Source: Akkermansia muciniphila
GTDB taxonomy: Bacteria; Verrucomicrobiota; Verrucomicrobiia; Verrucomicrobiales; Akkermansiaceae
DNA length: 64,000 nt
Assembly: GCF_040616545.1 (NCBI RefSeq)
Contig: NZ_CP156688.1
Location: 1,984,001-2,048,000 of the forward strand
Reading direction: 5' to 3'
Shown here: piece after piece, positions 1-64,000 of the stretch
Numbering within the stretch: position 1 is the first letter of the stretch
Layout of the letters: every line of letters begins with the position of its first letter
Notes under the pieces: model-generated
Told to the model about the DNA's origin: nothing
Databases searched by the model: none
The model's input: only the letters and a program-made list of their open reading frames with translations
Position numbers and translations under genes: made by a program

Positions 1-2
1 AC

Positions 3-131
3 TCCGTGGTGACCACGGCCCTGATAGGCGCCAGCCGCCCTTCCCAGATCAGGGATTGCCTGAAAGCGCTGGAACATGCCCGGTTCACGCCGGAGGAGCT
101 TTCCGTTATTGATGGAATGGCGGACAGGTAG
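3..131 (+). CDS. Aldo/keto reductase, C-terminal end (partial)
   Basis: The first bases are open in frame 3 and end at a TAG. The translated tail contains VTTALIGASRPSQI, then a leucine- and alanine-rich helix and FTPEELSVID. This is the usual C-terminal signature of YghZ/KCNAB-type aldo/keto reductases, where the [IV]xGAS/TR segment binds the 2'-phosphate of NADPH. The gene begins upstream of the window, so the catalytic Asp-Tyr-Lys-His residues cannot be checked and the substrate is unknown. A terminator-like hairpin follows directly. Confidence 0.7.
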   Translation, partial: SVVTTALIGASRPSQIRDCLKALEHARFTPEELSVIDGMADR

Positions 132-134
132 CCG

Positions 135-162
135 CAGCTCCTGCTGATGGGAGGCTTTTTTC
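135..162 (+). terminator. Probable rho-independent terminator of the aldo/keto reductase gene
   Basis: AGCTCC and GGAGGCT form a short imperfect stem followed by a run of six T. It lies a few bases after the stop codon. Confidence 0.5.
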
Positions 163-323
163 CTTCCACTCTTCCTCTCATGATCCCGTTCTCCGGCAGG
201 GGCACGCTTCCGGTCTGTTCCCATCCGCAGTGCTGGCGCATGTGTTGGATGGGCTTGATCCCGGGCGCTTTCCCATCCGGGGAGGGGGGGAAGCGGGGAA
301 AGAGCCGTAAAAAGGCTTTCCTG

Positions 324-359
324 CCTGTCCGGAGCAGGCCGCAGGGGGCTCCGGACAGG
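324..359 (+). promoter_or_regulatory. 12-bp inverted repeat in the hppA leader
   Basis: CCTGTCCGGAGC (324-335) is perfectly complementary to GCTCCGGACAGG (348-359) across a 12-base loop. There is no T-run, so it is not a plain terminator. It lies in the 400-base gene-free stretch between the reductase and hppA and may be leader RNA structure or an operator. The function is unknown. Confidence 0.4.
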
Positions 360-429
360 GAATTGGATTAATTGGGGCGCCCCTTGTTTCTTCCGGAAAT
401 ACCCCCTGGTTTTCCCGTTGGTCTGGTCT

Positions 430-472
430 TTCCGCAGGAAGGTGAATTTTCCATCCGGAACGGGGGTTTTTT
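430..472 (+). terminator. Terminator-like hairpin 60 bases before hppA
   Basis: TTCCG (430-434) pairs with CGGAA (456-460), with an inner GGAA/TTCC pairing, followed by five G and six T. It stands just upstream of the hppA start, so it either ends upstream transcription or acts as an attenuator of hppA. No known riboswitch was recognised. Confidence 0.4.
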
Positions 473-532
473 CTTGGAGTAAAGTGGAGCAGGTGGTACG
501 ATCCTTCCACTTTAATTTAAAGTGTACTGACA

Positions 533-2761
533 ATGATAACCATCCAGGATTTATTTTGGCTCATTCCGTCGGCTTCGGTGCTGGCTCTCGTTTTTGCGGG
601 CGTCTTCTTTTACCGTATGAAAGCCCAGGATGAGGGGAACGAGGTCATGAAGATGATCGCCAAACACGTTCGCAGCGGCGCCATGGCGTACCTGCGGCAG
701 CAATACAAGATCGTCGCCATTTTCTTTGTGCTGATCACCGTTGTATTCGCTTTTCTGGCGTACTGCCTCCACATCCAGAATCCCTGGGTTCCGTTCGCTT
801 TCATTTCCGGCGGCTTTTTCTCCGGCCTGGCCGGTTACATCGGCATGAAGACGGCCACATACGCCTCCGGCCGCGTGGCGAACGCCTGCCGCCATTCCCT
901 GGACGCCGGCCTTCAGATCGCCTTCCGCTCCGGCGCCGTGCTCGGCCTGACCGTGGTGGGCCTTGCCATGCTTGACATCGGCGCCTGGTACTGGGTGCTG
1001 GACTGGTTTTACGGAGACATGGAGCTTTCCATGCGCCTGGTCGTCATCACCACCACCATGCTGACCTTCGGCATGGGGGCCTCCCTCCAGGCCCTGTTCG
1101 CCCGCGTGGGCGGCGGCATTTTCACGAAGGCCGCGGACGTGGGGGCTGACCTGGTCGGGAAGGTGGAAGCCGGCATTCCGGAGGACGATCCCCGCAACCC
1201 CGCCACCATCGCGGATAACGTGGGCGACAACGTGGGGGACGTGGCTGGCATGGGCGCGGACCTTTACGAGTCCTACTGCGGTTCCATCCTGGCTTCCGCC
1301 GCCCTTGGCGCGGCGGCTTACATGGCCGTGCCGGAAATGGCGATCAAAGCCGTTCTCACGCCCATGCTGATTGCGGCCCTGGGCACCATTCTTTCCCTGC
1401 TGGGCGTATACGCGGTGCGTGTGAAGCGCGGCGCCTCCCAGACGGAGCTGATGGCCGCCCTGAACCGCGGCATCAACCTGAGTTCCTTCCTGATCGCCAT
1501 TGCCTCCGCCTTCCTGCTCCAGCTCATCGGCCTGGATAACTGGGCGGGCATCTGGGGCGCCATCGTCACCGGCCTGGCAGTAGGCATCGTCATCGGGAAG
1601 AGCACGGAGCATTACACCTCCCATGATTCCTACCCCTGCCGCAAGATTGCCCACAGCGCGAAGACGGGGCCTGCCACGGTCATTATTTCCGGCATCGGCA
1701 TCGGCATGATTTCCACCTGCATTCCCGTCATCACCATCGTGGTGGGCACTGTTCTGGCTTACGGCATGGCTTCCGGAGACTGGCATTTCACTGGAGCTGA
1801 AATGAGCAAGGGGCTGTACGGCATCGGCATTGCCGCCGTCGGCATGCTTTCCACGCTGGGCCTCACCCTGGCGACGGACGCCTACGGCCCCATTTCCGAC
1901 AACGCCGGGGGCAATGCGGAAATGAGCAAGCTGGACCCGGAAGTGCGCCGCCGCACGGACGCTCTGGATGCCCTGGGCAATACGACCGCCGCCACAGGCA
2001 AGGGCTTCGCCATCGGTTCCGCCGCGCTGACCGCGCTGGCGCTGCTGGCCTCCTACATTGAAGAACTGAAAATTTCCATCCTCCACTGGAGTGAAGCCAC
2101 GGGCAACACCGTTTACAAGATTAATGACGCCGTGAGCGTGGAGGTCTCCAAGATCACCACCGCTTCCCTGGCGGATTTCATGGGCTATTTCCAGGTGACC
2201 CTGATGAACCCGAAGGTGCTCATGGGCCTCTTCGTGGGTGCCATGATGTCCTTCCTGTTCTGCGGCCTGACCATGAACGCCGTGGGCCGCGCCGCGGAGA
2301 AGATGGTGAAGGAAGTGCGCCGCCAGTTTAAGGAAATCAAGGGCATCCTGACCGGAGAAGCGGAGCCGGATTACGTGCGCTGCGTGGAAATCTCCACGGC
2401 GGGCGCGCAGCATGAAATGATCTGGCCGTCCGTGCTGGCTGTCATCACTCCCATCTGCATGGGCCTTGTGTTCGGCGTTCCCGGCGTGTTCGGCCTGCTG
2501 GCCGGCGGCCTGGCCTCCGGCTTCGTGCTGGCCGTGTTCATGGCGAACTCCGGCGGCGCATGGGACAATGCCAAGAAATACATTGAACAGGGCCACGTGG
2601 GCGGCAAGGGTTCGGAAAGCCATAAGGCCGCCGTCATCGGCGACACCGTGGGGGACCCCTTTAAGGATACGTCCGGACCGTCCCTGAACATCCTGATCAA
2701 GCTCATGAGCATGGTGGCCATCGTCACCGCCGGCGTGAACATCGCCGTGACGCTGTTCTAA
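533..2761 (+). CDS. hppA: Membrane-bound K+-dependent ion-translocating pyrophosphatase
   Basis: This is an integral-membrane inorganic pyrophosphatase of 742 residues, a normal length for the family. It couples hydrolysis of PPi to ion export across the cytoplasmic membrane. The PPi-binding signature is clear: [20 protein letters not shown], then [20 protein letters not shown]. Near the C-terminus there is a second Asp-rich block, [17 protein letters not shown]. The sequence [15 protein letters not shown] has Ala where K+-independent enzymes have Lys, which predicts K+-dependence. The [10 protein letters not shown] form resembles Na+-type or dual Na+/H+ members more than plant-type H+ pumps, so the transported ion is uncertain. 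About sixteen hydrophobic helices are visible. The start ATG lacks an obvious Shine-Dalgarno sequence. The gene is monocistronic, followed by a terminator. Confidence 0.96.
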
Positions 2762-2789
2762 ACAGGAAGATTCCTTCATGAAAAACAGA

Positions 2790-2825
2790 GGGAGCCCCGC
2801 GGAATTGGCGGTGCTCCCTTTTTTA
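2790..2825 (+). terminator. Rho-independent terminator after hppA
   Basis: GGGAGC pairs with GCTCCC around a GC-rich inner stem, followed by six T, directly downstream of hppA. Confidence 0.8.
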
Positions 2826-2997
2826 ATGGAGGGGATATGATTTTTAGGCTCTGATGGTCAATGGTCAAATTTCTGTCTGTGCTTCTACCCACTGCATCGG
2901 AAAGGTTCAGAACAAAGATGACTCTTCCAAAAAACTGATCTTATTTTTATTTACAAAAATGGTATTAGTATGTACTTTACTAAAAGCCAGATAGGGT

Positions 2998-4029
2998 ATG
3001 TTTACTCGTCTTTCTTCATCTCTCTCCTTCTTCCGGCTTCTGTGCTGTTTCCTGGCAGCTTCATTCAGCTTCAGTTTCTTGGGGGCTGCAGATGAAAAGG
3101 ATGATGACATTGAGGAAACGGAAGAAGAATCTTACGAGCCTCTCCGGATCAAATCCCGGACAGAATTATGTTCTGCGGACTATTACATCAAGGGAGGAGG
3201 TGAAGAGGGCAAGGAAGAAGACAGAAAAAGGAAAAATATAGGCGTCGGAGAGAATATTACCTTACTTCTTATCGGCAAGCCCAAGGGAAATATTGAAGAG
3301 CTTACCTGGAACATCAAAGGAGACGGCTTCCTGCAGACAGACACTAATCCATTCAAAGGTTCACAAAAGATCACCCTGACAGCCAGAAAAGATTTAACCA
3401 AAGATGCCCGTGTCACCGTTACAGCCAAAACCAGCGGAGGCAAGCAAGCTAAAATCACCGTCAATATCAGAGTTCCTAAAAAGACGGCGAAGGTGAAGCA
3501 TGAGGGGCAGATGGACTTGGGTCATGGCTTTTCCGCCAATACGGCCGATTTTAAAATACCCAGGGGAGAACACGGTGTTTTGGGATTTATTAAAGTAACT
3601 CTTTTTCCTACTAATGTCAGTTTCAAGGAAATCAGGATTATTGAGCGGGATGGGGGGCTTATGTGGGATGGAAAAAATGGAAAACCTCCGCAGCCGAAAC
3701 CGGAACTGGCAATGGAACATGCAACGTGCAACATAGCCGCTCCCATTCAGGATAAAAATAATTTTTATGATATGATGGGGGATACTCGAGAGAAACAGGA
3801 AGTTCTTCAAACGATTCGCGACTCCGGACATAATCCTCAAATTTTTTGGTTTGTATGTAACTTCCATATTCATTGTGGAGAGGGAGGAAAAGGAAGCGAA
3901 CAAGAGGATTCCATCTTTTTAGGTAGAACAAATCAAAAGTATCACATTGAAGCTGTCGATCAAAATACAACAAAAACGGTTGTTGAAAAATTTGGCATCA
4001 CGTTTAAAAGAACCAGCGATGAGGATTAA
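2998..4029 (+). CDS. Hypothetical exported protein
   Basis: This 343-residue protein was not recognised. Residues 1-31 form a signal peptide (charged start, long hydrophobic run, cleavage near LGAA-DE). A very acidic linker follows (EKDDDIEETEEESYE). The region around residues 80-170 alternates beta-type segments (ITLLLIGKPKG, RVTVTAKTSGGKQAKITVNIRV) that resemble a bacterial Ig-like fold. The C-terminal half has several Cys and His residues (MEHATCNI, NFHIHCGEGG). The next gene starts 7 bases downstream and is also exported, so the two probably form one transcription unit and may act together in the envelope. Base composition is less GC-rich than the trp genes. Confidence 0.7.
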   Translation: MFTRLSSSLSFFRLLCCFLAASFSFSFLGAADEKDDDIEETEEESYEPLRIKSRTELCSADYYIKGGGEEGKEEDRKRKNIGVGENITLLLIGKPKGNIEELTWNIKGDGFLQTDTNPFKGSQKITLTARKDLTKDARVTVTAKTSGGKQAKITVNIRVPKKTAKVKHEGQMDLGHGFSANTADFKIPRGEHGVLGFIKVTLFPTNVSFKEIRIIERDGGLMWDGKNGKPPQPKPELAMEHATCNIAAPIQDKNNFYDMMGDTREKQEVLQTIRDSGHNPQIFWFVCNFHIHCGEGGKGSEQEDSIFLGRTNQKYHIEAVDQNTTKTVVEKFGITFKRTSDED

Positions 4030-4035
4030 AGAGTA

Positions 4036-4953
4036 ATGAACCTGTTATCACCTATATGCACGTGTGTTGTCTGCCTGATGATCGGGAAGGGCAATCAGGC
4101 CTACTCCGATCCTCCCCTGGAGAGCCCGGCATGCCTTGAGCAGTACAAGCAGCCCTCCGCCACCATCCGGGAACTCGCCGGGTTTCTGAAGGACATGCGG
4201 CTCAAATCCTTTTATAACGGGGCTAGAAAACATACGCTCACCTTCAGTTTGACGACTCGGGATAATATTGATACCGAGTTGAAAGAGAAAATATGGAATT
4301 ATTATCTGGTAGTTTCGGCACCCCTTTTTACCTACAAAACGTACCGGGAAATAGAACCGGATGTTTATATGGATGATGATAGGATTGATATTCACCGCAA
4401 GTCCGAAGCCTGCCTCCTCATGGAGAAATATATCGGTCTGGTCCGGAATACGCACAAAATCAAGGAACCCGTCAAAAAGCAGATCATCCGGCGCCTGTTT
4501 CTTCCCTATTATGCCCGCATCCTGAAACAGTACAAAAACGCGCAGGAGCCCAACCCCTACCAGCGGGACGCACAGGGAAATCCCGTACCGCCTCTTTCCG
4601 ACAAGGAAAAAGAATTCCGGAAGCGTGAAATAGAAAGAATCAGACATCTTCCTGTTCAGGAAATCCTCAAGATGATGCGGGAGGGTTCGCGTCACCGTTC
4701 TTTTATCGAGACGAGAAATGAAGTATTTAAAGACGAAGTCAGGGATCTTGAAAAATCCTTCATGGAATTGCTCGTCTCCGAATTCCCCGGTCAATACGGA
4801 AAGGTGGAGAATTTCATTCTGGAAGCCGGATATTCAAAAGAAGACATTCCCAGCCTGATTGATCGCACCGTCGGCAGGGACAACAAGACTGATTTCCTGT
4901 ATAAGGGAAAACACCGCCAGGAGCATGACAAGCTGTACAGGAAAAAGAAGTGA
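4036..4953 (+). CDS. Hypothetical protein, probably exported
   Basis: This 305-residue protein was not recognised. A short hydrophobic N-terminus (MNLLSPICTCVVCLMIGKG) looks like a signal sequence or lipoprotein-like leader. The rest is hydrophilic, rich in Lys, Arg and Glu and predicted helical, with a tyrosine-rich basic C-terminus. No catalytic motif was seen. It starts 7 bases after the preceding exported protein, in the same orientation, which suggests co-transcription and a shared role. Confidence 0.65.
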   Translation: MNLLSPICTCVVCLMIGKGNQAYSDPPLESPACLEQYKQPSATIRELAGFLKDMRLKSFYNGARKHTLTFSLTTRDNIDTELKEKIWNYYLVVSAPLFTYKTYREIEPDVYMDDDRIDIHRKSEACLLMEKYIGLVRNTHKIKEPVKKQIIRRLFLPYYARILKQYKNAQEPNPYQRDAQGNPVPPLSDKEKEFRKREIERIRHLPVQEILKMMREGSRHRSFIETRNEVFKDEVRDLEKSFMELLVSEFPGQYGKVENFILEAGYSKEDIPSLIDRTVGRDNKTDFLYKGKHRQEHDKLYRKKK

Positions 4954-4958
4954 TAAAG

Positions 4959-4978
4959 CTGCAACTCCATAGTTGCAG
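4959..4978 (+). terminator. Hairpin after the exported-protein pair
   Basis: CTGCAACT and AGTTGCAG form a perfect 8-bp stem with a 4-base loop right after the stop codon. There is no T-run, so it may be a weak terminator or an mRNA 3'-end stabiliser. Confidence 0.35.
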
Positions 4979-5098
4979 TGCCGTTCCTCCGGCGGGAGAA
5001 TGACAGGCGGTTCCTTTGGAGAACTCGGGAGAGGCATCTTGTTTCTTTGGCCCGGGAGGTAGAGGGTAGCTGTTTTTTGTCATCACGGGAAAGTTCCG

Positions 5099-5127
5099 TT
5101 GACAAGAGCGGGGCGGAGGAGTAATAA
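5099..5127 (+). promoter_or_regulatory. Promoter of the trp operon
   Basis: A perfect -35 TTGACA (5099-5104) is followed after 17 bases by TAATAA (5122-5127). Transcription would begin near 5133-5135, only a base or two before the ATG of the leader peptide. This is inferred from spacing; no start-site data exist. Confidence 0.6.
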
Positions 5128-5135
5128 ACGCGCAG

Positions 5136-5243
5136 ATGCAATTCAGCACCGTACAGCCCTTTTTTAGCAAGAACCGTTATGATGGCAACGGCTATTGGTG
5201 GCGCGTACCCATGTCCGGACGGGGGAATCCCGAGGTGCAGTAG
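5136..5243 (+). CDS. trpL: trp leader peptide with tandem Trp codons
   Basis: A 35-codon ORF runs from ATG 5136 to TAG 5241, immediately followed by a second TAG. It encodes an aromatic-rich peptide with two adjacent Trp codons at 5196-5201, in the context NRYDGNGYWWRVP. It sits between the trp promoter and a strong terminator hairpin in front of trpE, the classical layout of ribosome-mediated attenuation. The predicted transcription start is almost at the ATG, so the peptide may be translated from a leaderless RNA. A GGAGGAG (5116-5122) lies too far upstream to be a standard ribosome binding site. It is too short for a normal ORF search; the call rests on codon content and position. Confidence 0.8.
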   Translation: MQFSTVQPFFSKNRYDGNGYWWRVPMSGRGNPEVQ

Positions 5244-5271
5244 TAGCATTCAGCTATGACCATTTTTCAAG

Positions 5272-5310
5272 AACTGCTTTGATTCCTCCGCGAGTCAAAG
5301 CAGTTTTTTT
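5272..5310 (+). promoter_or_regulatory. trp attenuator (terminator hairpin)
   Basis: AACTGCTTTGA (5272-5282) and TCAAAGCAGTT (5295-5305) form a perfect 11-bp stem with a 12-base loop, ending in a seven-T run (5304-5310), 28 bases before trpE. GCAGT (5237-5241), which overlaps the leader stop codon, can pair with ACTGC (5273-5277) in the 5' arm as a short antiterminator. A ribosome stalled at the Trp codons would leave it free, and one reaching the stop codon would cover it. The alternative pairing is only 5 bp and was not folded computationally. Confidence 0.8.
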
Positions 5311-5337
5311 ATTTTCAACTTATACAATGAACCATTC

Positions 5338-6744
5338 ATGCAACCACCATCCATCATCACCCTCCAACAGCGCAGCCGCCGCCTGAGCGCGGACCTGGAG
5401 ACGCCCATCAGCCTGTTCCTGAGCCTCACCCAGGAACAAACCCCCGGCCTTCTGCTGGAAAGCGCGGAAGTGGACGGCAGGTGGGGCCGCTACAGCGTCA
5501 TCGCCTGTGATTACCTGATGACCGTTTCCTGTGTGGAGGCCAAACTTTCCCTCTCCATCAGCGACGACCGCCTGGCCTCCCTGAAGGAGCTGGACGGCCT
5601 GCCTTACCTGGACGGCCTGCGCGCCCTGATGCAGCGTCTGGAACTGGTGGGGGACGACAAGAGGCAGGCCCCCATCACGCGGGCCCTGTACGGTTACTTC
5701 GGTTATGAAACCGCCGCCCTGTTCCAGCCCAAGCTGGCGCAGGCCATCAGCCCTTCTTCAGCGGAGTCCTGCCTGGTACTGGCCGGAACCGTCATCGTGT
5801 TTGACCATTTGTACAACCGCCTCACCCAGATCAGCCTGGGGGAACACCGGGACCTGTCCCATGCCGCCCTGCATGAAACGGAAGAACCTTCCATCGGGGA
5901 GGTCTCCCGCACCCCGGACCAGGCGAGCTACATGAAGGGCGTGGAGCATATCAAGGAACTGCTGCATGACGGAGAAGCCATCCAGGTGGTTCTTTCCTCC
6001 CAGGCCTCCGCGGAATTTCACGGAGACGCCTTCACGCTGTACCGCCGCATGCGCAGCATTAATCCCTCCCCGTACATGTTTTTCATGCGCCTGCCGGAGG
6101 TCGCGCTGTTCGGCTCCTCCCCGGAACTGATGGTGCGCTGCACGGACGGCAAGCTTCAGCTCTCCCCCATTGCCGGGACGCGCAAGCGCGGCAGGGATGA
6201 CGAGGAGGACGCCGCCCTGGCAGCGGACCTGTTAAAAGATCCCAAGGAATGCTCGGAACACGTGATGCTGGTGGACCTGGGCCGCAATGACCTGGGCCGC
6301 GTCGCCAAGCCCGGTTCCGTAAAGCTGGAACGCCTGATGGAGATTGAACGTTTTTCCCATGTAATGCACATGACTTCCCGCGTGACTGCCCAGGTGAACG
6401 ACGGGCTGGATGCCCTGGACATCCTCGGCGCGGCCTTCCCCGCCGGAACGGTCAGCGGCGCCCCCAAGGTGCGCGCCATGGAGATTCTGGCGGAAGAAGA
6501 GCCCCTGCCGCGCGGCCCGTACGCCGGGTGCATCGGCTGGCTGGGCCTGGACAAGGGCGGCGTCCATATGGATTCCGGCATTACCATCCGCAGCATGTGG
6601 GTGAAGGACGGCCGCATCCACTGGCAGGCCGGCGCCGGCATCGTGTATGATTCGGACCCCGCCGCGGAATGGCAGGAGTGCATGAACAAGGGCAAGATTA
6701 TTGACGTGATATTGAAAGGAGAAGACCATGTTTCTGTTCATTGA
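5338..6744 (+). CDS. trpE: Anthranilate synthase component I
   Basis: TrpE converts chorismate to anthranilate using ammonia delivered by TrpG. At 468 residues it is a normal length. The N-terminal Trp-feedback site (LLLESAEVDGRWGRYS, residues 38-53) is present, so end-product inhibition is likely. The chorismate-binding domain shows SPIAGTRKRG, EHVMLVDLGRNDLGRV, FPAGTVSGAPKVRAMEIL and GAGIVYDSDPAAEWQEC. The stop codon overlaps the start of trpGD by 17 bases, implying translational coupling. It is the first structural gene of the operon and follows the attenuator. Confidence 0.97.
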   Translation: MQPPSIITLQQRSRRLSADLETPISLFLSLTQEQTPGLLLESAEVDGRWGRYSVIACDYLMTVSCVEAKLSLSISDDRLASLKELDGLPYLDGLRALMQRLELVGDDKRQAPITRALYGYFGYETAALFQPKLAQAISPSSAESCLVLAGTVIVFDHLYNRLTQISLGEHRDLSHAALHETEEPSIGEVSRTPDQASYMKGVEHIKELLHDGEAIQVVLSSQASAEFHGDAFTLYRRMRSINPSPYMFFMRLPEVALFGSSPELMVRCTDGKLQLSPIAGTRKRGRDDEEDAALAADLLKDPKECSEHVMLVDLGRNDLGRVAKPGSVKLERLMEIERFSHVMHMTSRVTAQVNDGLDALDILGAAFPAGTVSGAPKVRAMEILAEEEPLPRGPYAGCIGWLGLDKGGVHMDSGITIRSMWVKDGRIHWQAGAGIVYDSDPAAEWQECMNKGKIIDVILKGEDHVSVH

Positions 6745-8320
6745 TAATTACGATTCCTTCTCGTGGAATCTGGTGCAGGCATTTTACGCCCTGGGGCGCA
6801 AGCCCGTGGTGTACACGAATGACGATCCCCGCATTCTGGACCTGGCGGCCAGCCCGGACCTGGAGGCCGTGTGCATTTCTCCCGGTCCCAGCCATCCGCG
6901 CAACGCCGGGCTTTGCCTGGAGTTCCTGGAACGCCTTCCCGCGAATATCCCCGTGCTGGGCGTCTGCCTGGGGCACCAGCTTCTGGGCTGCTTTGCCGGG
7001 GCGGAGGTTTCCCGCGCCCCGTACGTGATGCACGGGAAAAGCTCTGACATCATCCATGACGGCAAGGGGCTGTTTACCGGGCTCCCCAACCCCATGACCG
7101 TGGGCCGCTACCATTCCCTGGTAGTCCAGTCCAAGGAGGACGAGCCCAACCCCCGCTTTACCGTCACCTCCCGCGGACCGGAAGGGGAAGTCATGGCTCT
7201 GCGGTACAATGACCGCCCGTGGGTGGGCATCCAGTTCCATCCGGAATCCATCCTGACGCCGGACGGCCTCCAGCTCCTGGGGAATTTCCCGGACAACGTC
7301 GTCCCCTCCGGCCAGAAGGAAAAGAGGATCAGCCTCATTCTGGACGCGCTGGCTGCCGGGCAGGACCTGACGGCTGACATGGCCGCCGCCGGATTCGCGG
7401 ACATCATGGACGGCCGCATGTCTCCGGCCCAGGCCGGGTGCTTCCTGATGGGCCTCCGCATGAAGGGGGAAACCCCGCTGGAAATGGCCCACGCCGTAGG
7501 CATCGCCCTGGGCCGCGCCAACCGCGTGGAAGGGCTGGAAGGGGATTGCATAGACGTAGTGGGCACGGGTGGAGACGGCCGCAGCTCCTTCAACTGCTCC
7601 ACCGCCACGTCCCTGACGCTGGCCGGAATGGGGTACAAGGTAGTGAAGCACGGCAACCGCGCCGTGTCCTCCTCCTGCGGTTCCGCGGATGCCCTGGAAG
7701 GCCTGGGCTTCCCGCTGGACGTGGCTCCGGAGGATGTCCAGCACCTGCTGGACGAGCGGAACTTCGCCTTCCTGTTCGCCCCCAATTTCCACCCGGCATT
7801 CCGCAACGTGGGGCCCATCCGCAGGGAGCTGGGCATCCGCACGCTGTTCAACCTGCTGGGGCCCCTGATCAACCCGGCGCGCCCCACGCACATTCTGCTG
7901 GGCGTGGCCCGTCCGGAACTGGTGGAACTGCTGGCGGAAACGCTCCGGCAGTCCCATATCCGGAAGGCGGCCGTAGTGTACGGGGCAGGCGGGTATGACG
8001 AGGTGACGCCCCTGGGGCCCACCAAGATGATGATCGTCCATAACGGAAAGCTCACCCCCATGACGCTGGACCCTGCGGATTACGGCATCTCCCCCTGTGA
8101 CCCGGAGGAGCTGGCCGTCCATTCCAAGAAGGAAGCCGTAGCCGTGCTGAAGGACATCCTGTACGGCAAGGGCCCCCGGGCCATGATGGACATGGTGATT
8201 CTGAACGTGGGGGTGGCCATGTTCCTGCTGGAGGACCACATGGACCTCTCCGTCTGCATGGCGAAGGCCCGTGAGGCCGTTTGCGCCGGAGTAGGAAGGA
8301 GAACGCTCCATGTTGCTTGA
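6728..8320 (+). CDS. trpGD: Fused anthranilate synthase glutaminase / anthranilate phosphoribosyltransferase
   Basis: This is a two-domain protein of 530 residues. Residues 1-195 are the class I glutaminase TrpG. It starts with FIDNYDSFSWN, has the oxyanion segment SPGPSHP, the nucleophile Cys in GVCLGHQ, and the catalytic His-Glu in QFHPES. Residues 200-530 are TrpD, with GTGGDGRSSFNCSTATS for PRPP binding, KHGNRAVSSSCGSAD for anthranilate/phosphate binding, and RTLFNLLGPLINPARP. The fused enzyme supplies ammonia to TrpE and adds the phosphoribosyl group to anthranilate. Similar GD fusions are known in enterobacteria. It overlaps trpC by 11 bases. Confidence 0.96.
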   Translation: MFLFIDNYDSFSWNLVQAFYALGRKPVVYTNDDPRILDLAASPDLEAVCISPGPSHPRNAGLCLEFLERLPANIPVLGVCLGHQLLGCFAGAEVSRAPYVMHGKSSDIIHDGKGLFTGLPNPMTVGRYHSLVVQSKEDEPNPRFTVTSRGPEGEVMALRYNDRPWVGIQFHPESILTPDGLQLLGNFPDNVVPSGQKEKRISLILDALAAGQDLTADMAAAGFADIMDGRMSPAQAGCFLMGLRMKGETPLEMAHAVGIALGRANRVEGLEGDCIDVVGTGGDGRSSFNCSTATSLTLAGMGYKVVKHGNRAVSSSCGSADALEGLGFPLDVAPEDVQHLLDERNFAFLFAPNFHPAFRNVGPIRRELGIRTLFNLLGPLINPARPTHILLGVARPELVELLAETLRQSHIRKAAVVYGAGGYDEVTPLGPTKMMIVHNGKLTPMTLDPADYGISPCDPEELAVHSKKEAVAVLKDILYGKGPRAMMDMVILNVGVAMFLLEDHMDLSVCMAKAREAVCAGVGRRTLHVA

Positions 8321-9095
8321 CCGGTTCAGGGAAGCCAAGGCGGAGGAAATAGCCCTGCTCACGGACCTGGCGTCCCGGCGGGAACTGCCCCGGCCCTGGA
8401 AGGGGCGCAGGCCGGACTTTCTGAAGGCCATTGCGGCTCCCCCCGCCGGGCAGCCCGTGGCCGTGATTGCGGAGTTCAAGCAATCCTCCCCGTCCCGCGG
8501 CGTCATTGCCACCGGGTTGAAGCCGGAGGAAGTGGCGGAACAATATGCCGCTGCGGGCGCCTCCTGCATCTCCGTGCTGACGGAGGAGCGGTTCTTCGGC
8601 GGCCGCATCGGGTACCTGGAACGCATGCACCGCGCGGGGCTCCCCCTGCTGCGCAAGGACTTCATCTTCCACCAGCTCCAGGTGATGGAGACGGCCTCCA
8701 CCCCGGCCTCCGCCCTGCTGCTCATCGTGCGCCTGACGCCGGATGCCCGGACCCTCCGCATCCTGCGGGAACAGGCGGAAGCCTACGGCATGCACGCCGT
8801 GGTGGAGGTCTTTGACGGGGCGGACCTGGAAATTGCCAGGGAATCCGGGGCGCGCATCATCCAGGTGAACGCCCGTGACCTGGATACCTTGAAGACGGAC
8901 AGGCGGGCCTGTCTGGAGATGGGCAAACTCCGCCGGGAGGGGGAAGCGTGGATCGCCGCCAGCGCCATGAGCACGGGAGCGCATCTCAGGGAAGCCGCGG
9001 AAGCGGGCTTCCAGGCCGTACTGATGGGCACCGCCCTGATGGACGGCGGAAAGCCGGGTGAAACCCTGGCCGCAATTTTAGAAGAAACAAGATGA
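8310..9095 (+). CDS. trpC: Indole-3-glycerol-phosphate synthase with altered active-site motif
   Basis: This 261-residue TIM barrel closes the indole ring of CdRP. Family motifs are present: AEFKQSSPSRG (catalytic Glu and Lys), LLRKDFIF (catalytic Lys), VVEVFDGADLE (Glu), QVNARDLDTL (Asn) and a C-terminal phosphate site, VLMGTALM. The segment that normally reads ESGI, carrying a conserved active-site Glu (Glu210 in the Sulfolobus enzyme), reads ASAM here, so that Glu is Ala. Operon position and all other residues still support TrpC. The start overlaps trpGD by 11 bases and the stop overlaps trpF by 4. Confidence 0.92.
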   Translation: MLLDRFREAKAEEIALLTDLASRRELPRPWKGRRPDFLKAIAAPPAGQPVAVIAEFKQSSPSRGVIATGLKPEEVAEQYAAAGASCISVLTEERFFGGRIGYLERMHRAGLPLLRKDFIFHQLQVMETASTPASALLLIVRLTPDARTLRILREQAEAYGMHAVVEVFDGADLEIARESGARIIQVNARDLDTLKTDRRACLEMGKLRREGEAWIAASAMSTGAHLREAAEAGFQAVLMGTALMDGGKPGETLAAILEETR

Positions 9096-9739
9096 AGAAA
9101 CATTCATTCGCAATCAAGGTGTGCGGGATTACCCGCCAGAGTGACTTGTCAACCGCCATGGGGATGGGGGCCCACTTCTGCGGGTTCATATTCCATCCCG
9201 GCAGTCCGCGCTACATTGCGCCGGAACGCGCCGCCGCGCTGGATTCCGCGCTGGTGCGCCGCGTGGGCGTCTTCGTGAACCAGGATGCGGAGGAAATCAT
9301 GGAAACCATGAAGACGGCCCGTCTGGAATTCGCCCAGCTCCACGGCGCCCAGTCCCTGGAATGCGCCCGCCGCATAGGCCCGGAAAAGGTCATCCGCGTG
9401 CTGTGGCCGGACCGGTATGAATCCCTGGAGGCCCTTCAGAAGGAAATGGAACTGTGGGCGGACAGCTGCGCCTGGTTCCTGCTGGATGCAGGCAGCCGCG
9501 GCGGCGGCCACGGCGTCCCCCTGGACTGGAACGCCCTGGCGGCCCTCCAGTCCCCCCGGCCCTGGTTCCTGGCGGGCGGCCTTTCCTCCGCCTCACTGAA
9601 CAAGGCGCTGGAACAGTGCACCCCGAACGGCATTGACCTGAACTCCGGCGTGGAAGCCATTCCCGGCCAGAAAAGCCCGCAGAAACTGCTGGCGGCCCTC
9701 AAACCTCTCATCTCCTACACCCCTTACCACATCGCATGA
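9092..9739 (+). CDS. trpF: Phosphoribosylanthranilate isomerase
   Basis: TrpF performs the Amadori rearrangement of PRA to CdRP. At 215 residues it is full length. It begins with the diagnostic IKVCGITR, whose Cys is the general base, and has [26 protein letters not shown], a catalytic Asp in [13 protein letters not shown] and the phosphate-binding FLAGGLS and GIDLNSGVE. It is a free-standing protein, not fused to TrpC as in E. coli. Both ends overlap neighbours by ATGA (4 bases), indicating coupled translation. Confidence 0.96.
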
Positions 9740-10908
9740 ACAAAAAAGGATATTTCGGCAACTTCGGCGGCCGCTTCGTACCGGAAGCGCTGCGCCCCCC
9801 GCTCATGGAGCTGGAGGAAGCCATGGCCGCCATCATGCCGTCCCGCGAGTACCGGGACGCGCTCCAGGACCTGCTGGTCAATTACGCGGGCCGTGAAACG
9901 CCCCTCACGTTCTGTCCCCACCTCTCGGAAAAACTGGGTTTCCGCCTGTGGCTGAAGCGGGAGGACCTGCTGCACACCGGAGCGCACAAGATCAATAACG
10001 CGCTGGGGCAGGCCCTGCTGGCCAAGATGATGGGGAAAACCCGCCTCATTGCGGAGACCGGGGCGGGGCAGCACGGCGTGGCCACGGCTACGGCGGCGGC
10101 CCGGCTCAAGATGGACTGCACCATCTTCATGGGGGCGGAGGATGTGGAGCGCCAATCCATGAACGTGATGCGCATGAAGCTGCTGGGTGCCCGCGTGTTC
10201 CCGATTGAAAGCGGTTCCCGCACCTTGAAGGACGCCATCAACGAGGCCCTTCGCTACTGGATTTCCCATCAGGAGGACACCCTGTACTGCTTCGGCACGG
10301 CGGCGGGCCCCCATCCATTCCCCACGCTGGTCAAACAGCTCCAGTCCGTCATCGGCACGGAGTCCCGCGCCCAGATGCTGGAACGCGCCGGAAGGCTTCC
10401 GGACGTGGTGGTGGCTTGCGTGGGCGGCGGCTCCAACGCCATCGGCATGCTCCACCCCTTTGTGGAAGATGAAGGCGTGCGCCTGGTGGGCGTGGAGGCC
10501 GGAGGCACCGGGGAACCCGGGTGCTACAACTCCGCCCCCATCAACCTGGGCAGCCCCGGCGTGCTGCACGGCCATGTGACCATGCTTTTGCAGGATGAAG
10601 ACGGGCAGATACAGCCGTCCCACTCCATCTCCGCCGGGCTGGACTACCCCGGCGTGGGGCCGGAGCACTCCCACCTGGCGGAAATCGGCCGGGTGCATTA
10701 CGGCGTCATCTGTGACGCCTCTGCGCTGAACGCCTTCCAGACCCTGACTCAGGAGGAAGGCATCATCCCCGCTCTGGAATCCTCCCATGCCGTGGCATGG
10801 GTGCTGGACCATGCAGAGGAACTGCCGCAGGGGGGGGACGTGCTGGTGAACCTCTCCGGCCGTGGGGACAAGGATCTGAGCATCGTTAAAAAATATCTGA
10901 ACCTTTAA
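9736..10908 (+). CDS. trpB: Tryptophan synthase beta chain
   Basis: TrpB is the PLP enzyme that condenses indole with serine. At 390 residues it is the usual TrpB1 length. The PLP lysine lies in [15 protein letters not shown], the catalytic Glu region in [18 protein letters not shown], and the PLP-phosphate loop in GGGSNAIG. An N-terminal [15 protein letters not shown] is typical of TrpB1 that pairs with TrpA. The start overlaps trpF by 4 bases and trpA follows after 13 bases. Confidence 0.97.
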
Positions 10909-10921
10909 GCAGCAATATTCC

Positions 10922-11710
10922 ATGAACAACATGCAGAAATCACCGTTGCAGGAAGCCGTGGAGCATGCCCATGCCCTCGGCAGGCGAGCCGTCATCCCCT
11001 TCATCACCGCCGGATTTCCGGACAAGGAATCTTTCTGGACCCATCTGGAACGGATTGACGGAGCCGGGGCGGACATCATTGAAATAGGCGTTCCCTTCTC
11101 GGACCCCGTGGCGGACGGCCCGTTCATTGAACAGGCCTCGCGGGACGCTCTGGCCCGCGGCGTCAGCCTGAAATGGATTCTGGACGGCCTGAAGGCCCGC
11201 AAGGACCGCTTTTCCGCCAAACTGGCGCTGATGGGGTACGTGAACCCCTTTTACCAGTACGGGCTGGAACGGCTTGCCCGGGATGCGGCGGAAGCCGGGG
11301 TTAGCGGCTTCGTCATTCCGGACATGCCGCTGGAAGAATCCGGCATCTTCAGGGAGGCCTTTGAGCCCCGCGGCCTGACGCTCGTCACGCTGGTGGCCCC
11401 AAACACCTCCGTGGAACGCATGCGGGAATACAAGCCCCATACCTCCGGCTTCGTTTACGTGGTCTCCATGCTGGGCACCACGGGGGGGAAAGTGGACCTG
11501 ACGCAGAGCGTCACGGAAACCATGCGCCGCGCCCGGTCCGTATTCGACGTGCCGCTGGCGCTGGGCTTCGGCCTCCAGACGCCGGACCAGCTGGATGTCC
11601 TGCCGGAAGACGCCCGCCCGGACGCCGCCGTTCTCGGCAGCGCCCTGCTCAGGCACATTGCAGAAGGGAAGGATGCGGCGGAATTCCTGGGCAAATGGAC
11701 CGGAAAGTAA
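10922..11710 (+). CDS. trpA: Tryptophan synthase alpha chain
   Basis: TrpA is a 262-residue TIM barrel that cleaves indole-3-glycerol phosphate and channels indole to TrpB. The catalytic Glu and Asp are in DIIEIGVPFSDPVADGP. Other family segments are PFITAGFPD, LMGYVNPFYQYG, GFVIPDMPLEES and LVAPNTS. The loop VSMLGTTGGK and the phosphate site ALGFGLQTPDQL are also recognisable. It is the last gene of the trp operon and ends before a strong terminator. Confidence 0.97.
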   Translation: MNNMQKSPLQEAVEHAHALGRRAVIPFITAGFPDKESFWTHLERIDGAGADIIEIGVPFSDPVADGPFIEQASRDALARGVSLKWILDGLKARKDRFSAKLALMGYVNPFYQYGLERLARDAAEAGVSGFVIPDMPLEESGIFREAFEPRGLTLVTLVAPNTSVERMREYKPHTSGFVYVVSMLGTTGGKVDLTQSVTETMRRARSVFDVPLALGFGLQTPDQLDVLPEDARPDAAVLGSALLRHIAEGKDAAEFLGKWTGK

Positions 11711-11734
11711 AATAACATTCCCCGTTAACGTTAA

Positions 11735-11769
11735 AAAGAGGCTGTGCAGTCGTTCTGCACAGCCTCTTT
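11735..11769. terminator. Bidirectional terminator between trpA and the convergent autotransporter gene
   Basis: AAAGAGGCTGTGCAG and CTGCACAGCCTCTTT form a perfect 15-bp stem around a 5-base loop. T-rich on the plus side and A-rich on the left side, it can end both the trp operon and the opposing gene. Confidence 0.9.
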
Positions 11770-11835
11770 GTTGCTGGTCTTCCGTCAAAGATAAAGTAAA
11801 TTTAACGGTTTTCCGGCGCCTGCAATCAGGCTCTG

Positions 11836-14571
11836 TCAATAAGCGTAACTGACTCCGGCGTTAAACCGGTGGGCCGTGGCCTTGCTCCTTCCCTCAAACT
11901 CGTACCCCGCATACGTCCTCCAGCGCGCATTCAGCTGTAATGCGCTGTTCACGTTCACCCTCACCGCATTCCGGTCCGGAGACGTTCCCTGCGCTTCCCA
12001 CCGGTACCCGTTGAGCAGCCGCTCCGCCTGCGCTCCCGGGTTCTCACGGTACACGTCCGGCACGTAGCTCACCATCGCGCTGTTGATCCATTCCCTCCCT
12101 TTCAGCTCACTGCGGTGCGTCAGGCCCACCCCTACAGGCACGCTCATATTCTTCAGGCGCCCCTTTTCAAAGCGCCTCGCGTCCCAGCCCGTTTCCGTAA
12201 ACGCCTCCTGCGTCACGTCCGTATACTCCAGCCCCAGCATGACCTCCATCGCCACGGTCTCGTCTACCCGGCGGCTCCACTTCCCGGTCAGCGTTCCAAA
12301 CAGGGTTTCGTTGGTCCACTTGCCGCGGGACCGTCCGCCCGTATGGAAGGAATTCATCTTGTTGTCCGTCCAGCCATAGCCTGCCGTTCCCGTCACCAGC
12401 AGGGTATTCTTCCGGTTGAGAACCTTGTGCCAGCCCCCGTAGAGCATGCCGGTGCGCGTCTGCTGGTCAATATCCCCCGCAAAGTGGCGCCCGTTCATCT
12501 TGCCGTACAGGTCACCGAAGCCCAGGCCAAGAACGGTGTGGGAAGTGATTTTCCTGTCCGCTCCCACGGAATAGCCGCCGCCGTGGTAGTCAAAGCCGTC
12601 ACGGGTTCCCTCGGAAGCGTGGTTGAGGAAATCCCCCATGCCCTTGACCCAGTAGTTGTTTTCCGGTCCGGCGATAAAGCGCAGGGCATCCAGATGGCCC
12701 AGGGCGGCCCTGGACATCCCAAGAGCGTTGGCGGCGCTGGACCACATGGAGTTCATGGCCAGAGTCCCTGCCAGTTCCGGCAGGATGTCCCGGATAGCGG
12801 AGTCCTCGGCGGGAGTCCAGACCAGTTGGAGTTGTTCCGGGAAGCCGTCTCCGTCGGCATCCACCCACTGGTGGCTCCAGGAGCCCGTATAGGCATAGGG
12901 GCTGTCCACCCGGTCGGAGCCGGTAGCCAGTGAATGGGCGCCGGAGAAGTCATCCGTGTGGGTCTGGCTGGCGTCCGTCAGGATGATGAAGGTGCGCTGT
13001 TGCTCCCAGGAATTGTCCGCATAGAAATAATCGGCGGATATTCCCGTGTCCATAATCCCTATAGAGCCGCCCAGGGTGAAGGAACCGGAGGCGGAGATGG
13101 AGAGTCCGTTGGTGTTTGCCAGGGAGGCGGCTTCCTGCGCCTGCTTTTGCATGTCAAAAACAAAGCCGCGGGAGAGATCCACGTCCTTGGCATTGATGAA
13201 GGCGCTGGTCCCGGGACGAAGGACGGCGTCCCCGTTGGCGATGGTGAAGGAGGCGGCGTTGATGACGCTGCTCCCGGTGATTTCCAGGGTTCCGTGTTCC
13301 AGGGTCATGGAAGTATCGTCCCTGAGCTGGGAGTTGCCGAAGACGACATTGTGTTCCAGGATGAGGGTGCCGCCGTAGAGGGTGGTTTGGCCCTTGAAAT
13401 CGCTGTAGCGGCTGGCCACAAGGTGGGCGTCGTCCCCCTGGTAGAGTTCCCCGCTGAAGATGACGGTGCCGTCCGTAGCGTGGGAGATGCCGTCGTCGTC
13501 CGTGTATTGGTTGAGGGAGAGGGTGACGTTTTCCTTGATGATGCCGTAGGTTGAACTGGTGATGGGGTCATTGAAGCGAACCTCCCTTCCTTGGGCGGCT
13601 GCCAGTTGAAGATGGCTGGTTCCATATACATGAATGGCGTTGGCAACGCCGTTTTCCACGGAGAAGGAGCCGTCATTGTGTTGAGTGAACGTTCCCCCGG
13701 TCATGTTTCCGCTGAAGAAAACGTCATGAGTGAAGGCCAGAAAGCGGCTGAACTTGTCGGTATTGTTCCCATCCAGGAAAATAGCCCCGCCATTAACGAA
13801 AGCATAATTATTGGTGAATGAGGCTCCGTTCCTGATGGTTAGGGATATGTTGTTTCCTTTCATATAAATCGCTCCGCCGGCGCCATCGAAGGAGCCGTAG
13901 GCGTAATTGCCGGAAAAGGAAGCATCGTCTCCAAAAGTCAGTATTGTTGAATTGCTTCCACCCATATAGATTGCTCCGCCGTAGCTGGTGCCGTAGTTAA
14001 AGCCGTAGCCGTAGGCATGATTGCCGTGGAAGATTGCGTGGTCTCCCAGGGCCATTATTGAATGGTCTCCACTCACATAAATCGCCCCTCCGGCATTGAG
14101 GCCGGTGCCAGATAAAACGCTATTATTAAGGAATTGGACATGACCGGTGAGTTCCAGGGATATATCGCCGCCTTGCGCCTGAATCACCCCTCTGTTGGCA
14201 TTGGCCCAGATGACGGAATCCATATCCAGCGTATACTCTCCCTCTGTAAGATTGTACATGGGGTTTTTCCCCAGTCCGGATAAGTTCACCGTGCGCGGCG
14301 TGTCCGGATCATCCGAACGGAAGTTGACCGGAACGGTCAAGCCGGTCGTCAAGGAAGCGTCGTCATTATTCAGAACCACCGTATCCCCGGCAGCCAGGGA
14401 GCCGGAGCGGGCCAGATCATCCAGAGTGGTATAGATGTTATGGGCCGGGTCGGAAGTCTGGGCGGCGTCTACCATGAAATCCGCAGCGGAGGCGGAAAAG
14501 GACAAGGAAACGGGAATCAGCACGGAGGCCAGCAGGCTGCGGCGCAGCGGCAAAGGTATGGTCATTCTCAT
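11836..14571 (-). CDS. Autotransporter with Pmp-like GGAI/FxxN repeats
   Basis: This is a type V secreted surface protein of 911 residues. Residues 1-29 are a signal peptide ending SASA. The passenger (about 30-600) is a beta-helix and contains repeated GGAI[YF] motifs (GGAIYVSG, GGAIYMGG, GGAIYMKG, GGAIFLDG) alternating with FxxN motifs (FLNN, FHGN, FSGN, FTNN, FSGN). This is the hallmark pairing of chlamydial polymorphic membrane proteins. From about residue 640 an autotransporter beta-barrel follows, ending in Tyr (AGVSYAY). It is convergent with trpA and divergent from the giant autotransporter. Its promoter region carries inverted pair A, which in the sequenced orientation appears OFF. 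Confidence 0.93.
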   Translation of the reverse strand: MRMTIPLPLRRSLLASVLIPVSLSFSASAADFMVDAAQTSDPAHNIYTTLDDLARSGSLAAGDTVVLNNDDASLTTGLTVPVNFRSDDPDTPRTVNLSGLGKNPMYNLTEGEYTLDMDSVIWANANRGVIQAQGGDISLELTGHVQFLNNSVLSGTGLNAGGAIYVSGDHSIMALGDHAIFHGNHAYGYGFNYGTSYGGAIYMGGSNSTILTFGDDASFSGNYAYGSFDGAGGAIYMKGNNISLTIRNGASFTNNYAFVNGGAIFLDGNNTDKFSRFLAFTHDVFFSGNMTGGTFTQHNDGSFSVENGVANAIHVYGTSHLQLAAAQGREVRFNDPITSSTYGIIKENVTLSLNQYTDDDGISHATDGTVIFSGELYQGDDAHLVASRYSDFKGQTTLYGGTLILEHNVVFGNSQLRDDTSMTLEHGTLEITGSSVINAASFTIANGDAVLRPGTSAFINAKDVDLSRGFVFDMQKQAQEAASLANTNGLSISASGSFTLGGSIGIMDTGISADYFYADNSWEQQRTFIILTDASQTHTDDFSGAHSLATGSDRVDSPYAYTGSWSHQWVDADGDGFPEQLQLVWTPAEDSAIRDILPELAGTLAMNSMWSSAANALGMSRAALGHLDALRFIAGPENNYWVKGMGDFLNHASEGTRDGFDYHGGGYSVGADRKITSHTVLGLGFGDLYGKMNGRHFAGDIDQQTRTGMLYGGWHKVLNRKNTLLVTGTAGYGWTDNKMNSFHTGGRSRGKWTNETLFGTLTGKWSRRVDETVAMEVMLGLEYTDVTQEAFTETGWDARRFEKGRLKNMSVPVGVGLTHRSELKGREWINSAMVSYVPDVYRENPGAQAERLLNGYRWEAQGTSPDRNAVRVNVNSALQLNARWRTYAGYEFEGRSKATAHRFNAGVSYAY

Positions 14572-14610
14572 AATAATAATCAGTAGTGAATGTGTTGTAA
14601 CAACACGAAC

Positions 14611-14616
14611 CTAGTA
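14611..14616 (-). promoter_or_regulatory. Fixed -10 half of switch A
   Basis: On the minus strand TACTAG lies one base outside site A1. If segment A is inverted, TTGACA would stand exactly 17 bases upstream of it. As sequenced, no -35 box is aligned with it. It lies 40 bases from the autotransporter start. The match to TATAAT is weak; the call rests on spacing and on the parallel arrangement at the other switches. Confidence 0.45.
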
Positions 14617-14633
14617 GCGGATTAGGAATCCGC
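14617..14633. repeat. Inversion site A1 (spacer AGG)
   Basis: GCGGATT-AGG-AATCCGC has perfect 7-base palindromic arms around three asymmetric bases. Its inner 15 bases are the exact reverse complement of site A2. Confidence 0.8.
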
Positions 14634-14883
14634 ATTTTTTCTTCAGTCGTAAAGAGAGACTGAAACAGGTATCAATCGGAAAAATAAGGGTAGTGTGATT
14701 GATGTTTGGAAATATGGATTTCTCTGTAAGTAACTATTTTTAAGTTCTTAAAAAGTTTGCCGCAGCAAAAAAGAAAAGATCCGGCATAGGGCTCTGAAAG
14801 GGGAGAGGGGTGCCGTTCAGTGTTCTATTTTAAAAGAGGAATTTACCTTAAAATAATCCCTATCATAATAGTAGGATTGACAT
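14634..14883. other. Putative invertible promoter segment A (250 bp)
   Basis: This is AT-rich, non-coding DNA between inverted sites A1 and A2, upstream of the Pmp-like autotransporter. It carries TTGACA at 14877-14882, one base from site A2 and pointing away from the autotransporter. Inversion would turn this box toward the gene and align it with the fixed -10 outside A1. The sequenced state is therefore read as OFF. No ORF of note is present. Confidence 0.7.
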
Positions 14884-14898
14884 CGGATTCCTAATCCG
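14884..14898. repeat. Inversion site A2 (spacer CCT)
   Basis: CGGATT-CCT-AATCCG is the exact reverse complement of the inner 15 bases of A1. TTGACA lies one base to its left, inside the segment. The outside flank (CACATG at the expected -10 position) offers no -10 box. Confidence 0.8.
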
Positions 14899-15439
14899 TC
14901 ACATGGCTGGAAATGGAGAAAATGGTCCTTGGTTCCCGGAAGGGATGAATATGTAAGTTACTTATGTTGAGCTTTGTAAGATGTTCATTGATGGAGGCCG
15001 GGAAAACGTGTTCATCCGGTTGAAGAGAAGCGGATCTTGAAGCCCGCAGGGTGAGTGAATCTGAAAGTGGCACGAATCAAACCTCCGTTCCCTGCTGGCC
15101 GTATTCCATTCAAGCTGTGGCCTATTGCCCCGCCGTGCCCGTGACGGGTACTCTGCCGGGCACAAGGTCTCCCGCCCCTTGTAAGACCTTGTAAGAATTC
15201 GTTCGGCTTCATCATTCACTTTTCGTGCGTTTCAGACGGATGCCGGTTCAGTGGTCCGTCTGTGCGAGGCCGTGCCCCGGAGTCCTGCTCAGACGCTTTA
15301 CAAAGCTGCGGGGGTGGGAAATTTTGAAAAATGGACCAGAGGCATATTCAGCCATTCTTCCTCAATCCCCAAGCAGTGTTCTTCATAACCTGTTGCAGGG
15401 CATCTTTTTATTTTATCCTGCCATTAAAAGGGCAAATGC
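14899..15439. other. Gene-free stretch between switches A and C
   Basis: About 540 bases lie between the two invertible segments. Short open frames occur on both strands, but none shows a ribosome binding site, a protein family motif or convincing codon use. I see no gene here. Confidence 0.5.
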
Positions 15440-15454
15440 GAATTCGCAATCCGC
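15440..15454. repeat. Inversion site C1 (spacer CGC)
   Basis: GAATTCGCAATCCGC is the exact reverse complement of site C2. Read on the minus strand it contains CGGATT-GCG-AATTCG, one mismatch from the CGGATT-NNN-AATCCG consensus. Confidence 0.75.
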
Positions 15455-15623
15455 CGGCTCTTTATTCACATATTATTCAAAATTCAATTATTAAATTTGA
15501 TTAATAATCAATGTGTTATCTATTTAAAAAATAATCCCTCCAGAGAAAACCGGAAAAATCTGGTTACCGGGAGCATTTCCCTTCCGGTAGAAAACCGTTG
15601 CAGCTGATTCTTTTCCTTTGACA
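15455..15623. other. Putative invertible promoter segment C (169 bp), ON orientation
   Basis: This is AT-rich, non-coding DNA enclosed by sites C1 and C2. TTGACA at 15618-15623 touches site C2 and points to the giant autotransporter. Inversion would move the box to the far end and point it away, switching the gene off. Confidence 0.7.
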
Positions 15624-15646
15624 GCGGATTGCGAATTCCTTATTTA
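15618..15646 (+). promoter_or_regulatory. Promoter of the giant autotransporter, assembled across site C2
   Basis: TTGACA (15618-15623), inside the invertible segment, is followed by exactly 17 bases, which are essentially the repeat C2, and then TATTTA (15641-15646) outside. The leader to the TTG start would be about 45 bases. Confidence 0.65.
15624..15638. repeat. Inversion site C2 (spacer GCG)
   Basis: GCGGATTGCGAATTC is the exact reverse complement of C1. The left arm CGGATT matches the family consensus; the right arm AATTCC has two differences from AATCCG. Confidence 0.75.
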
Positions 15647-15697
15647 TATTCACAATCATATTCCCCTTGCCGTGTTGTGGGAAAGGTTCTTTTATGA

Positions 15698-18600
15698 TTG
15701 AATAACCCATTAATTGTCAAACGTTACATGAAATTACACCTTCCCTTGAATCTGCTGGCCGCCCTGCTGACCTCCTTCTCAGGAGTAACTCTTGGAACTG
15801 CCACCTTTGCAGGAGTTTCTGGTCTTCTAATAACAGTATCACAGACTTATGCCGCGGATGTCGCTTTTAACGGGACACAGGTGAATGTGGCGGCGGGAGG
15901 GAACGCCACTTATGACATCGGCACCGTCACGGCTTCCACAACATTGCAATTTGCCGGAGCGGGCAACGCCACGATCACGAACCTGAACGGGGATGCCCCG
16001 GAAGCCGTGCTGACGGTGAACCGGGCCGCCAGCGGAGGCACGGCTCTCTCCACCCTCACCCTGAACGGGGCGGGCACCTTCAACGGAATCATTTCCCTCT
16101 ATTCCAACACGACAGGGGGAACGCAGAACAACATCCTGAACCTCAACCACGCGCTGGCGGCTCAGAACGCCACGATCAAGTTGGGCGGCTATGGGTATGC
16201 GACGGGCGCTTCCGTCCTGAAAGCGGGCGTGGACACCTCCATCAGCAAGCTGGAGCACAACAACGCCGCGGCCCTGATTACCGGGGAGGGAACCACGCTG
16301 ACCATCACCGGAGACTCCTCCTCCTACGGCGGCAGCTTTGGCGGCACCGTGACGGTTGATTACACGGGGGGCGGTACGTTCACCCTGGGCAATTCCGACA
16401 AGACCGTGGCCCTGGCCCCAGCCGCCGCCGCGGATGCCACCCTTAAAATCAGCAGCGGCACGCTCTCCCTTTTTTCCGGCAATGTCAACTGGTCCCAGAA
16501 GCTGGTCATGGGGGACGGCACTACGCTGACCGTACAGGACGGTCCGGCCGTTTCCGGATATTATAACTATGACGCCAACTCCATCAACGGGGATGGCTTC
16601 ACCTTCTCCGGAGCAGCCACGTTCGGCACCGGAGTGAACCTGACCACGCAGTACGGCAAGAATATCAAATTCACGGGCGTGCTTACGGCGGCCTCCGGAT
16701 TCTCCATCAGCGGCGCCGACAGCGAGTACACTTACTACACCCTCACCGGTACGGAAAACCAGATCGGCGGCACCATCGCCATCACGCGTAATTCAACTTC
16801 CCTGGGCATCAACGCTTCCGGGTCCCTCGGCACCGCCGCCGTCACTACTTCCTCCGGCAGCCAGTACCTCACTTATTACGGTACGGCGGGAGAAGCGGCG
16901 GACGTCATTGACAACTCCATCACGGGCGCGGGCAACTTCGTGGCGCAATCAGGCTGGGTGCACCTTTCCGAAAACGTAGCGCTTACGGGAACCTACACCG
17001 TCAACTCCGGTGCCGTACTTTCCAAGGCGGGCGACATCAATGCCGTCCTTGCGGGGGGCAGGCTGGATGCGGGCAGTGGAACCATGAACGTGACTGGGCT
17101 GACGGGGAACGGAACCATCTCCGCCTCCGCAGGGACCATGAATTTCCAGAACGCCGTCACGGTGGGGGAAACGATGGGCATCCTCGCCAACGGCACGGGG
17201 ACGATTACGGGCGATGTAACCGTGGACGGCGGCCGCCTGTACTACACCTCCATGGACAACGTGGGCACCGTGCTTCAGAACGTGACGCTGACTTCCGGCC
17301 TGATTGATTTCTCCGGTTTCCAGGAATTCCAGGACCTGTTCGGTTCCGAAGCCCTGGTGAATACCTCCTACAACCTGGGCGTTGACCTGGGGACGGGCTT
17401 CACGCTGGCGGACATTGACGCCTCCCTGTACACCATCACCACCGTTGACGGGAAAACGGTTATTACCTTCACCGGGTCCGGCGCGTATGATACCGCATGG
17501 GATTCCGCCTGGGGGCTGGGAAGCGCCCCCTCCTCCGGCGCCGGAACGCTGGCGGACCAGCAGGCGCTGGCCCTGTACAACATCCGCGCCGCATCCATGC
17601 AGGAGGGCTTCGGCTCCGTGAACGTCGTGACCGGAACGGGAGACCTGACGGGAGTCACTCTGGCTGGCGGCTATTACAATACGGCAACCAATGCAACGGC
17701 CACGGAAATCACCACCGGCATCTGGACGGACGTTCTGGCGGGCAACTACAACCTGATCATCGGCGGCAGTTATGCCAACAACTGGAGCGGCACCGGCAAG
17801 TGGAACATCACGGGAGATGTCCATACCCAGATTCAGGGGGATACCTCCGTCAACTGGGTGGTAGGCGGCAACTACAAGGACGGCCAGGGGGCCGGCATCA
17901 CGGGGAATATTTACGTGTCCGTGGACGGCAATGCCGTGGTGAAGGGGAGCGTGATAGGCGGCGGTACGGCGGCCCATAACTCCACCAACACCATTGACGG
18001 CAGCACCTTCGTCGTTGTGCGCAGCATGCAGAGCGTCACGGATGAAGCCGTCTCGCTCAATTCCGTAGCCAGGGGCTTCATCATCGGCGGCAGCGCTTAT
18101 GAAGCCAACTCCACTTCCAGCGCCACTATCACCGGAAGCACCAATGTGACGATTGACCTGGGGACTGCCACGGGCACCTTCGTCAAGAGCATCGTGGGCG
18201 GTTCCTACTCGGGCAGTTCAGGAACGTATACGATCAACGGAGACTCCAACGTCAGCATCACCGCGGGCAGTGACGCCATCTTTACCGGGGCCATTTACGG
18301 CGGCGGCTACGGCACTGCCGGAACTTCCACGGTCAAGGGCAATTCCAGCCTGACCCTGGACGGCGGCGCTTACACGGGAGCCCTTTATGCGGGCGGCGGC
18401 GGCGCAAGGTCCGCCGTGAACGGGAACGCCACCCTCACCGTCAAAAAAGCCGCGTTCCGCACGGGTAGCACGCTGGGTGTGTCGGAAGGCACGGTGGGAG
18501 GCACGTCCTCCCTTCTTCTGGGCGGTTACGGCAATACGGTGGACCAGGCCATCTCCTTCTCCAATACGGTCATCACCGGCTTCGACATCGTGACCATGTT

Positions 18601-21600
18601 CCAGAACTCCTTCTTTACGGGGAGCCTGAACGTGGACGGCTCCAGCACGCTGGCGCTGGCCGGGGGAGCCGGAACGGGAATCAATGTGAATGGCGCCTTC
18701 GCCCTCTCCGCGGAAGGGGAATTGAATCTGGACCTTACCGGATTTGGCGCCTTGACGGACGGAATGTCCGTGCTCTCCACCACCGGGCTGACCAACATCT
18801 CTTCCATCAAGGCCGTCTTTGCGGACGGCGTGGCGGGAACCATCACCGTTTCCAACAACGGCAGGGACCTTGTTTTCACCGCGGAAACCCTCCTTCTGTG
18901 GGCAGGTGGCGAAAATGGCGTCTGGAGCGCGGAAAACATCTGGACGGATGGAGGCGCTCCCGCCACGTATGCGGACGGCCTGGCGGTTTCCTTTGCAGAC
19001 CAGGCCGGAGTCGCCACCTCCGTGGTGCAGCTTGATTCCGAGGTCTCCCCCGGTTCCATGCTGGTCCGCAACTCCACCACCCGCTATGAACTGACGGGGA
19101 CGGGCGCAATCGCCAATACCGCCGTCACCAAGGAAGGCACGGGAACCCTGGTGCTGGGCTCCGCTTCCGTGCTCGGCACGGGAACCACCGTAGCCGTGAA
19201 CCAGGGCGTTCTGGCGTTCGGGTATGATACGGACCTGCCTGCCACGGGCATCACCTGGGGCGCGGGTTCCTTCCTGGGAGCGGCCAACGGCGCGACGGTC
19301 ACGGTGAATCTGGGAACCGTGACCAACCCGGCCTTCTCCCTTGCCGCGGATAACAACTCTTTCATCAATCTGGTAACTCCTTCCGACCTTACCTTCGGCA
19401 ATAACATCACGGGAGCCGGTTCCGTCCGGAAAACCGGTACGGGGCTGCTGAAATTGACGGGGGCCAACTCCGGCCATCTGATCGTGCAGGAAGGCAACGT
19501 CCAGATAGGGGGCGGCTCTACCGCCATCAATTGGGGGAGCGCCGGTTCCTCCGTCACCTTGCAGAACGGCACGTCCCTGATCATTGCGGGCAACAGCGCC
19601 CACCACACCATCGGCTCTGACCTGATTCTGGGCACGGCGGCGTCTGATGCGGTCTCCGTGAAATGGGTGGACGCCTCCCAGGCAAACGCCACCAATTACC
19701 AGCATAACTTTACGGGAACCGTGACCGTCAACGGGGCGGCTTCCCTGGTAGGCCGGGACAACTGGGCCAAGGAAATGGGCTTCACCGGAACGCTCACAGG
19801 CGCAGGCTCCCTGACTTACAGCCGCGGAGCTGGTGACGGCAGGTACAACTCCAACGGCAAACTCATCATCGGTGGCGACGCCTCCGGATTTACCGGCATG
19901 ATCACCATGAACGCCTCCAACGGGTACAGCACGGGGCTTGACATGCGCACCTCCATGGCGCAGGGCGGGGTGACCCTCACGTCCGGCACGGATACCACGG
20001 GATTCGCCTTCATGCGCGTGCTGGGAGATATTGAAATCGCCTCCCTGGACGGCACGGCCAACTCCCAGGTGGGCGCCGTGGGCGGCGCACGCACGCTGAC
20101 GGTGGGTTCCGGCACGTACAACGGGACGCTCACGGACCAGGGCGTTGCCATTGCCTACGGAGCCACCACCATCTCCTATGACACCACCGGAGCCCTGTCC
20201 CTGACCAAGGTCAGCGATGAAACGCTGACGCTGGGCGGTACGGTCAGTTATACCGGGCTCACGGACATCCGCGGAGGAACGCTGGCCCTGACTTCCACCG
20301 GAGCCACCGCTCTGGGGAATATCACGATGGCCGCCAACACCCGCATGACTACCGCCGGCGCGCTGAATCTGGCGAACAGCTCCACCCTGACGATGGACAT
20401 CAGTTCCTCCATGGAGGTGGGCGGCGCCTTTGGCGCCGGAACCTTCACCCTCACCCTGAACGGCCTTGAAGGCATTACGGAAGCGGGGGAATACACGCTC
20501 ATCTCCGCGGCAAGCGGGCTTGACGCCGGAAGCGCCATCTTCAACTGGGCCGGATACACCGGAGACGAAACGCTGATTTACGAACTGGTCCAGACGGGCA
20601 CCACCCTCAAGCTGGTGGTGACTTCCGCCGGGGACGTGTGGATCTGGCAGGGAACGGAAGGCATGACCTGGAGCGACACGAACACGGGCGCCCAGTGGGG
20701 CATTGACGGCTCTGCGGATACGGCCGCCGGGCAGAACCTGGTCTTCAACAGCTCCGGTGCTGGCACCGTTACCCTGTCCGGGGCGGTGAATCCGGCCTCC
20801 ATCACGGTGAACAACGCCGCGGGCAGCGACTATGTCTTCGCCTCGGACGGCACCGGGAAAATTGCCCAGGGCACGCTGACCAAGCGCGGCGAAGGCAAGC
20901 TGACCCTGAATCTGGACAACACGGGCTGGGCGGGAGCCATCTCCATCCAGCAGGGCGAGCTGGTGGCTCAGGTCGCCAACTCCCTGGGTTCCGGAGCCGT
21001 CACCGTTACGGGCGGCACGCTCACGCTGGCAACGGCGGACGTCCAGCCGGGCATGGGCATGATCAACCTGCAGGGCGGCAGCCTCAATCTGGCTTCCGGC
21101 GCCTTCGCCACGGCATTCACCGCGGATAACATGACGTGGACGGACGGCTCCCTCATCCTGGGTGAAAACGTGACGGCTACCGCCGCCAAGGCCCTGGCCA
21201 ACGGAAAAACCGTGGAGCTGGCCTCCGGCTCCGTTCTGACGGTCAGCGGCGCCAATGACAACACGGCGCTCAACCTGAACGCCTCCGGGACCGGTACCAT
21301 TTCCGTGGGGCTGGGAACCAACTACGGAGCCAATGTCCTGAACATGAGCACGGAATTCCAGGGAACCCTGTCCGTGACAGCCGGGTACTTCCAGTTGAAC
21401 AACGTGACCATGGGAGCGGACGGCACCGTGAACCTGGCGGATTCCAATGTCCGTACGGAATGGAACGGGACGGCCGGGGGAACCTTTGCCAATGACATGG
21501 TCTTTACGGGCAACCAGATTTTTGCCACCAAGGACTTCACCCTCAGCGGCGATTTGAGCGGCACGGCGTTCTCCACCCAGGGCGCGGGCAACATCACCCT

Positions 21601-24600
21601 GACGGGCGGCGTCAACCTGGACGGCCAGCTCAAGGTGCACCGCGGCACGGTCACGGTGAACTCCGCCAATGTGACCAAGCTGGGGGACAGCATAGACATC
21701 CAGAACAACTCCACGCTGGCCTTTGCCCGTGACTTCTCCTATGGCGGCGTCATCAGCGGCACGGCCGGCGGCACGGTATCCGTGAACTCCGGAACGCTGG
21801 AACTCACCGGGGCTAACACCTTCCTGGGCGCCCTCTCCATTGCAGGCGGCGCCACGGCGCGGCTGGGTGAAGGAAGCGCCTGGGCCGGAACCCTCTCCGG
21901 AGCCGGTTCCCTGGTCATTGACACCACCGGGAATATAACGCTGGCGGCTGGCAACACCGGATTTACCGGGGCCACCACCCTTTCCGGAACGGGCACCGTC
22001 ACTCTGGCGGGGGCTGATTCCCTGGGATCCGGGCGGGTCACCGTCAACAACGGCGTTCTTGACCTGGCCTCCCAGAATGCGGCCAACGTCATCCTGATCA
22101 CGAAGGGAAGCCTGGCAAACGCGGGCGCCAAGACCACCGGAAACGTGGAAGTGGCAGCCTCCGCCGGAACGCAGGGCACCCTGAACACCATCAATCTGGG
22201 AGGCTTGTCCGGCAGTCTCGTCAGCTCCATCGTCATGGAGGACTTCTCCCGGCTTACCGGGATCTCCGGCCCTCTGGACATGACGGGCAAAACGGTGACG
22301 CTCAAGCTGGACAGCGGCAGCCTGACCGCGGGCGGAGCAACCGGGCAGGGCGTCATTGACGCGGACAGCCTGACGCTCTCCGCCGCCACCACGACCATCA
22401 ACCTCAGCAACCAGGGCGTTCTGGACCTGCTCTCCGCCAACCGGGATTCCGCGGACGGCGTGGGACTGGTGCTGACCACGGGAACGCTGACGGTGGACAA
22501 TTACAAGCAGATCGGCTTCTCCCCGCTGCTGGCCTCCCTGGGCTACGCGGTGACGGAAGTCCTGGGTGCGGACGGAACGCTGATGGTCAGCGGCAATACG
22601 GACCTGGTCTACCTGGTGGATACCACCCCCAATTCCGACAACCCCAACATCACCGACTACGCCGCCTTGGACCCCTACAAGGCCGTGGGCATCAACGGAA
22701 CCACGCTTAATATAAGCCTGGACGGAGCCCCGGACGCCTCCCGGAACGGAGACGGCCTGAAAGTTAGCAACCTGATCGGCAGCAACGGCGCCCTGGTGGT
22801 GACGAATACGGCGGCGGATGCGGCGGCCAACCATGCCGTGGTGGACCTGATCCAGAACGTGGACGCCGGCAGCAACAGCTACGGCGGCACCATCAGCGGC
22901 GACCATGTGGACTTCATTAAGAAAGGCGCGGAAACCCTCACGGTGGAAGGCAGCTTTACGGGTAATGACTCCAAGCTGAGCTCCACGGAAGGGAACATTG
23001 TCCTGAACGGCACGGGCAACAGCCTCACCACGCTGGAACTGGCCGGCGGAGACATCACGCTGGGCGGCAGGAATGACGGCGCTTCCCGTGTAACGACGGT
23101 GGAAAACCTGGCCTCCGGCACGGGCGGCGGCACCCTGGACCTGGGTAAAGGCGCCCAGCTCGTAGTCACCGGCCAGCAGGCCGGCAGCCATGTGACGGAC
23201 GTGACCATCTCCGGGGACGGCACGCTGACCCTGGGCGGGGACGGAACGGACTCCTCCCTGACGCTGGGCAACGGCTCCTCCCTGGACGGCGTTCTGCTGG
23301 ACGTCCGTGAAGGTTCCGCGCTGTCCACCGCGGCCGGTTCCGTGAACACGGTCTCCGGCCTGACGGGCGGAGGCGCCCTGAAGCTGAGCGGTGCGGAAAT
23401 GACGGTGGACTCCTCCGCCTCCCATACCTTCACCGGTACGCTGGACGGGGCTTCCGGAACGCTCAACTTCAAATCCGGAAACGGCAGCGTGCAAACCATC
23501 AAGGGCGCGGGCAACGCCGGCTACAACCTGAACGTGACCGGCGGCGGTGCGCTGACCCTGGCCGGAGCCCCGGCGGAAGGGGGCAATCCGGCGCAGGCGG
23601 CCTACAAGGGCATCACCGTGAACGGCGGCACGCTCAACATCGGCAGCGCAACTGATCCCAAGACCCAGCTCACGCTGGGCACGGACGGCCTGAGCGTAAC
23701 GGGGAACAGCACGGTGACCATCACCACCTCCTCCACTACGGTGGATGGGCTGGGCAACCCGTTCGTCACGTCCAGCGGAAACATCACGCTGGGTGACGGA
23801 ACGGGAGAAGTCACGCTGGTCATGAGCAACCTGGATACCCTGGTCACCGGGAATACGGAAACGCTGAACATGGAACTGTTCAAGACGACGGACGGCGCCC
23901 TGGTCTCCCTGGGAGACAACGTCACCCTTCAGGACATGATCCTCAGCTCCCTGTATGAAAACCTGCACCTGGCCACCAATGACAGCATGACGGCCATCAT
24001 CCTCACTGGAACGGCGCGCACGGAAAACATCTTCCGTGACTCCTCCCTCACGCGGAATGCGTCCACCGGGGCTGACCTGCTCTGGAACTCCCGCTACCAC
24101 ATGGAGGAGGGAACCACCCTGCGCGACCTGTACACCTCCGTTCTGCTCTCCCAGAACAGCGGGGACTACTCCGGAGCGGCACGCAAGCTGGCCGCCGCCG
24201 CGGGCAGTACGGTCACCAGCCTGGGTATTGCCCAGCGGGACTCCCTGCGTGACCAGATGGGCTGGATACGCAACCGCGTGGCGCAGATGGGCGTGAATCC
24301 CGCATACATTAATGAAGACATGCCGTACTTCCATATGTGGATGCAGGGCACCGGGTCTTACGCCAAGCTGGACGCCAAGGGGGATGAGAGCGGCTACAAG
24401 CTCTCCACCTGGGGCGGAACGGTGGGCATGGACGTGGATATCAACGACCACCTCACCGCGGGCGCGGCGTTCACGGCCAACTACGGAAGCCTGACCGCGA
24501 ACGCGGCGGATACGGCGGACGGAGACCTGGACAGCTACTACGTCAACCTGTTCGCCCGCTACCAGTCCCGCAAGTGGTCCCACCTGCTGATCCTGACGGG

Positions 24601-25177
24601 CGGCTGGAATGACGCCAAACTCACGCGCACGGTGGACTACGGCACAGGCTCCTACCAGGCCCACGGCAGCACGACCGGGTCCGGCTTCGGCGCCATGTAT
24701 GAACTGGCGTACGACATCGCCCTCAATGAAGACAAGAGCGTGATTCTCCAGCCCCTGTTCAACGCCTCCATCGTGACGACGCGCATGGACGGTTACAGTG
24801 AAAGCGGTTCCGCCGGAAACGCCGGCCTGAGGGTGGAAGAGCAGAAGCTGACGACGGCGGCCGTTGCGGTGGGCGCCAGGCTTTCCGGCCTCCTTGGCTC
24901 CAACCTCTTCGGGCGGGAAGCCTTGGGAGAAGTCCGGGCGAATGTCTCCCAGGACATGGGCGACCGCCGCGGGCAGGCCAATGTGGGCTTCCTGGCGGAC
25001 CCCTCCTACACGCGCCCGGTATACGGCGCCAAGGTGGGGGCTACGGCCTTCCAGGTTGGCGTGGGCCTGAGCATCCCGGTGGGCACGCAGAGCGTCATCT
25101 TTGCGGACGGGAATGCGGACATCCGCAGCGGCTCCAGCTCCATCAACGGAAGCATCGGCTACCGCTACAACTTCTAA
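15698..25177 (+). CDS. Giant autotransporter adhesin
   Basis: This 3159-residue type V secreted protein has an extended signal region (about residues 1-52, ending QTYA-AD). A very long Gly/Thr/Ser/Asn-rich beta-helical passenger follows, with many autotransporter-associated strand repeats of the form GTGTLVLGS, GTGLLKLTGAN, GEGKLTLNLDN and GTLELTGANTF. From about residue 2870 to the end is an autotransporter barrel (HMWMQGTGSYAKLDAKG onward) finishing in Phe (IGYRYNF). It is probably a surface adhesin or mucus-binding protein; no catalytic motif was seen. The start could be TTG 15698, with AAAGG about 11 bases upstream, or ATG 15728. Expression is likely phase-variable through switch C. Confidence 0.93.
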   Translation: MNNPLIVKRYMKLHLPLNLLAALLTSFSGVTLGTATFAGVSGLLITVSQTYAADVAFNGTQVNVAAGGNATYDIGTVTASTTLQFAGAGNATITNLNGDAPEAVLTVNRAASGGTALSTLTLNGAGTFNGIISLYSNTTGGTQNNILNLNHALAAQNATIKLGGYGYATGASVLKAGVDTSISKLEHNNAAALITGEGTTLTITGDSSSYGGSFGGTVTVDYTGGGTFTLGNSDKTVALAPAAAADATLKISSGTLSLFSGNVNWSQKLVMGDGTTLTVQDGPAVSGYYNYDANSINGDGFTFSGAATFGTGVNLTTQYGKNIKFTGVLTAASGFSISGADSEYTYYTLTGTENQIGGTIAITRNSTSLGINASGSLGTAAVTTSSGSQYLTYYGTAGEAADVIDNSITGAGNFVAQSGWVHLSENVALTGTYTVNSGAVLSKAGDINAVLAGGRLDAGSGTMNVTGLTGNGTISASAGTMNFQNAVTVGETMGILANGTGTITGDVTVDGGRLYYTSMDNVGTVLQNVTLTSGLIDFSGFQEFQDLFGSEALVNTSYNLGVDLGTGFTLADIDASLYTITTVDGKTVITFTGSGAYDTAWDSAWGLGSAPSSGAGTLADQQALALYNIRAASMQEGFGSVNVVTGTGDLTGVTLAGGYYNTATNATATEITTGIWTDVLAGNYNLIIGGSYANNWSGTGKWNITGDVHTQIQGDTSVNWVVGGNYKDGQGAGITGNIYVSVDGNAVVKGSVIGGGTAAHNSTNTIDGSTFVVVRSMQSVTDEAVSLNSVARGFIIGGSAYEANSTSSATITGSTNVTIDLGTATGTFVKSIVGGSYSGSSGTYTINGDSNVSITAGSDAIFTGAIYGGGYGTAGTSTVKGNSSLTLDGGAYTGALYAGGGGARSAVNGNATLTVKKAAFRTGSTLGVSEGTVGGTSSLLLGGYGNTVDQAISFSNTVITGFDIVTMFQNSFFTGSLNVDGSSTLALAGGAGTGINVNGAFALSAEGELNLDLTGFGALTDGMSVLSTTGLTNISSIKAVFADGVAGTITVSNNGRDLVFTAETLLLWAGGENGVWSAENIWTDGGAPATYADGLAVSFADQAGVATSVVQLDSEVSPGSMLVRNSTTRYELTGTGAIANTAVTKEGTGTLVLGSASVLGTGTTVAVNQGVLAFGYDTDLPATGITWGAGSFLGAANGATVTVNLGTVTNPAFSLAADNNSFINLVTPSDLTFGNNITGAGSVRKTGTGLLKLTGANSGHLIVQEGNVQIGGGSTAINWGSAGSSVTLQNGTSLIIAGNSAHHTIGSDLILGTAASDAVSVKWVDASQANATNYQHNFTGTVTVNGAASLVGRDNWAKEMGFTGTLTGAGSLTYSRGAGDGRYNSNGKLIIGGDASGFTGMITMNASNGYSTGLDMRTSMAQGGVTLTSGTDTTGFAFMRVLGDIEIASLDGTANSQVGAVGGARTLTVGSGTYNGTLTDQGVAIAYGATTISYDTTGALSLTKVSDETLTLGGTVSYTGLTDIRGGTLALTSTGATALGNITMAANTRMTTAGALNLANSSTLTMDISSSMEVGGAFGAGTFTLTLNGLEGITEAGEYTLISAASGLDAGSAIFNWAGYTGDETLIYELVQTGTTLKLVVTSAGDVWIWQGTEGMTWSDTNTGAQWGIDGSADTAAGQNLVFNSSGAGTVTLSGAVNPASITVNNAAGSDYVFASDGTGKIAQGTLTKRGEGKLTLNLDNTGWAGAISIQQGELVAQVANSLGSGAVTVTGGTLTLATADVQPGMGMINLQGGSLNLASGAFATAFTADNMTWTDGSLILGENVTATAAKALANGKTVELASGSVLTVSGANDNTALNLNASGTGTISVGLGTNYGANVLNMSTEFQGTLSVTAGYFQLNNVTMGADGTVNLADSNVRTEWNGTAGGTFANDMVFTGNQIFATKDFTLSGDLSGTAFSTQGAGNITLTGGVNLDGQLKVHRGTVTVNSANVTKLGDSIDIQNNSTLAFARDFSYGGVISGTAGGTVSVNSGTLELTGANTFLGALSIAGGATARLGEGSAWAGTLSGAGSLVIDTTGNITLAAGNTGFTGATTLSGTGTVTLAGADSLGSGRVTVNNGVLDLASQNAANVILITKGSLANAGAKTTGNVEVAASAGTQGTLNTINLGGLSGSLVSSIVMEDFSRLTGISGPLDMTGKTVTLKLDSGSLTAGGATGQGVIDADSLTLSAATTTINLSNQGVLDLLSANRDSADGVGLVLTTGTLTVDNYKQIGFSPLLASLGYAVTEVLGADGTLMVSGNTDLVYLVDTTPNSDNPNITDYAALDPYKAVGINGTTLNISLDGAPDASRNGDGLKVSNLIGSNGALVVTNTAADAAANHAVVDLIQNVDAGSNSYGGTISGDHVDFIKKGAETLTVEGSFTGNDSKLSSTEGNIVLNGTGNSLTTLELAGGDITLGGRNDGASRVTTVENLASGTGGGTLDLGKGAQLVVTGQQAGSHVTDVTISGDGTLTLGGDGTDSSLTLGNGSSLDGVLLDVREGSALSTAAGSVNTVSGLTGGGALKLSGAEMTVDSSASHTFTGTLDGASGTLNFKSGNGSVQTIKGAGNAGYNLNVTGGGALTLAGAPAEGGNPAQAAYKGITVNGGTLNIGSATDPKTQLTLGTDGLSVTGNSTVTITTSSTTVDGLGNPFVTSSGNITLGDGTGEVTLVMSNLDTLVTGNTETLNMELFKTTDGALVSLGDNVTLQDMILSSLYENLHLATNDSMTAIILTGTARTENIFRDSSLTRNASTGADLLWNSRYHMEEGTTLRDLYTSVLLSQNSGDYSGAARKLAAAAGSTVTSLGIAQRDSLRDQMGWIRNRVAQMGVNPAYINEDMPYFHMWMQGTGSYAKLDAKGDESGYKLSTWGGTVGMDVDINDHLTAGAAFTANYGSLTANAADTADGDLDSYYVNLFARYQSRKWSHLLILTGGWNDAKLTRTVDYGTGSYQAHGSTTGSGFGAMYELAYDIALNEDKSVILQPLFNASIVTTRMDGYSESGSAGNAGLRVEEQKLTTAAVAVGARLSGLLGSNLFGREALGEVRANVSQDMGDRRGQANVGFLADPSYTRPVYGAKVGATAFQVGVGLSIPVGTQSVIFADGNADIRSGSSSINGSIGYRYNF

Positions 25178-25201
25178 AAGAAGGGAAACTCAGCTAAAAA
25201 C

Positions 25202-25233
25202 AAGGCCGTTCCGGAGGATTCCGGAACGGCCTT
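25202..25233 (+). terminator. Terminator after the giant autotransporter
   Basis: AAGGCCGTTCCGG and CCGGAACGGCCTT form a perfect 13-bp stem with a 6-base loop, followed by a T-rich CTTCTTCG. The neighbouring osmC-like gene converges on it. Confidence 0.8.
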
Positions 25234-25280
25234 CTTCGTAATTTTCAGATAAGACGTTAAGTATTAATTGGCTCTTTCCA

Positions 25281-25691
25281 TTACTTCCATTCCCATTCAA
25301 TGGGCGTTTCCAGGTCCGGGCGGAGCGCCTGGTGCACCGGGCAGCTCAGGGCCGTCTTTTCCAGCATGGAGCGGAGGGGGTGGGTGCCTTCCAGGGGCAT
25401 GATGGCCTTCAGCTCAATCTTTTCAATCCCCTTGGAGGATTCCACCGCGCGCGCCAGGATGCGCATGCCCTTCAGGTCCACGCCCTTTCTGGCCGCAACT
25501 ACGGAAACCAGGCTGATCATGCAGGAGGCAAGCGTGGAACCGAGCATCACGCCGGGGGAGGGAAACTCTGCGCGGCCTTCAAAGGAAGCGGGCAGGTCGG
25601 TGGCAAAGGTGATATTGGAGGGAATATAGGTGCTCTCACAGCGGAACTGTCCGACGTTCTCCGTTTCGGAGGTGTAATGAGTATCAGTCAT
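25281..25691 (-). CDS. OsmC/Ohr family peroxidase-like protein
   Basis: This 136-residue protein matches the OsmC/Ohr fold and length. The two redox Cys are in ASCMISLVSVVAARKG and ALSCPVHQAL, the positions used to reduce organic hydroperoxides. A substrate-pocket region PSPGVMLGSTLASC precedes the first Cys. The subgroup is probably YhfA/OsmC-like, so detoxification of organic peroxides is likely but not proven. It is monocistronic, cytoplasmic, and convergent with the autotransporter gene. Confidence 0.88.
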   Translation of the reverse strand: MTDTHYTSETENVGQFRCESTYIPSNITFATDLPASFEGRAEFPSPGVMLGSTLASCMISLVSVVAARKGVDLKGMRILARAVESSKGIEKIELKAIMPLEGTHPLRSMLEKTALSCPVHQALRPDLETPIEWEWK

Positions 25692-25793
25692 AGGAGTAGG
25701 ACAGTCCGGTCCCGGTTTGGGTTCACCGGAATTTGGTTATTTTTTTACGGAACTATTTACTTTAATCTTGTAAATCCCCCATAATCCATTACA

Positions 25794-25819
25794 CTACTCC
25801 TAGAAAAAGAAAGGAGTAG
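25794..25819 (+). promoter_or_regulatory. Hairpin hiding the transposase ribosome binding site
   Basis: CTACTCCT (25794-25801) pairs perfectly with AGGAGTAG (25812-25819). The AGGAG in the 3' arm is the Shine-Dalgarno of the transposase, 5-7 bases before its ATG. Read-through RNA from outside would fold and block translation. Confidence 0.55.
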
Positions 25820-25822
25820 AAC

Positions 25823-26740
25823 ATGACGTACCGCGAATTCATTGAAAAATTCCCTGATGATGAGAGTGTTGCAAAATATCTCATTGAAAAACGGTTTGAG
25901 GGGAAAATAGTTTGCCCGTTTTGTGGGAAAACGGAGAAGGTTTATCACGCTCACTATAATTGCCGCAATGCCTATTGCAACAACTGTAAGATGGAATTCT
26001 CTATTTTCAAGGGAACCATTTTTGAGGAAACAAGAATGCCTTTGAGGCATTGGTTGTATGCTATTAATATGGTTTGTTTGTCTAAAAAAGGGATTTCAGC
26101 CATGCAATTGAAAAGGGAATTAGGTGTTTCCTATAAAACCGCTTGGAGAATGATGCACAAGATTAGAGGGGCAATGGCAAAAAGAGAGGTAGGAGAAACT
26201 TTTGAGGCGATTGTTGAGATTGACGAAACCTATGTTGGAGGAAAACCCCGGAAGAAGAATGAACATGGGGATGATGACGACTTGCCGAAAAATCCTAGAG
26301 GAAGAGGGACAGCTAAAGTTCCTGTTATTGGAGTCAGGGAAAGGGGAACTGGGAAAGTTCATGCCGTCGTTGCTAATAGGAATGAAGAAGGAAAACAATT
26401 GACGGGCAAACAATTGTTCAATGTCCTTAGCAAGGTTTGTAAACCTAATACCAAAGTCATGACTGACCAGTTCAAGGGCTACAATATTCTGAACTATCCT
26501 AACAATAAGAATCTTACCCGCATCATGATTGACCATAATGTCATGTTTAGTGCGGGCAATGGGGTTCACACTAATGGAATTGAAAGCTTTTGGGCCTTAC
26601 TGAAAAGAGGTATTCATGGAATATTTCACCATGTCTCTCTCAAACACCTACAGAAATATGTGGATGAATTCTGTTTCAGACAATGTTACAGGAACGAAAA
26701 TGAAGCCTTTGAGGTGTTGATGGGGTTGTGCTGGAAATGA
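25823..26740 (+). CDS. IS1595-type (ISXO2-like) DDE transposase
   Basis: This 305-residue protein begins with a zinc-ribbon (CPFCGKTEKVYHAHYNCRNAYCNNC, four Cys pairs) and a KGTIFEETRMPLRHWL segment. An ISXO2-like DDE domain follows, with Asp in EIDETYVGGK, Asp in VMTDQFKGY and the last acidic residue in NGIESFWALLKRG. All catalytic residues are present and the frame is intact, so it may be active. I could not find convincing terminal inverted repeats. Codon use is AT-rich compared with the flanking osmC and autotransporter genes, a sign of recent arrival. Confidence 0.92.
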   Translation: MTYREFIEKFPDDESVAKYLIEKRFEGKIVCPFCGKTEKVYHAHYNCRNAYCNNCKMEFSIFKGTIFEETRMPLRHWLYAINMVCLSKKGISAMQLKRELGVSYKTAWRMMHKIRGAMAKREVGETFEAIVEIDETYVGGKPRKKNEHGDDDDLPKNPRGRGTAKVPVIGVRERGTGKVHAVVANRNEEGKQLTGKQLFNVLSKVCKPNTKVMTDQFKGYNILNYPNNKNLTRIMIDHNVMFSAGNGVHTNGIESFWALLKRGIHGIFHHVSLKHLQKYVDEFCFRQCYRNENEAFEVLMGLCWK

Positions 26741-26743
26741 AAA

Positions 26744-26819
26744 GCCGCCACCCTGCAACAAGGTGACGGCCAGTCAATGCAAATCAAAGAATCGCCTCCT
26801 TCCCCGAAAGGAAGGAGGC
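26744..26819. terminator. Two hairpins between the transposase and the convergent barrel gene
   Basis: GCCGCCACC/GGTGACGGC (26744-26770, one mismatch) is followed by GCCTCCTTCC/GGAAGGAGGC (26794-26819, perfect 10-bp stem). Both lie between converging genes and probably end both transcripts, although T-runs are weak. Confidence 0.5.
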
Positions 26820-26840
26820 CCGTTAATTCACCGCCGAAAA

Positions 26841-27464
26841 TTAGAATGACCAGTTAAAGCCAACTGTGATAAAGTGGTATGGGTCAACATCTGACCAGTA
26901 TTTCGCTATTTCATATCCAATAACGATGTCTGTTTTTTCTGCAACAGCAAATTTAAAACCGATTAATGCCGAGTAAGTTCCACTAGAATCAGACTCAGAA
27001 GCTTTTTCTCCTCCACCAGAGAGTTCCTGTTTATAATAGTGAAAACCAATTTTGCCGCCTAAATAGAAAGTGGCAGAATCAGATAAGGGGACATTGAAAG
27101 AATATCCAGCGGTGAAGGGGAATACTTGTTGTTTCCATTTTAACTCCCCTCCGTAGGTTTTAGAACCTGTAAGCGCGCCGAGATTGAAAGATAATTCATG
27201 GAAAACAGAACCCGATGGAATGTTAGCGTGAAGTCCTAATTGGGCACCGTACAGGTCTGGCATATCTATTCCATAATCATTTCCTGAGTGGAATCCATAC
27301 ATACCTTTGATACTCATTCCAAAATTGGAATCATACCGTGTTGAATATGCGGAACTATAATTACCTCCTACCCTATAATAATCCCAAGGGTCATTGGATG
27401 CTTGGGCTGAAAAAGTACAGGACAATAGGCCTAATGCGTACGTTATAAATAAGTTTCTCTTCAT
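26841..27464 (-). CDS. Putative outer-membrane beta-barrel protein
   Basis: This 207-residue protein has a signal peptide (MKRNLFITYALGLLSCTFSAQA). The mature part is made of alternating amphipathic strands rich in Gly, Tyr and Phe (YGAQLGLHANIP, ATFYLGGKIGFHYY, SALIGFKFAV) and ends in Phe (FITVGFNWSF), the typical C-terminal sorting signal for BamA. It resembles small OmpW/OmpA-barrel-like proteins, but no named family was recognised. It is AT-rich like its island neighbours and divergent from the HTH gene, which may regulate it. Confidence 0.7.
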   Translation of the reverse strand: MKRNLFITYALGLLSCTFSAQASNDPWDYYRVGGNYSSAYSTRYDSNFGMSIKGMYGFHSGNDYGIDMPDLYGAQLGLHANIPSGSVFHELSFNLGALTGSKTYGGELKWKQQVFPFTAGYSFNVPLSDSATFYLGGKIGFHYYKQELSGGGEKASESDSSGTYSALIGFKFAVAEKTDIVIGYEIAKYWSDVDPYHFITVGFNWSF

Positions 27465-27638
27465 GGTCGTTTATGAGTTGAAGTCATAATGAAGTCACGA
27501 TTGCCAACAAAGATTCCTCCTTTAGAGTCTCAATTGTGAATCGCAATAATCATCATATGCGAGTTATTAACATAACAAATGCGAACAACGCAAGCTCTTT
27601 CTTTCTATGAACTAGGTTCTATCAGATAATCAAACCGC
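27465..27638. promoter_or_regulatory. Divergent intergenic region with repeated GCGA half-sites
   Basis: Between the barrel gene and the HTH gene there are three similar short elements: GAATCGCAA (27538-27546, reverse orientation), ATATGCGAG (27555-27563) and AAATGCGAA (27577-27585). They could be binding sites for the adjacent HTH/RHH protein. The evidence is only repetition and position. Confidence 0.3.
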
Positions 27639-27983
27639 ATGTTTACGAGCAATTCCAAGCCTGAACCGGACTATGTGGACACTAAAAAATTAGGCCAATG
27701 GCTCAATGAACATTCCATTAGCCGTGCCGAAATAGCCAAGGCTCTTGGAGTCCAAACTACCGTGGTTCATAACTGGTTTGCCCGTCAAAGAATCCCTAAG
27801 AACGTACAAGGCTCATTGCGTCATCTAATGAGTAAGGACTATCCTGCGGAACTCGAATCCTCTATAAGCGTGCGTCTCAAAAACTCCATGCTGAATGAAG
27901 TAGCTCGACGGGCGGTGAAAGAGGGGTTATCGCTTGAAGAGTGGATAGAGAAAACAGTTGCCGAAAGGCTAAAAAGGGTGTAA
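27639..27983 (+). CDS. Small HTH DNA-binding regulator
   Basis: This 114-residue protein has a helix-turn-helix around residues 20-50 (LNEHSISRAEIAKALGVQTTVVHNWFARQRIP) of the Cro/phage-repressor style. Its C-terminal part (SSISVRLKNSMLNEVARRAVKEGLSLEEWIEKTVAERL) looks like a ribbon-helix-helix or CopG-type segment. Combining two DNA-binding elements is uncommon. It is probably a transcriptional repressor acting on the divergent barrel gene, on itself, or on both. It is AT-rich and part of the island next to the transposase. Confidence 0.65.
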   Translation: MFTSNSKPEPDYVDTKKLGQWLNEHSISRAEIAKALGVQTTVVHNWFARQRIPKNVQGSLRHLMSKDYPAELESSISVRLKNSMLNEVARRAVKEGLSLEEWIEKTVAERLKRV

Positions 27984-28053
27984 AATGCTCATAGAGCATA
28001 TCTTATCTCTCTTTTCAGAAAATTAATTCATTGATGATATTACGAAGGAAATA

Positions 28054-28758
28054 ATGAATTATGAACAAAGTACTTACGAGACAAGAAATGTTAAAACGCC
28101 GCTTGAAGAACTCTTCTGTTTGGTACAGCAGGCCTGCGGGAGCAGCAGGCGAACAAATCAAACGGACTTATTCCAAAGAAGCGAGCAAGCTGTTTTGTTC
28201 TGCTGGGCAAAGCACCGTAAAAGGTTCATTTCTTACGGTAAGTTCGCAAGAACCCTCACAGAGACTTATGAATCTCATGAAGGAGGTGACGAACATGATA
28301 CGTTTACCTCAATAAAAGATTCTCATGGGATTATATTTAAGCTCACTAAGTCTAATAATGGATATGGAGCACGCGCAAATCTGAAAGATTATTTAGAAAA
28401 TTTATGGTTTTCTAATTATATATTCTATGATTCCATTGATGTAGTATCTATTATTGGGCGTCAGAAGAAAATTAACAAATTAGCAAAAATTTTCATTTCG
28501 CAACCTCTTGTAGATGGACAGCCTGCATCAGTTGCTGAAATAGAACGCTATATGAAATCTTTAGGTTTTATATATGAAGGAAGAAATGTATATAAGCACC
28601 CATGTGGAACAAAAATTGTTGATGCTCGTCCCGATAATGTTTTTATAAGCGCAACAAAGGAGGTATTTCCTATCGATGTACAAATTCTTCATGGTGATAG
28701 ATTTATACACCTTCAATTGCTGTATTTACTGAAATCTCGCTACAGGGTTCCGCAATAA
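28054..28758 (+). CDS. Kinase-like protein related to the polyvalent-protein kinase domain
   Basis: This 234-residue protein is not a textbook kinase but follows the order of the kinase domain found in phage and mobile-element polyvalent proteins. It has LENLWFSNYIFYDS (helix before the hinge), KIFISQPLVDGQPAS, EIERYMKSLGF, then KIVDARPDNVF, which resembles the catalytic-loop D-x4-N, and EVFPIDVQI as the metal-binding Asp. The Gly-rich loop region (about residues 75-110) is weak. In polyvalent proteins this domain is usually part of a huge polypeptide; here it stands alone. GAAGGA lies 5 bases before the ATG. An overlapping frame at 28061-28315 was judged a shadow. Confidence 0.5.
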   Translation: MNYEQSTYETRNVKTPLEELFCLVQQACGSSRRTNQTDLFQRSEQAVLFCWAKHRKRFISYGKFARTLTETYESHEGGDEHDTFTSIKDSHGIIFKLTKSNNGYGARANLKDYLENLWFSNYIFYDSIDVVSIIGRQKKINKLAKIFISQPLVDGQPASVAEIERYMKSLGFIYEGRNVYKHPCGTKIVDARPDNVFISATKEVFPIDVQILHGDRFIHLQLLYLLKSRYRVPQ

Positions 28759-28808
28759 TAATAGCGAATCTACAGCAAACCTAAAAACCTCTATAGAAAT
28801 TTATTTGC

Positions 28809-28842
28809 AAAAAGGCTCCCTTCAAAAAAGGGAACCTTTTTT
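28809..28842 (+). terminator. Terminator after the kinase-like gene
   Basis: AAAAAGG-C-TCCCTT pairs with AAGGGA-A-CCTTTTT over a short loop, followed by a T-run. It is A-rich on the left and T-rich on the right, so it could act in both directions. Confidence 0.8.
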
Positions 28843-28903
28843 GTTTCCTCCCCTAAGAAGTAGGGGGGGCGACAAGACTAAAAGGGATAATTCCGTTTTT
28901 TAT

Positions 28904-29773
28904 TTAAGATTCCCGTGAAGAAATGTCCTGCATCCCGGAGGGCAGGTGGGACGCGATTGTTCCGGCAAAGAGGGGATTTCCTAAAAATCTTTCCATGCCC
29001 AGTTTCGTGCAGATTTGACTGATCAGTGCGGCCCTGTCCGTCGCGGGCCGGTCCTTCATCACGGCATCCACGCCCCTCTGGATCTCTTCAATGAGGTCCA
29101 GCGCCCGGGAGATGGCTTCCGCGCCTTCCCGGCCTGTGTAAACCTTGTCCCATGCGGGGCAGTAAAACCGTACCGGGGAAAGACTCGCCAGGCGGTGCAG
29201 GGTATCCATGCTCCAGTCCCTGTTGATGTAAATGGGAACGTCATTCCACACGGGAATGGCGTCTCCGGTAAACAGGATCTCCCGGTTCCGCAGCCAGTAG
29301 GAGACGCCGTCGCAGGAATGTCCCCTGGAGCCTATAACCTTGATTTCCATGCCCGGTTCCGGCGTGATGACGTCTCCGTCCGTGACGACGGCATCCACTT
29401 GAGTGGATGCCCCCGCCAGCGCGTGAAAATTGGGAATGGGGCGCTCCTGGAATTGCAGGTCAATATTCTCAATCCACCGCCGCTCCCCCCGGCTTGCGTA
29501 AACGGTGCAGCCCGTGAGTTCCCTGATGACGGATGCGCTGCCGATGTGGTCCGGGTGCGCGTGCGTCAGGAAAATCCCTCTGATCTCTTCCGGCCTGCGC
29601 CCGATTTTCTCCATGTAGGAAAAAATGGCCTTCTCGCTTCCGCCAACGCCGGAATCAACCAGGTAGCAGGCGGTTCCCTCAATAAGGTAGATATACGCAA
29701 AACGCTTGATTTCCGGCGTCACCTGGAAATCAACCCTGATCTGGTGCAGTCCTTCACAGAGCTTCATCACCAT
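28904..29773 (-). CDS. MBL-fold metallo-hydrolase
   Basis: This 289-residue protein has the metallo-beta-lactamase metal motif THAHPDHIGSA at about residue 70. Downstream metal ligands are a His in IGSRGHSCDGVSYW and an Asp in ILFTGDAIP. The alpha-helical C-terminal extension (about 190-289) is typical of broad MBL hydrolases. The substrate is unknown; glyoxalase II, lactonase and other thioester or phosphodiester activities are possible. It overlaps the end of the upstream DUF1330-like gene by 20 bases, so the two are co-transcribed. Confidence 0.85.
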   Translation of the reverse strand: MVMKLCEGLHQIRVDFQVTPEIKRFAYIYLIEGTACYLVDSGVGGSEKAIFSYMEKIGRRPEEIRGIFLTHAHPDHIGSASVIRELTGCTVYASRGERRWIENIDLQFQERPIPNFHALAGASTQVDAVVTDGDVITPEPGMEIKVIGSRGHSCDGVSYWLRNREILFTGDAIPVWNDVPIYINRDWSMDTLHRLASLSPVRFYCPAWDKVYTGREGAEAISRALDLIEEIQRGVDAVMKDRPATDRAALISQICTKLGMERFLGNPLFAGTIASHLPSGMQDISSRES

Positions 29774-30065
29774 CCGTTCCTTTCACGATGATGGCGTGGC
29801 TCTTCACGGAATCCTCCCGCAGGGATTTGATCTGCCGGTACTCTTCCGAGGCAAAGCAGCGTTCCAGCTTTTCCCGGGAGGGAAACCGGATGACAATCAC
29901 ACGGTCCGGCTTCCAGCCGTCGGTCAACGGAATGACCTCGCTGGTCCTGACCAGGTATTCTCCGCCGTGCTTTTCAACAATGGGTTTGACTTCCCTGACA
30001 TAGGAATCGTACGGGGAATGGGCATCCCCGGTTAAAGAAACCGTGACAATAAAATAGTAACTCAT
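29754..30065 (-). CDS. DUF1330-like small protein
   Basis: This 103-residue protein starts at MSYYFIVTVSLTGD; GAAGGAT sits just before this ATG on the minus strand, so this start is preferred over an in-frame ATG 35 codons upstream. It has the dimeric ferredoxin-like (dabb) pattern of DUF1330: YDSYVREVKPIVEKHGGEYLVR, then DRVIVIRFPSREKLERCFASEEYRQIKSLRE. Its biochemical role is not known. It precedes and overlaps the MBL-fold hydrolase gene. Confidence 0.75.
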   Translation of the reverse strand: MSYYFIVTVSLTGDAHSPYDSYVREVKPIVEKHGGEYLVRTSEVIPLTDGWKPDRVIVIRFPSREKLERCFASEEYRQIKSLREDSVKSHAIIVKGTDGDEAL

Positions 30066-30362
30066 ATCCTTCTCTTCCGGTAAGCGGCGGGCGCCTGCTG
30101 GTTCCCATAGACGCCCGGAAGCATCCATGGCCTTGGTGGGCAGACTAAAGCCGGAAATGGAGATTGTCAATCCGTCTTCCGGACTTGCCTGAATGAGCGC
30201 GGCGCTGCGGCAAAGTACGGAGTTTCAATTTTTTGAAGTTCTTACAAGGGCGTTCAACCGCAAACGGTTTTCCTGCTTTTGCACCTGGTCTGTCATCCGG
30301 AGCGTCCGGGCACTGTCTTGAACCGCCGGGCAAAGCCGCGGTTTCTGAATGAAAACTCTCCC

Positions 30363-31502
30363 TCACCCCAGAACCCTGCGGACAGGTTCCGCATAAAGCT
30401 CCGGTTCCAGCAGGAAGGAATCGTGTCCCTTGGTGGAAACAATGGTGTGGAACTCCACGGGAATGCCCGCGGCTTTGAGCTGTTCCGCAAAATCCTTCTG
30501 TTCCGCCGGACGGAAGCAGCAGTCTGTATCAATGGAAAAGACAAGAGCCGGAATCCCCGCGCGCCGGAAGCCCGCCAGGGCAGTGCTGAAAGCGCCGTCC
30601 GCCGCATGGTCCCGGATGTCGAACTCCGCCCACATGTCCGCAATGCGGATGTAGGCGTTGGCGTCAAAACGCTCCGCAAACTTGGTTCCCTGGTGCAGCA
30701 TGTAGCTTTGCGTGCTGCGGGTGGGCGTCATCCACGTAAGCAGGCCGGATTGGCCGCCCACCTCCTTTCTGGCGCGCTGTTCCAGCCCTTCCTGGTACAC
30801 GAACGCCTTGTGGCCGATGATGCGCGCGAACGCCAGCCCCTTTTTGGGAGCCGGGCCCTGGTAATAATCCCCGCCGCGGAAATCCGGATCAAGTTCAATG
30901 GCCAGGATTTGTTCAAACAGGGACAGGCGGTGTTCAATGGAAGCCCGGTAGCCGGAGCCGATGGAAATGAAGCTCCGGACCCGTTCCGGGAACTGGCAGG
31001 CGAAGCTGAGGGCGATCAGGCCGCCCACGGAGGGCCCCACCAGATGAACGCGGTCTATTCCCAGGCTGTCCAGCAGGAGTGCCTGAAGGCGTGCCTGGTC
31101 CGCCGCCTCCACGTGCGGGAAGCGGGAGCCGTAGGGCAGGCCGTCCGCAGGGCAGGGGCTGGCGGGGCCGGTGGTGCCGTAGCAGCCGCCCAGATAATTG
31201 GCGCAGATGATGCAGAAGCGGTCCGTATCCAGCGGACGGCCGGGGCCAATGATGCTGTTCCACCAGCCTTCATGGTTTTCCGGCTTCCAGAGGGAGCCGA
31301 TGCCCGGCACTTCCGGATTATAGCCGTAGGCGTGCTGGCTGCCGGAAAGGGCGTGAAACAGGAGGATCACGTTATCCTTTTCCGGCGTCAGGGAGCCGTA
31401 CTGCTCGTAGGCCACGCGTACCTTGTCCAGCACGGTTCCGTTCCGCAGGGAAAAGGAGCCGGGAAGGTCCAGAAATCTGGTTTGGACGGAGGGAAGCTGC
31501 AT
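30363..31502 (-). CDS. metX: Homoserine O-acetyltransferase family enzyme
   Basis: This is a 379-residue alpha/beta hydrolase-fold acyltransferase that activates homoserine for methionine synthesis. It shows family landmarks HALSGSQHAYGYN, GWWNSIIGPGRPLDTDRFCIICANYLGGCYGTTGP and SRFPHV. The nucleophile Ser is in LVGPSVGGLIAL, the Asp in SIDTDCCFRPAEQ, and the His in TKGHDSFLLEPE. Start ATG 31502 is chosen because the upstream in-frame extension crosses rpmJ. Acetyl-CoA is the usual donor, but succinyl-CoA is used by some members of this fold. Cytoplasmic; monocistronic. Confidence 0.92.
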   Translation of the reverse strand: MQLPSVQTRFLDLPGSFSLRNGTVLDKVRVAYEQYGSLTPEKDNVILLFHALSGSQHAYGYNPEVPGIGSLWKPENHEGWWNSIIGPGRPLDTDRFCIICANYLGGCYGTTGPASPCPADGLPYGSRFPHVEAADQARLQALLLDSLGIDRVHLVGPSVGGLIALSFACQFPERVRSFISIGSGYRASIEHRLSLFEQILAIELDPDFRGGDYYQGPAPKKGLAFARIIGHKAFVYQEGLEQRARKEVGGQSGLLTWMTPTRSTQSYMLHQGTKFAERFDANAYIRIADMWAEFDIRDHAADGAFSTALAGFRRAGIPALVFSIDTDCCFRPAEQKDFAEQLKAAGIPVEFHTIVSTKGHDSFLLEPELYAEPVRRVLG

Positions 31503-31529
31503 GGACGTGTGAGAAGGTGCTCTGTCAGC

Positions 31530-31563
31530 AAAAAAAGACCGGCACCCGGCGGGCGGCGGTCTT
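31530..31563 (-). terminator. Terminator of rpmJ
   Basis: On the minus strand AAGACCG and CGGTCTT enclose a GC-rich inner hairpin and are followed by a run of T (the A-run at 31530-31536), just after the rpmJ stop codon. Confidence 0.75.
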
Positions 31564-31588
31564 CTTGAAATCTGTGCTGGGCCAGGGG

Positions 31589-31753
31589 TTACTTGACGCC
31601 CTTCTTGGAAAGACGCGTACCTGCCGTGGCGCCCTGGCGGGCTTTGAACTTGGGATTGCTCTTGCAAATCACATACAACGTGCCCTTGCGCTTCACGATC
31701 TGGCAGTCTGCGTGGCGGCGCTTCATAGAGGCTAAGGAAGAAAGAACTTTCAT
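31589..31753 (-). CDS. rpmJ: 50S ribosomal protein L36, zinc-independent-type sequence
   Basis: This 54-residue basic protein, [20 protein letters not shown] followed by [21 protein letters not shown], is the B-type L36 (as in E. coli ykgO). It has only two Cys, not the C-C-C-H zinc set. The start at 31753 is supported by CGGAG about 10 bases upstream on the minus strand. It stands alone, outside any ribosomal operon, and its upstream side abuts invertible segment B. Confidence 0.9.
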
Positions 31754-31900
31754 GGTGTGTAACTCCGGTTTGGTGTTCGGTTCGGGGAACGGAATATACC
31801 GTTTGGTTAAGAATTGTAAAGTCATTTCTTGAGTAAAAAGAAAATTGTGCCGCCGGGGAACACTCTTGCATTTTGAGGGAGAGAAGCTAGTGCATCGGGA

Positions 31901-31915
31901 CGGATTTGGAATCCG
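31901..31915. repeat. Inversion site B1 (spacer TGG)
   Basis: CGGATT-TGG-AATCCG is the exact reverse complement of site B2. TTGACT, on the minus strand at 31917-31922, lies one base inside the segment and points left. Confidence 0.8.
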
Positions 31916-32216
31916 GAGTCAACCCAAAAATTTGATTAAAAATCATTTAATGCAAATTTATCCCGGCATTTCCGGGCGCAGGATACCGGGAACAGGGCTT
32001 GCGGCCTTTCTGCGGAAGACCTGGGAAACATTTCTTTATAAGGGCAAGGAGGTTCTTATTTCCGGCAGCGCGGGCATCAGAAAATACGGTGGAAGGCCAT
32101 CTGCCACAGCTTGAACGGAAGCGGCCAACAGGGAGCGGAGGGCAACCCGGTCTTCGTGCCTGAAACGTCTGGGGAAGCGGAGCGGAGGGTTATTTTTCCA
32201 TCTCCGGCCCATGTAA
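31916..32216. other. Putative invertible promoter segment B (301 bp), OFF orientation
   Basis: This is non-coding DNA enclosed by B1 and B2, upstream of the PEP-CTERM gene. The only -35-like box next to a site is TTGACT on the minus strand at 31917-31922, pointing away from the PEP-CTERM gene, and the outside flank of B1 has no -10 box. After inversion this box would precede TATTGA at 32233-32238 by exactly 17 bases. No convincing gene was seen inside. Confidence 0.7.
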
Positions 32217-32231
32217 CGGATTCCAAATCCG
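32217..32231. repeat. Inversion site B2 (spacer CCA)
   Basis: CGGATT-CCA-AATCCG is the exact reverse complement of B1, 76 bases before the PEP-CTERM start codon. Confidence 0.8.
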
Positions 32232-32232
32232 A

Positions 32233-32238
32233 TATTGA
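32233..32238 (+). promoter_or_regulatory. Fixed -10 half of switch B
   Basis: TATTGA begins one base outside B2. It has no -35 partner as sequenced and would gain TTGACT at a 17-base spacing if segment B were inverted. Confidence 0.45.
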
Positions 32239-32307
32239 ATTTGGCAATGCCGAGCCAACGCCGGGCGTTTTCAGCATTACGGAAAATCCATATCACATTC
32301 ACGTGTC

Positions 32308-33021
32308 ATGAAGAAAACATTATTCATCTCCATCCTCTCTCTTGGATTGGGAACAGCCGCTTCCGCCGCAACTGTTTTCACCAGCCAGGAGGAGTATTCC
32401 CTGGGCTCTGGCCCGTCCATTAATAATTCAGCTCTGAGCGGCTTGATTGAAAGTCCCTCCAGCAATACCAGCCCCGGTACGGGGACCATCATGATGTGGG
32501 TAACTTTGGATTCCCTGCCGTCAAGCCTTTCTTCCCTGATATCTGTTGAAACTAAAAAATCCAATGGCGGACATTCCGGGTCTTTGAATGGCTGGGGCGT
32601 GATGGTGGGCACGGATGGCCGGCTGCAAATTTGCCAGCAGACCGTCAACGCTTCCAACTCCGTGACTTCCGCCAGTTCCAAGGGTACCACGTCTGCCAGC
32701 ATTGGAGCAGGGGAAGCATTTCATATTGCCATTAGTACGGCAGGTGGCCGCAATTCCGGCAATTTCACCTTGTATATCAACGGAGAGGAAGTCCTGACCG
32801 CCTCCGGATTTGGTTTGAATGGCAATGCTTTCTCCGAGTTGATCCTGGGTTCTTCCGGCCTTTCCGGTACGGTTTCCGGCCTGACTGTGGATGATGCGGT
32901 TCTGGATGCCGGCTCCATCAAATCCATCCTGGAGCAGACCCGGCCCGTTCCGGAACCGGCCACGGTCTCTTTGGGGCTGGTGGGGCTGGCTGCATTAATG
33001 ATGCGCCGCCGCCGGAGCTGA
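32308..33021 (+). CDS. PEP-CTERM sorted surface protein, LamG-like
   Basis: This 237-residue protein has a signal peptide (MKKTLFISILSLGLGTAASA). A jelly-roll-like middle (WVTLDSLPSSLSSLISVET, GWGVMVGTDGRLQIC, GNFTLYINGEEV) resembles concanavalin/LamG carbohydrate-binding folds. The C-terminus is a full PEP-CTERM signal: VPEPATVSLG, a hydrophobic helix, and the basic end RRRRS. Such proteins are processed by exosortase and reach the surface or exopolysaccharide layer. Exosortase itself is not in this window. No Shine-Dalgarno sequence is evident. It lies behind putative phase switch B. Confidence 0.9.
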   Translation: MKKTLFISILSLGLGTAASAATVFTSQEEYSLGSGPSINNSALSGLIESPSSNTSPGTGTIMMWVTLDSLPSSLSSLISVETKKSNGGHSGSLNGWGVMVGTDGRLQICQQTVNASNSVTSASSKGTTSASIGAGEAFHIAISTAGGRNSGNFTLYINGEEVLTASGFGLNGNAFSELILGSSGLSGTVSGLTVDDAVLDAGSIKSILEQTRPVPEPATVSLGLVGLAALMMRRRRS

Positions 33022-33054
33022 TCTTCCGGAACCATGGATTAGAGATTGAATGAG

Positions 33055-33085
33055 GCGGACATTCCGGAGGGAGTGTCCGCTTTTT
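33055..33085 (+). terminator. Terminator after the PEP-CTERM gene
   Basis: GCGGACATT pairs with AGTGTCCGC (one G-T pair), followed by five T. Confidence 0.75.
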
Positions 33086-33118
33086 GCTACCGGCCGTTCA
33101 GTTCTCCCCTTTCATAAG

Positions 33119-36085
33119 ATGAAGACTATTTTCTCCCTGTTCCTGCTGGCGGTGCTGGCATGCCGTATTGACGCCGTCCCGGTTTATCCCGGTACCGCTC
33201 CGGGCCGGGCCGCTCTCTCGGAAGCATCTTCCGGCGGTCAGACGGCCTATGCCTTGTCCAATGCGCTGCTCCGCGCCAGCTATGTGCATGACCGGAAGGC
33301 GGGGCTTCTGTCCCTGGGCGGCATATCCGTTCAGGGAAAAGCCGTAGCGGCTTCTGAAGGCACGCTCTTCATCATCAATCTGAAAGACGGGGCTTCCCTG
33401 CGTTCCGAGGATATGACGCTTCAATCCATTTCCACCGGATATGATCCGGGGGACAAAAAGGCGGTAAAAGCGGCTGACAGGCTTCCTTCCCGCTATCTGG
33501 ACGCCACGTTCGTCAGGGATGCCGTCACGGTGCGCTGGCGTGCCGTGCTGCACGATGGTTCCCATTACCTGCGCACGGAAATGAATATCTCCTCCACGGA
33601 GGCGCTGGAAGCGAACAGCGTGATTGCCATGCGCTACCCCGTGCTGCCCAATGGCGGGGCCGTCGTGGTCCGGGGGACGGCCAAAAGCGGTAATCCGGTA
33701 ACCAGCCCGGATATATTCTGCGGCCTGGAAACGCCTACGGGCATCAATTCCGTAACCCTCCCTTCCGGTTCCGGCGTGGATTGGAATCCTTTTGCCTGGA
33801 CGCCCGCTTCCTGGACGGAGCTTGCGGATTCCTCCATCATTCCGGAGGGCATGACCGCTCTGGACGGCACGGCTCCGGGCATGGACCGCCTGACTACCTG
33901 TGAAGGCGCGGTCAGCTATGCGTCCGCCGGAACGGATACCGTTACCTTCAGGTACGCCTCCGGAACCCACCGGCTGAACATGGTGGGCGTCCAGCTTCTG
34001 GATGAAGGAGGCGCCGTGGTCTCCCAGGACATTCATCCCGGTTACACCGGATCGGCCTCCTCCGGCAATTCCTATACGCTTCAGGTTCCTGCGGCCGGAA
34101 CGTACCGTCTCCGTTACTGGGTGGAAACGAAAACGGAGACCATCACCAGCTCCGGCACGGTGGGGCATTCCCTTTCCCCTTCGCTGGTAGAGGAGGAGGC
34201 CGCCAATGATCCCTGGCTGGTTCAGGGCCGCTGGCCCTGTTCCGCTACTCTGGAGCCGGACGCCTCCGAAACATTGCGCGTGTGGGAAATATCCTCCGTC
34301 ATCGGCGTGCTGGCTCCGGGCCAGGAGCGCCGCTCCGTACTGGTTTACACGGAACGCCAGCGCGCCGTGCCCTACCGTTCCATGGTGCATTACAATTCCT
34401 GGTATGAGCTTAACATCAACCGCAATGGCGGAAGCTGGCAGAACAGGATGCAGGAATCCCAGTGCCTGCCCGTCGTGGAGGCATGGAAGAAAAACCTGTT
34501 TGATGCCCATGGGATTTCCGTGGACGCCTTCGTCTGGGACGACGGCTGGGATGACTTTGACTCCCTTTGGAACTTCCATCCCGGCTTTCCGGACGGTTTC
34601 AGCACCCTGAACGCGGAGTGCCTGAAACAGGGGGCGGGCATCGGCGCATGGCTGGGGCCGACGGGCGGTTATGCCCCGGCCCAGGGCTCCCGCCTGAAGG
34701 CATGGAAAGCCCAGCATCCGGAGGCGCCGGCCTTCAACCTGTCCAATTCCATTTATTTTGAAGGGTTTACGGACCGCTGCAAATTCATGGTGCGGAATTA
34801 TGATATGAGGTACTTCAAATTTGACGGGATCGGTTCCGATGCGGAAGGCATCATCAATGTGATCCGGGAACTGCGCACGGAACGGCAGGACCTCTACTTC
34901 AACTGTACGGTGGGAACCTGGGCCTCCCCCTTCTGGTTCATGTACGCGGATTCCACCTGGCGTGACGGGAACGACTACCAGGAACGGGGAGACGGAGACG
35001 CGGACGGCAACGGGAACCGGAACAAATGGCTGACCTACCGGGACGATCAGATTTATGCCACCTTTGTCTCCAAATCTCCCCTTTGTACCCTCAACTCCCT
35101 GATGTTCCACGGCGTTATCCATTCCTCCCACGGCGGGCCGGATGCGATGTCCAAGGAGCTGGAAAGCGTAAAATGGGAAATGCGCCTCTCCGCCGCGTGC
35201 GGCTCCTCCCTCCAGGAGCTTTATCTGGACAAGGATCTGATGACGGCGGAGCATTGGGCGGAGCTGGCCCGGTGCATCGCCTGGTTCCGCAGCAACCGGG
35301 ATGTGCTGCCGGACGTTCACTGGGTAGGGCGCGACCCCTGGGACGCCAGCCGGGCGGAGGAAGACCGGGGAGGCATCTACGGCTGGGCGTCCTGGAACCG
35401 GGACAAGGCCACGCTGGCCCTGCGCAATTCCTCCAAGGCGCCTCACTCCTATACGTTCACGCTGCGCCAGGTCCTGGACATTCCGGCGGCCAATAACGAT
35501 CCGGTGTCTTTACGCGCCGTTCATGCGGACCAGGCGTCTCATCCGGAACTTACGGGCAAATCCCTTTCTCCGGATACTGCGGTGACGGTGACGATGCAGC
35601 CGTATGAAGTCATCGTCTTTGATACGGGGGCGGACAGAATTTCCCCCGGCACGGCGTGGGATGCCTGGATTGCCTCCAATCTGGGAGGGGACGATGCCGA
35701 TGATGAAACCCTGGCGGCGCAAACGGCGGACCCGGACGGAGACGGAATTGCCAACCTGATGGAGTTTGCCCTGGGCGGAGACATGCTGAAACCGGACCGG
35801 CTGAACGGAAGAAAAGGGGAGAAAGCCCTGATTACGCACGGAATGGAAGAAGGACCTGTGCTGACCATGACTTTTACCCCCAACCCTGACGCCGCAGGCG
35901 TGGTGGCCTATACCGCCCAGTTTTCCGACGATTTGGAGAACTGGGAAGACCTTCCCGTGGAACTCCCGGAGGAAGCGGAGCAAACGCCCACGCCCGTAAC
36001 GGTGAAAGACCCGCGGGCGTCCGCCGGAGCTTCCAGAAGGTTTGTGCGCCTGAAAGTGGAAATGAAACGGAATGCAGAGGAATAG
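33119..36085 (+). CDS. Large secreted clan GH-D glycoside hydrolase (alpha-galactosidase-like)
   Basis: This 988-residue protein starts at ATG 33119 with a signal peptide (MKTIFSLFLLAVLACRIDA); the upstream in-frame extension overlaps the preceding terminator and is rejected. An N-terminal beta-sandwich carries an inserted carbohydrate-binding-like segment (about residues 270-360). A TIM barrel follows, with NSWYELNIN, VDAFVWDDGWDDFDSLW and YFKFDGIGSD, the last carrying the K-x-D nucleophile typical of GH27/GH31/GH36. HSSHGGPDAMS lies near the barrel end. The C-terminus has a calcium-loop motif DPDGDGIANLMEFALGGD, often seen in verrucomicrobial secreted proteins. It probably releases alpha-linked sugars from mucin or diet glycans; the exact family was not determined. 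Confidence 0.78.
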   Translation: MKTIFSLFLLAVLACRIDAVPVYPGTAPGRAALSEASSGGQTAYALSNALLRASYVHDRKAGLLSLGGISVQGKAVAASEGTLFIINLKDGASLRSEDMTLQSISTGYDPGDKKAVKAADRLPSRYLDATFVRDAVTVRWRAVLHDGSHYLRTEMNISSTEALEANSVIAMRYPVLPNGGAVVVRGTAKSGNPVTSPDIFCGLETPTGINSVTLPSGSGVDWNPFAWTPASWTELADSSIIPEGMTALDGTAPGMDRLTTCEGAVSYASAGTDTVTFRYASGTHRLNMVGVQLLDEGGAVVSQDIHPGYTGSASSGNSYTLQVPAAGTYRLRYWVETKTETITSSGTVGHSLSPSLVEEEAANDPWLVQGRWPCSATLEPDASETLRVWEISSVIGVLAPGQERRSVLVYTERQRAVPYRSMVHYNSWYELNINRNGGSWQNRMQESQCLPVVEAWKKNLFDAHGISVDAFVWDDGWDDFDSLWNFHPGFPDGFSTLNAECLKQGAGIGAWLGPTGGYAPAQGSRLKAWKAQHPEAPAFNLSNSIYFEGFTDRCKFMVRNYDMRYFKFDGIGSDAEGIINVIRELRTERQDLYFNCTVGTWASPFWFMYADSTWRDGNDYQERGDGDADGNGNRNKWLTYRDDQIYATFVSKSPLCTLNSLMFHGVIHSSHGGPDAMSKELESVKWEMRLSAACGSSLQELYLDKDLMTAEHWAELARCIAWFRSNRDVLPDVHWVGRDPWDASRAEEDRGGIYGWASWNRDKATLALRNSSKAPHSYTFTLRQVLDIPAANNDPVSLRAVHADQASHPELTGKSLSPDTAVTVTMQPYEVIVFDTGADRISPGTAWDAWIASNLGGDDADDETLAAQTADPDGDGIANLMEFALGGDMLKPDRLNGRKGEKALITHGMEEGPVLTMTFTPNPDAAGVVAYTAQFSDDLENWEDLPVELPEEAEQTPTPVTVKDPRASAGASRRFVRLKVEMKRNAEE

Positions 36086-36323
36086 GAGAACCCGGCATGG
36101 ATTGAACAGGGGGTCCTGCCCGGTTTTTCATGGTCTCTCCGGGGGCTGGTTCCTGATTAAATGGCTGTTGAGGTCTCCTGGGGCTGCTGGCGGCCAAGGA
36201 ATAAACCGAAGGCAGGAACTTCCCCGGATGATAAGCTCCTGAATGGGGAATGAAGGCGCAGACGGAAGAATAAAGGGTTTGTGGACCGGAAGGGATTCGT
36301 ATAAAATCCGTTCCGGTTTTCTT

Positions 36324-38252
36324 ATGACTAGTTCCTCCGCATCCGATTCCTCTCCGGCTCCCCGGAATACGTTTTCCCATCATCTGGGGATGAAAGGATT
36401 TCTGCTGATGGAGGGGCTGCTGAAGCTCATCGGCATGAAAACGCTTTACCGTCTGGGACGCGTGGCGGGCGGCGCGGCGTGGTATCTGCTGCCGCAGCGG
36501 CGGAAAATCGTGGAGAGGAACCTGCGCATTGTGCTGGACCCGGCGTTGCGCGGGAAGAAGCTGCATCAATTGAGCCGGGAAAATTTCAAAAGGACGATCG
36601 CCAATTTCCTGTGCTCCGCGAAGACGGCCACCCTGACGGATGAGCAGTTGAAAAAATGCGTTGCCATCAGGGGGCATGAGGAATTTGCAGCTCCCGTGCT
36701 GGAAGGGCGGGGGCAGGTATGCGCCATAGCCCATTCCGGCAATTGGGAAGCCCTGGCACGGATACGCGTGTTTTTCCCGGAGGTGGAGCGTTACGGGTCC
36801 ATGTACCGCCAGTTTGACAATCCGCTGATGGAGGAATACATGTATAGGCGCCGCACGGAGAGGGGGACGCAGATGTTTTCCAAGGAGGGAGGAATCAAGG
36901 CTCCCATGAAGCTGCTGAAGGAAGGCGCGGCCCTTGGAGTGCTGAGCGACCAGTTTGTCTGGGAGGGGGTGCACGTCCCGTTCTTCGGGAAGGTGACCGG
37001 TACCACTCCGCTGCCGGCCCTGCTGAAAAAAAGGACCGGGGCAGGCATGGTGGCGATAGCGGTGCGCACGGATTCTCCGGGGCACTGGATATCCGATATG
37101 GGGAACGTGGTTGATTTTTCCCGTTCCGACGGCTCCCTGGCGGGAGACACCATGGAAGTGAACCGGGCCCTGGAAACCTTGATCGGCAAGTCCGTGCTGG
37201 ACGTATTCTGGATGCACCACCGCTGGAAATCCATTGACCGCTTTCCTCCCCGGGATGAAAAAACGTCCCGGCTTCTGGAAAACATGGAACTGAAGCCGTA
37301 CCGCATCCTGGTGGCCGTGCCGAAGGCCCTGGATGAAGCCCTGGTGACTGTTCCGCTGATCCGGGCGCTGAAAGCCGCCCGGTGCGACGTGCAGGTGAGC
37401 GTCATCTGCACGTCCGCCCAGGCAGGGGTATGGAAGACCATGCCGGAAGTCAGCCATGTGCTGCCGCACGATTCCCTGGAGCAGCTCCGGCAGGCGCTGG
37501 ATGCGGATGAATTCTACAATGACGGCCCGCTGGACATGGGCATCATGCTGGACCAGGACATGGAGACCCTGAAGGCGCTGGAGCCATACGGTCCCATGAT
37601 GTTCTCCGGGTTGGATACGCACCCCGGAGCCCGGAAATACAAATTCCGGGTAACGGCTCCCGTGCTGCGCGCCGCTCCCCCCATGCACCGGGTGCAGACT
37701 TATCTGGAGCTCGGCAGCCGGCACGGGCTGGACGCGTGGCAGCCTGCCGTGTTCCCGGTGAAAAAGGAGCAGGCTCCAGAAGACGCTCCCATTCTGATTG
37801 CTCCGTTCTCCAGCCTGGGGCCGGCCAATGAATGGAGCGAAGAGCAGTGGGCGGAACTTGTCCCCCTCCTGCCGCGCAGGGCCGTACTGGCAGCCCTGGA
37901 GGAAGACCGTGATCGCGCCGCCGCCCTGGCGGAGCGCCTGAATGTGGAACTGGCGGCAGGAATGCCGGAAGCGTTGTTCCCCGTCATGGATAACGCGGCT
38001 GCGGCCGTGGCGGTGGATGGAGATATTCCGGCCCTCTGCTCCTTCCGCGGTCTTCCGGTGGTGACCTTGTTTTCCACCCGTCTTCCGGATATTTGCCGGC
38101 CCATGGGCCTTTTCAACCGTTCCCTGTACAGCCACCAGTGCTGTTCCCCCTGCTTCCTGAGGGAATGCGACCGTGACGTTCCCTGCAACCGCCATATCTC
38201 CGTGCAGGAGGTGTTGGAGGCCTTGCACGGGATAAATACGTCTAGCATTTAA
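36324..38252 (+). CDS. Fused lipid A acyltransferase (LpxL-like) and heptosyltransferase-like GT9 protein
   Basis: This protein of 642 residues combines two domains. Residues about 20-315 match the LpxL/HtrB lauroyl acyltransferase family: the catalytic motif is HSGNWE, followed by YRQFDNPLMEEYMYRRR, GVLSDQF, PFFGK and FWMHHRWK. From about residue 330 to the end a GT9 heptosyltransferase-like fold appears: ILVAVPKALDEALVTVPLIRAL, a middle Rossmann part with IAPFSSLGPANEWSEEQW, and a Cys-rich end, CCSPCFLRECDRDVPC. Acylation of lipid A and addition of core sugars are normally done by separate enzymes. ATG 36324 is preferred over an in-frame start 81 bases upstream, without a clear ribosome site for either. 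Confidence 0.82.
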   Translation: MTSSSASDSSPAPRNTFSHHLGMKGFLLMEGLLKLIGMKTLYRLGRVAGGAAWYLLPQRRKIVERNLRIVLDPALRGKKLHQLSRENFKRTIANFLCSAKTATLTDEQLKKCVAIRGHEEFAAPVLEGRGQVCAIAHSGNWEALARIRVFFPEVERYGSMYRQFDNPLMEEYMYRRRTERGTQMFSKEGGIKAPMKLLKEGAALGVLSDQFVWEGVHVPFFGKVTGTTPLPALLKKRTGAGMVAIAVRTDSPGHWISDMGNVVDFSRSDGSLAGDTMEVNRALETLIGKSVLDVFWMHHRWKSIDRFPPRDEKTSRLLENMELKPYRILVAVPKALDEALVTVPLIRALKAARCDVQVSVICTSAQAGVWKTMPEVSHVLPHDSLEQLRQALDADEFYNDGPLDMGIMLDQDMETLKALEPYGPMMFSGLDTHPGARKYKFRVTAPVLRAAPPMHRVQTYLELGSRHGLDAWQPAVFPVKKEQAPEDAPILIAPFSSLGPANEWSEEQWAELVPLLPRRAVLAALEEDRDRAAALAERLNVELAAGMPEALFPVMDNAAAAVAVDGDIPALCSFRGLPVVTLFSTRLPDICRPMGLFNRSLYSHQCCSPCFLRECDRDVPCNRHISVQEVLEALHGINTSSI

Positions 38253-38320
38253 GGATATTTATAGAAAAAGACTTATTCCTCTGTCTATAATGAAGATAGG
38301 TTTTCCTTAAAAATTAAATT

Positions 38321-38617
38321 ATGACTAAAGGTATTAATTTAAAAAAATTGAGGAATGATACCCATTTGACATTGGGTCGTCTTGCAGAATTATCCGGATA
38401 TAATGTGGCCACTATAGTCCGTTTGGAATAGGGAGAAAAAGTACCTCCACATATCAGGGAATCTGTGGTTTCCATTCTTTTGAGCGCCAGGGAAGAAGGT
38501 TTGGCTCTAGACGTCAGAATATGGCGTGAACGAGCTTTAAGAGCTGAAAGTAAAGTAGAAATTTTACTTGAGATGGTCAAAGGTGCAATGAATGTTCTGA
38601 ATAATTCTAAGGATTGA
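38321..38617 (+). pseudogene. XRE-type HTH regulator interrupted by an in-frame TAG
   Basis: ATG 38321 opens a frame reading MTKGINLKKLRNDTHLTLGR and continuing through a helix-turn-helix to VRLE. Then TAG occurs at 38429-38431, after which the same frame continues GEKVPPHIRESVVSILLSAR to TGA at 38615. Normal XRE proteins read VxRLExGExxP at this point, so the amber codon replaces a single residue (probably Gln, Lys or Glu) and the homology continues beyond it. It is therefore a recent nonsense mutation or a sequencing error; a truncated 36-residue product would lack the last helix. AT-rich compared with its neighbours. Confidence 0.75.
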
Positions 38618-38634
38618 GTAGATTTTTTGTATTT

Positions 38635-39417
38635 CTAATATACTATATTTCTTAAATTTTCTTCCCGGCGGAAAATATGGCGGGCCTGTTCCGTCAGTTC
38701 CGCGGACGGTTCCGGGACGTCCTTCAAGGTATATTCCAGATTCAGTTCATCCCACTTGAAGCGTCCCATCTGGTGGAAGGGGAGCACGTCCACGCGCTCC
38801 ACGTTGCCCAGGCGCGCCGCATAGCGGGAGAGCTCCGCGATGTCTTCCATGTTGTCCGTGAGGCCCGGAACCAGCACGTACCGGAGCCAGGCGGGTTTGC
38901 GGAGGGCGGCCAGGCGCTCCGCGAATTGCAGGGTAGGGCGCAGTTCCCCGCCTGTCAGGGCCTTGTACCGTTCCGGGTTCCATGCCTTGATGTCCAGCAG
39001 GACCAGGTCCGTGTTCGCCAGCATGTCTTCATCCGCATTCCGGCCCAGATGGCCGGAGGTGTCCAGGCAGGTGTGCAGCCCCAGGCCTTTGCATCCCTTC
39101 AGCACGGCTTTGGAAAAATCCGGCTGAAAGAGGGGATCGCCTCCGGACAGGGTGACGCCCCCGCCCGCCGCCAGCAGGAAATCCCGGTAACGGGCTATTT
39201 CTTCCAGAACGTCCGCCGCGCTTCTGTTCCGGCCCCGGCGCACACAGGAGGTATCCGGATTGTGGCAGTAGCGGCAGCGCAGGCTGCACCCGGACAGGAA
39301 GAGGACGAAGCGGATGCCGGGACCGTCCACGGTGCCGCAGGATTCCACGGAATGGACCAGTCCCGCGGCGGCGGATTCACCGCCCGGAACCGGGTTCTGG
39401 GGAAAAGCCTGGGGCAT
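38635..39417 (-). CDS. pflA: Pyruvate formate-lyase activating enzyme
   Basis: This 260-residue radical SAM enzyme installs the glycyl radical on PflB. The cluster-binding CxxxCxxC lies in CSLRCRYCHNP at about residues 44-54. It is preceded by ESCGTVDGPGIRFVLFLSGC, diagnostic of PflA-type activases, and followed by VTLSGGDPLFQPDF (SAM-binding GGE-like motif) and LLDIKAWNPERYKALTGG. It lies 16 bases downstream of pflB on the same strand, so the two form an operon used in anaerobic pyruvate metabolism. Confidence 0.95.
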   Translation of the reverse strand: MPQAFPQNPVPGGESAAAGLVHSVESCGTVDGPGIRFVLFLSGCSLRCRYCHNPDTSCVRRGRNRSAADVLEEIARYRDFLLAAGGGVTLSGGDPLFQPDFSKAVLKGCKGLGLHTCLDTSGHLGRNADEDMLANTDLVLLDIKAWNPERYKALTGGELRPTLQFAERLAALRKPAWLRYVLVPGLTDNMEDIAELSRYAARLGNVERVDVLPFHQMGRFKWDELNLEYTLKDVPEPSAELTEQARHIFRREENLRNIVY

Positions 39418-39433
39418 CCGCTTCCTGGCTGGG

Positions 39434-41692
39434 TTAACGGGTGTGGAAGGTTCGGTTGAGAACCTCCTCCTGCTGTTCGCGGGTGAGCTTGATGAAGTTC
39501 ACGGCATAGCCGGAAACGCGGATGGTCAGCTGCGGGTATTTTTCCGGGTGGTCCATGGCGTCCAGCAGGGTTTCCCGTTCCAGCACGTTCACGTTAATGT
39601 GGTGCCCTGTGGCGGCAAAGTAGGCGTCCAGCAGGGAGACGAGCTTGGCGCGGCGTTCCCCTTCTTCCTTGCCCAGGGCCTGCGGCACGATGGAGAAGGT
39701 GTAGGAAATGCCGTCCAGGGAGTCGTCATAGGACAGCTTGGCGACGGAAAGCATGGAGGCCACGGCTCCGTTTTTATCCCTGCCGTGCATCGGGTTGGCC
39801 CCGGGCGCGAAGGGTTCCCCGGCGCGGCGGCCGTCCGGCGTATTGCCCGTCTTCTTGCCGTAAACCACGTTGGAGGTAATGGTCAGGATGGACTGGGTGG
39901 GCAGGGAGCCGCGGTAGGTGTGGAGCTTGCGCAGTTTTTCCATGAACCCGGTGACCAGGCCGCATGCGATCTCGTCCACGCGCGGATCATTGTTCCCGTA
40001 GCACGGGAATTCACCTTCCGTCCTGAAATCCACAATAAGGCCGTCTTCATTGCGGATGGCCTTCACCGTGGCGTATTTAATGGCGGACAGGGAGTCCGCG
40101 GCCACGGAGAGCCCGGCGATGCCCGTAGCCATCGTTCGCAGGATTTCAGGATCATGCAGCGCCATTTCAATGCGTTCATAGCAGTACTTGTCGTGCATGT
40201 AGTGGATGATGTTCAGGGCGTCAATATAGGTCTTGGCAAGCCAGTCCTGCATCTTGTCGTACAGGGCCATCACTTCATCATACTTCAGAATCTCCTCCGT
40301 ATAGCGCGGGGAGGGCGGGGCCACCTGTTTGCCCTTGAGTTCATCCATGCCGCCGTTCAGGGCATACAGCAGGCATTTGGCCAGGTTGGCGCGCGCGCCG
40401 AAGAACTGCATCTGCTTGCCGATGCGCATGGCGGATACGCAGCACGCGATGCCGTAGTCGTCACCCCAGTGCGGGCGCATCAGGTCATCGTTCTCATACT
40501 GGACGGAGGACGTCTCAATGGAGACCCTGGCGCAGAAGCTCTTGAAGGCTTCCGGCAGGTTCCCGGCCCACAGCACGGTCAGGTTCGGTTCCGGAGCGGG
40601 ACCCAGGTTGTACAGGGTCTGGAGCATGCGGAAGGAGCTGCGGGTGACCAGGGTGCGGCCGTCTTCCCCCATGCCGCCGATGGATTCCGTTACCCAGGTG
40701 GGGTCCCCGGAGAAAAGGTTGTTGTAGTCGGGCGTGCGGATGAAGCGGACGATGCGCAGTTTCATCACGAACTGGTCCATGATTTCCTGCGCCTCCTCCT
40801 CCGTAAGGAGGCCCTGCTCCAGGTCCCGGGTGAAGTAGATGTCAAAGAAGGTGGAGACGCGGCCCAGGGACATGGCGGCTCCGTTCTGTTCTTTCACGGC
40901 AGCCAGGTAGCCCAGGTAGGTCCACTGGACGGCTTCACGGGCATTTGCGGCGGGGCGGGCCAGATCGCAGCCGTAGGAGGCGCCCATCCGGGCGAGTTCC
41001 TCCAGGGCGCGGATTTGCTCGCTCATTTCCTCGCGCAGGCGGATGACCTCGTCCGTGAGGGGGATATTCTCATGGCGTTTGAGGTCCTTGCGGCGTTCGG
41101 CGGCCAGTTTGTCCGTGCCGTACAGGGCCACGCGGCGGTAGTCCCCGATGATGCGCCCGCGGCCGTAGGCGTCCGGAAGCCCGGTGATGATGCCGGCGGA
41201 ACGGGCCGCGCGGATGTCTGAGGTGTAGGCGTCAAAAACGCCCTCGTTGTGCGTCTTGCGTATCTTGTTGAAAATGTCCGCAGTCTTTTCGCACATCTTG
41301 AACCCGTAGGCTTCCAGGGCCTGCTGGGCCATGCGCAGGCCGCCGAAGGGCATCAGGGCGCGTTTCAGGGGGGCGTCCGTCTGCAGGCCCACCACCACCT
41401 CCAGCTCCTTGTCAATGTAGCCGGGCTTGTGGGAGACGATGGAGGAAACCACTTCCTCGTCCGCATCCAGCACGCCGCCGTTGTCCGTTTCCTGTTTCAG
41501 CAGGACTTTCAGTTCCTCCCAGAGTTGAAGCGTGCGCCGGGATGGCCCGGAAAGAAAATCTTCATTGCCGGAATAAGGCGTGTAATTGTTCTGGATGAAA
41601 TCCCGTACGTCGATGGACTCCGTCCATGCTCCGGGCTTGAATCCCTGCCATTCCTGGGGGAGGGCGGGGGATGCCTTCAAGTCTTTTGCCAT
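39434..41692 (-). CDS. pflB: Formate acetyltransferase (pyruvate formate-lyase)
   Basis: At 752 residues PflB is the normal length. It cleaves pyruvate to acetyl-CoA and formate under anaerobiosis. The adjacent active-site Cys pair is in [16 protein letters not shown], and the radical Gly in [12 protein letters not shown] near the C-terminus. Other family blocks are [17 protein letters not shown] and VTSFRTEG-like [16 protein letters not shown]. Start ATG 41692 (MAKDLKA) is preferred to the longer frame; ATG 41701 (MISMAKD) is also possible. It is co-transcribed with pflA. Confidence 0.96.
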
Positions 41693-41967
41693 GCTGATCA
41701 TAAATAGGATATGGTGTGGAAAAACGGAGAGGACGGCCCCGGCCTTTGAAAGGGCCGGAAACGGCGAAACTCCGCGCCGCTTGACTATACCGGGAATTTG
41801 CGGGGGCAACAAGGCCAATTCTTCCGGGTCCGGTTACCGGGGCGGGGAGCCTGGCCTGTTTCAAGAATCCAGCCGTTCCGGAATGGGAATGAGGAAAAAA
41901 CGGGAGCGCGGAAGCGGGGGAAATAGTTTTTCTTTACTTTCCGGGGCGCGGCCACAATATTTTAACA

Positions 41968-42753
41968 ATGCCGGGTTCCCATTTATTAAGATGTTTATTG
42001 CTGGCTGGCGTTTCCTGGATGGCCTTATTTTCCGGAGTCTGCGCGGATGAGCTGCCTTCTACGCTGAAGCCTCAAGTAAACGAGCGCGCCGTCTATGGCT
42101 GGAATGCACGCCATCAGGCCGTAATGCAGCGGAACCGGACGGTTAAGCCGGAATATGTCATCTTTGGTGACAGCATTACCCACCGCTGGGGGGGGGAGCC
42201 TTCCGGGGATAAAAGGGCCCTGGGGGCGGGAAAAGCGGCGTGGGAGAATCTTTTTTCTCCGCATACGGTGACCAATATGGGTTTTGGCTCTGATTATGTG
42301 GACAATGCCTACTACCGTGTGCAGCTTGGTGAATTGGACGGAATCTCTCCGCGCGTGATCATCGTGCTTTTGGGAACCAACAATATTGGCGGCAGGAAGG
42401 ATACTCCCCGGGCATGTGCGGATAACCTTAAGGCTTTCGTGAGCCTGGTGCGCGAGAAGTGCCCCTCTTCCAAAATCCTGCTCCTGGGCATTTTGCCCAG
42501 GAAGGAAAAGGAACTGGCGCCCCTGATTATGGAAACTAATCAAATAATATCTGGTCTGGCTGATGGAAGCACGGTGTTTTTTGCCAATCCGGGCACAGGG
42601 TTTCTGGCAAAAGATGGCGTGTCTCCAAAGCGCGGCCTGCTGGTGGATGGCTTGCATCCCGGTGCCAAGGGATACGATGTGCTGGGAAAGGAACTGAGTT
42701 TGCTTCTGAAAAAAATGGACGGCAAGTACAAGGGAAGCTCCGTAGTCCGGTAA
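41968..42753 (+). CDS. Secreted SGNH/GDSL esterase, first of two copies
   Basis: This 261-residue protein has a signal peptide (about residues 1-26, ending GVCA). The SGNH hydrolase landmarks are block I IFGDSITHRWGG (Ser), block II NMGFGSDYVDN (Gly), block III LLGTNNIGG (Asn) and block V VDGLHPGAKGY (Asp and His). It resembles the PAF-acetylhydrolase/rhamnogalacturonan-acetylesterase type, so an O-acetyl esterase acting on mucin sialic acids or other glycans is plausible, given the sialidase-like gene downstream. The next gene is a close paralogue, clearly a tandem duplication. Confidence 0.88.
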   Translation: MPGSHLLRCLLLAGVSWMALFSGVCADELPSTLKPQVNERAVYGWNARHQAVMQRNRTVKPEYVIFGDSITHRWGGEPSGDKRALGAGKAAWENLFSPHTVTNMGFGSDYVDNAYYRVQLGELDGISPRVIIVLLGTNNIGGRKDTPRACADNLKAFVSLVREKCPSSKILLLGILPRKEKELAPLIMETNQIISGLADGSTVFFANPGTGFLAKDGVSPKRGLLVDGLHPGAKGYDVLGKELSLLLKKMDGKYKGSSVVR

Positions 42754-42908
42754 AAGGGGAATGGAACAGTGAGCTTCCCGGTATGCCGGCGCGGCGGGGC
42801 CAACCGTTAAAACAGTGGTATTTTCCATCCGGGAAGGGATGCCGCCGCATGCAGCCTTGATGTGTGGGAGGATTTCCCTACACTGGATTCCAATTCAGCC
42901 GTTCCGTC

Positions 42909-43694
42909 ATGAATTTCCAGTTGTATACGCTTACCGTGATGCTGGGCGCCCTTCTGGCGTTTCCTGCAACTTCCGCTCCGGCGCCCGCTCTGCCTTCCAC
43001 CCTGAAGCCGGAACCCCACCAGCGGGATCCGTATGACTGGAATGCCCGTCATGAGGCCGTCAAAAAGCGGAACCGGTCCGTCAAGCCGGAGTATGTGATG
43101 ATCGGGGACAGCATCACCCATCATTGGGGCGGGGAGCCCTCCGGAGACGGCAGGAAGGCGGGAGGGGCATCCTGGGATCAGCTGTTCGGCCCTCATGCGG
43201 TGACCAACATGGGCTTTGGTTTTGATTATGTGGACAATGCCTATTACCGCGTGCAGAACGGGGAACTGGATGGCATCTCCCCGCGGGTCGTCATCGTGCT
43301 GCTGGGAACCAATAATCTGGGCCACCGGAAGGATACGCCGCAGGCGTGTGCGGACAATATCAAGGCGTTCGTGCTCCTGGTGCGCCGGAAGTGCCCTTCT
43401 TCCAAAATCCTGCTGCTGGGCATTCTGCCCAGGAAAGAGAAAGACCTGGCGGACCCGGTGAGGGAGACGAACAAGCTGCTGGCGAAGCTTCACAATGGGA
43501 AAAACGTCTTCTTTGCCGATCCGGGGAAGGCGTTCCTTTCCGCGGACGGCGTTTCTCCCAAAAATGAATTCATGAAAGACGTGGTGCACCCCAATGCCAG
43601 GGGGTACGAGGCGCTGGAAAAGGAGCTGGCCGCACTGCTGAAAAAGATGGATGCGAAGTACCGCGGTGGAAAACCCGCCGGGAAGCAGGCCTGA
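42909..43694 (+). CDS. Secreted SGNH/GDSL esterase, second of two copies
   Basis: This is a 261-residue paralogue of the preceding protein, nearly identical over long blocks (TVTNMGFG.DYVDNAYYRVQ, CPSSKILLLGILPRKEK). It has a signal peptide (MNFQLYTLTVMLGALLAFPA). SGNH residues are intact: MIGDSITHHWGG, NMGFGFDY, LLGTNNLGH and KDVVHPNARGY. ATG 42909 is preferred, with the signal peptide directly following. The copies differ mainly at the C-terminus and in the signal peptide, suggesting an older duplication or divergence in substrate. It lies upstream of the sialidase-like gene in the same direction. Confidence 0.88.
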   Translation: MNFQLYTLTVMLGALLAFPATSAPAPALPSTLKPEPHQRDPYDWNARHEAVKKRNRSVKPEYVMIGDSITHHWGGEPSGDGRKAGGASWDQLFGPHAVTNMGFGFDYVDNAYYRVQNGELDGISPRVVIVLLGTNNLGHRKDTPQACADNIKAFVLLVRRKCPSSKILLLGILPRKEKDLADPVRETNKLLAKLHNGKNVFFADPGKAFLSADGVSPKNEFMKDVVHPNARGYEALEKELAALLKKMDAKYRGGKPAGKQA

Positions 43695-43784
43695 CAGTGG
43701 TCTTTTTGAATAAGGAGGGATTTGGGCTTGAAGGGATAGCCCGTTCCGTAAGAATATACCGCCTTTAGTCTGAGTATCCGTTTT

Positions 43785-45572
43785 ATGAAAAGCCTGTTGT
43801 TTGCCTTGCTTGCCGGTTCTGTCTGCTGCTGTTATGCCCAGCAGGCCGCCGTTCCCGCTCCGGAGCCTGAAGTTGTAGCCACGCCGCCGTCCGATGCCGG
43901 ACGAGGCCTCATCCGCGTGAATTCCCGTGAAATCCGCCATTACTCCGGCACCCGCAAGGAGCCGGATTACCTGGTCAGCAAGGATAACGGGAAAACCTGG
44001 GAAATGAAGGAGGCCCCTGCCGGCTACCCGCCCAACTATGGAGGCATTCCCAAGGAATCCCCGGCGATTGCGCGCAATCCCCTCACCAGGGAATTCATCC
44101 GCGTGCAGCCCATCGGAGGGTTTATCTTCCTTTCCAAGGGAGGCCTGGACGGCAAGTGGTTTGCGGTCACGAATGACGGCAAGCTGGAGGAGGACTGGAA
44201 GAATCCGGAGAAGCAGAAAAATCTGAAAAAACTGGGCGGCATCATGCGCACGCCCACTTTTGTCAACAAGGGCAAGAGGGTGATTGTGCCGTTCCACAAC
44301 ATGGGTGGCGGCACCAAGTTCCACATTTCCGATGACGGCGGGCTCACCTGGCGCGTGTCCAAAAATGGCGTTACCTCTCCCAGGCATGAAGCCAAGCCGC
44401 CCCACCAGGGCGTCAGATGGTTCAACAATGCCGTGGAAGCCACGGTGCTGGAAATGAAGGACGGCACCCTGTGGGCGCTGGCCCGCACCTCCCAGGACCA
44501 GGCGTGGCAGGCGTTCTCCAGGGATTACGGGGAGACGTGGAGCAAGCCGGAGCCGTCCCGCTTCTTCGGCACCCTGACCATGAACACGCTGGGACGCCTG
44601 GATGACGGAACCATCGTCTCCCTGTGGACCAACACGATGGCCCTGCCGGAAAACGCCACGGCAGGCAACGGAACGTGGGAGGATGTGTTTACCAACCGTG
44701 ATTCCCACCACATCGCCCTCTCCGATGACGAGGGCAAGACCTGGTACGGATTCCGTGAAATCATTCTGGATGAACACCGCAACCATCCCGGCTACGCCAC
44801 GCTGGACGGTCCGGAAGACCGCGGCAAGCACCAGAGTGAAATGGTGCAGCTGGACAAAAACCGCATTCTCATTTCCCTGGGGCAGCACAAAAACCACCGC
44901 CGCCTGGTCATTGTGGACCGCCGCTGGGTGGCCGCCAAAACGCGCGCCACGCAGACGGGCAGGGATTTGGACGCCCAGTGGACTATCCATACCTATATTC
45001 CGCAGAAAAAAGGCCATTGCAGCTACAACCGGAAGCCCTCCGCGGAACTGGTTCCGGACCCCTCCGGCGGGGAAAAGAAAGTGCTGCAAATCAGGCGCCT
45101 GAATGATCCCGAACTGGTTAATGAGAAATCCAAGGTGGATTACCAGAACGGGGGCGCTACCTGGAACTTCCCGAACGGGACCACGGGGCTGGTCAAATTC
45201 CGTTTCCGGGTGGCGGACGGGGACCAGGCGGACGATTCCGGCCTTCAGGTTTCCCTGACGGACCGCTTGTTCAATGCCTGTGACACCACCACGAAGGACT
45301 ACGCCCTGTTTACCTTCCCCATCAAGCTGAAGCCCGCCCCCCATCTGCTGCTTGGCATGAAAAAAGTGCCTTTTACGCCCGGAGCGTGGCATGAGGTCTC
45401 CATTCTCTGGCAGGGCTCCCAGGCTGTGGTTTCCCTGGACGGGAAAAAGGCGGGCACGCTGAAAATGGTGAACCAGTCTCCCAACGGGGCCAGTTACATC
45501 CATTTCATCAGCACCGGGACCAAGCCGGACGCGGGCGTTCTGCTGGATACGGTGAACGCCCGGGTGAAATGA
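43785..45572 (+). CDS. Secreted sialidase-like protein (Asp-box)
   Basis: This 595-residue protein has a signal peptide (MKSLLFALLAGSVCCCYA). Four Asp boxes are visible, SKDNGKTWE, SDDGGLTWR, SRDYGETWS and SDDEGKTWY, giving a six-bladed propeller at about residues 50-400. Arg residues in IMRTPTF and ARTSQD, and a Glu/Tyr-rich core, suit an exo-sialidase. A C-terminal beta-sandwich (about 420-595) resembles a LamG/3-keto-disaccharide-binding domain. It may belong to GH33 or to GH181, another sialidase family known from Akkermansia; I cannot tell which. Together with the two SGNH esterases it suggests a mucin sialic-acid (de-acetylation and release) cluster. Confidence 0.8.
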   Translation: MKSLLFALLAGSVCCCYAQQAAVPAPEPEVVATPPSDAGRGLIRVNSREIRHYSGTRKEPDYLVSKDNGKTWEMKEAPAGYPPNYGGIPKESPAIARNPLTREFIRVQPIGGFIFLSKGGLDGKWFAVTNDGKLEEDWKNPEKQKNLKKLGGIMRTPTFVNKGKRVIVPFHNMGGGTKFHISDDGGLTWRVSKNGVTSPRHEAKPPHQGVRWFNNAVEATVLEMKDGTLWALARTSQDQAWQAFSRDYGETWSKPEPSRFFGTLTMNTLGRLDDGTIVSLWTNTMALPENATAGNGTWEDVFTNRDSHHIALSDDEGKTWYGFREIILDEHRNHPGYATLDGPEDRGKHQSEMVQLDKNRILISLGQHKNHRRLVIVDRRWVAAKTRATQTGRDLDAQWTIHTYIPQKKGHCSYNRKPSAELVPDPSGGEKKVLQIRRLNDPELVNEKSKVDYQNGGATWNFPNGTTGLVKFRFRVADGDQADDSGLQVSLTDRLFNACDTTTKDYALFTFPIKLKPAPHLLLGMKKVPFTPGAWHEVSILWQGSQAVVSLDGKKAGTLKMVNQSPNGASYIHFISTGTKPDAGVLLDTVNARVK

Positions 45573-45601
45573 GAGGCGCCCGCGCAGGGGGGAAGCCGGG
45601 C

Positions 45602-46963
45602 CTAGCGGCTTCCGCTCTGCGGAAGCGGGGAGGTGCTTAACTCCGGCAGGTGTTTCAGAACCTGGTGCAGGTGGTCGTTTGACCGGTTGCCGATCTGCTG
45701 GAGGGCCGTGCGGCCGTACTTGTCCCGCAGGGCAGGGTCTGCCTGGTGGTCCAGCAGAAGCCGTGCAATGCCCAGCTTCAGCCGGTCCAGGGTATCGTCC
45801 CCCAGCAGCATGTCCCGGCAGCACAGCATCAGGGGCGTTTCCCCGGCTGCGTTTTGATGGTTGACGTCCGCCCCCTCGCTGATAAAGAGGTTGACCAGTT
45901 CCCTGATTTGAGGGAGGTGGGATACATCAATAAAAGCCAGTTGGCGGCACAGGTTCAGCAGGGCCGTGTCTCCCGCGGAATCCGGCGGGGCTGTGGTCAT
46001 GGGCATGGCCGTGTTGACGTCCGCCCCGTATTCCAGCAGGGTATGGGCTATTTGCAGCGCGGTTTTCGGCCTGTTCAGGTTCAGGGAAAGGAGGGGTGGG
46101 GTCATCTCCCCGCGGAAATTGGGATCATACCCGGCCTCGCAAAGCTTGCGGACCAGAAGGGGGTATCCGGCGGCGGCGGCCCAGGTCAGCAGACTGGTTT
46201 TTTTACCCCTCAATTCCGGCTGGAGGGAAATATCCGCCCCGCATTTGAGAAGAAAAAGAGCCGCCTCCTCATACGGCGCCCCTCCGATGCCGGCCACGCA
46301 GGTCATGACCAGCGGAGGCCATCCCATCGGGCCCGGTTTGTCCACATCCGCGCCGTACTGAACCAGCAGGTTGAGGCAGGAAAGCCTGTTGTGCACCGGG
46401 AGGGGATGGGTGTCATCCATTCCGGGATGGCACGCGTCGGTCAGGGGAGTATCCCCCTGCTCGGAACCCGGTATGGATGGAATGGCATGTTGCGGCAGGA
46501 TGATCTGGAGGTTCGGGTCCGCATTGCGTTGCAGGAGGCGGTTCAGCAGCTGCACCTGTCCCAGCCCGGCAGCCAGGTGCAGGAGGGTTTCATGGGAGGA
46601 AGTGCGGCAGCGTCCGTCCGCCCGCTCCACCGTATTCCGGATCATCTGGAGCCTCTCCCTGATTTCCTCCTGCATGTACTGGCGCATGGAAACCTCGGAA
46701 AACATGTGCCAGTCAATATGGCGGGAATTGGGACAAAGCCCTCGGAAGATGAAGCGCTCCGGACTGCGATGCTCCGTGAAGTCCGCTACGGCAAGAATCT
46801 GTTCTTTTTCCGCTTTTGTCCACAGGGGGTTGAATTTCCACTCCGCGGGAGTGGGGTCATTCCTGAGGAACCAGAAAATAGTGGATCCCGCGACAAGGGC
46901 GGCAAAAACGCTCAAAGCTCCAAAAAACCAGAGGGTCTTTTTTCTTAATGTCATGTGTATCAT
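45602..46963 (-). CDS. Membrane-anchored ankyrin-repeat protein
   Basis: This 453-residue protein has one N-terminal transmembrane segment (TLWFFGALSVFAALVAGSTI). From about residue 115 to the end there are ankyrin repeats of the ETLLHLAAGLGQVQLLNRLL and GETPLMLCC type, at least six recognisable. The repeats probably face the periplasm or extracellular side and mediate protein contacts; no enzymatic domain was found. It is convergent with the sialidase-like gene, 29 bases away. The start could also be the ATG 9 bases further in (MTLRKK). Confidence 0.8.
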   Translation of the reverse strand: MIHMTLRKKTLWFFGALSVFAALVAGSTIFWFLRNDPTPAEWKFNPLWTKAEKEQILAVADFTEHRSPERFIFRGLCPNSRHIDWHMFSEVSMRQYMQEEIRERLQMIRNTVERADGRCRTSSHETLLHLAAGLGQVQLLNRLLQRNADPNLQIILPQHAIPSIPGSEQGDTPLTDACHPGMDDTHPLPVHNRLSCLNLLVQYGADVDKPGPMGWPPLVMTCVAGIGGAPYEEAALFLLKCGADISLQPELRGKKTSLLTWAAAAGYPLLVRKLCEAGYDPNFRGEMTPPLLSLNLNRPKTALQIAHTLLEYGADVNTAMPMTTAPPDSAGDTALLNLCRQLAFIDVSHLPQIRELVNLFISEGADVNHQNAAGETPLMLCCRDMLLGDDTLDRLKLGIARLLLDHQADPALRDKYGRTALQQIGNRSNDHLHQVLKHLPELSTSPLPQSGSR

Positions 46964-47072
46964 AAGCAGGTCAACTGCGAGAAGCTATGATGCAGGAATC
47001 CGTAACTTCGGGCAATGAAAAAATGGTATGCGCAAGTAAGGCCCGGAGCGGACCGGGCAGGAATTTGAATGG

Positions 47073-47088
47073 CGGATTGTGAATCCGG
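47073..47088. repeat. Inversion site D1 (spacer GTG)
   Basis: CGGATT-GTG-AATCCGG is the exact reverse complement of site D2 over 16 bases. Confidence 0.8.
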
Positions 47089-47240
47089 ACATAATCCAAT
47101 CAATTGAATTTTAATAAATCACATAGTACTGCCCCATGCAGGCCAGGGCGGTTAAGGCATGACACCATATTTCCCCTCATCCCCGTAGTTGTCTTTATCC
47201 ATGGGCTTCTTTTCCCTACCGGGTGGAAAAAAATCTTCCG
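47089..47240. other. Putative invertible segment D (152 bp)
   Basis: This segment lies between the inverted sites D1 and D2. Unlike A, B and C it has no TTGACA-like box one base inside either site (TTATGT and CTTCCG occupy these positions), so either the -35 has decayed or it is weak or of another type. No real gene was seen; an open frame running through here into the HAD gene is not supported. Confidence 0.55.
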
Positions 47241-47256
47241 CCGGATTCACAATCCG
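47241..47256. repeat. Inversion site D2 (spacer CAC)
   Basis: CCGGATT-CAC-AATCCG is the exact reverse complement of D1. One base outside it, TATGAC (47258-47263) occupies the same -10 position as at the other switches. Confidence 0.8.
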
Positions 47257-47476
47257 GTATGACGCGTTAGGCATTGCGGGTGTGCGGCTGACTTTAAATT
47301 GTCCTCATTTGCATGTTTCCGGCCACGGAATGGAAAATGCAGGAATCACCAGTTTTCCATGGACGGAGTGGAGGAAGGGAATTTATTGCCGCGGAGGTCT
47401 TTTCCTCCACGGCTGTGCGCTGTCTGAAGCCGGTCTTGCCTTGGAAGAACCGGGGAACGATGATCCATTCAACGTT

Positions 47477-48289
47477 ATGGATTCCGTCAAACTCATTGCG
47501 TCCGATATGGACGGCACGCTGCTCAATGGAAAGGGGGAACTGGACCCTGCGTTTTTCAGCCTGTTTGAAAAGCTTGAACGCCGCGGCATCCGCTTTGCCG
47601 CGGCCAGCGGGCGCCAGTATGACGGACTGCGCCGGACCTTTGCTCCCGTGGCTGACCGGATGCTGTTCATCGCAGAGAACGGTGCCTATGCGGCATCCGG
47701 AGGGGAGGAATGGCTGGTGCTGGACATGGCCCCGGAAACGGTGGCGCAGATAATAGGAATGGTCAGGAACATTGAGGGCACGTGCATCGTCCTCGCAGGC
47801 CGGGATTCCGCGTATATTGAAGACAAGCAGCCGGAATTCGTCCGGGAGGCCCGCAGGTACTACACCCGGTGCAGGGAGGTGGAGAACCTGCTGGACGTGC
47901 GGGGGGACAGGCTGCTGAAAATTGCCGTGTATGATTTCCGGGGAGCAAAGAAAAACAGCTATCCGCGCTTGAAGCATCTGGAACATGGCTTCCAGGTGGC
48001 CGTCTCCGGAGAAAAGTGGATGGACATCAGCCGGAAAGGGGCGGACAAGGGAAGCGCGCTGGAGCTGATCCAGCGTAAATTGGGCATTTCCCCGGAGGAA
48101 ACCATGGTCTTTGGCGACCAGATGAATGATGCGGAAATGATGCGCCAGGCCCGGTTCAGTTATGCCGTGGCGAACGCCGTGCCGGAAATCCGCGCCATGG
48201 CTGCGTTTGAAGCTCCGTCCAATGAGGAAAACGGAGTCATGCAGGTGCTTGGAAAGGTATTGGACTCCCACGTTCCGCACGGCGGCTGA
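47477..48289 (+). CDS. HAD-superfamily phosphatase, Cof-type
   Basis: This 270-residue protein starts at ATG 47477 (MDSVKLIASDMDGTLLNG). The four HAD motifs are DMDGTLL (motif I, nucleophile Asp), AAASGRQYDGL (motif II), a Lys in ISRKGADKGSAL (motif III) and VFGDQMNDAEMM (motif IV). The large C2-type cap is typical of Cof/YbjI sugar-phosphate and flavin-phosphate phosphatases; the substrate is unknown. The frame stays open for 96 codons upstream through the D segment, but motif I begins at this ATG, so the short form is preferred. It may be driven by switch D. Confidence 0.87.
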   Translation: MDSVKLIASDMDGTLLNGKGELDPAFFSLFEKLERRGIRFAAASGRQYDGLRRTFAPVADRMLFIAENGAYAASGGEEWLVLDMAPETVAQIIGMVRNIEGTCIVLAGRDSAYIEDKQPEFVREARRYYTRCREVENLLDVRGDRLLKIAVYDFRGAKKNSYPRLKHLEHGFQVAVSGEKWMDISRKGADKGSALELIQRKLGISPEETMVFGDQMNDAEMMRQARFSYAVANAVPEIRAMAAFEAPSNEENGVMQVLGKVLDSHVPHGG

Positions 48290-48447
48290 ACCTTGGCGGG
48301 ATCAAAGAACGCAGGGGCATGGGAATGATGAACCGTCATGCCGTTTCCGGTTCCGGGAAGAAAGGGGAGCCCCTGTCAGCGGGAAGCGCCGTTGCCCTTT
48401 TTAGTTTTGCTTTTCCGGGTTGATGTGGTATACCCGTGCCAGACGTC

Positions 48448-48828
48448 ATGAATCAGGAATTCTTTTCAGTGCTTGTGCAGGTGGTGGCAGCCCTGGGGCT
48501 GGCCGGCATTATCTTGTTGCTCAGTATCTTGATGGGCAAGCGTTCTTCCGTGCGCAAACCTGCGGATGTTCCATATGAATGCGGGATGATTCCCATGGGG
48601 GAAGGCGCTCCGATGTTCTCCGTGAAATTCTACATGGTGGCCATGCTCTTCGTCATCTTTGACCTGGAAGTGGTATTCCTCTATCCCTGGGCCGTCAACT
48701 TCCGGGACTACGTGATGATGAATCCGGAATCCTTCACGGCCATGTGCATCTTTATCGGCATTCTGCTGGTGGCCTACCTGTACGCGCTGGGCAAGGGTGC
48801 CCTGAACTGGCACCACGATCCCCGCTGA
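48448..48828 (+). CDS. nuoA: NADH-quinone oxidoreductase subunit A
   Basis: This 126-residue membrane protein has three transmembrane helices. The diagnostic loop PYECGMIPMGEGAPMFSVKFY holds the conserved Cys near the quinone site, and LFVIFDLEVVFLYPW is the acidic second helix. It is one of the membrane subunits of complex I. The window shows no nuoB or other nuo gene next to it, so this copy is detached from the rest of the operon. A GTG 12 bases upstream in frame is an alternative start. Confidence 0.94.
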   Translation: MNQEFFSVLVQVVAALGLAGIILLLSILMGKRSSVRKPADVPYECGMIPMGEGAPMFSVKFYMVAMLFVIFDLEVVFLYPWAVNFRDYVMMNPESFTAMCIFIGILLVAYLYALGKGALNWHHDPR

Positions 48829-48851
48829 TCTTTCCTTATTCCATTTCATCA

Positions 48852-48885
48852 AACGCCGTGCTCCGTGGGGAACGCGGCGTTTTTT
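48852..48885 (+). terminator. Terminator after nuoA
   Basis: AACGCCG and CGGCGTT enclose an inner CTCC/GGGG pairing and are followed by five to six T. Confidence 0.85.
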
Positions 48886-49056
48886 ATGTGGAAGAAAGGA
48901 AAAGGCCTTGAAAAATTCCATGGCGGGGAAATCTCCTTAAGGCTTATTCCTTGCCTGTATATCACTTTTGCGGATGAATTCTTATTGTATGAAAGATGAT
49001 TTCTCTTGCCAGGGAAAGGGAATGGGGATAGCGTTTGCGTGACCAGGAAATCCAGC

Positions 49057-50220
49057 ATGAATCTGCCTCTTCCCAAAACGACGCAAGGCGTATACCGCCT
49101 GTCGGTCAGCACCTTTTATTTTCTACAGGGCCTGGTATTCGCCAGCTGGGCGTGCCGTATTCCGGACATCAAGAATGCGCTGGGGCTGAATGACGCCGAC
49201 CTTGGCTCCGTGCTCTTTGCCGTTCCGGTGGGGCAAATGTCCGCCATGGCGCTGTCCGGCTACCTGGTGGGCCGCTACGGCAGCCGCAGGATACTGATGG
49301 CGGCTTCCGTCTTTTATCCCGCCGTGCTTGTCTATCTGGGCATGGCGGCCTCCTTCTGGGAACTGGCGGCGGGGCTGTTTTTCTTTGGGGTGGCCGCGAA
49401 TTTAACCAACATATCCGTTAATACGCAGGGCGTGGGGGTGGAGCGGCTGTACCAGTGCAGCATCATGGCGCGGTTCCATGGCTTGTGGAGCCTGGCGGGA
49501 TTCTTCGGCGCTCTGCTGGGAGCGCTGATGGTGGACTGGAAGGTATCCACGGAAACGCACTTCATCGCCATTTTCCTGATGTGCATGGTCATTCTGGCCG
49601 TATTTTCCCGTACTCTCCTGCCGCGGGACGCGCGGCGTTCCTCCACCCAGGGCGGCGGCATGTTCCGGAGCATGGACGCATATGTGCTGGTCATCGGCCT
49701 GATCGCCTTCGGGAGCATGGTGAGTGAGGGGACCATGTTTGACTGGAGCGGCGTATACTTTGAAAGCGTGGTGCAGCCCGGACCGGGACTGGTCCAGGTG
49801 GGGTACGTGGCCTTCATGAGCACCATGGCCCTGGGGCGCTTTACGGCGGACCGCATGGTGATGCGCTTCGGCCCCGTGCGGGTGCTCCGCGCCAGCGGCA
49901 TTCTCATTGCAGCCGGGCTGCTGGTTTCCGTCCTGTTCCCCGTGCTGTGGTCCGCTACGCTGGGCTTCCTGCTGGTGGGGTTCGGTACCTCCTCCATCGT
50001 TCCCCTGTGCTACAGCCTGGCGGGAAAATCCAAAAAAATGATTCCCAGCGTGGCTCTGGCCTCCGTCTCCACCATCGGCTTTCTGGGCTTCCTGCTGGGG
50101 CCTCCGGTCATCGGCCACATTGCCCATGCTTCCTCACTGAGGTGGTCCTTCTCCCTGATTGCCCTGGTCGGGCTGGGAACGGCGTTCGTCGCCCCCTTCT
50201 TGAAAAAATTCAGGAAATGA
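49057..50220 (+). CDS. MFS transporter (YbjJ-like)
   Basis: This 387-residue protein has twelve hydrophobic helices. It opens with YRLSVSTFYFLQGLVFASWACRIPDIK, as in YbjJ/fucose-permease-like MFS members, and has the loop 2-3 motif GYLVGRYGSRRIL and FHGLWSLAGFFGALLGA. The substrate is unknown. AGGAAA 7 bases before ATG 49057 supports this start over a longer frame from 49006. It runs alone between the nuoA terminator and the AT-rich segment. Confidence 0.88.
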   Translation: MNLPLPKTTQGVYRLSVSTFYFLQGLVFASWACRIPDIKNALGLNDADLGSVLFAVPVGQMSAMALSGYLVGRYGSRRILMAASVFYPAVLVYLGMAASFWELAAGLFFFGVAANLTNISVNTQGVGVERLYQCSIMARFHGLWSLAGFFGALLGALMVDWKVSTETHFIAIFLMCMVILAVFSRTLLPRDARRSSTQGGGMFRSMDAYVLVIGLIAFGSMVSEGTMFDWSGVYFESVVQPGPGLVQVGYVAFMSTMALGRFTADRMVMRFGPVRVLRASGILIAAGLLVSVLFPVLWSATLGFLLVGFGTSSIVPLCYSLAGKSKKMIPSVALASVSTIGFLGFLLGPPVIGHIAHASSLRWSFSLIALVGLGTAFVAPFLKKFRK

Positions 50221-50313
50221 GCGTGGGCATGCGGGGGGGCATAACACACACCCTATAAAGCCTCATGATCTATTCCAAAGTTACCGGTAGGCAATTCTTC
50301 TATTTCTATGATG

Positions 50314-50994
50314 TTAGCGTTGGGGACGCGGCAAAGTAAATTCTTTCAATGCTTCGTTAAGAAAGTCGTTAAACGGTTTCATCAGTTGAAATTTTTGAGC
50401 AATAAACGAAATATCATTTTCAAGAAGCTGCTGATAGCTCACATGATACTCAATATCCCAAGACTTATGCTTCATATATTCGGATAAGGGGTGTTCCTTA
50501 TCGTATCCGCGCGGCACATTTTTCAGCTTATCCCCCTCAATGGAAAAGTTGGCAGCAAATTCATGCGTATTTATAATGCGTTGAAATTCTTCTGCATTTT
50601 GGAGAATATAATCACGTACTAATGTGGTGGCCTGTGGAAACTGTGTTGCAAACACGCCGCCGCCTAAAAAAGAGGCTGACGGGCTGATACAAATATAATA
50701 GCCTGCGGGAATCGGCTTTTTTCCGGCAGTAGATATGTGTGCTCTGAATGCTGTGTGATAAGGCGTTTTATTCTTGCTAAACCGGGTGTCCTTATTGAGC
50801 CGGTAGGTCAAATCTTCTGCGCGTAAACAGGCAACAGACGGGTCAAACTTTGCAATCCGATGAATTAAGTCTTGAATGAACAAAGCAAATTCATTTTTTG
50901 CTTCTAAATACTGTTCCCTATGGCTTTTCATCCATTCCAATGAATTATTTTTTTCCAAGTCTTTTAGAAAAATGAATGTTTTTTGCAGTTCCAT
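50314..50994 (-). CDS. DUF2461 family protein
   Basis: This 226-residue protein matches the DUF2461/TIGR02453 pattern: FLKDLEKNNSLEWMKSHREQYLEAK at the N-terminus, YRLNKDTRFSKNKTPYHTAFRAH, and YYICISPSASFLGGGVF in the centre. The biochemical role is unknown. It is strongly AT-rich compared with the flanking MFS gene, and its codon use is like Firmicutes or other low-GC donors, so it is probably horizontally acquired together with the next gene (16 bases away on the same strand). Confidence 0.85.
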   Translation of the reverse strand: MELQKTFIFLKDLEKNNSLEWMKSHREQYLEAKNEFALFIQDLIHRIAKFDPSVACLRAEDLTYRLNKDTRFSKNKTPYHTAFRAHISTAGKKPIPAGYYICISPSASFLGGGVFATQFPQATTLVRDYILQNAEEFQRIINTHEFAANFSIEGDKLKNVPRGYDKEHPLSEYMKHKSWDIEYHVSYQQLLENDISFIAQKFQLMKPFNDFLNEALKEFTLPRPQR

Positions 50995-51009
50995 AAATAC
51001 CTCCTCTTT

Positions 51010-51858
51010 TTAGTAATCCTGTATCGCTTTCATCCTCGGGGATTTCAACAGCTTGCATAAAATCGTTTTCGCTGATACGGGAGAACGGTAGTTCGGTAAA
51101 TCCGCGAATACATCAGCCATTTCTTCAAGGGCTTCCATATGTTCCATACAGCTTAACAGCGCATTTTCGTTGCAATGCTCTAAGTGTGCATATTCCAATT
51201 TCCGGGGATTGATACGGTTGTGCTGCATTGCATAACCAATCCGTTTCTTGCAGGAGCAAAAACCGGTATCAGTCAATCCGCAGTGATAAGAAAGAAATTC
51301 CGCCATTTTCTTTCGGGCGCGTGATAATTTTTGCCGATAGTTTTCCGGCGTAATACCAAGAATTTCTCCCGCAAGACGGCTGTCAATTTTGAACATAGCT
51401 CCTAGAATGAATATGCAGCGCGTTTGTGGGTCAAAACATTGCAGCATTACGTTCGTACAGGATAATTTTAACTCTTGCGCCATTGCTTCGTTAGTTACAC
51501 CCATTATCAACTCGTCCGTATTTTCCGTATAGCTTGCTTTCAGGTCGTATGAATAGTAATCAAAATCTAACGGATGGCGGGCAAGCATTGATTTTTTATA
51601 GTCAATCAGATAATTGCTCGCAAGACGGTATACCCATGTTGAAAACTTACTCTCGAATCTGAATGTAGAGAGGTTCGTCATAATTCGTATGAGTATGTCC
51701 TGTGTTGCGTCCTCCGCGTCGGGTATTGTTCCCAGCATTCTTAATGACAAATTGAAAATGGTATCCTGCACACCTGTCAACAAGGTTTCAATGGATTGCT
51801 TGTCACCGGAAACGGCACTTTGAATATGAGCGTTTAGTTCTTCCTTGTTTTCCTGCAT
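51010..51858 (-). CDS. ECF-type RNA polymerase sigma factor with Cys-rich tail
   Basis: This 282-residue protein has sigma region 2 at about residues 20-95 (IFNLSLRMLGTIPDAEDATQDILIRIM, FRFESKFSTWVYRLASNYLIDYKK) and a region-4-like helix-turn-helix at about 155-185 (RLAGEILGITPENYRQKLSRARKKM). The additional C-terminal 90 residues contain several Cys (GFCSCKKRIGYAM, LEHCNENALLSCMEH) and might sense a metal or redox state. Before the ATG, on the minus strand, is GGGGG at a good distance. AT-rich; co-oriented with DUF2461, so likely one foreign unit. Confidence 0.85.
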   Translation of the reverse strand: MQENKEELNAHIQSAVSGDKQSIETLLTGVQDTIFNLSLRMLGTIPDAEDATQDILIRIMTNLSTFRFESKFSTWVYRLASNYLIDYKKSMLARHPLDFDYYSYDLKASYTENTDELIMGVTNEAMAQELKLSCTNVMLQCFDPQTRCIFILGAMFKIDSRLAGEILGITPENYRQKLSRARKKMAEFLSYHCGLTDTGFCSCKKRIGYAMQHNRINPRKLEYAHLEHCNENALLSCMEHMEALEEMADVFADLPNYRSPVSAKTILCKLLKSPRMKAIQDY

Positions 51859-52279
51859 TTTACCCCCAAGTATTCGCCTTTGTTTTCTTCTCTCTATCTA
51901 TTTAGACTGTAAAGCGGTTGTTGTGTGACATGTTTTTATGATTTTTTTGCAAATGATTGTTCGGAATCCATTATATCCTTTCAGCCTGTCAGGGGCAATG
52001 GATTTCAAGAAGGAAGCAGGTCCTGTTTTATTGTGCTATGTATTTTATTAACGCATAAAATGAATGATGAATTGCAGCCGTTATGTGCTGCAATATTTTT
52101 TGCTTAAAATCAGTTTTTCATTTGGAATTTTAAGAAATTCCCCGTATTAAGAAATGAAAAAACTGTTTAAAAAGTTGGAAAAATCGGCTTGTGCAGTGTT
52201 GTAGGTAGTGAGGGGAAATTATCTCAAAGCGGCTAGAAAATCTGCCCAAAACGCTATATTACACAAAGAGGGTGAACAA
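51859..52279. other. AT-rich stretch without a gene
   Basis: About 420 bases separate the sigma factor start from the mobC remnant. The stretch is very AT-rich, like the rest of the foreign segment. I see no supported gene; the sigma factor promoter must lie at its left end. Confidence 0.4.
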
Positions 52280-52420
52280 ATGGAAACCCGAAAGCGCAAG
52301 GTGTAAATCATTGTGAGGGTAACAGAGGAAGAACGGGAATTGATTAAAGAAAAGATGAAGCAGATACCAACGGTAACCCTGTCCGCATACGGACCCGCAG
52401 CCGGAACAGAAAGAAACTGA
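52280..52420 (+). pseudogene. mobC: mobC remnant (relaxosome accessory protein), truncated with internal stop
   Basis: GAGGGTG precedes ATG 52280. The frame reads METRKRKV, then TAA (52304-52306), then IIVRVTEEERELIKEKMKQI and PTVTLSAY before losing similarity and stopping at 52418. MobC proteins of mobilisable elements of low-GC gut bacteria begin with RKRKxQIIVRVTEEER and continue through LPTxxFSAYARKM. The TAA would derive from CAA (Gln) by one base change. The gene is thus broken twice (nonsense codon and truncation). It marks the surrounding AT-rich DNA as debris of an integrative or mobilisable element. Confidence 0.7.
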
Positions 52421-52502
52421 GAATCGTGAAAAGACGGCACAGCCCTTGTAACGGTGCTGCGCCGCCTAATCAGAAAATACTTCCTTGTGGCTGTAACCCT
52501 GA

Positions 52503-52958
52503 CAGTATCTGGATCTTCTTTCCTATCTTCGGAGAAGGAATGCTAATCCTGTTCAACCGGATAATGATGATGAAATCATCTTGTATCGGGGACTGAAACA
52601 GAATCAAACACAACCCATTCAAATAAATAATACGGCTGGTGGCCTGCTTCCTGATCCTGGCGTATCCTATCCCTCAGATATTAATTTAATGGCAGCCCGG
52701 CAGGGAGCAAGTGAAGAAGGGATTGGAACTACCGGACAGCTGCATGAATTCATTGAATATACCTTCAACAGTACATGGGGTATGAAGTTTTCCTGCTTGA
52801 ATTTTTCCTCGCGCAGGTCTTTTAACTGCATCAGGATCAAGAAGAAGTACGTTAATGTTCCCAATTCTGAACGTGAAGGAGGCCAGGAATATGGTGTTTT
52901 CTCTGCAAGCGCTGCACCTGTAACCATTACAGAGCTTTTAGTAATTAAATTCAGATAA
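52503..52958 (+). pseudogene. Unrecognised ORF fragment with LYRG motif
   Basis: The frame is open from 52503, after a TGA, to the stop at 52956, with only a TTG at 52581 as possible start. It reads NDDEIILYRGLKQ and, later, GGLLPDPG, LMAARQGASEEG and GQLHEFIEYT. The LYRG box followed by an A/I-rich spacing is reminiscent of ADP-ribosyltransferase-like toxin domains, but this is a weak impression. The N-terminus is missing. It is probably a gene remnant within the foreign segment. Confidence 0.3.
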
Positions 52959-53027
52959 AAAACCGGGGCAAGGGAGGATGCTGTTTGGGCATAAGTCTTC
53001 CCCTCCCGGTAATGAGCAAGATGAAAA

Positions 53028-53112
53028 TGGTGCGCCCGACAGGAATCGAACCTGCACGTTTTTCAACACCAGATCCTAAGTCTGGCGCGTCTACCAATTT
53101 CGCCACAGGCGC
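53028..53112 (-). tRNA. tRNA-Leu, anticodon UAG
   Basis: The minus-strand sequence folds into a standard tRNA. The acceptor stem GCGCCTG pairs with CGGGCGC (one G-U), and the anticodon arm is CCAGA-CTTAGGA-TCTGG with anticodon TAG. A variable arm of the long (class II) type and the T-arm GTTCGATTC follow. Discriminator A and CCA are encoded (ending at 53028). The 3' end faces the AT-rich foreign segment, the usual side for integration of mobile elements. Confidence 0.93.
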
Positions 53113-53220
53113 GACGAATGCTTGGGCGCACTCTGCCATACCGCGCCCTGGCGTTCAAGATTAAACAGGAGGGGGCTTTGTCTTTGACATGCCCCGGGGC
53201 AGCCCGTATGGTGGCTGCCT

Positions 53221-53673
53221 ATGAAAATGTTAATTACCCTGTTGAGCGTCTGTCTTCTGGCCGCATTCCCCCATTCACGGGCGGATGTCAGGCTGCCCAA
53301 AAGCGCGTTTACCCCGGACCGGATGGAAGAGGCGCTGAAAACGGCGCAGGAGCAAAAGAAGCCCGTGGCCTATCTTTATACCAACACGGCCACCACCTGC
53401 CCGCTGGCCGCCGGCGTGACGGAAGGGTTTCTTGAAGCCGTGGGGAAGCGGTGCGTGCTGGTTTATCTTCCGGTGAAGGAAGGAAAGTCCGCGGTGGCCG
53501 CTCCCGTGAAGGAAGCCCTGAAGAAAGGCAAGTTTTATCCCAAGCTGGTGCTGACCGCCAGCGACGGTTCCGGGGCGCAGTGCTTTACGTATGAGGCCTA
53601 CCAGGCGGATTCCAAAAAAGCGGCGCGCGAAATCAAGAGGCAGATTATTGCCCTGGCTAAAAAACAGTCCTGA
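53221..53673 (+). CDS. Small exported protein, possibly thioredoxin-like
   Basis: This 150-residue protein has a signal peptide (MKMLITLLSVCLLAAFPHSRA). The rest has the order of strands and helices of a thioredoxin-like fold (KKPVAYLYTNTATTCPLAA, CVLVYLPVKEGKS, YPKLVLTASDG) but no CxxC, only single Cys residues. It is therefore not expected to be an active disulfide oxidoreductase. The role is unknown. It is convergent with the following membrane protein gene. Confidence 0.65.
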   Translation: MKMLITLLSVCLLAAFPHSRADVRLPKSAFTPDRMEEALKTAQEQKKPVAYLYTNTATTCPLAAGVTEGFLEAVGKRCVLVYLPVKEGKSAVAAPVKEALKKGKFYPKLVLTASDGSGAQCFTYEAYQADSKKAAREIKRQIIALAKKQS

Positions 53674-53713
53674 ACCGGAGGGCGGAATATTCCGGGCGTT
53701 CCGCAGGGCATGT

Positions 53714-54094
53714 TCAGCCCATGATTTGCGCCGGAAAGGGGAATATCTTCACAAACAGAAAATCCAGCATCCCTACGCACAGGGCAATGCAGATGGCCTT
53801 TTTAGGGGACAGCCGGGGGGTCACCTTCAGCCAGGTGATGATTCCCGCGTGAACCGCCAGGGAGACGCCCACGGACCACCAGAAGAACGGGATGCCCGCC
53901 ATGGCGATGAGCGCCGCCAGCGGGTACGTGAACGCCAGGAAGATTTTCATGATGGCTTCCCATTCATGCCCGCGCACCATCATGAGCTGTTTGGACAGGA
54001 GGGAGACGTACAGGCAGGAGGGGACCACGACGCACAGGATGAGGGAGACGAACCCTTTTTTTGCATACCGTTCTTCCTGCGTGGGAATGTACAT
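53714..54094 (-). CDS. Small integral membrane protein, unknown
   Basis: This 126-residue protein has four hydrophobic segments (VSLILCVVVPSCLYVSLL, IFLAFTYPLAALIAMAGI, FFWWSVGVSLAVHAGII, ICIALCVGMLDFLFVKIF). No family was recognised. It is divergent from uvrB with an 86-base gap holding both promoters. Confidence 0.6.
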   Translation of the reverse strand: MYIPTQEERYAKKGFVSLILCVVVPSCLYVSLLSKQLMMVRGHEWEAIMKIFLAFTYPLAALIAMAGIPFFWWSVGVSLAVHAGIITWLKVTPRLSPKKAICIALCVGMLDFLFVKIFPFPAQIMG

Positions 54095-54180
54095 GCCGCA
54101 TATACTGGGTCAGCAGGGTGGAATTGTCAAACATTGTCCTAGCCCGGCGGGGCGGCGGGATTATACTGGCGGCACAGCGT

Positions 54181-56334
54181 ATGTCGTCTTTTGAATTAAA
54201 TTCCTCCTTCAAGCCCTCCGGGGACCAGGAGCAGGCCATCGGCAAGCTGCTCAAGTCTCTGGAGGCGGGCAACAAGCACCAGGGCCTGCTGGGGGTGACC
54301 GGGAGCGGCAAGACGTTCACGATGGCGAATCTGATCGCCCGGATGAACAGGCCCACGCTGGTGATTTCCCACAACAAGACGCTCGCCGCGCAGCTTCATT
54401 CGGAGCTGAAAAGCTTTTTCCCAAATAACGCGGTGGATTATTACGTTTCCTATTTCGACTATTACCAGCCGGAGGCGTACATCGCCAGCTCCGACACTTA
54501 TATTGAAAAGGATTCCGCCATTAATGACGAGCTGGACCGCCTGAGCCTGAACGCCATGAATTCCCTGATGACGCGCCGGGACGTGATTGTGGTGGCGTCC
54601 GTCTCCTGCATTTACGGCCTGTCTACGCCGGAGGATTACCGGAACCTGACGCTGCGCATCCGTGAGGGGGACATCATGGACCGGGACGTGTTCCTGCGGC
54701 AACTGGTGGAGCGCCTGTTTGAACGGCAGGATTTTGATTTTACCCGCGGTACGTTCCGCGTGCGCGGGGAGGTGGTGGAGGTGTTTCCGGCCTACTCGGA
54801 AGGGGAGGCGATCCGCGTGGAGTTTTTCGGGGACGAGGTGGAGCGGGTTTCCCTGATTGATTCCAATTCCGGGCGCGTCCGGGAACGGCTGGGCAGCTAC
54901 ACCTTTTTCCCGGCCAAGCAGTACGTGGCCGCTCCGGAAAAGCGCGCCGCGGCGCTGAAAGCCATCCGGGAGGAGCTGGAAGACCGCGTAGGCTGGTTTG
55001 AAAGGCATGGAAACCTCATTGAGGCGCAGCGCCTGAAACTGCGTACGGATTACGATTTGGAGCTGATTGAGGAACTGGGCTTCTGCAAGGGGATTGAGAA
55101 CTATTCCCGCCATCTTTCCGGGCGCCTGCCGGGCAGTTCCCCGTCCACCCTGCTGGACTTCTTCCCCAAGGATTCCCTGACCCTGATTGATGAAAGCCAT
55201 GTGGCCGTGCCCCAGCTGGGCGGCATGTACGAAGGGGACCGCAGCCGGAAAAACATTCTGGTGGAGCACGGCTTCCGCCTGCCCAGCGCCCTGGACAACA
55301 GGCCGCTGAAATTCCATGAGTTCATGGAAAGGCAGAACCAGATCGTGTACGCCTCCGCCACGCCGGGGCCGTTTGAGCTGGTGAACTGCCGTGCGGACAA
55401 CAGGACTTACATTCCCGTGCGCCGCGCCGCCAGGTCCGGGGAAAAGGCGCCGGAGGGGTTCAAGGGAATTCTCTTCACCTCCCCCAAGGACATCCGCGTC
55501 ACCCCCAGCCCGTCCACGGAACCGGTGGAGAAGTTTGACCCCACCAAGCGTTCCACCCCCCTGATTGTGGAGCAGATTATCCGCCCCACCGGCCTGCTGG
55601 AACCGAAGATCACCATCCGCCCGCTGAAAGGGCAGATTGACGAGACGATCGCCCTGTGCAACGAGCGCGTTGCCAAAAATGAACGCGTGCTGGTCACGAC
55701 GCTGACCAAGAAGACGGCGGAGGACCTGACGGAGTACCTGAAGGGGGTGGGGCTGAAAGTCTCCTACATCCATGCGGATGTAGACGCCATTGAGCGCGTG
55801 GAAATCCTGCGTGCCCTGCGCGCGCGGAAGATAGACGTTCTGGTGGGCATCAACCTCCTCAGGGAAGGGCTGGATTTGCCGGAAGTCTCCCTGGTGTGCA
55901 TCCTGGATGCGGACAAGGAAGGGTTCCTGCGCAATGAAACGTCCCTGGTGCAGACGGCGGGCCGGGCCGCGCGCCATTTGAACGGGGAGTGCGTCCTGTT
56001 TGCGGATGTCATGACGGATTCCATTAAACGGCTGATTGAGCTGACGGACTACCGCCGGAGCATCCAGGAGAAGTACAACCGGGAGCACGGCATTGTTCCG
56101 CAGACCGTGAGCCGGTCCGAGCAGGGGCAGTTGAAGCTGTACGCGGAGGAGGATGAAGAGTCCTTCCGCGTGGCGGAAGACGAGGCCGGGTACGGGCTGG
56201 AAGAACGCATCGCCAGGCTGGAGGCGGAAATGAAGGAAGCGGCCTCCCATCTGGAGTTTGAACGCGCCGCCCTGATCCGGGATGAAATCAGGCAAATGCG
56301 TGAAGGCGGTAAAAAAGGACAGGGCACTTCTTGA
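54181..56334 (+). CDS. uvrB: UvrABC system protein B
   Basis: This 717-residue helicase-like subunit of nucleotide excision repair loads onto damaged DNA from UvrA and recruits UvrC. It has Walker A GVTGSGKTFTMAN, the beta-hairpin YYQPEAYIASSDTYIEKD, DEAD-type box LIDESHV, ASATPGPFEL, helicase motifs in INLLREGLDLPEVSLVCILDADKEGFLRN and TAGRAARHLNG, and a C-terminal UVR domain (about residues 675-710) for UvrC contact. A Gly/Pro-rich insertion around residue 430 (RSGEKAPEGFKG) is a little longer than in E. coli. Start ATG 54181 is chosen by homology (MSSFELNSSFKPSGDQ). Confidence 0.97.
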   Translation: MSSFELNSSFKPSGDQEQAIGKLLKSLEAGNKHQGLLGVTGSGKTFTMANLIARMNRPTLVISHNKTLAAQLHSELKSFFPNNAVDYYVSYFDYYQPEAYIASSDTYIEKDSAINDELDRLSLNAMNSLMTRRDVIVVASVSCIYGLSTPEDYRNLTLRIREGDIMDRDVFLRQLVERLFERQDFDFTRGTFRVRGEVVEVFPAYSEGEAIRVEFFGDEVERVSLIDSNSGRVRERLGSYTFFPAKQYVAAPEKRAAALKAIREELEDRVGWFERHGNLIEAQRLKLRTDYDLELIEELGFCKGIENYSRHLSGRLPGSSPSTLLDFFPKDSLTLIDESHVAVPQLGGMYEGDRSRKNILVEHGFRLPSALDNRPLKFHEFMERQNQIVYASATPGPFELVNCRADNRTYIPVRRAARSGEKAPEGFKGILFTSPKDIRVTPSPSTEPVEKFDPTKRSTPLIVEQIIRPTGLLEPKITIRPLKGQIDETIALCNERVAKNERVLVTTLTKKTAEDLTEYLKGVGLKVSYIHADVDAIERVEILRALRARKIDVLVGINLLREGLDLPEVSLVCILDADKEGFLRNETSLVQTAGRAARHLNGECVLFADVMTDSIKRLIELTDYRRSIQEKYNREHGIVPQTVSRSEQGQLKLYAEEDEESFRVAEDEAGYGLEERIARLEAEMKEAASHLEFERAALIRDEIRQMREGGKKGQGTS

Positions 56335-56420
56335 GGAATGCCTCGTTCCCCCTCCGGGAACGTGATTGTCCGGTGTTCCGGAACGGGAGGGGGGTAAACG
56401 ATGTCCTTTCCCTGAGCGTT

Positions 56421-56446
56421 AATGCGTCCTGGCAGGGCGCATTTGT
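56421..56446 (+). terminator. Weak terminator downstream of uvrB
   Basis: AATGCG and CGCATT with inner TCCT/AGGG pairing are followed by a short T-rich stretch. Confidence 0.4.
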
Positions 56447-56555
56447 CGTCTTCCGGAATCGGAGGGCTTTTGTGCTGGGCCGGAGTGAAGGGCGCCCGCG
56501 GGAAAAAGAAGGAAAGGCCGTGAATGAATTGCCGCCCGGCGGGCGTATACCCTTC

Positions 56556-58148
56556 ATGCGGTTGACGATGATCTCCACAAATTGCTGTAGCCTGCTTGCA
56601 GCCCTGGTGGCCGGGGCTCTCATGCCGGGTTCTTTTTCCATGGCTGCTCCTCATGCGGATACGGTCGCCACGGAATGGAGGGAGGAAATTCCCCTCCCCG
56701 TTTATCCCAATGCCGAATTGGTGGACTTGTACGGAAAAACGTGGGAGATTGCCGCAGGCCGGGTGAGGAAAGGGCCGGAAGGGCTGCCCGCCTCCCCCTA
56801 TCTGGATGAAAACTGTTATGAAACGGATATCTGGATTTGGGATACCTGCTTCATGGCCCTGTTTTCCAAATATGCGCCCAAGTCCTTTCCCGGCAAGGAA
56901 AGCCTGGACAATTTCTATTACCCCATGCACCGGGGAGCGTCTACGCCGCTGCGCATCCACCTGAGGGACAATCCGCCCCTGTTCGCGTGGCTGGAATGGG
57001 AGAATTACCAGTTTTCCGGAGACACGGACCGGGTGAATGACATCCTTCTGCGGGAGCAGTTTCTCCAGAGCCACTTCCGCTGGTTCAACACGGCTCCCAA
57101 GGGGGAGAAGGTGCCCTACAGCAGCAATCCCATTCACCGGGGCGTGGTTGGCCGGGAGGGCTTCACATGGACAGGGGGAGCCAGCGGGATGGACAATACG
57201 CCGCGCGGGCGTGATTCCGGCGGCTATGACAAGATCCTGTGGGTGGACGCCATTTCCCAGCAGGCTCTGTCCGCCCTTTGCATCGGGAAACTGTATTCTT
57301 CCCTGGGGAAAAAGGAAGAAGCCCTGGCGTGGGAAAAGGAGTACCGGGCCCTGGCCGGAAAAATCAATGAACTGTACTGGGATGAGGAAGACGGTTTTTA
57401 TTATGATGTGGATATTGCCTCCAAAAAGCCCTGCCGCGTGAAAACAATCGCCTCCTTCTGGCCGCTGCTGGCCGGGGTAGCTACGCCGGAGCAGGCCGCC
57501 CGCATGGTGGAGCATGTGAAAAAGGCCGGCGAATTCGGCGGAGATTTCCCCTGGCCCACGCTGGCAAGGAGCGACAGGGATTTTGACGCGGAAACCGGCA
57601 ATTACTGGCGCGGGGCCGTCTGGCTGCCTACCGCCTATATGGCGACCAAGGCGCTGGAACGCTACGGCTATACGGACCTGGCGGATGAATTGGCGGAAAA
57701 GGTTCTCATGCAGCAGCTGAAAACCTATCATGAAGTTGAGCCCCATACCATCTGGGAGTGCTACAGCCCTTCCGCCAACCGTCCTTCCATTGAGCACGGT
57801 CGCCGCGTCAGGCCGGATTTCTGCGGGTGGTCCGCCCTGGGGCCCGTTTCCCTGTTTATTGAAAACGTGCTGGGCTTTCATGAAGTCAGCGCCGCGCGGC
57901 GGGAAGTCCGGTGGAGATTGCGCCCGGAGAAGGGGAGGCATGGAATCCGACGCCTGGCGTTCGGCCCCGTAACCACGGATATTGTCTTTGACGGTAAAAA
58001 GAGCATCGCCGTGCGGAGCACGATGCCCTATACCCTGTACGTCAACGGAAACGCCCATGCGGTCCCGGCAGGGGAAAGCGTCATCTCCCTTCCTTCTTCC
58101 CCGGAGCTGGGCAGGCAGGGAACAGGCGGATTTTATCCGGAAAAATGA
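56556..58148 (+). CDS. Secreted GH63-like (MGH1-type) glycoside hydrolase
   Basis: This 530-residue protein has a signal peptide (about residues 1-30, SMAAPHA). The (alpha/alpha)6-barrel landmarks of the GH63/MGH1/trehalase-like group are ETDIWIWDTCFMAL, YYPMHRGASTPLR, FAWLEWENYQFSGDT, GASGMDNTPRGRDSGG (catalytic-acid region), YYDVD and NYWRGAVWLPTAYM. An acid residue in HTIWECYSP probably supplies the base. The substrate could be an alpha-glucoside or mannosylglycerate-type glycan; it was not determined. ATG 56556 fits the signal peptide; the longer frame upstream is rejected. Confidence 0.82.
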   Translation: MRLTMISTNCCSLLAALVAGALMPGSFSMAAPHADTVATEWREEIPLPVYPNAELVDLYGKTWEIAAGRVRKGPEGLPASPYLDENCYETDIWIWDTCFMALFSKYAPKSFPGKESLDNFYYPMHRGASTPLRIHLRDNPPLFAWLEWENYQFSGDTDRVNDILLREQFLQSHFRWFNTAPKGEKVPYSSNPIHRGVVGREGFTWTGGASGMDNTPRGRDSGGYDKILWVDAISQQALSALCIGKLYSSLGKKEEALAWEKEYRALAGKINELYWDEEDGFYYDVDIASKKPCRVKTIASFWPLLAGVATPEQAARMVEHVKKAGEFGGDFPWPTLARSDRDFDAETGNYWRGAVWLPTAYMATKALERYGYTDLADELAEKVLMQQLKTYHEVEPHTIWECYSPSANRPSIEHGRRVRPDFCGWSALGPVSLFIENVLGFHEVSAARREVRWRLRPEKGRHGIRRLAFGPVTTDIVFDGKKSIAVRSTMPYTLYVNGNAHAVPAGESVISLPSSPELGRQGTGGFYPEK

Positions 58149-58203
58149 TTCAGTCCCATTTTCCGCTTGCCAAGAGCGGATTGGCGCCTATACTCCTTCC
58201 ACC

Positions 58204-58413
58204 ATGACCCGCAAAGGTGGTATCAACAAAACCCGCAAGGCAGTCGCCAAGCGTTTCAAGGTTACCGGCACGGGCAAGGTACTGCGCCGTAAACAGGGTA
58301 AGCGCCACATCCTCCAGAAGAAATCCAGCAAGCGCAAGCGTCAGCTTGGCAAGGTGGCTCTGGTGGACGAAACGCAAGTCTGGGCAGTCAAGCAGAACCT
58401 GCCTTTCGCCTAA
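58204..58413 (+). CDS. rpmI: 50S ribosomal protein L35
   Basis: This 69-residue basic protein has the L35 pattern MTRKGGINKTRKAVAKRFKV, TGTGKVLRRKQGKRHILQKK, SSKRKRQLGKV. The start at 58204 follows family length; a longer frame overlapping the hydrolase gene is rejected. It lies directly before rplT. infC, which usually precedes rpmI, is not next to it; the upstream gene is a glycoside hydrolase. Confidence 0.96.
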   Translation: MTRKGGINKTRKAVAKRFKVTGTGKVLRRKQGKRHILQKKSSKRKRQLGKVALVDETQVWAVKQNLPFA

Positions 58414-58445
58414 ACCGCGGAAACGCTCGACCAACGCCGAGCTTT

Positions 58446-58464
58446 CCCCCCGCTGAACGGGGGG
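58446..58464 (+). promoter_or_regulatory. Strong hairpin between rpmI and rplT
   Basis: CCCCCCG and CGGGGGG form a perfect 7-bp GC stem with a 5-base loop, about 100 bases before rplT. There is no T-run. It may be an L20-binding or processing element in the autoregulated L35-L20 mRNA. Confidence 0.5.
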
Positions 58465-58562
58465 CCTTCATGCAGCCTTCTTCCAATGAGAAGATAAGAA
58501 CAGGCGAGACTGCAGGGAGGTGAGGAAGAACAGTCTGTTCAAGATAGAAATAGAAATAAGCT

Positions 58563-58946
58563 ATGCCACGTGCCACTAATGGACCGGCCTCTCGCAAGCG
58601 CCGTAAGCGCATCCTCTTGCGTGCCAAGGGTTTCCGCGGTTTCCGCAGCAAACTCTTCCGCTACGCCAAGGACGCCGTTTACAAGGCTTGGCAGTATGAA
58701 TACCGTGACCGCAAGCGCCGGAAGGGACAATTCCGCCGTCTCTGGATCGCCCGTATCTCCGCTGCCGTCCGCGACCGCGGTCTGACCTATTCCCGCTTTA
58801 TGGAAGGCCTGAAAGCCGCCAACGTCGATCTGGACCGCAAGGTTCTTGCCGACTTGGCCGTCTCTGACGAAAAGGCTTTTGACGCCATCTTCGCGCAAGC
58901 AAAGAAGGCCATTGAAGCCAAGGATGGTGCCGCTCTCCGCGCCTAA
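58563..58946 (+). CDS. rplT: 50S ribosomal protein L20
   Basis: This 127-residue protein has the diagnostic start MPRATNGPASRKRRKRILLR, AKGFRGFRSKLFRYAKDAV, and the globular end RLWIARISAAVRDRGLTYSRF. L20 is an early 23S rRNA assembly protein and in several bacteria represses its own operon. It is the last gene before a strong terminator. Confidence 0.97.
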   Translation: MPRATNGPASRKRRKRILLRAKGFRGFRSKLFRYAKDAVYKAWQYEYRDRKRRKGQFRRLWIARISAAVRDRGLTYSRFMEGLKAANVDLDRKVLADLAVSDEKAFDAIFAQAKKAIEAKDGAALRA

Positions 58947-58982
58947 GACGCAGCAGAGTCCATCTGTTCAGTAAACATTAAC

Positions 58983-59018
58983 AAACAGCCCCGGAAGATT
59001 ATCTTCCGGGGCTGTTTT
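58983..59018 (+). terminator. Terminator after rplT
   Basis: AACAGCCCCGGAAGAT and ATCTTCCGGGGCTGTT form a nearly perfect 16-bp stem, followed by TTTTG. Confidence 0.92.
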
Positions 59019-59694
59019 GCGTTTTCATGTCCGGGTGCGGGAAAAAGCTGTGGAACTCCGGCGGGGATGCTTCGTTTATTCGGGTTCGGGAGACGTGTCT
59101 TTTCCTTTGCCGCGCTGGCCAGTTCCTCCTTCTTCCGTATCAGTCCATCCCTGTTCCGGAAGCGGTTCTTGTTCCTGTTGGCGTCAACCGGCACCAGGGA
59201 AGGGATGGAAGCGGGATAGTTTTTGCGGATCAGGGGGCTTTCCTTGGAGAGGCTGTCCAGACAGCCGGACAGGGAGACAGGCTACGGCATTTTGTTAGGA
59301 ACGGCCCATTTCAGGCCCCCTTCCCGCGCATGGCCATCTTGCACAGGACTACTTCCAAATTCTTGCGGGATGCGTTTTATCCCGGCATACCTCCATGTTG
59401 TGCGGAAGGGAGGCCCTGCACGGCCTGTACCGGCTGGCGGAATAGTGCAGGATAAAATAACCTGGCGTTCCATTGGCCGTCCATTTTAAGGAACCTGCCG
59501 TCTTTTTCCCGGCAGGCCAGCCCTTTCAGCATTTGCCCGGAACGCCCGGCATGGAAAATTTGGAGACAGTCCTCTCCGGCTGTTCTGGCGTTTCTGCCGT
59601 CTGTTCAGAATCAAACCCGTCCTTTGTCATTAGGACATCCTTGAAGCTTGTTCGCCGGGAAGTGCCATGATACGCTTAACAACAAAGCACTACC
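59019..59694. other. Gene-free stretch upstream of rseP
   Basis: About 680 bases hold only short open frames with no family motif or ribosome binding site. I see no gene or clear RNA here. The rseP promoter probably lies in the last 100 bases. Confidence 0.45.
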
Positions 59695-61140
59695 ATGGAT
59701 AACGTTCTTTCCGTTCTTACCACCATCGGCATTATTTTTGGCGTGGTGATGTTGTTTAACTTCATGATTTTCATTCATGAACTGGGGCATTTTTTCGCCG
59801 CCCGCTGGCGCGGCCTGTATGTGGACAGGTTCCAAATCTGGTTTGGGCGTCCCATCTGGAAAAAAACCATTAACGGCGTTCAGTGGGGACTGGGCTGGAT
59901 CCCCGCCGGGGGCTTTGTCTCCCTGCCGCAGATGGCTCCTATGGAGGCCATTGAAGGGAGCGTGGAACTCCCCAAGGATTTGAAGCCCGTCACTCCTCTG
60001 GACAAGATCATTGTGGCCGCCGCCGGCCCCATCGCCTCTTTTCTGCTGGCCGTGTTTTTTGCCGTGGCCGTCTGGATGGTGGGCAAGCCGGATGTGGAAA
60101 TGGGGGTGACGACGGTAGGCTTCGTTGCTCCGGACAGTCCTGCGGCGCAGTCCGGCATTCTGCCCGGTGACAAGATTGTGAAGGTGGACGGCCGCCCGGT
60201 GGACAAATGGGCGGGCAATATGGAAGGCGTGCGTGAACTGATCATGCTTGGCGAGCATGACCAGGTGGTCTTTACGGTGCAGAGGCCGGGCCATGAGGGG
60301 GAAATGGATATTTCCTGCGGCTTCCGGATTCCGGAAACCTCCTGGTGGCAGCGCTCCGGCATGCGCCAGGTGGGGCTGATGCAGGCCATGCCCTGCGTCG
60401 TGGGGGAAGTGCTTCCCAACTCTCCCGCGGCCCAGGCCGGGCTGAAGCCGGGCGATGTGGTGACGGCGGCCAACGGGGTGCGCATCTGGAGCCCCGCGGC
60501 GCTGGATGTCCTGCTGAAGAAGAATGAACCGCTCCTGCTGGATGTGACGGCCAGAGACGGCGCTGCAAGGCAGGTGAGCATCCAGGGAAGGCTTCCGGAA
60601 AACTGGCACAACGGCTCGGACGGTTCCGTGCTCAAGGGCGCACAGCCCATTCTGGGCGTGACCTGGGACCTGAGCTCCGTGGGGCGTGACGTAACCGTGC
60701 ATCCCACTCCGTGGGCTCAGATCAAGCAGAGCTTGAAATGGATGGGGGATACCCTGGCGAAGGTGGTCGCCCCCGGCAGCAGCGTGGGCGTGGAGCACCT
60801 CTCCGGCCCCGTGGGAATTGCCAACCAGTTTTACAAGATGTTCTCCCTGGAGGAAGGCTGGAAGCTGGCCCTGTGGTTTGCCGTGGTGCTGAACGTGAAC
60901 CTGGCTATCCTGAACATTCTGCCCCTTCCGGTGGTGGATGGCGGCCACGTGGTGATGAACACCATTGAGCTGGTCTTCAGGCGTCCCCTGAATGTGAAGG
61001 TGCTGGAATTCGTCCAGTTCGGCTTCGTCTTTGTGCTGATGGGCTTCTTCCTGTTTGTGACATTCAAGGACGTTGGGGACTTCTTCGGCAAAAAGCCGGA
61101 TAAGCTGCCCGCCCCGGTGTTCAAGGCCGTGACGGATTAA
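59695..61140 (+). CDS. rseP: RIP metalloprotease (site-2 protease)
   Basis: This is a 481-residue inner-membrane zinc protease. The zinc motif HELGH (FIHELGHFFAA) is in the first transmembrane helix, and the third ligand is in NILPLPVVDGGH near the C-terminus. Two PDZ domains lie between (about residues 130-220 and 235-300: SPAAQSGILPGDKIVKVDGRPV and SPAAQAGLKPGDVVTAANGVR). It cleaves anti-sigma factors or leftover signal peptides within the membrane. It is somewhat longer than E. coli RseP (450). dxr and bamA, common neighbours, are not adjacent here. DUF6056-like gene follows after 24 bases. Confidence 0.95.
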   Translation: MDNVLSVLTTIGIIFGVVMLFNFMIFIHELGHFFAARWRGLYVDRFQIWFGRPIWKKTINGVQWGLGWIPAGGFVSLPQMAPMEAIEGSVELPKDLKPVTPLDKIIVAAAGPIASFLLAVFFAVAVWMVGKPDVEMGVTTVGFVAPDSPAAQSGILPGDKIVKVDGRPVDKWAGNMEGVRELIMLGEHDQVVFTVQRPGHEGEMDISCGFRIPETSWWQRSGMRQVGLMQAMPCVVGEVLPNSPAAQAGLKPGDVVTAANGVRIWSPAALDVLLKKNEPLLLDVTARDGAARQVSIQGRLPENWHNGSDGSVLKGAQPILGVTWDLSSVGRDVTVHPTPWAQIKQSLKWMGDTLAKVVAPGSSVGVEHLSGPVGIANQFYKMFSLEEGWKLALWFAVVLNVNLAILNILPLPVVDGGHVVMNTIELVFRRPLNVKVLEFVQFGFVFVLMGFFLFVTFKDVGDFFGKKPDKLPAPVFKAVTD

Positions 61141-61164
61141 ACGCCCCATCTCCGGCTTGATTCC

Positions 61165-62550
61165 ATGAAGCAGTCACTGGCGGTGCGTTTCCTGTTCCGG
61201 GCGGTGGTGCTGGCGCTCCTTGCGTACGCCATGCTGCTTACCTGGTGGACCCCCTTGACCGGGGACAGCTTCATGCATTCCGTCTTCGGGGCGGACCACC
61301 GCCTGGCCTTCCAGCCCGTGCTGGAACGGTGCTGGTGGTCGTACATGAACTGGAATCCCCGCCTGGGGGAATTCCTGGCTATCTTTACGGCCACGGCGGG
61401 AAAGTGGCTTTTTCTGGCCGTCAATCCCTTCGTGATTCTTTCCCTGGCGCTGATGATGTTTTATCTGGCGCGGGGAAGGAGGGTGAATCCCGGGGACTGG
61501 AGGGATGCGCTGCTGTTCTCCGTGGGGGCCCTTCTTCTGCTCACTTCTTCCTCCAGGCCCGGCATCACGATGTTCTGGCTGTCCGGAGGAACTAATTATG
61601 CCTGGTCCGCCGCCGTCTGGCTGGGGTTCCTGTGCCTGTACCGCGGCTTGCTGGCCGGAACGTCCCGGATTCCGGACAGGCCCCTGTCGTGGCTCTGGAT
61701 AAGCCTCGTGGCTTTTGCCGCCGGAATGACTAATGAGAACCAGGTTCCCGCTTCCCTGGGCATGCTGTTCCTGTACTGGGTGTATGCGCGCTGGAGGGGG
61801 ATGATTCTTCCCCGCTGGTTCCTGTTTGGCTGGGGTTTTCATGCCTTGGGCGGCGCCTGTCTTTTGCTGGCCCCCGGCAACGCGGCGCGTCTTCATTCGG
61901 AAACGGCGGGCGGCGCTGCTGTTCTTCATTCCTGGGCGGAACGTTTCAGCGCCGTCCCGGAGCTGATGAACGCCTTTTACGAATTCATGCTGCTGCCTAG
62001 ATTTCTGCTGGTTGTGGCGGTGGCCGCCCTGGCTCTGCTGACGTGGAGGAGAGGGTGGAGCTGGTGGAAGGGAGCTTCCGGACGGCGCATGTGCGTTTCC
62101 CTGCTGTTGATGCTGGTGGCGCATGCCATGGCGGTCAGCTTTTTTGTGCGCGTCATTCCCGCCTGGCATGCCATGTTCTCCGCCACCGTACTGATGATGA
62201 CGGGCATTCTGGGGCTGTACGGAGTGTGGCTGGATACCGTGCGGCGGCGCTGGATTCCGGCCTGCCTCCTGGCCGCTGCGGGGAGTCTGGCCTTGTGGGT
62301 ATGCTCCGGGTATCTGGACGCCTTCCCGCGCATCCACCGCCAGTGCGGGGAACGGATAATCTTCATCCGCCATGAACTGGAAAAGGGCGAGAAGAACATT
62401 GTGGTTCCCCCTTATGAGCCCGTGCCGCTGGCTCCTTATGTCTCCGTCATGTGGCGCATGGGCAGGGGTGACCCTGATGAATTCATCAACCGTTCCGTTG
62501 CCCGCTATCTGGGGATTGAAAGTATCCGGGTAGCTGTTTCGGAGCATTGA
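61165..62550 (+). CDS. DUF6056-like polytopic membrane protein
   Basis: This 461-residue protein has about ten to eleven hydrophobic helices. Features seen in DUF6056 and glycosyltransferase-C-like proteins are WTPLTGDSFMHSVFG after the first helix, NPRLGEFLAIF, FWLSGGTNYAWSAAVWL and MTNENQVPASLGML. An LLAPGNAARLHSE segment follows the middle helices. It may build or modify an envelope polymer, but no activity is established for this group. It lies 24 bases after rseP and is probably co-transcribed. Confidence 0.7.
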   Translation: MKQSLAVRFLFRAVVLALLAYAMLLTWWTPLTGDSFMHSVFGADHRLAFQPVLERCWWSYMNWNPRLGEFLAIFTATAGKWLFLAVNPFVILSLALMMFYLARGRRVNPGDWRDALLFSVGALLLLTSSSRPGITMFWLSGGTNYAWSAAVWLGFLCLYRGLLAGTSRIPDRPLSWLWISLVAFAAGMTNENQVPASLGMLFLYWVYARWRGMILPRWFLFGWGFHALGGACLLLAPGNAARLHSETAGGAAVLHSWAERFSAVPELMNAFYEFMLLPRFLLVVAVAALALLTWRRGWSWWKGASGRRMCVSLLLMLVAHAMAVSFFVRVIPAWHAMFSATVLMMTGILGLYGVWLDTVRRRWIPACLLAAAGSLALWVCSGYLDAFPRIHRQCGERIIFIRHELEKGEKNIVVPPYEPVPLAPYVSVMWRMGRGDPDEFINRSVARYLGIESIRVAVSEH

Positions 62551-62906
62551 TTATTCTTTCCCGGGAAGTCCGTTTTCCTGGAAGCTCCAGGCGAATATAA
62601 TATCTGTTAATGCGGCGTTGTTTTTCTTACCCATCCATCTCCATGAAATTCCGGTTTTTAACCTTCTTTCTGAGATATATAACCCCAGATTGAAAACTCG
62701 CGTTCAGAGAAGCTGCAAAGGTGCTTATCAACTTGAAATGGAACAATATATCCCTATCCCGAAAGATTGAGACAGGGCCGGCAAAGCATCCACAGGGAGA
62801 GTTTTCCCTTTCCGGGGGAAGGCGGTCATCCTGTTTTTACTGAGGGGGGGAGGAACCCGGCTTTTGGAGTTCCTCAACATTCAATTTATCTGACGGGGAC
62901 GTTTGC
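62551..62906. other. Gene-free stretch between convergent genes
   Basis: About 350 bases lie between convergent genes. No gene, tRNA or strong hairpin was recognised. Confidence 0.4.
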
Positions 62907-63626
62907 TTAACGATTGATTTTGTTAGCGGATTTCCTTGTATGCTTTTGAGTCCAGGGACAATGTACCAGGCACTTCAAACAGGTGCTGCATCCATATACA
63001 TCAACTATTTCATCTCTTGAAATGGCCGGGCTCCACGTTTTCCCTTTCAAAACCTGTTTCTCGCAAATTTTCCTGCAAATATTGCAATTGCCGCACTTAG
63101 GTAAAAAAGGTTCGTGCAGTACGGTTTCCAACGGCGCATCGGTTAAAACCGTGCCAAGACATTGCGCCGCTCCGTATTCAGGAGTAATCAACAAGTTGTT
63201 TCTCCCAATCCACCCTAATCCGCCAAGCAAGGCAACTTTTTTATGAGGCAAAACAGATTCTTTTACCTCAAAATTGAATACTTCTTCAGCCGCCAATCCT
63301 GCATCGGATTGGGATTTGGCTTGATAACCTCTTCCGGCAATGAACCTGGTTAATTCATCCGCAACTTCTCCCGCCTTATGTTCAGTTTGCGTATATTCAT
63401 CATCATCAAAATTATAATGATCCTCTATCCGCGCCTGTACGTAATCGGGAGTATCAACTACCTTCGTGACATAATCCGCGGTCAGCGGAAATGCAAAAAC
63501 AATGGCGTTAGGGAGTTTTCTGTTTTGCTTTTCGTCTAAATGCGCTATGCTGACAAAGCGTACGAGTTTTGCTCCCCGGCTTGTTAATTCATGTTCTATC
63601 TCTTGATTCAAGTATTTCATGTTCAT
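62907..63626 (-). CDS. QueG-like 4Fe-4S protein (epoxyqueuosine reductase related)
   Basis: This 239-residue protein has the C-terminal double-cluster ferredoxin domain of epoxyqueuosine reductase: CGNCNICRKICEK and CSTCLKCLVHCPWTQ, eight Cys in all. The middle KVALLGGLGWIGRNNLLITPEYG matches the GxGxIGKNxLL segment of QueG, which binds the substrate and cobalamin. It is shorter than QueG (about 380 residues) and lacks the C-terminal HEAT part. It is therefore more likely a QueG-related reductase of unknown substrate than the true queuosine enzyme. AT-rich, probably horizontally acquired. Confidence 0.78.
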   Translation of the reverse strand: MNMKYLNQEIEHELTSRGAKLVRFVSIAHLDEKQNRKLPNAIVFAFPLTADYVTKVVDTPDYVQARIEDHYNFDDDEYTQTEHKAGEVADELTRFIAGRGYQAKSQSDAGLAAEEVFNFEVKESVLPHKKVALLGGLGWIGRNNLLITPEYGAAQCLGTVLTDAPLETVLHEPFLPKCGNCNICRKICEKQVLKGKTWSPAISRDEIVDVYGCSTCLKCLVHCPWTQKHTRKSANKINR

Positions 63627-63656
63627 TTTTTGTAACAGAGACGCAAATATCTGTTA

Positions 63657-63875
63657 TCAACTCGGAAGACGGAGCTTCCTCCGGGTGTTGATATAAATCC
63701 CGAATGTAAATTGCTCTTCAATGTAATTGCCTGTCCGCGGCCAATCAAGATAAATATGGCGGATACACGCTATTTGGTTCATGGAATAATCCTTTAAACG
63801 CAAGGCGGCATATTCGCCCCAAGGGATTCTCATAAATGCCGGAGCCTTCAGGCTGCAAGGCGGTATGAGCGGCAA
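63657..63875 (-). CDS. Small uncertain ORF
   Basis: This 72-residue frame has a protein-like composition (MRIPWGEYAALRLKDYSMNQ, then IACIRHIYLDWPRTGNYIEE) but no recognised family. It could be the end of a broken gene, with the true start inside the frame at MRIPW. It lies 30 bases upstream of the QueG-like gene on the same strand. Low confidence. Confidence 0.3.
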   Translation of the reverse strand: MPLIPPCSLKAPAFMRIPWGEYAALRLKDYSMNQIACIRHIYLDWPRTGNYIEEQFTFGIYINTRRKLRLPS

Positions 63876-64000
63876 CGCAGGGTGCAGGGAACAACGGTAT
63901 GGAGCGGATTTTCATTTTTCGTTGTGGTAACGTAGTGGCGGCGGAAGCTTGGCTTCTTATCGGAGGGCTGCCATTCCACGGCTCAAACGCCCCATGAAGA
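63876..64000. other. Window end, nothing recognised
   Basis: The last 125 bases show no supported feature. Confidence 0.3.

Follow-up and report, generated by a model that had tools for sequence, protein, structure and literature searches.

Paired sites and promoter-like hexamers in the window

The window analysed here, a stretch of 64,000 nucleotides (G000:C1:1984001-2048000), comes from a genome of 3,055,113 bp in a single contig, G000, which belongs within the Akkermansia muciniphila complex. It carries four pairs of inverted 15-bp sites, designated A to D. In pair C, the distal recombination site (CGAATTCGCAATCCG, 15439-15453, plus strand) and the gene-proximal site (CGGATTGCGAATTCC, 15625-15639, plus strand) bound an invertible segment whose inner part (15454-15624) ends on the right with the -35 hexamer TTGACA (15618-15623, plus strand), one base inside the segment. 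A single G, the gene-proximal site and a single T then lead to TATTTA (15641-15646, plus strand), the candidate fixed -10, one base outside the segment. The site and the base on each side of it together make a promoter spacer of 17 bp, so that this pair is already joined; the model reads it as ON, with a predicted start at about 15652-15653. The gene 3' of it (15728-25177, plus strand; the ATG at 15728 is our own reading) encodes an autotransporter-like protein of 3149 amino acids with passenger-associated transport repeats.

Pairs A and B are unjoined. In pair A the gene-proximal site (CGGATTCCTAATCCG in the minus-strand reading, 14618-14632) is followed on the minus strand by TACTAG (14616-14611), the putative fixed -10, with a predicted start at about 14604, while the TTGACA (14877-14882, plus strand) lies at the distal end, beside the distal site (14884-14898, plus strand), and is directed away from the gene. 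The model state is OFF, and the gene predicted to be under the control of this pair codes for an autotransporter of 911 amino acids (11836-14571, minus strand). In pair B the -35 is TTGACT (31922-31917, minus strand), again at the distal end, beside the distal site (31901-31915, plus strand), and the candidate -10, TATTGA (32233-32238, plus strand), lies outside the gene-proximal site (32217-32231, plus strand); the model state is likewise OFF. The gene 3' of pair B (32308-33021, plus strand) encodes a laminin-G-like protein of 237 amino acids with a PEP-CTERM motif; PEP-CTERM proteins are enriched near invertons of the Akkermansia repeat group according to the excerpts of PMC11892184. The segment at 31901-32231 of the window and another at G000:C1:1915159-1915489, 100 kb apart, have the same spacing, the same centre and near-identical inner ends. 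They perhaps represent a recent duplication, and could also recombine mutually.

The first-pass annotation had claimed that in pairs A, B and C a -35 box lies exactly one base inside the segment, at one end only, and that one base outside the gene-proximal site there is a TA-starting hexamer (TACTAG, TATTGA and TATTTA, respectively). Recomputation reproduced all letters and offsets. In the common layout the 15-bp site CGGATTNNNAATCCG is separated by a single base from the -35 on one side and from the TA-starting hexamer on the other, and joining the halves gives a -35, 17 bases and a -10, as had been proposed; this geometry recurs genome-wide and across species. For pair D the claim held in part: TATGAC is present at the expected position (47258-47263), one base outside the right site (47242-47256, plus strand), but TTGAC is found at neither inner end. 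Pair D, the left site of which is CGGATTGTGAATCCG (47073-47087, plus strand), therefore does not fully fit, and is an incomplete or decayed switch.

Under the proposed mechanism, TTGAC at the segment end, one base from the recombination site, would be the upstream half of a promoter of sigma-70 type, and the -10 and the start point would keep their place outside the segment, a single base past the gene-proximal site. With the segment ON, the recombination site would fill the 17-bp spacer and the two halves would form a promoter; in the OFF state inversion would have put the -35 at the far end, usually facing no -10.

Recombination sites and the candidate invertase

The 15-bp site, with at most one mismatch, has 122 matches per strand in the genome, against 0 for the control, and the composite pattern TTGAC-NN-site, with up to three mismatches, has 71 + 48 against 1 + 0 for the reversed-pattern control. 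In the window alone, the site with up to two mismatches is matched 12 times, against a mean of 4.3 after shuffling. With such an excess over reversed-pattern and shuffled controls, the site pattern is not a product of chance. In the search of viral contigs, the exact composite pattern came up in a single one, from IMG/VR (L219, 6445-6466).

The G000 sample comprised 56 stretches (and L109), taken from the matches listed for the TTGAC-containing pattern with up to three mismatches and for the site alone. Pairing the sites of the 56 stretches, of the window and of one further locus gave 53 pairs among the matches listed, with a site-to-site spacing of 143-432 bp; before counting, site pairs separated by more than 700 bp were excluded, as was a single duplicate located at a tandem site. 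At one locus (L015) two overlapping tandem copies of the site, at G000:C1:1359426 and 1359439, occupy one end of a segment that has no -35.

Pair finding for the main counts demanded matching centres, a demand that was dropped for the analyses of centre identity and of segment content. The central triplet was then equal within the pair in all 51 neighbouring pairs of G000 (inverted repeats of sites with at most one mismatch, 100-450 bp apart) and in 87 of 87 pairs of other genomes. There are 25 different centres among the 51 pairs, and the centre differs in 19 of 59 orthologs; the free centre of TTNNNAA thus drifts between species and is identical within a pair. Because a three-base centre is of odd length, it is never self-complementary, and each site keeps a direction. 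Among 145 pairs, in which orthologs are not independent, deviations from the consensus were common to both partners in 7 of 7 cases at positions 5-11 and in 6 of 80 elsewhere, and the centre was mismatched within the pair once. From this pattern we infer a 7-bp strand-exchange region, TTNNNAA, which would fit a tyrosine recombinase; serine recombinases use a 2-bp overlap.

Four tyrosine-recombinase matches were identified in G000 at E <= 0.001. Two of them are XerC-like and XerD-like, slightly under the equivalog cut-offs, and the third adjoins phage-looking genes (our own reading of the neighbours). The fourth is a protein of 363 amino acids (G000:C1:2196297-2197385), beside a speA-like gene (again our own reading), whose residues 1-362 are 100% identical to a recombinase of A. 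muciniphila strain CSUN-56 AmIII. The composite pattern, with at most one mismatch, abounds in 14 of 76 genomes of the genus (23-51 matches) and is matched 0-4 times in the other 62. An ortholog at least 90% identical to the 363-aa protein occurs in 12 of the 76, all of them among the 14 site-rich genomes (Fisher test, p = 3e-12, ignoring relatedness). Some homolog is present in 75 of the 76, the site-rich G020 and G055 having distant ones only: identity is 43-46% for the best homolog in G020, for that in G065 and for two of the five in G055. The speA-like neighbour is absent beside these homologs in the stretch taken; G004 has both. This correlation suggests that the invertase is probably the 363-aa tyrosine recombinase. 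Site-poor genomes such as G009, G032 and G041 hold up to 20 homologs of this protein (about 40% identity where listed), which may serve many locus-specific switches with other repeats.

The sole serine-recombinase match of the genome belongs to the Mpi family (G000:C1:2343210-2343827, L111; NF009949, 3e-101) and adjoins, in our reading, an IF3-like gene. Mpi is a known global invertase of Bacteroides. It also figures among the references of PMC11892184. It is possible, if somewhat doubtful, that this protein or XerC/XerD, and not the 363-aa protein, is the enzyme, an alternative that is compatible with a split promoter and is favoured by the presence of the Mpi-family protein in G000 and by the richness in sites of G020 and G055 with no close ortholog of the 363-aa protein. 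For Mpi itself, the identity within pairs spans an odd 7-bp centre, unlike the overlap of serine recombinases, and the distribution is unfavourable: present in 4 of the 76 genomes and in 2 of the 14 site-rich ones, it is missing from the other 12 and from G027, a genome of the same species. This absence from most site-rich genomes led us to reject an Mpi-like serine recombinase as the common enzyme.

Distribution of the putative -35 and -10 halves in the genome and the genus

Across the 53 G000 pairs, TTGAC or a one-base variant of it is found at one end in 47, at neither end in 6 and at both in 0, and it stands at the exact one-base offset in 44; for strict TTGAC the figures are 43 pairs, 40 of them at the exact offset. 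An absence of TTGAC from this offset in other copies, which the first-pass annotation had named beforehand as a result that would speak against it, was looked for and did not occur. Rows entered the -35 logo if they had 4 or more of the 6 letters of TTGACA (43 of 53), so that the strength of the logo at those letters is partly a matter of choice; at this loose level 2 rows count at both ends. The sixth base of TTGACA shows no conservation across segment ends.

Of the 106 outer flanks, 36 have TA separated from the site by a single base (offset 1), while any other offset counts 4-12. This leaves 18 of the 53 pairs with no TA at offset 1, some of which have it one base off; when offsets 0-2 are taken together, TA is found in 40 of 53 pairs, against 12-24 for other three-base blocks. 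The putative -10 is reliably TA only, T at the last position not being enriched (T in 31 of 90, A in 35). With gene calls made blind to the -10, 33 of 52 pairs have one clear gene side (the 19 ambiguous ones were left out), and TA at offset 1 is significantly more frequent in gene-side than in distal flanks (18 of 33 vs 4 of 33, p = 5e-4). In 31 pairs both a single TA flank and a single -35 end are present; the model would read 12 of these as ON and 19 as OFF.

The same position stands out in other genomes. G004, G022, G023 (which we take to be A. muciniphila MucT), G024 and G008 were sampled in part (18 of 36 matches in G004, 26 of 42 in G022, 15 exact ones of 31 plus three others in G023, 5 of 28 in G024). 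In their 67 pairs, 51 of the 134 flanks show TA at offset 1, and 3-16 at any other offset; these pairs were chosen almost entirely by TTGAC, so that their -35 frequency is not independent, whereas their TA frequency is. In G027, where 28 pairs were chosen by the site alone (26 stretches from the best 100 of 184 matches), there is one -35 end in 26 of 28, strict TTGAC in 22, and 16 of the 56 flanks have TA at offset 1, the other offsets counting 2-7. In G020, which we take to be A. glycaniphila and whose stretches span its 23 listed matches (L197 and L204 being near-identical copies), 18 of the 42 flanks carry TA at offset 1, against 1-7 at other offsets; a single -35 end is present in each of the 21 scored pairs, those with no TTGAC having been skipped. 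Counted by segment (n = 132), TA is found on the near outer flank only in 40, on the far one only in 52, on neither in 37 and on both in 3 (Fisher test, p = 4.5e-9). TA one base from the site is also weakly enriched at the far inner end, which has no -35 (27 of 132); the promoter model does not need this.

A modest signal is also found at the expected start point. A pyrimidine-purine step occupies the predicted -1/+1 in 46 of 108 distinct TA flanks (43%), as compared with 23% at later positions (p = 6e-6). The opposite flanks give 17%, and the 191 flanks that lack TA give 28% as a whole; within TA flanks, the second-highest position reaches 0.35, against 0.43 at the predicted place. Of the window pairs, A has the step at the exact position, B and C do not. 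According to excerpts of a Cappable-seq study of A. muciniphila (PMC4782308), the transcripts of this organism follow -35 plus TATAAT-like signals and show the same start motif. Upstream of TTGAC, the 136 distinct ends have in common a T-rich run and a CARAAWTTT-like stretch, which may be an UP element; this reading is tentative, because the other inner end of the segments is also A-rich, with such a stretch about 20 bases in.

Natural inversions and the fixed outer flank

Pair A has a paralog in the same genome, L109, whose flanks are the same and whose -35 adjoins TACTAG, the ON arrangement, whereas pair A is OFF. When inverted in silico, pair A aligns with L109 end to end (segment identity 0.95 inverted vs 0.56 direct). 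Flank-based orthologs of G000 in other genomes form 63 pairs, of which 59 can be scored, and the -35 is at opposite ends in 12 of the 59, three of these cases coming from the same-species G027. Segment alignment supports inversion strongly for L008/L116, L012/L112 and L012/L178 (0.96-0.99 inverted vs 0.58-0.61 direct), well for L008/L182, L008/L155 and L025/L141 (0.78-0.80 vs 0.54-0.60) and weakly for L047/L146, L040/L149 and L010/L095, and does not bear it out for L013/L099, L016/L100 and L040/L137, the last being a G027 case. Six of the 12 are thus strongly or well supported, three weakly and three not; the control rows of these alignments, being uncorrected for strand, were set aside. As judged from these alignments, segments bounded by CGGATT..AATCCG do invert in nature.

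The outer TA does not follow the segment. Where G000 has a TA flank, the ortholog has TA on the same flank in 43 of 43 comparisons. In 28 interspecies TA flanks, flank positions 1 and 2 are identical in 28 of 28, as compared with 43-89% at other positions; in 46 flanks with no TA, the same two positions are identical in 65% and 76%. As the -35 end differs between orthologs and the TA flank is kept, the -35 moves and the TA stays, as the first-pass annotation had supposed. A promoter whose upstream half moves while its -10 and start stay is a split one. The sequence comparisons show directly the geometry, the inversions in nature, the TA that stays fixed and the pair-specific site centres, and the joined halves are predicted to drive transcription.

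It is improbable that TTGAC and the outer TA are instead parts of an extended site for the recombinase or an accessory protein, which would set polarity and not promote transcription. The near invariance of TTGAC next to a free sixth base would suit such a site, as would the weak enrichment of TA at the far inner end; yet both ends recombine and the other inner end has no TTGAC, and a feature of the recombinase should not be limited to one outer flank, favour the gene side, stay put when the segment flips or precede a pyrimidine-purine signal at +1, all of which the TA does. More improbable still is an ordinary invertible promoter, complete within each segment and with the end TTGAC incidental, as in the inverton-embedded promoters of which PMC11892184 speaks in its excerpts and in fimbrial switches, which, by the quoted text of PMC5903667, contain just a promoter: TTGAC followed by TANNNT 16-18 bases after the hexamer lies inside 2 of 140 segments vs 3.75 when shuffled, promoter-like pairs in general inside 36 of 140 vs a mean of 53.8 (100 single-base shuffles), the outer TA is almost confined to one flank, where it is conserved, and the TTGAC faces outward a single base away from the site, which places its -10 beyond the segment. 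The view of the first-pass annotation that this geometry differs from that of the usual whole-promoter invertons is borne out by these counts, and its split-promoter interpretation is supported. We consider it highly likely that each locus is a split-promoter switch, with predicted transcription from the joined halves; the 363-aa recombinase is the probable enzyme and the 7-bp region the putative place of exchange.

Bacteroides has Mpi- and Tsr-type switches of capsule and surface proteins that form one genome-wide set with a common repeat, in which the promoter lies wholly within the segment; Mpi is a serine recombinase. The Akkermansia segments are likewise a genome-wide set with a common repeat, but with a split promoter and sites that point to a tyrosine enzyme. 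In the hybrid or junction promoters of insertion sequences (IS911 circles), it is a DNA rearrangement that places an outward-facing -35 at the proper distance from a -10. These work alike, a likeness in manner of working and not of homology, and they arise by transposition and not by reversible inversion at a fixed site. The fimS element of E. coli is a short segment flipped by tyrosine recombinases, at one locus with the recombinases adjoining. The fim promoter is inside the segment (excerpts of PMC5903667), whereas here it is split. A complete internal promoter such as the classic invertible promoter has is not what we found, the -35 ending one base from the site.

Jiang et al. 2019 is said to be the founding paper on Akkermansia invertons. 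The repeat family and its inversion are already published: the same inverted repeat in the same genus, CGGATT..AATCCG, is quoted as the motif of Akkermansia invertons in PMC13343947, and corresponds to inverton group 138 of PMC11892184. As far as the excerpts go, the latter cites Jiang 2019 for an Akkermansia promoter motif, treats promoters as inverton-embedded, in contrast with the split promoter here, and reports that the Akkermansia motif fell short of its promoter test. The excerpts of PMC13343947 and PMC11892184 hold no description of a split promoter, a fixed outer -10 or a role of the site as spacer, and the two mentions of a promoter in PMC13343947 do not, in its excerpts, describe the geometry; the literature searched, to which Jiang 2019 did not belong, yielded no split geometry in the parts available. 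The cps1 inverton of MucT, a member of this repeat family, has been shown experimentally to flip and to track capsule ON/OFF (mBio 2026, the passages given in PMC13343947). The likely cps1 element of G023 has sites at 2526110 and 2526277, a distal -35 and TAATTA one base outside the proximal site, and the lipoprotein ORF downstream has a 76% match to a polysaccharide-export protein of G000. As the -35 is at the distal end, the model predicts OFF in that reference; the orthologous element of G000 (L051) has the ON arrangement. An OFF-oriented split promoter (G000:C1:2277900-2278090, L027) lies upstream of a second capsule-export-lipoprotein-like gene, 69% identical to the MucT one. The published coordinates of one MucT inverton, as excerpted from PMC11892184, coincide with none of the sites with up to two mismatches in G023, which probably reflects another numbering.

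The flipping of a half-promoter segment appears to act as the ON/OFF switch of many genes, several of which encode surface proteins. On the sequence evidence, this split form of the invertible promoter is real and conserved, and its driving of transcription is predicted. Since the promoter spacer would be the recombinase site itself, one might tentatively speculate that invertase and RNA polymerase keep each other off every ON promoter, that the invertase is a global repressor of ON genes as well as the switch, that active transcription protects the ON state against inversion and that the TTNNNAA centre is a private address which keeps about fifty switches separate. If the split promoter is true, the ON or OFF state of about fifty loci in a leading gut commensal would be readable from sequence alone, and looking within Akkermansia invertons for a whole promoter would be misdirected. 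It would also offer engineers a compact natural design, in which a -10 placed beside a site could make a gene switchable. The binding of recombinase and of RNA polymerase would be coupled at a single 17-bp spot, making a feedback between transcription and switching directly testable.
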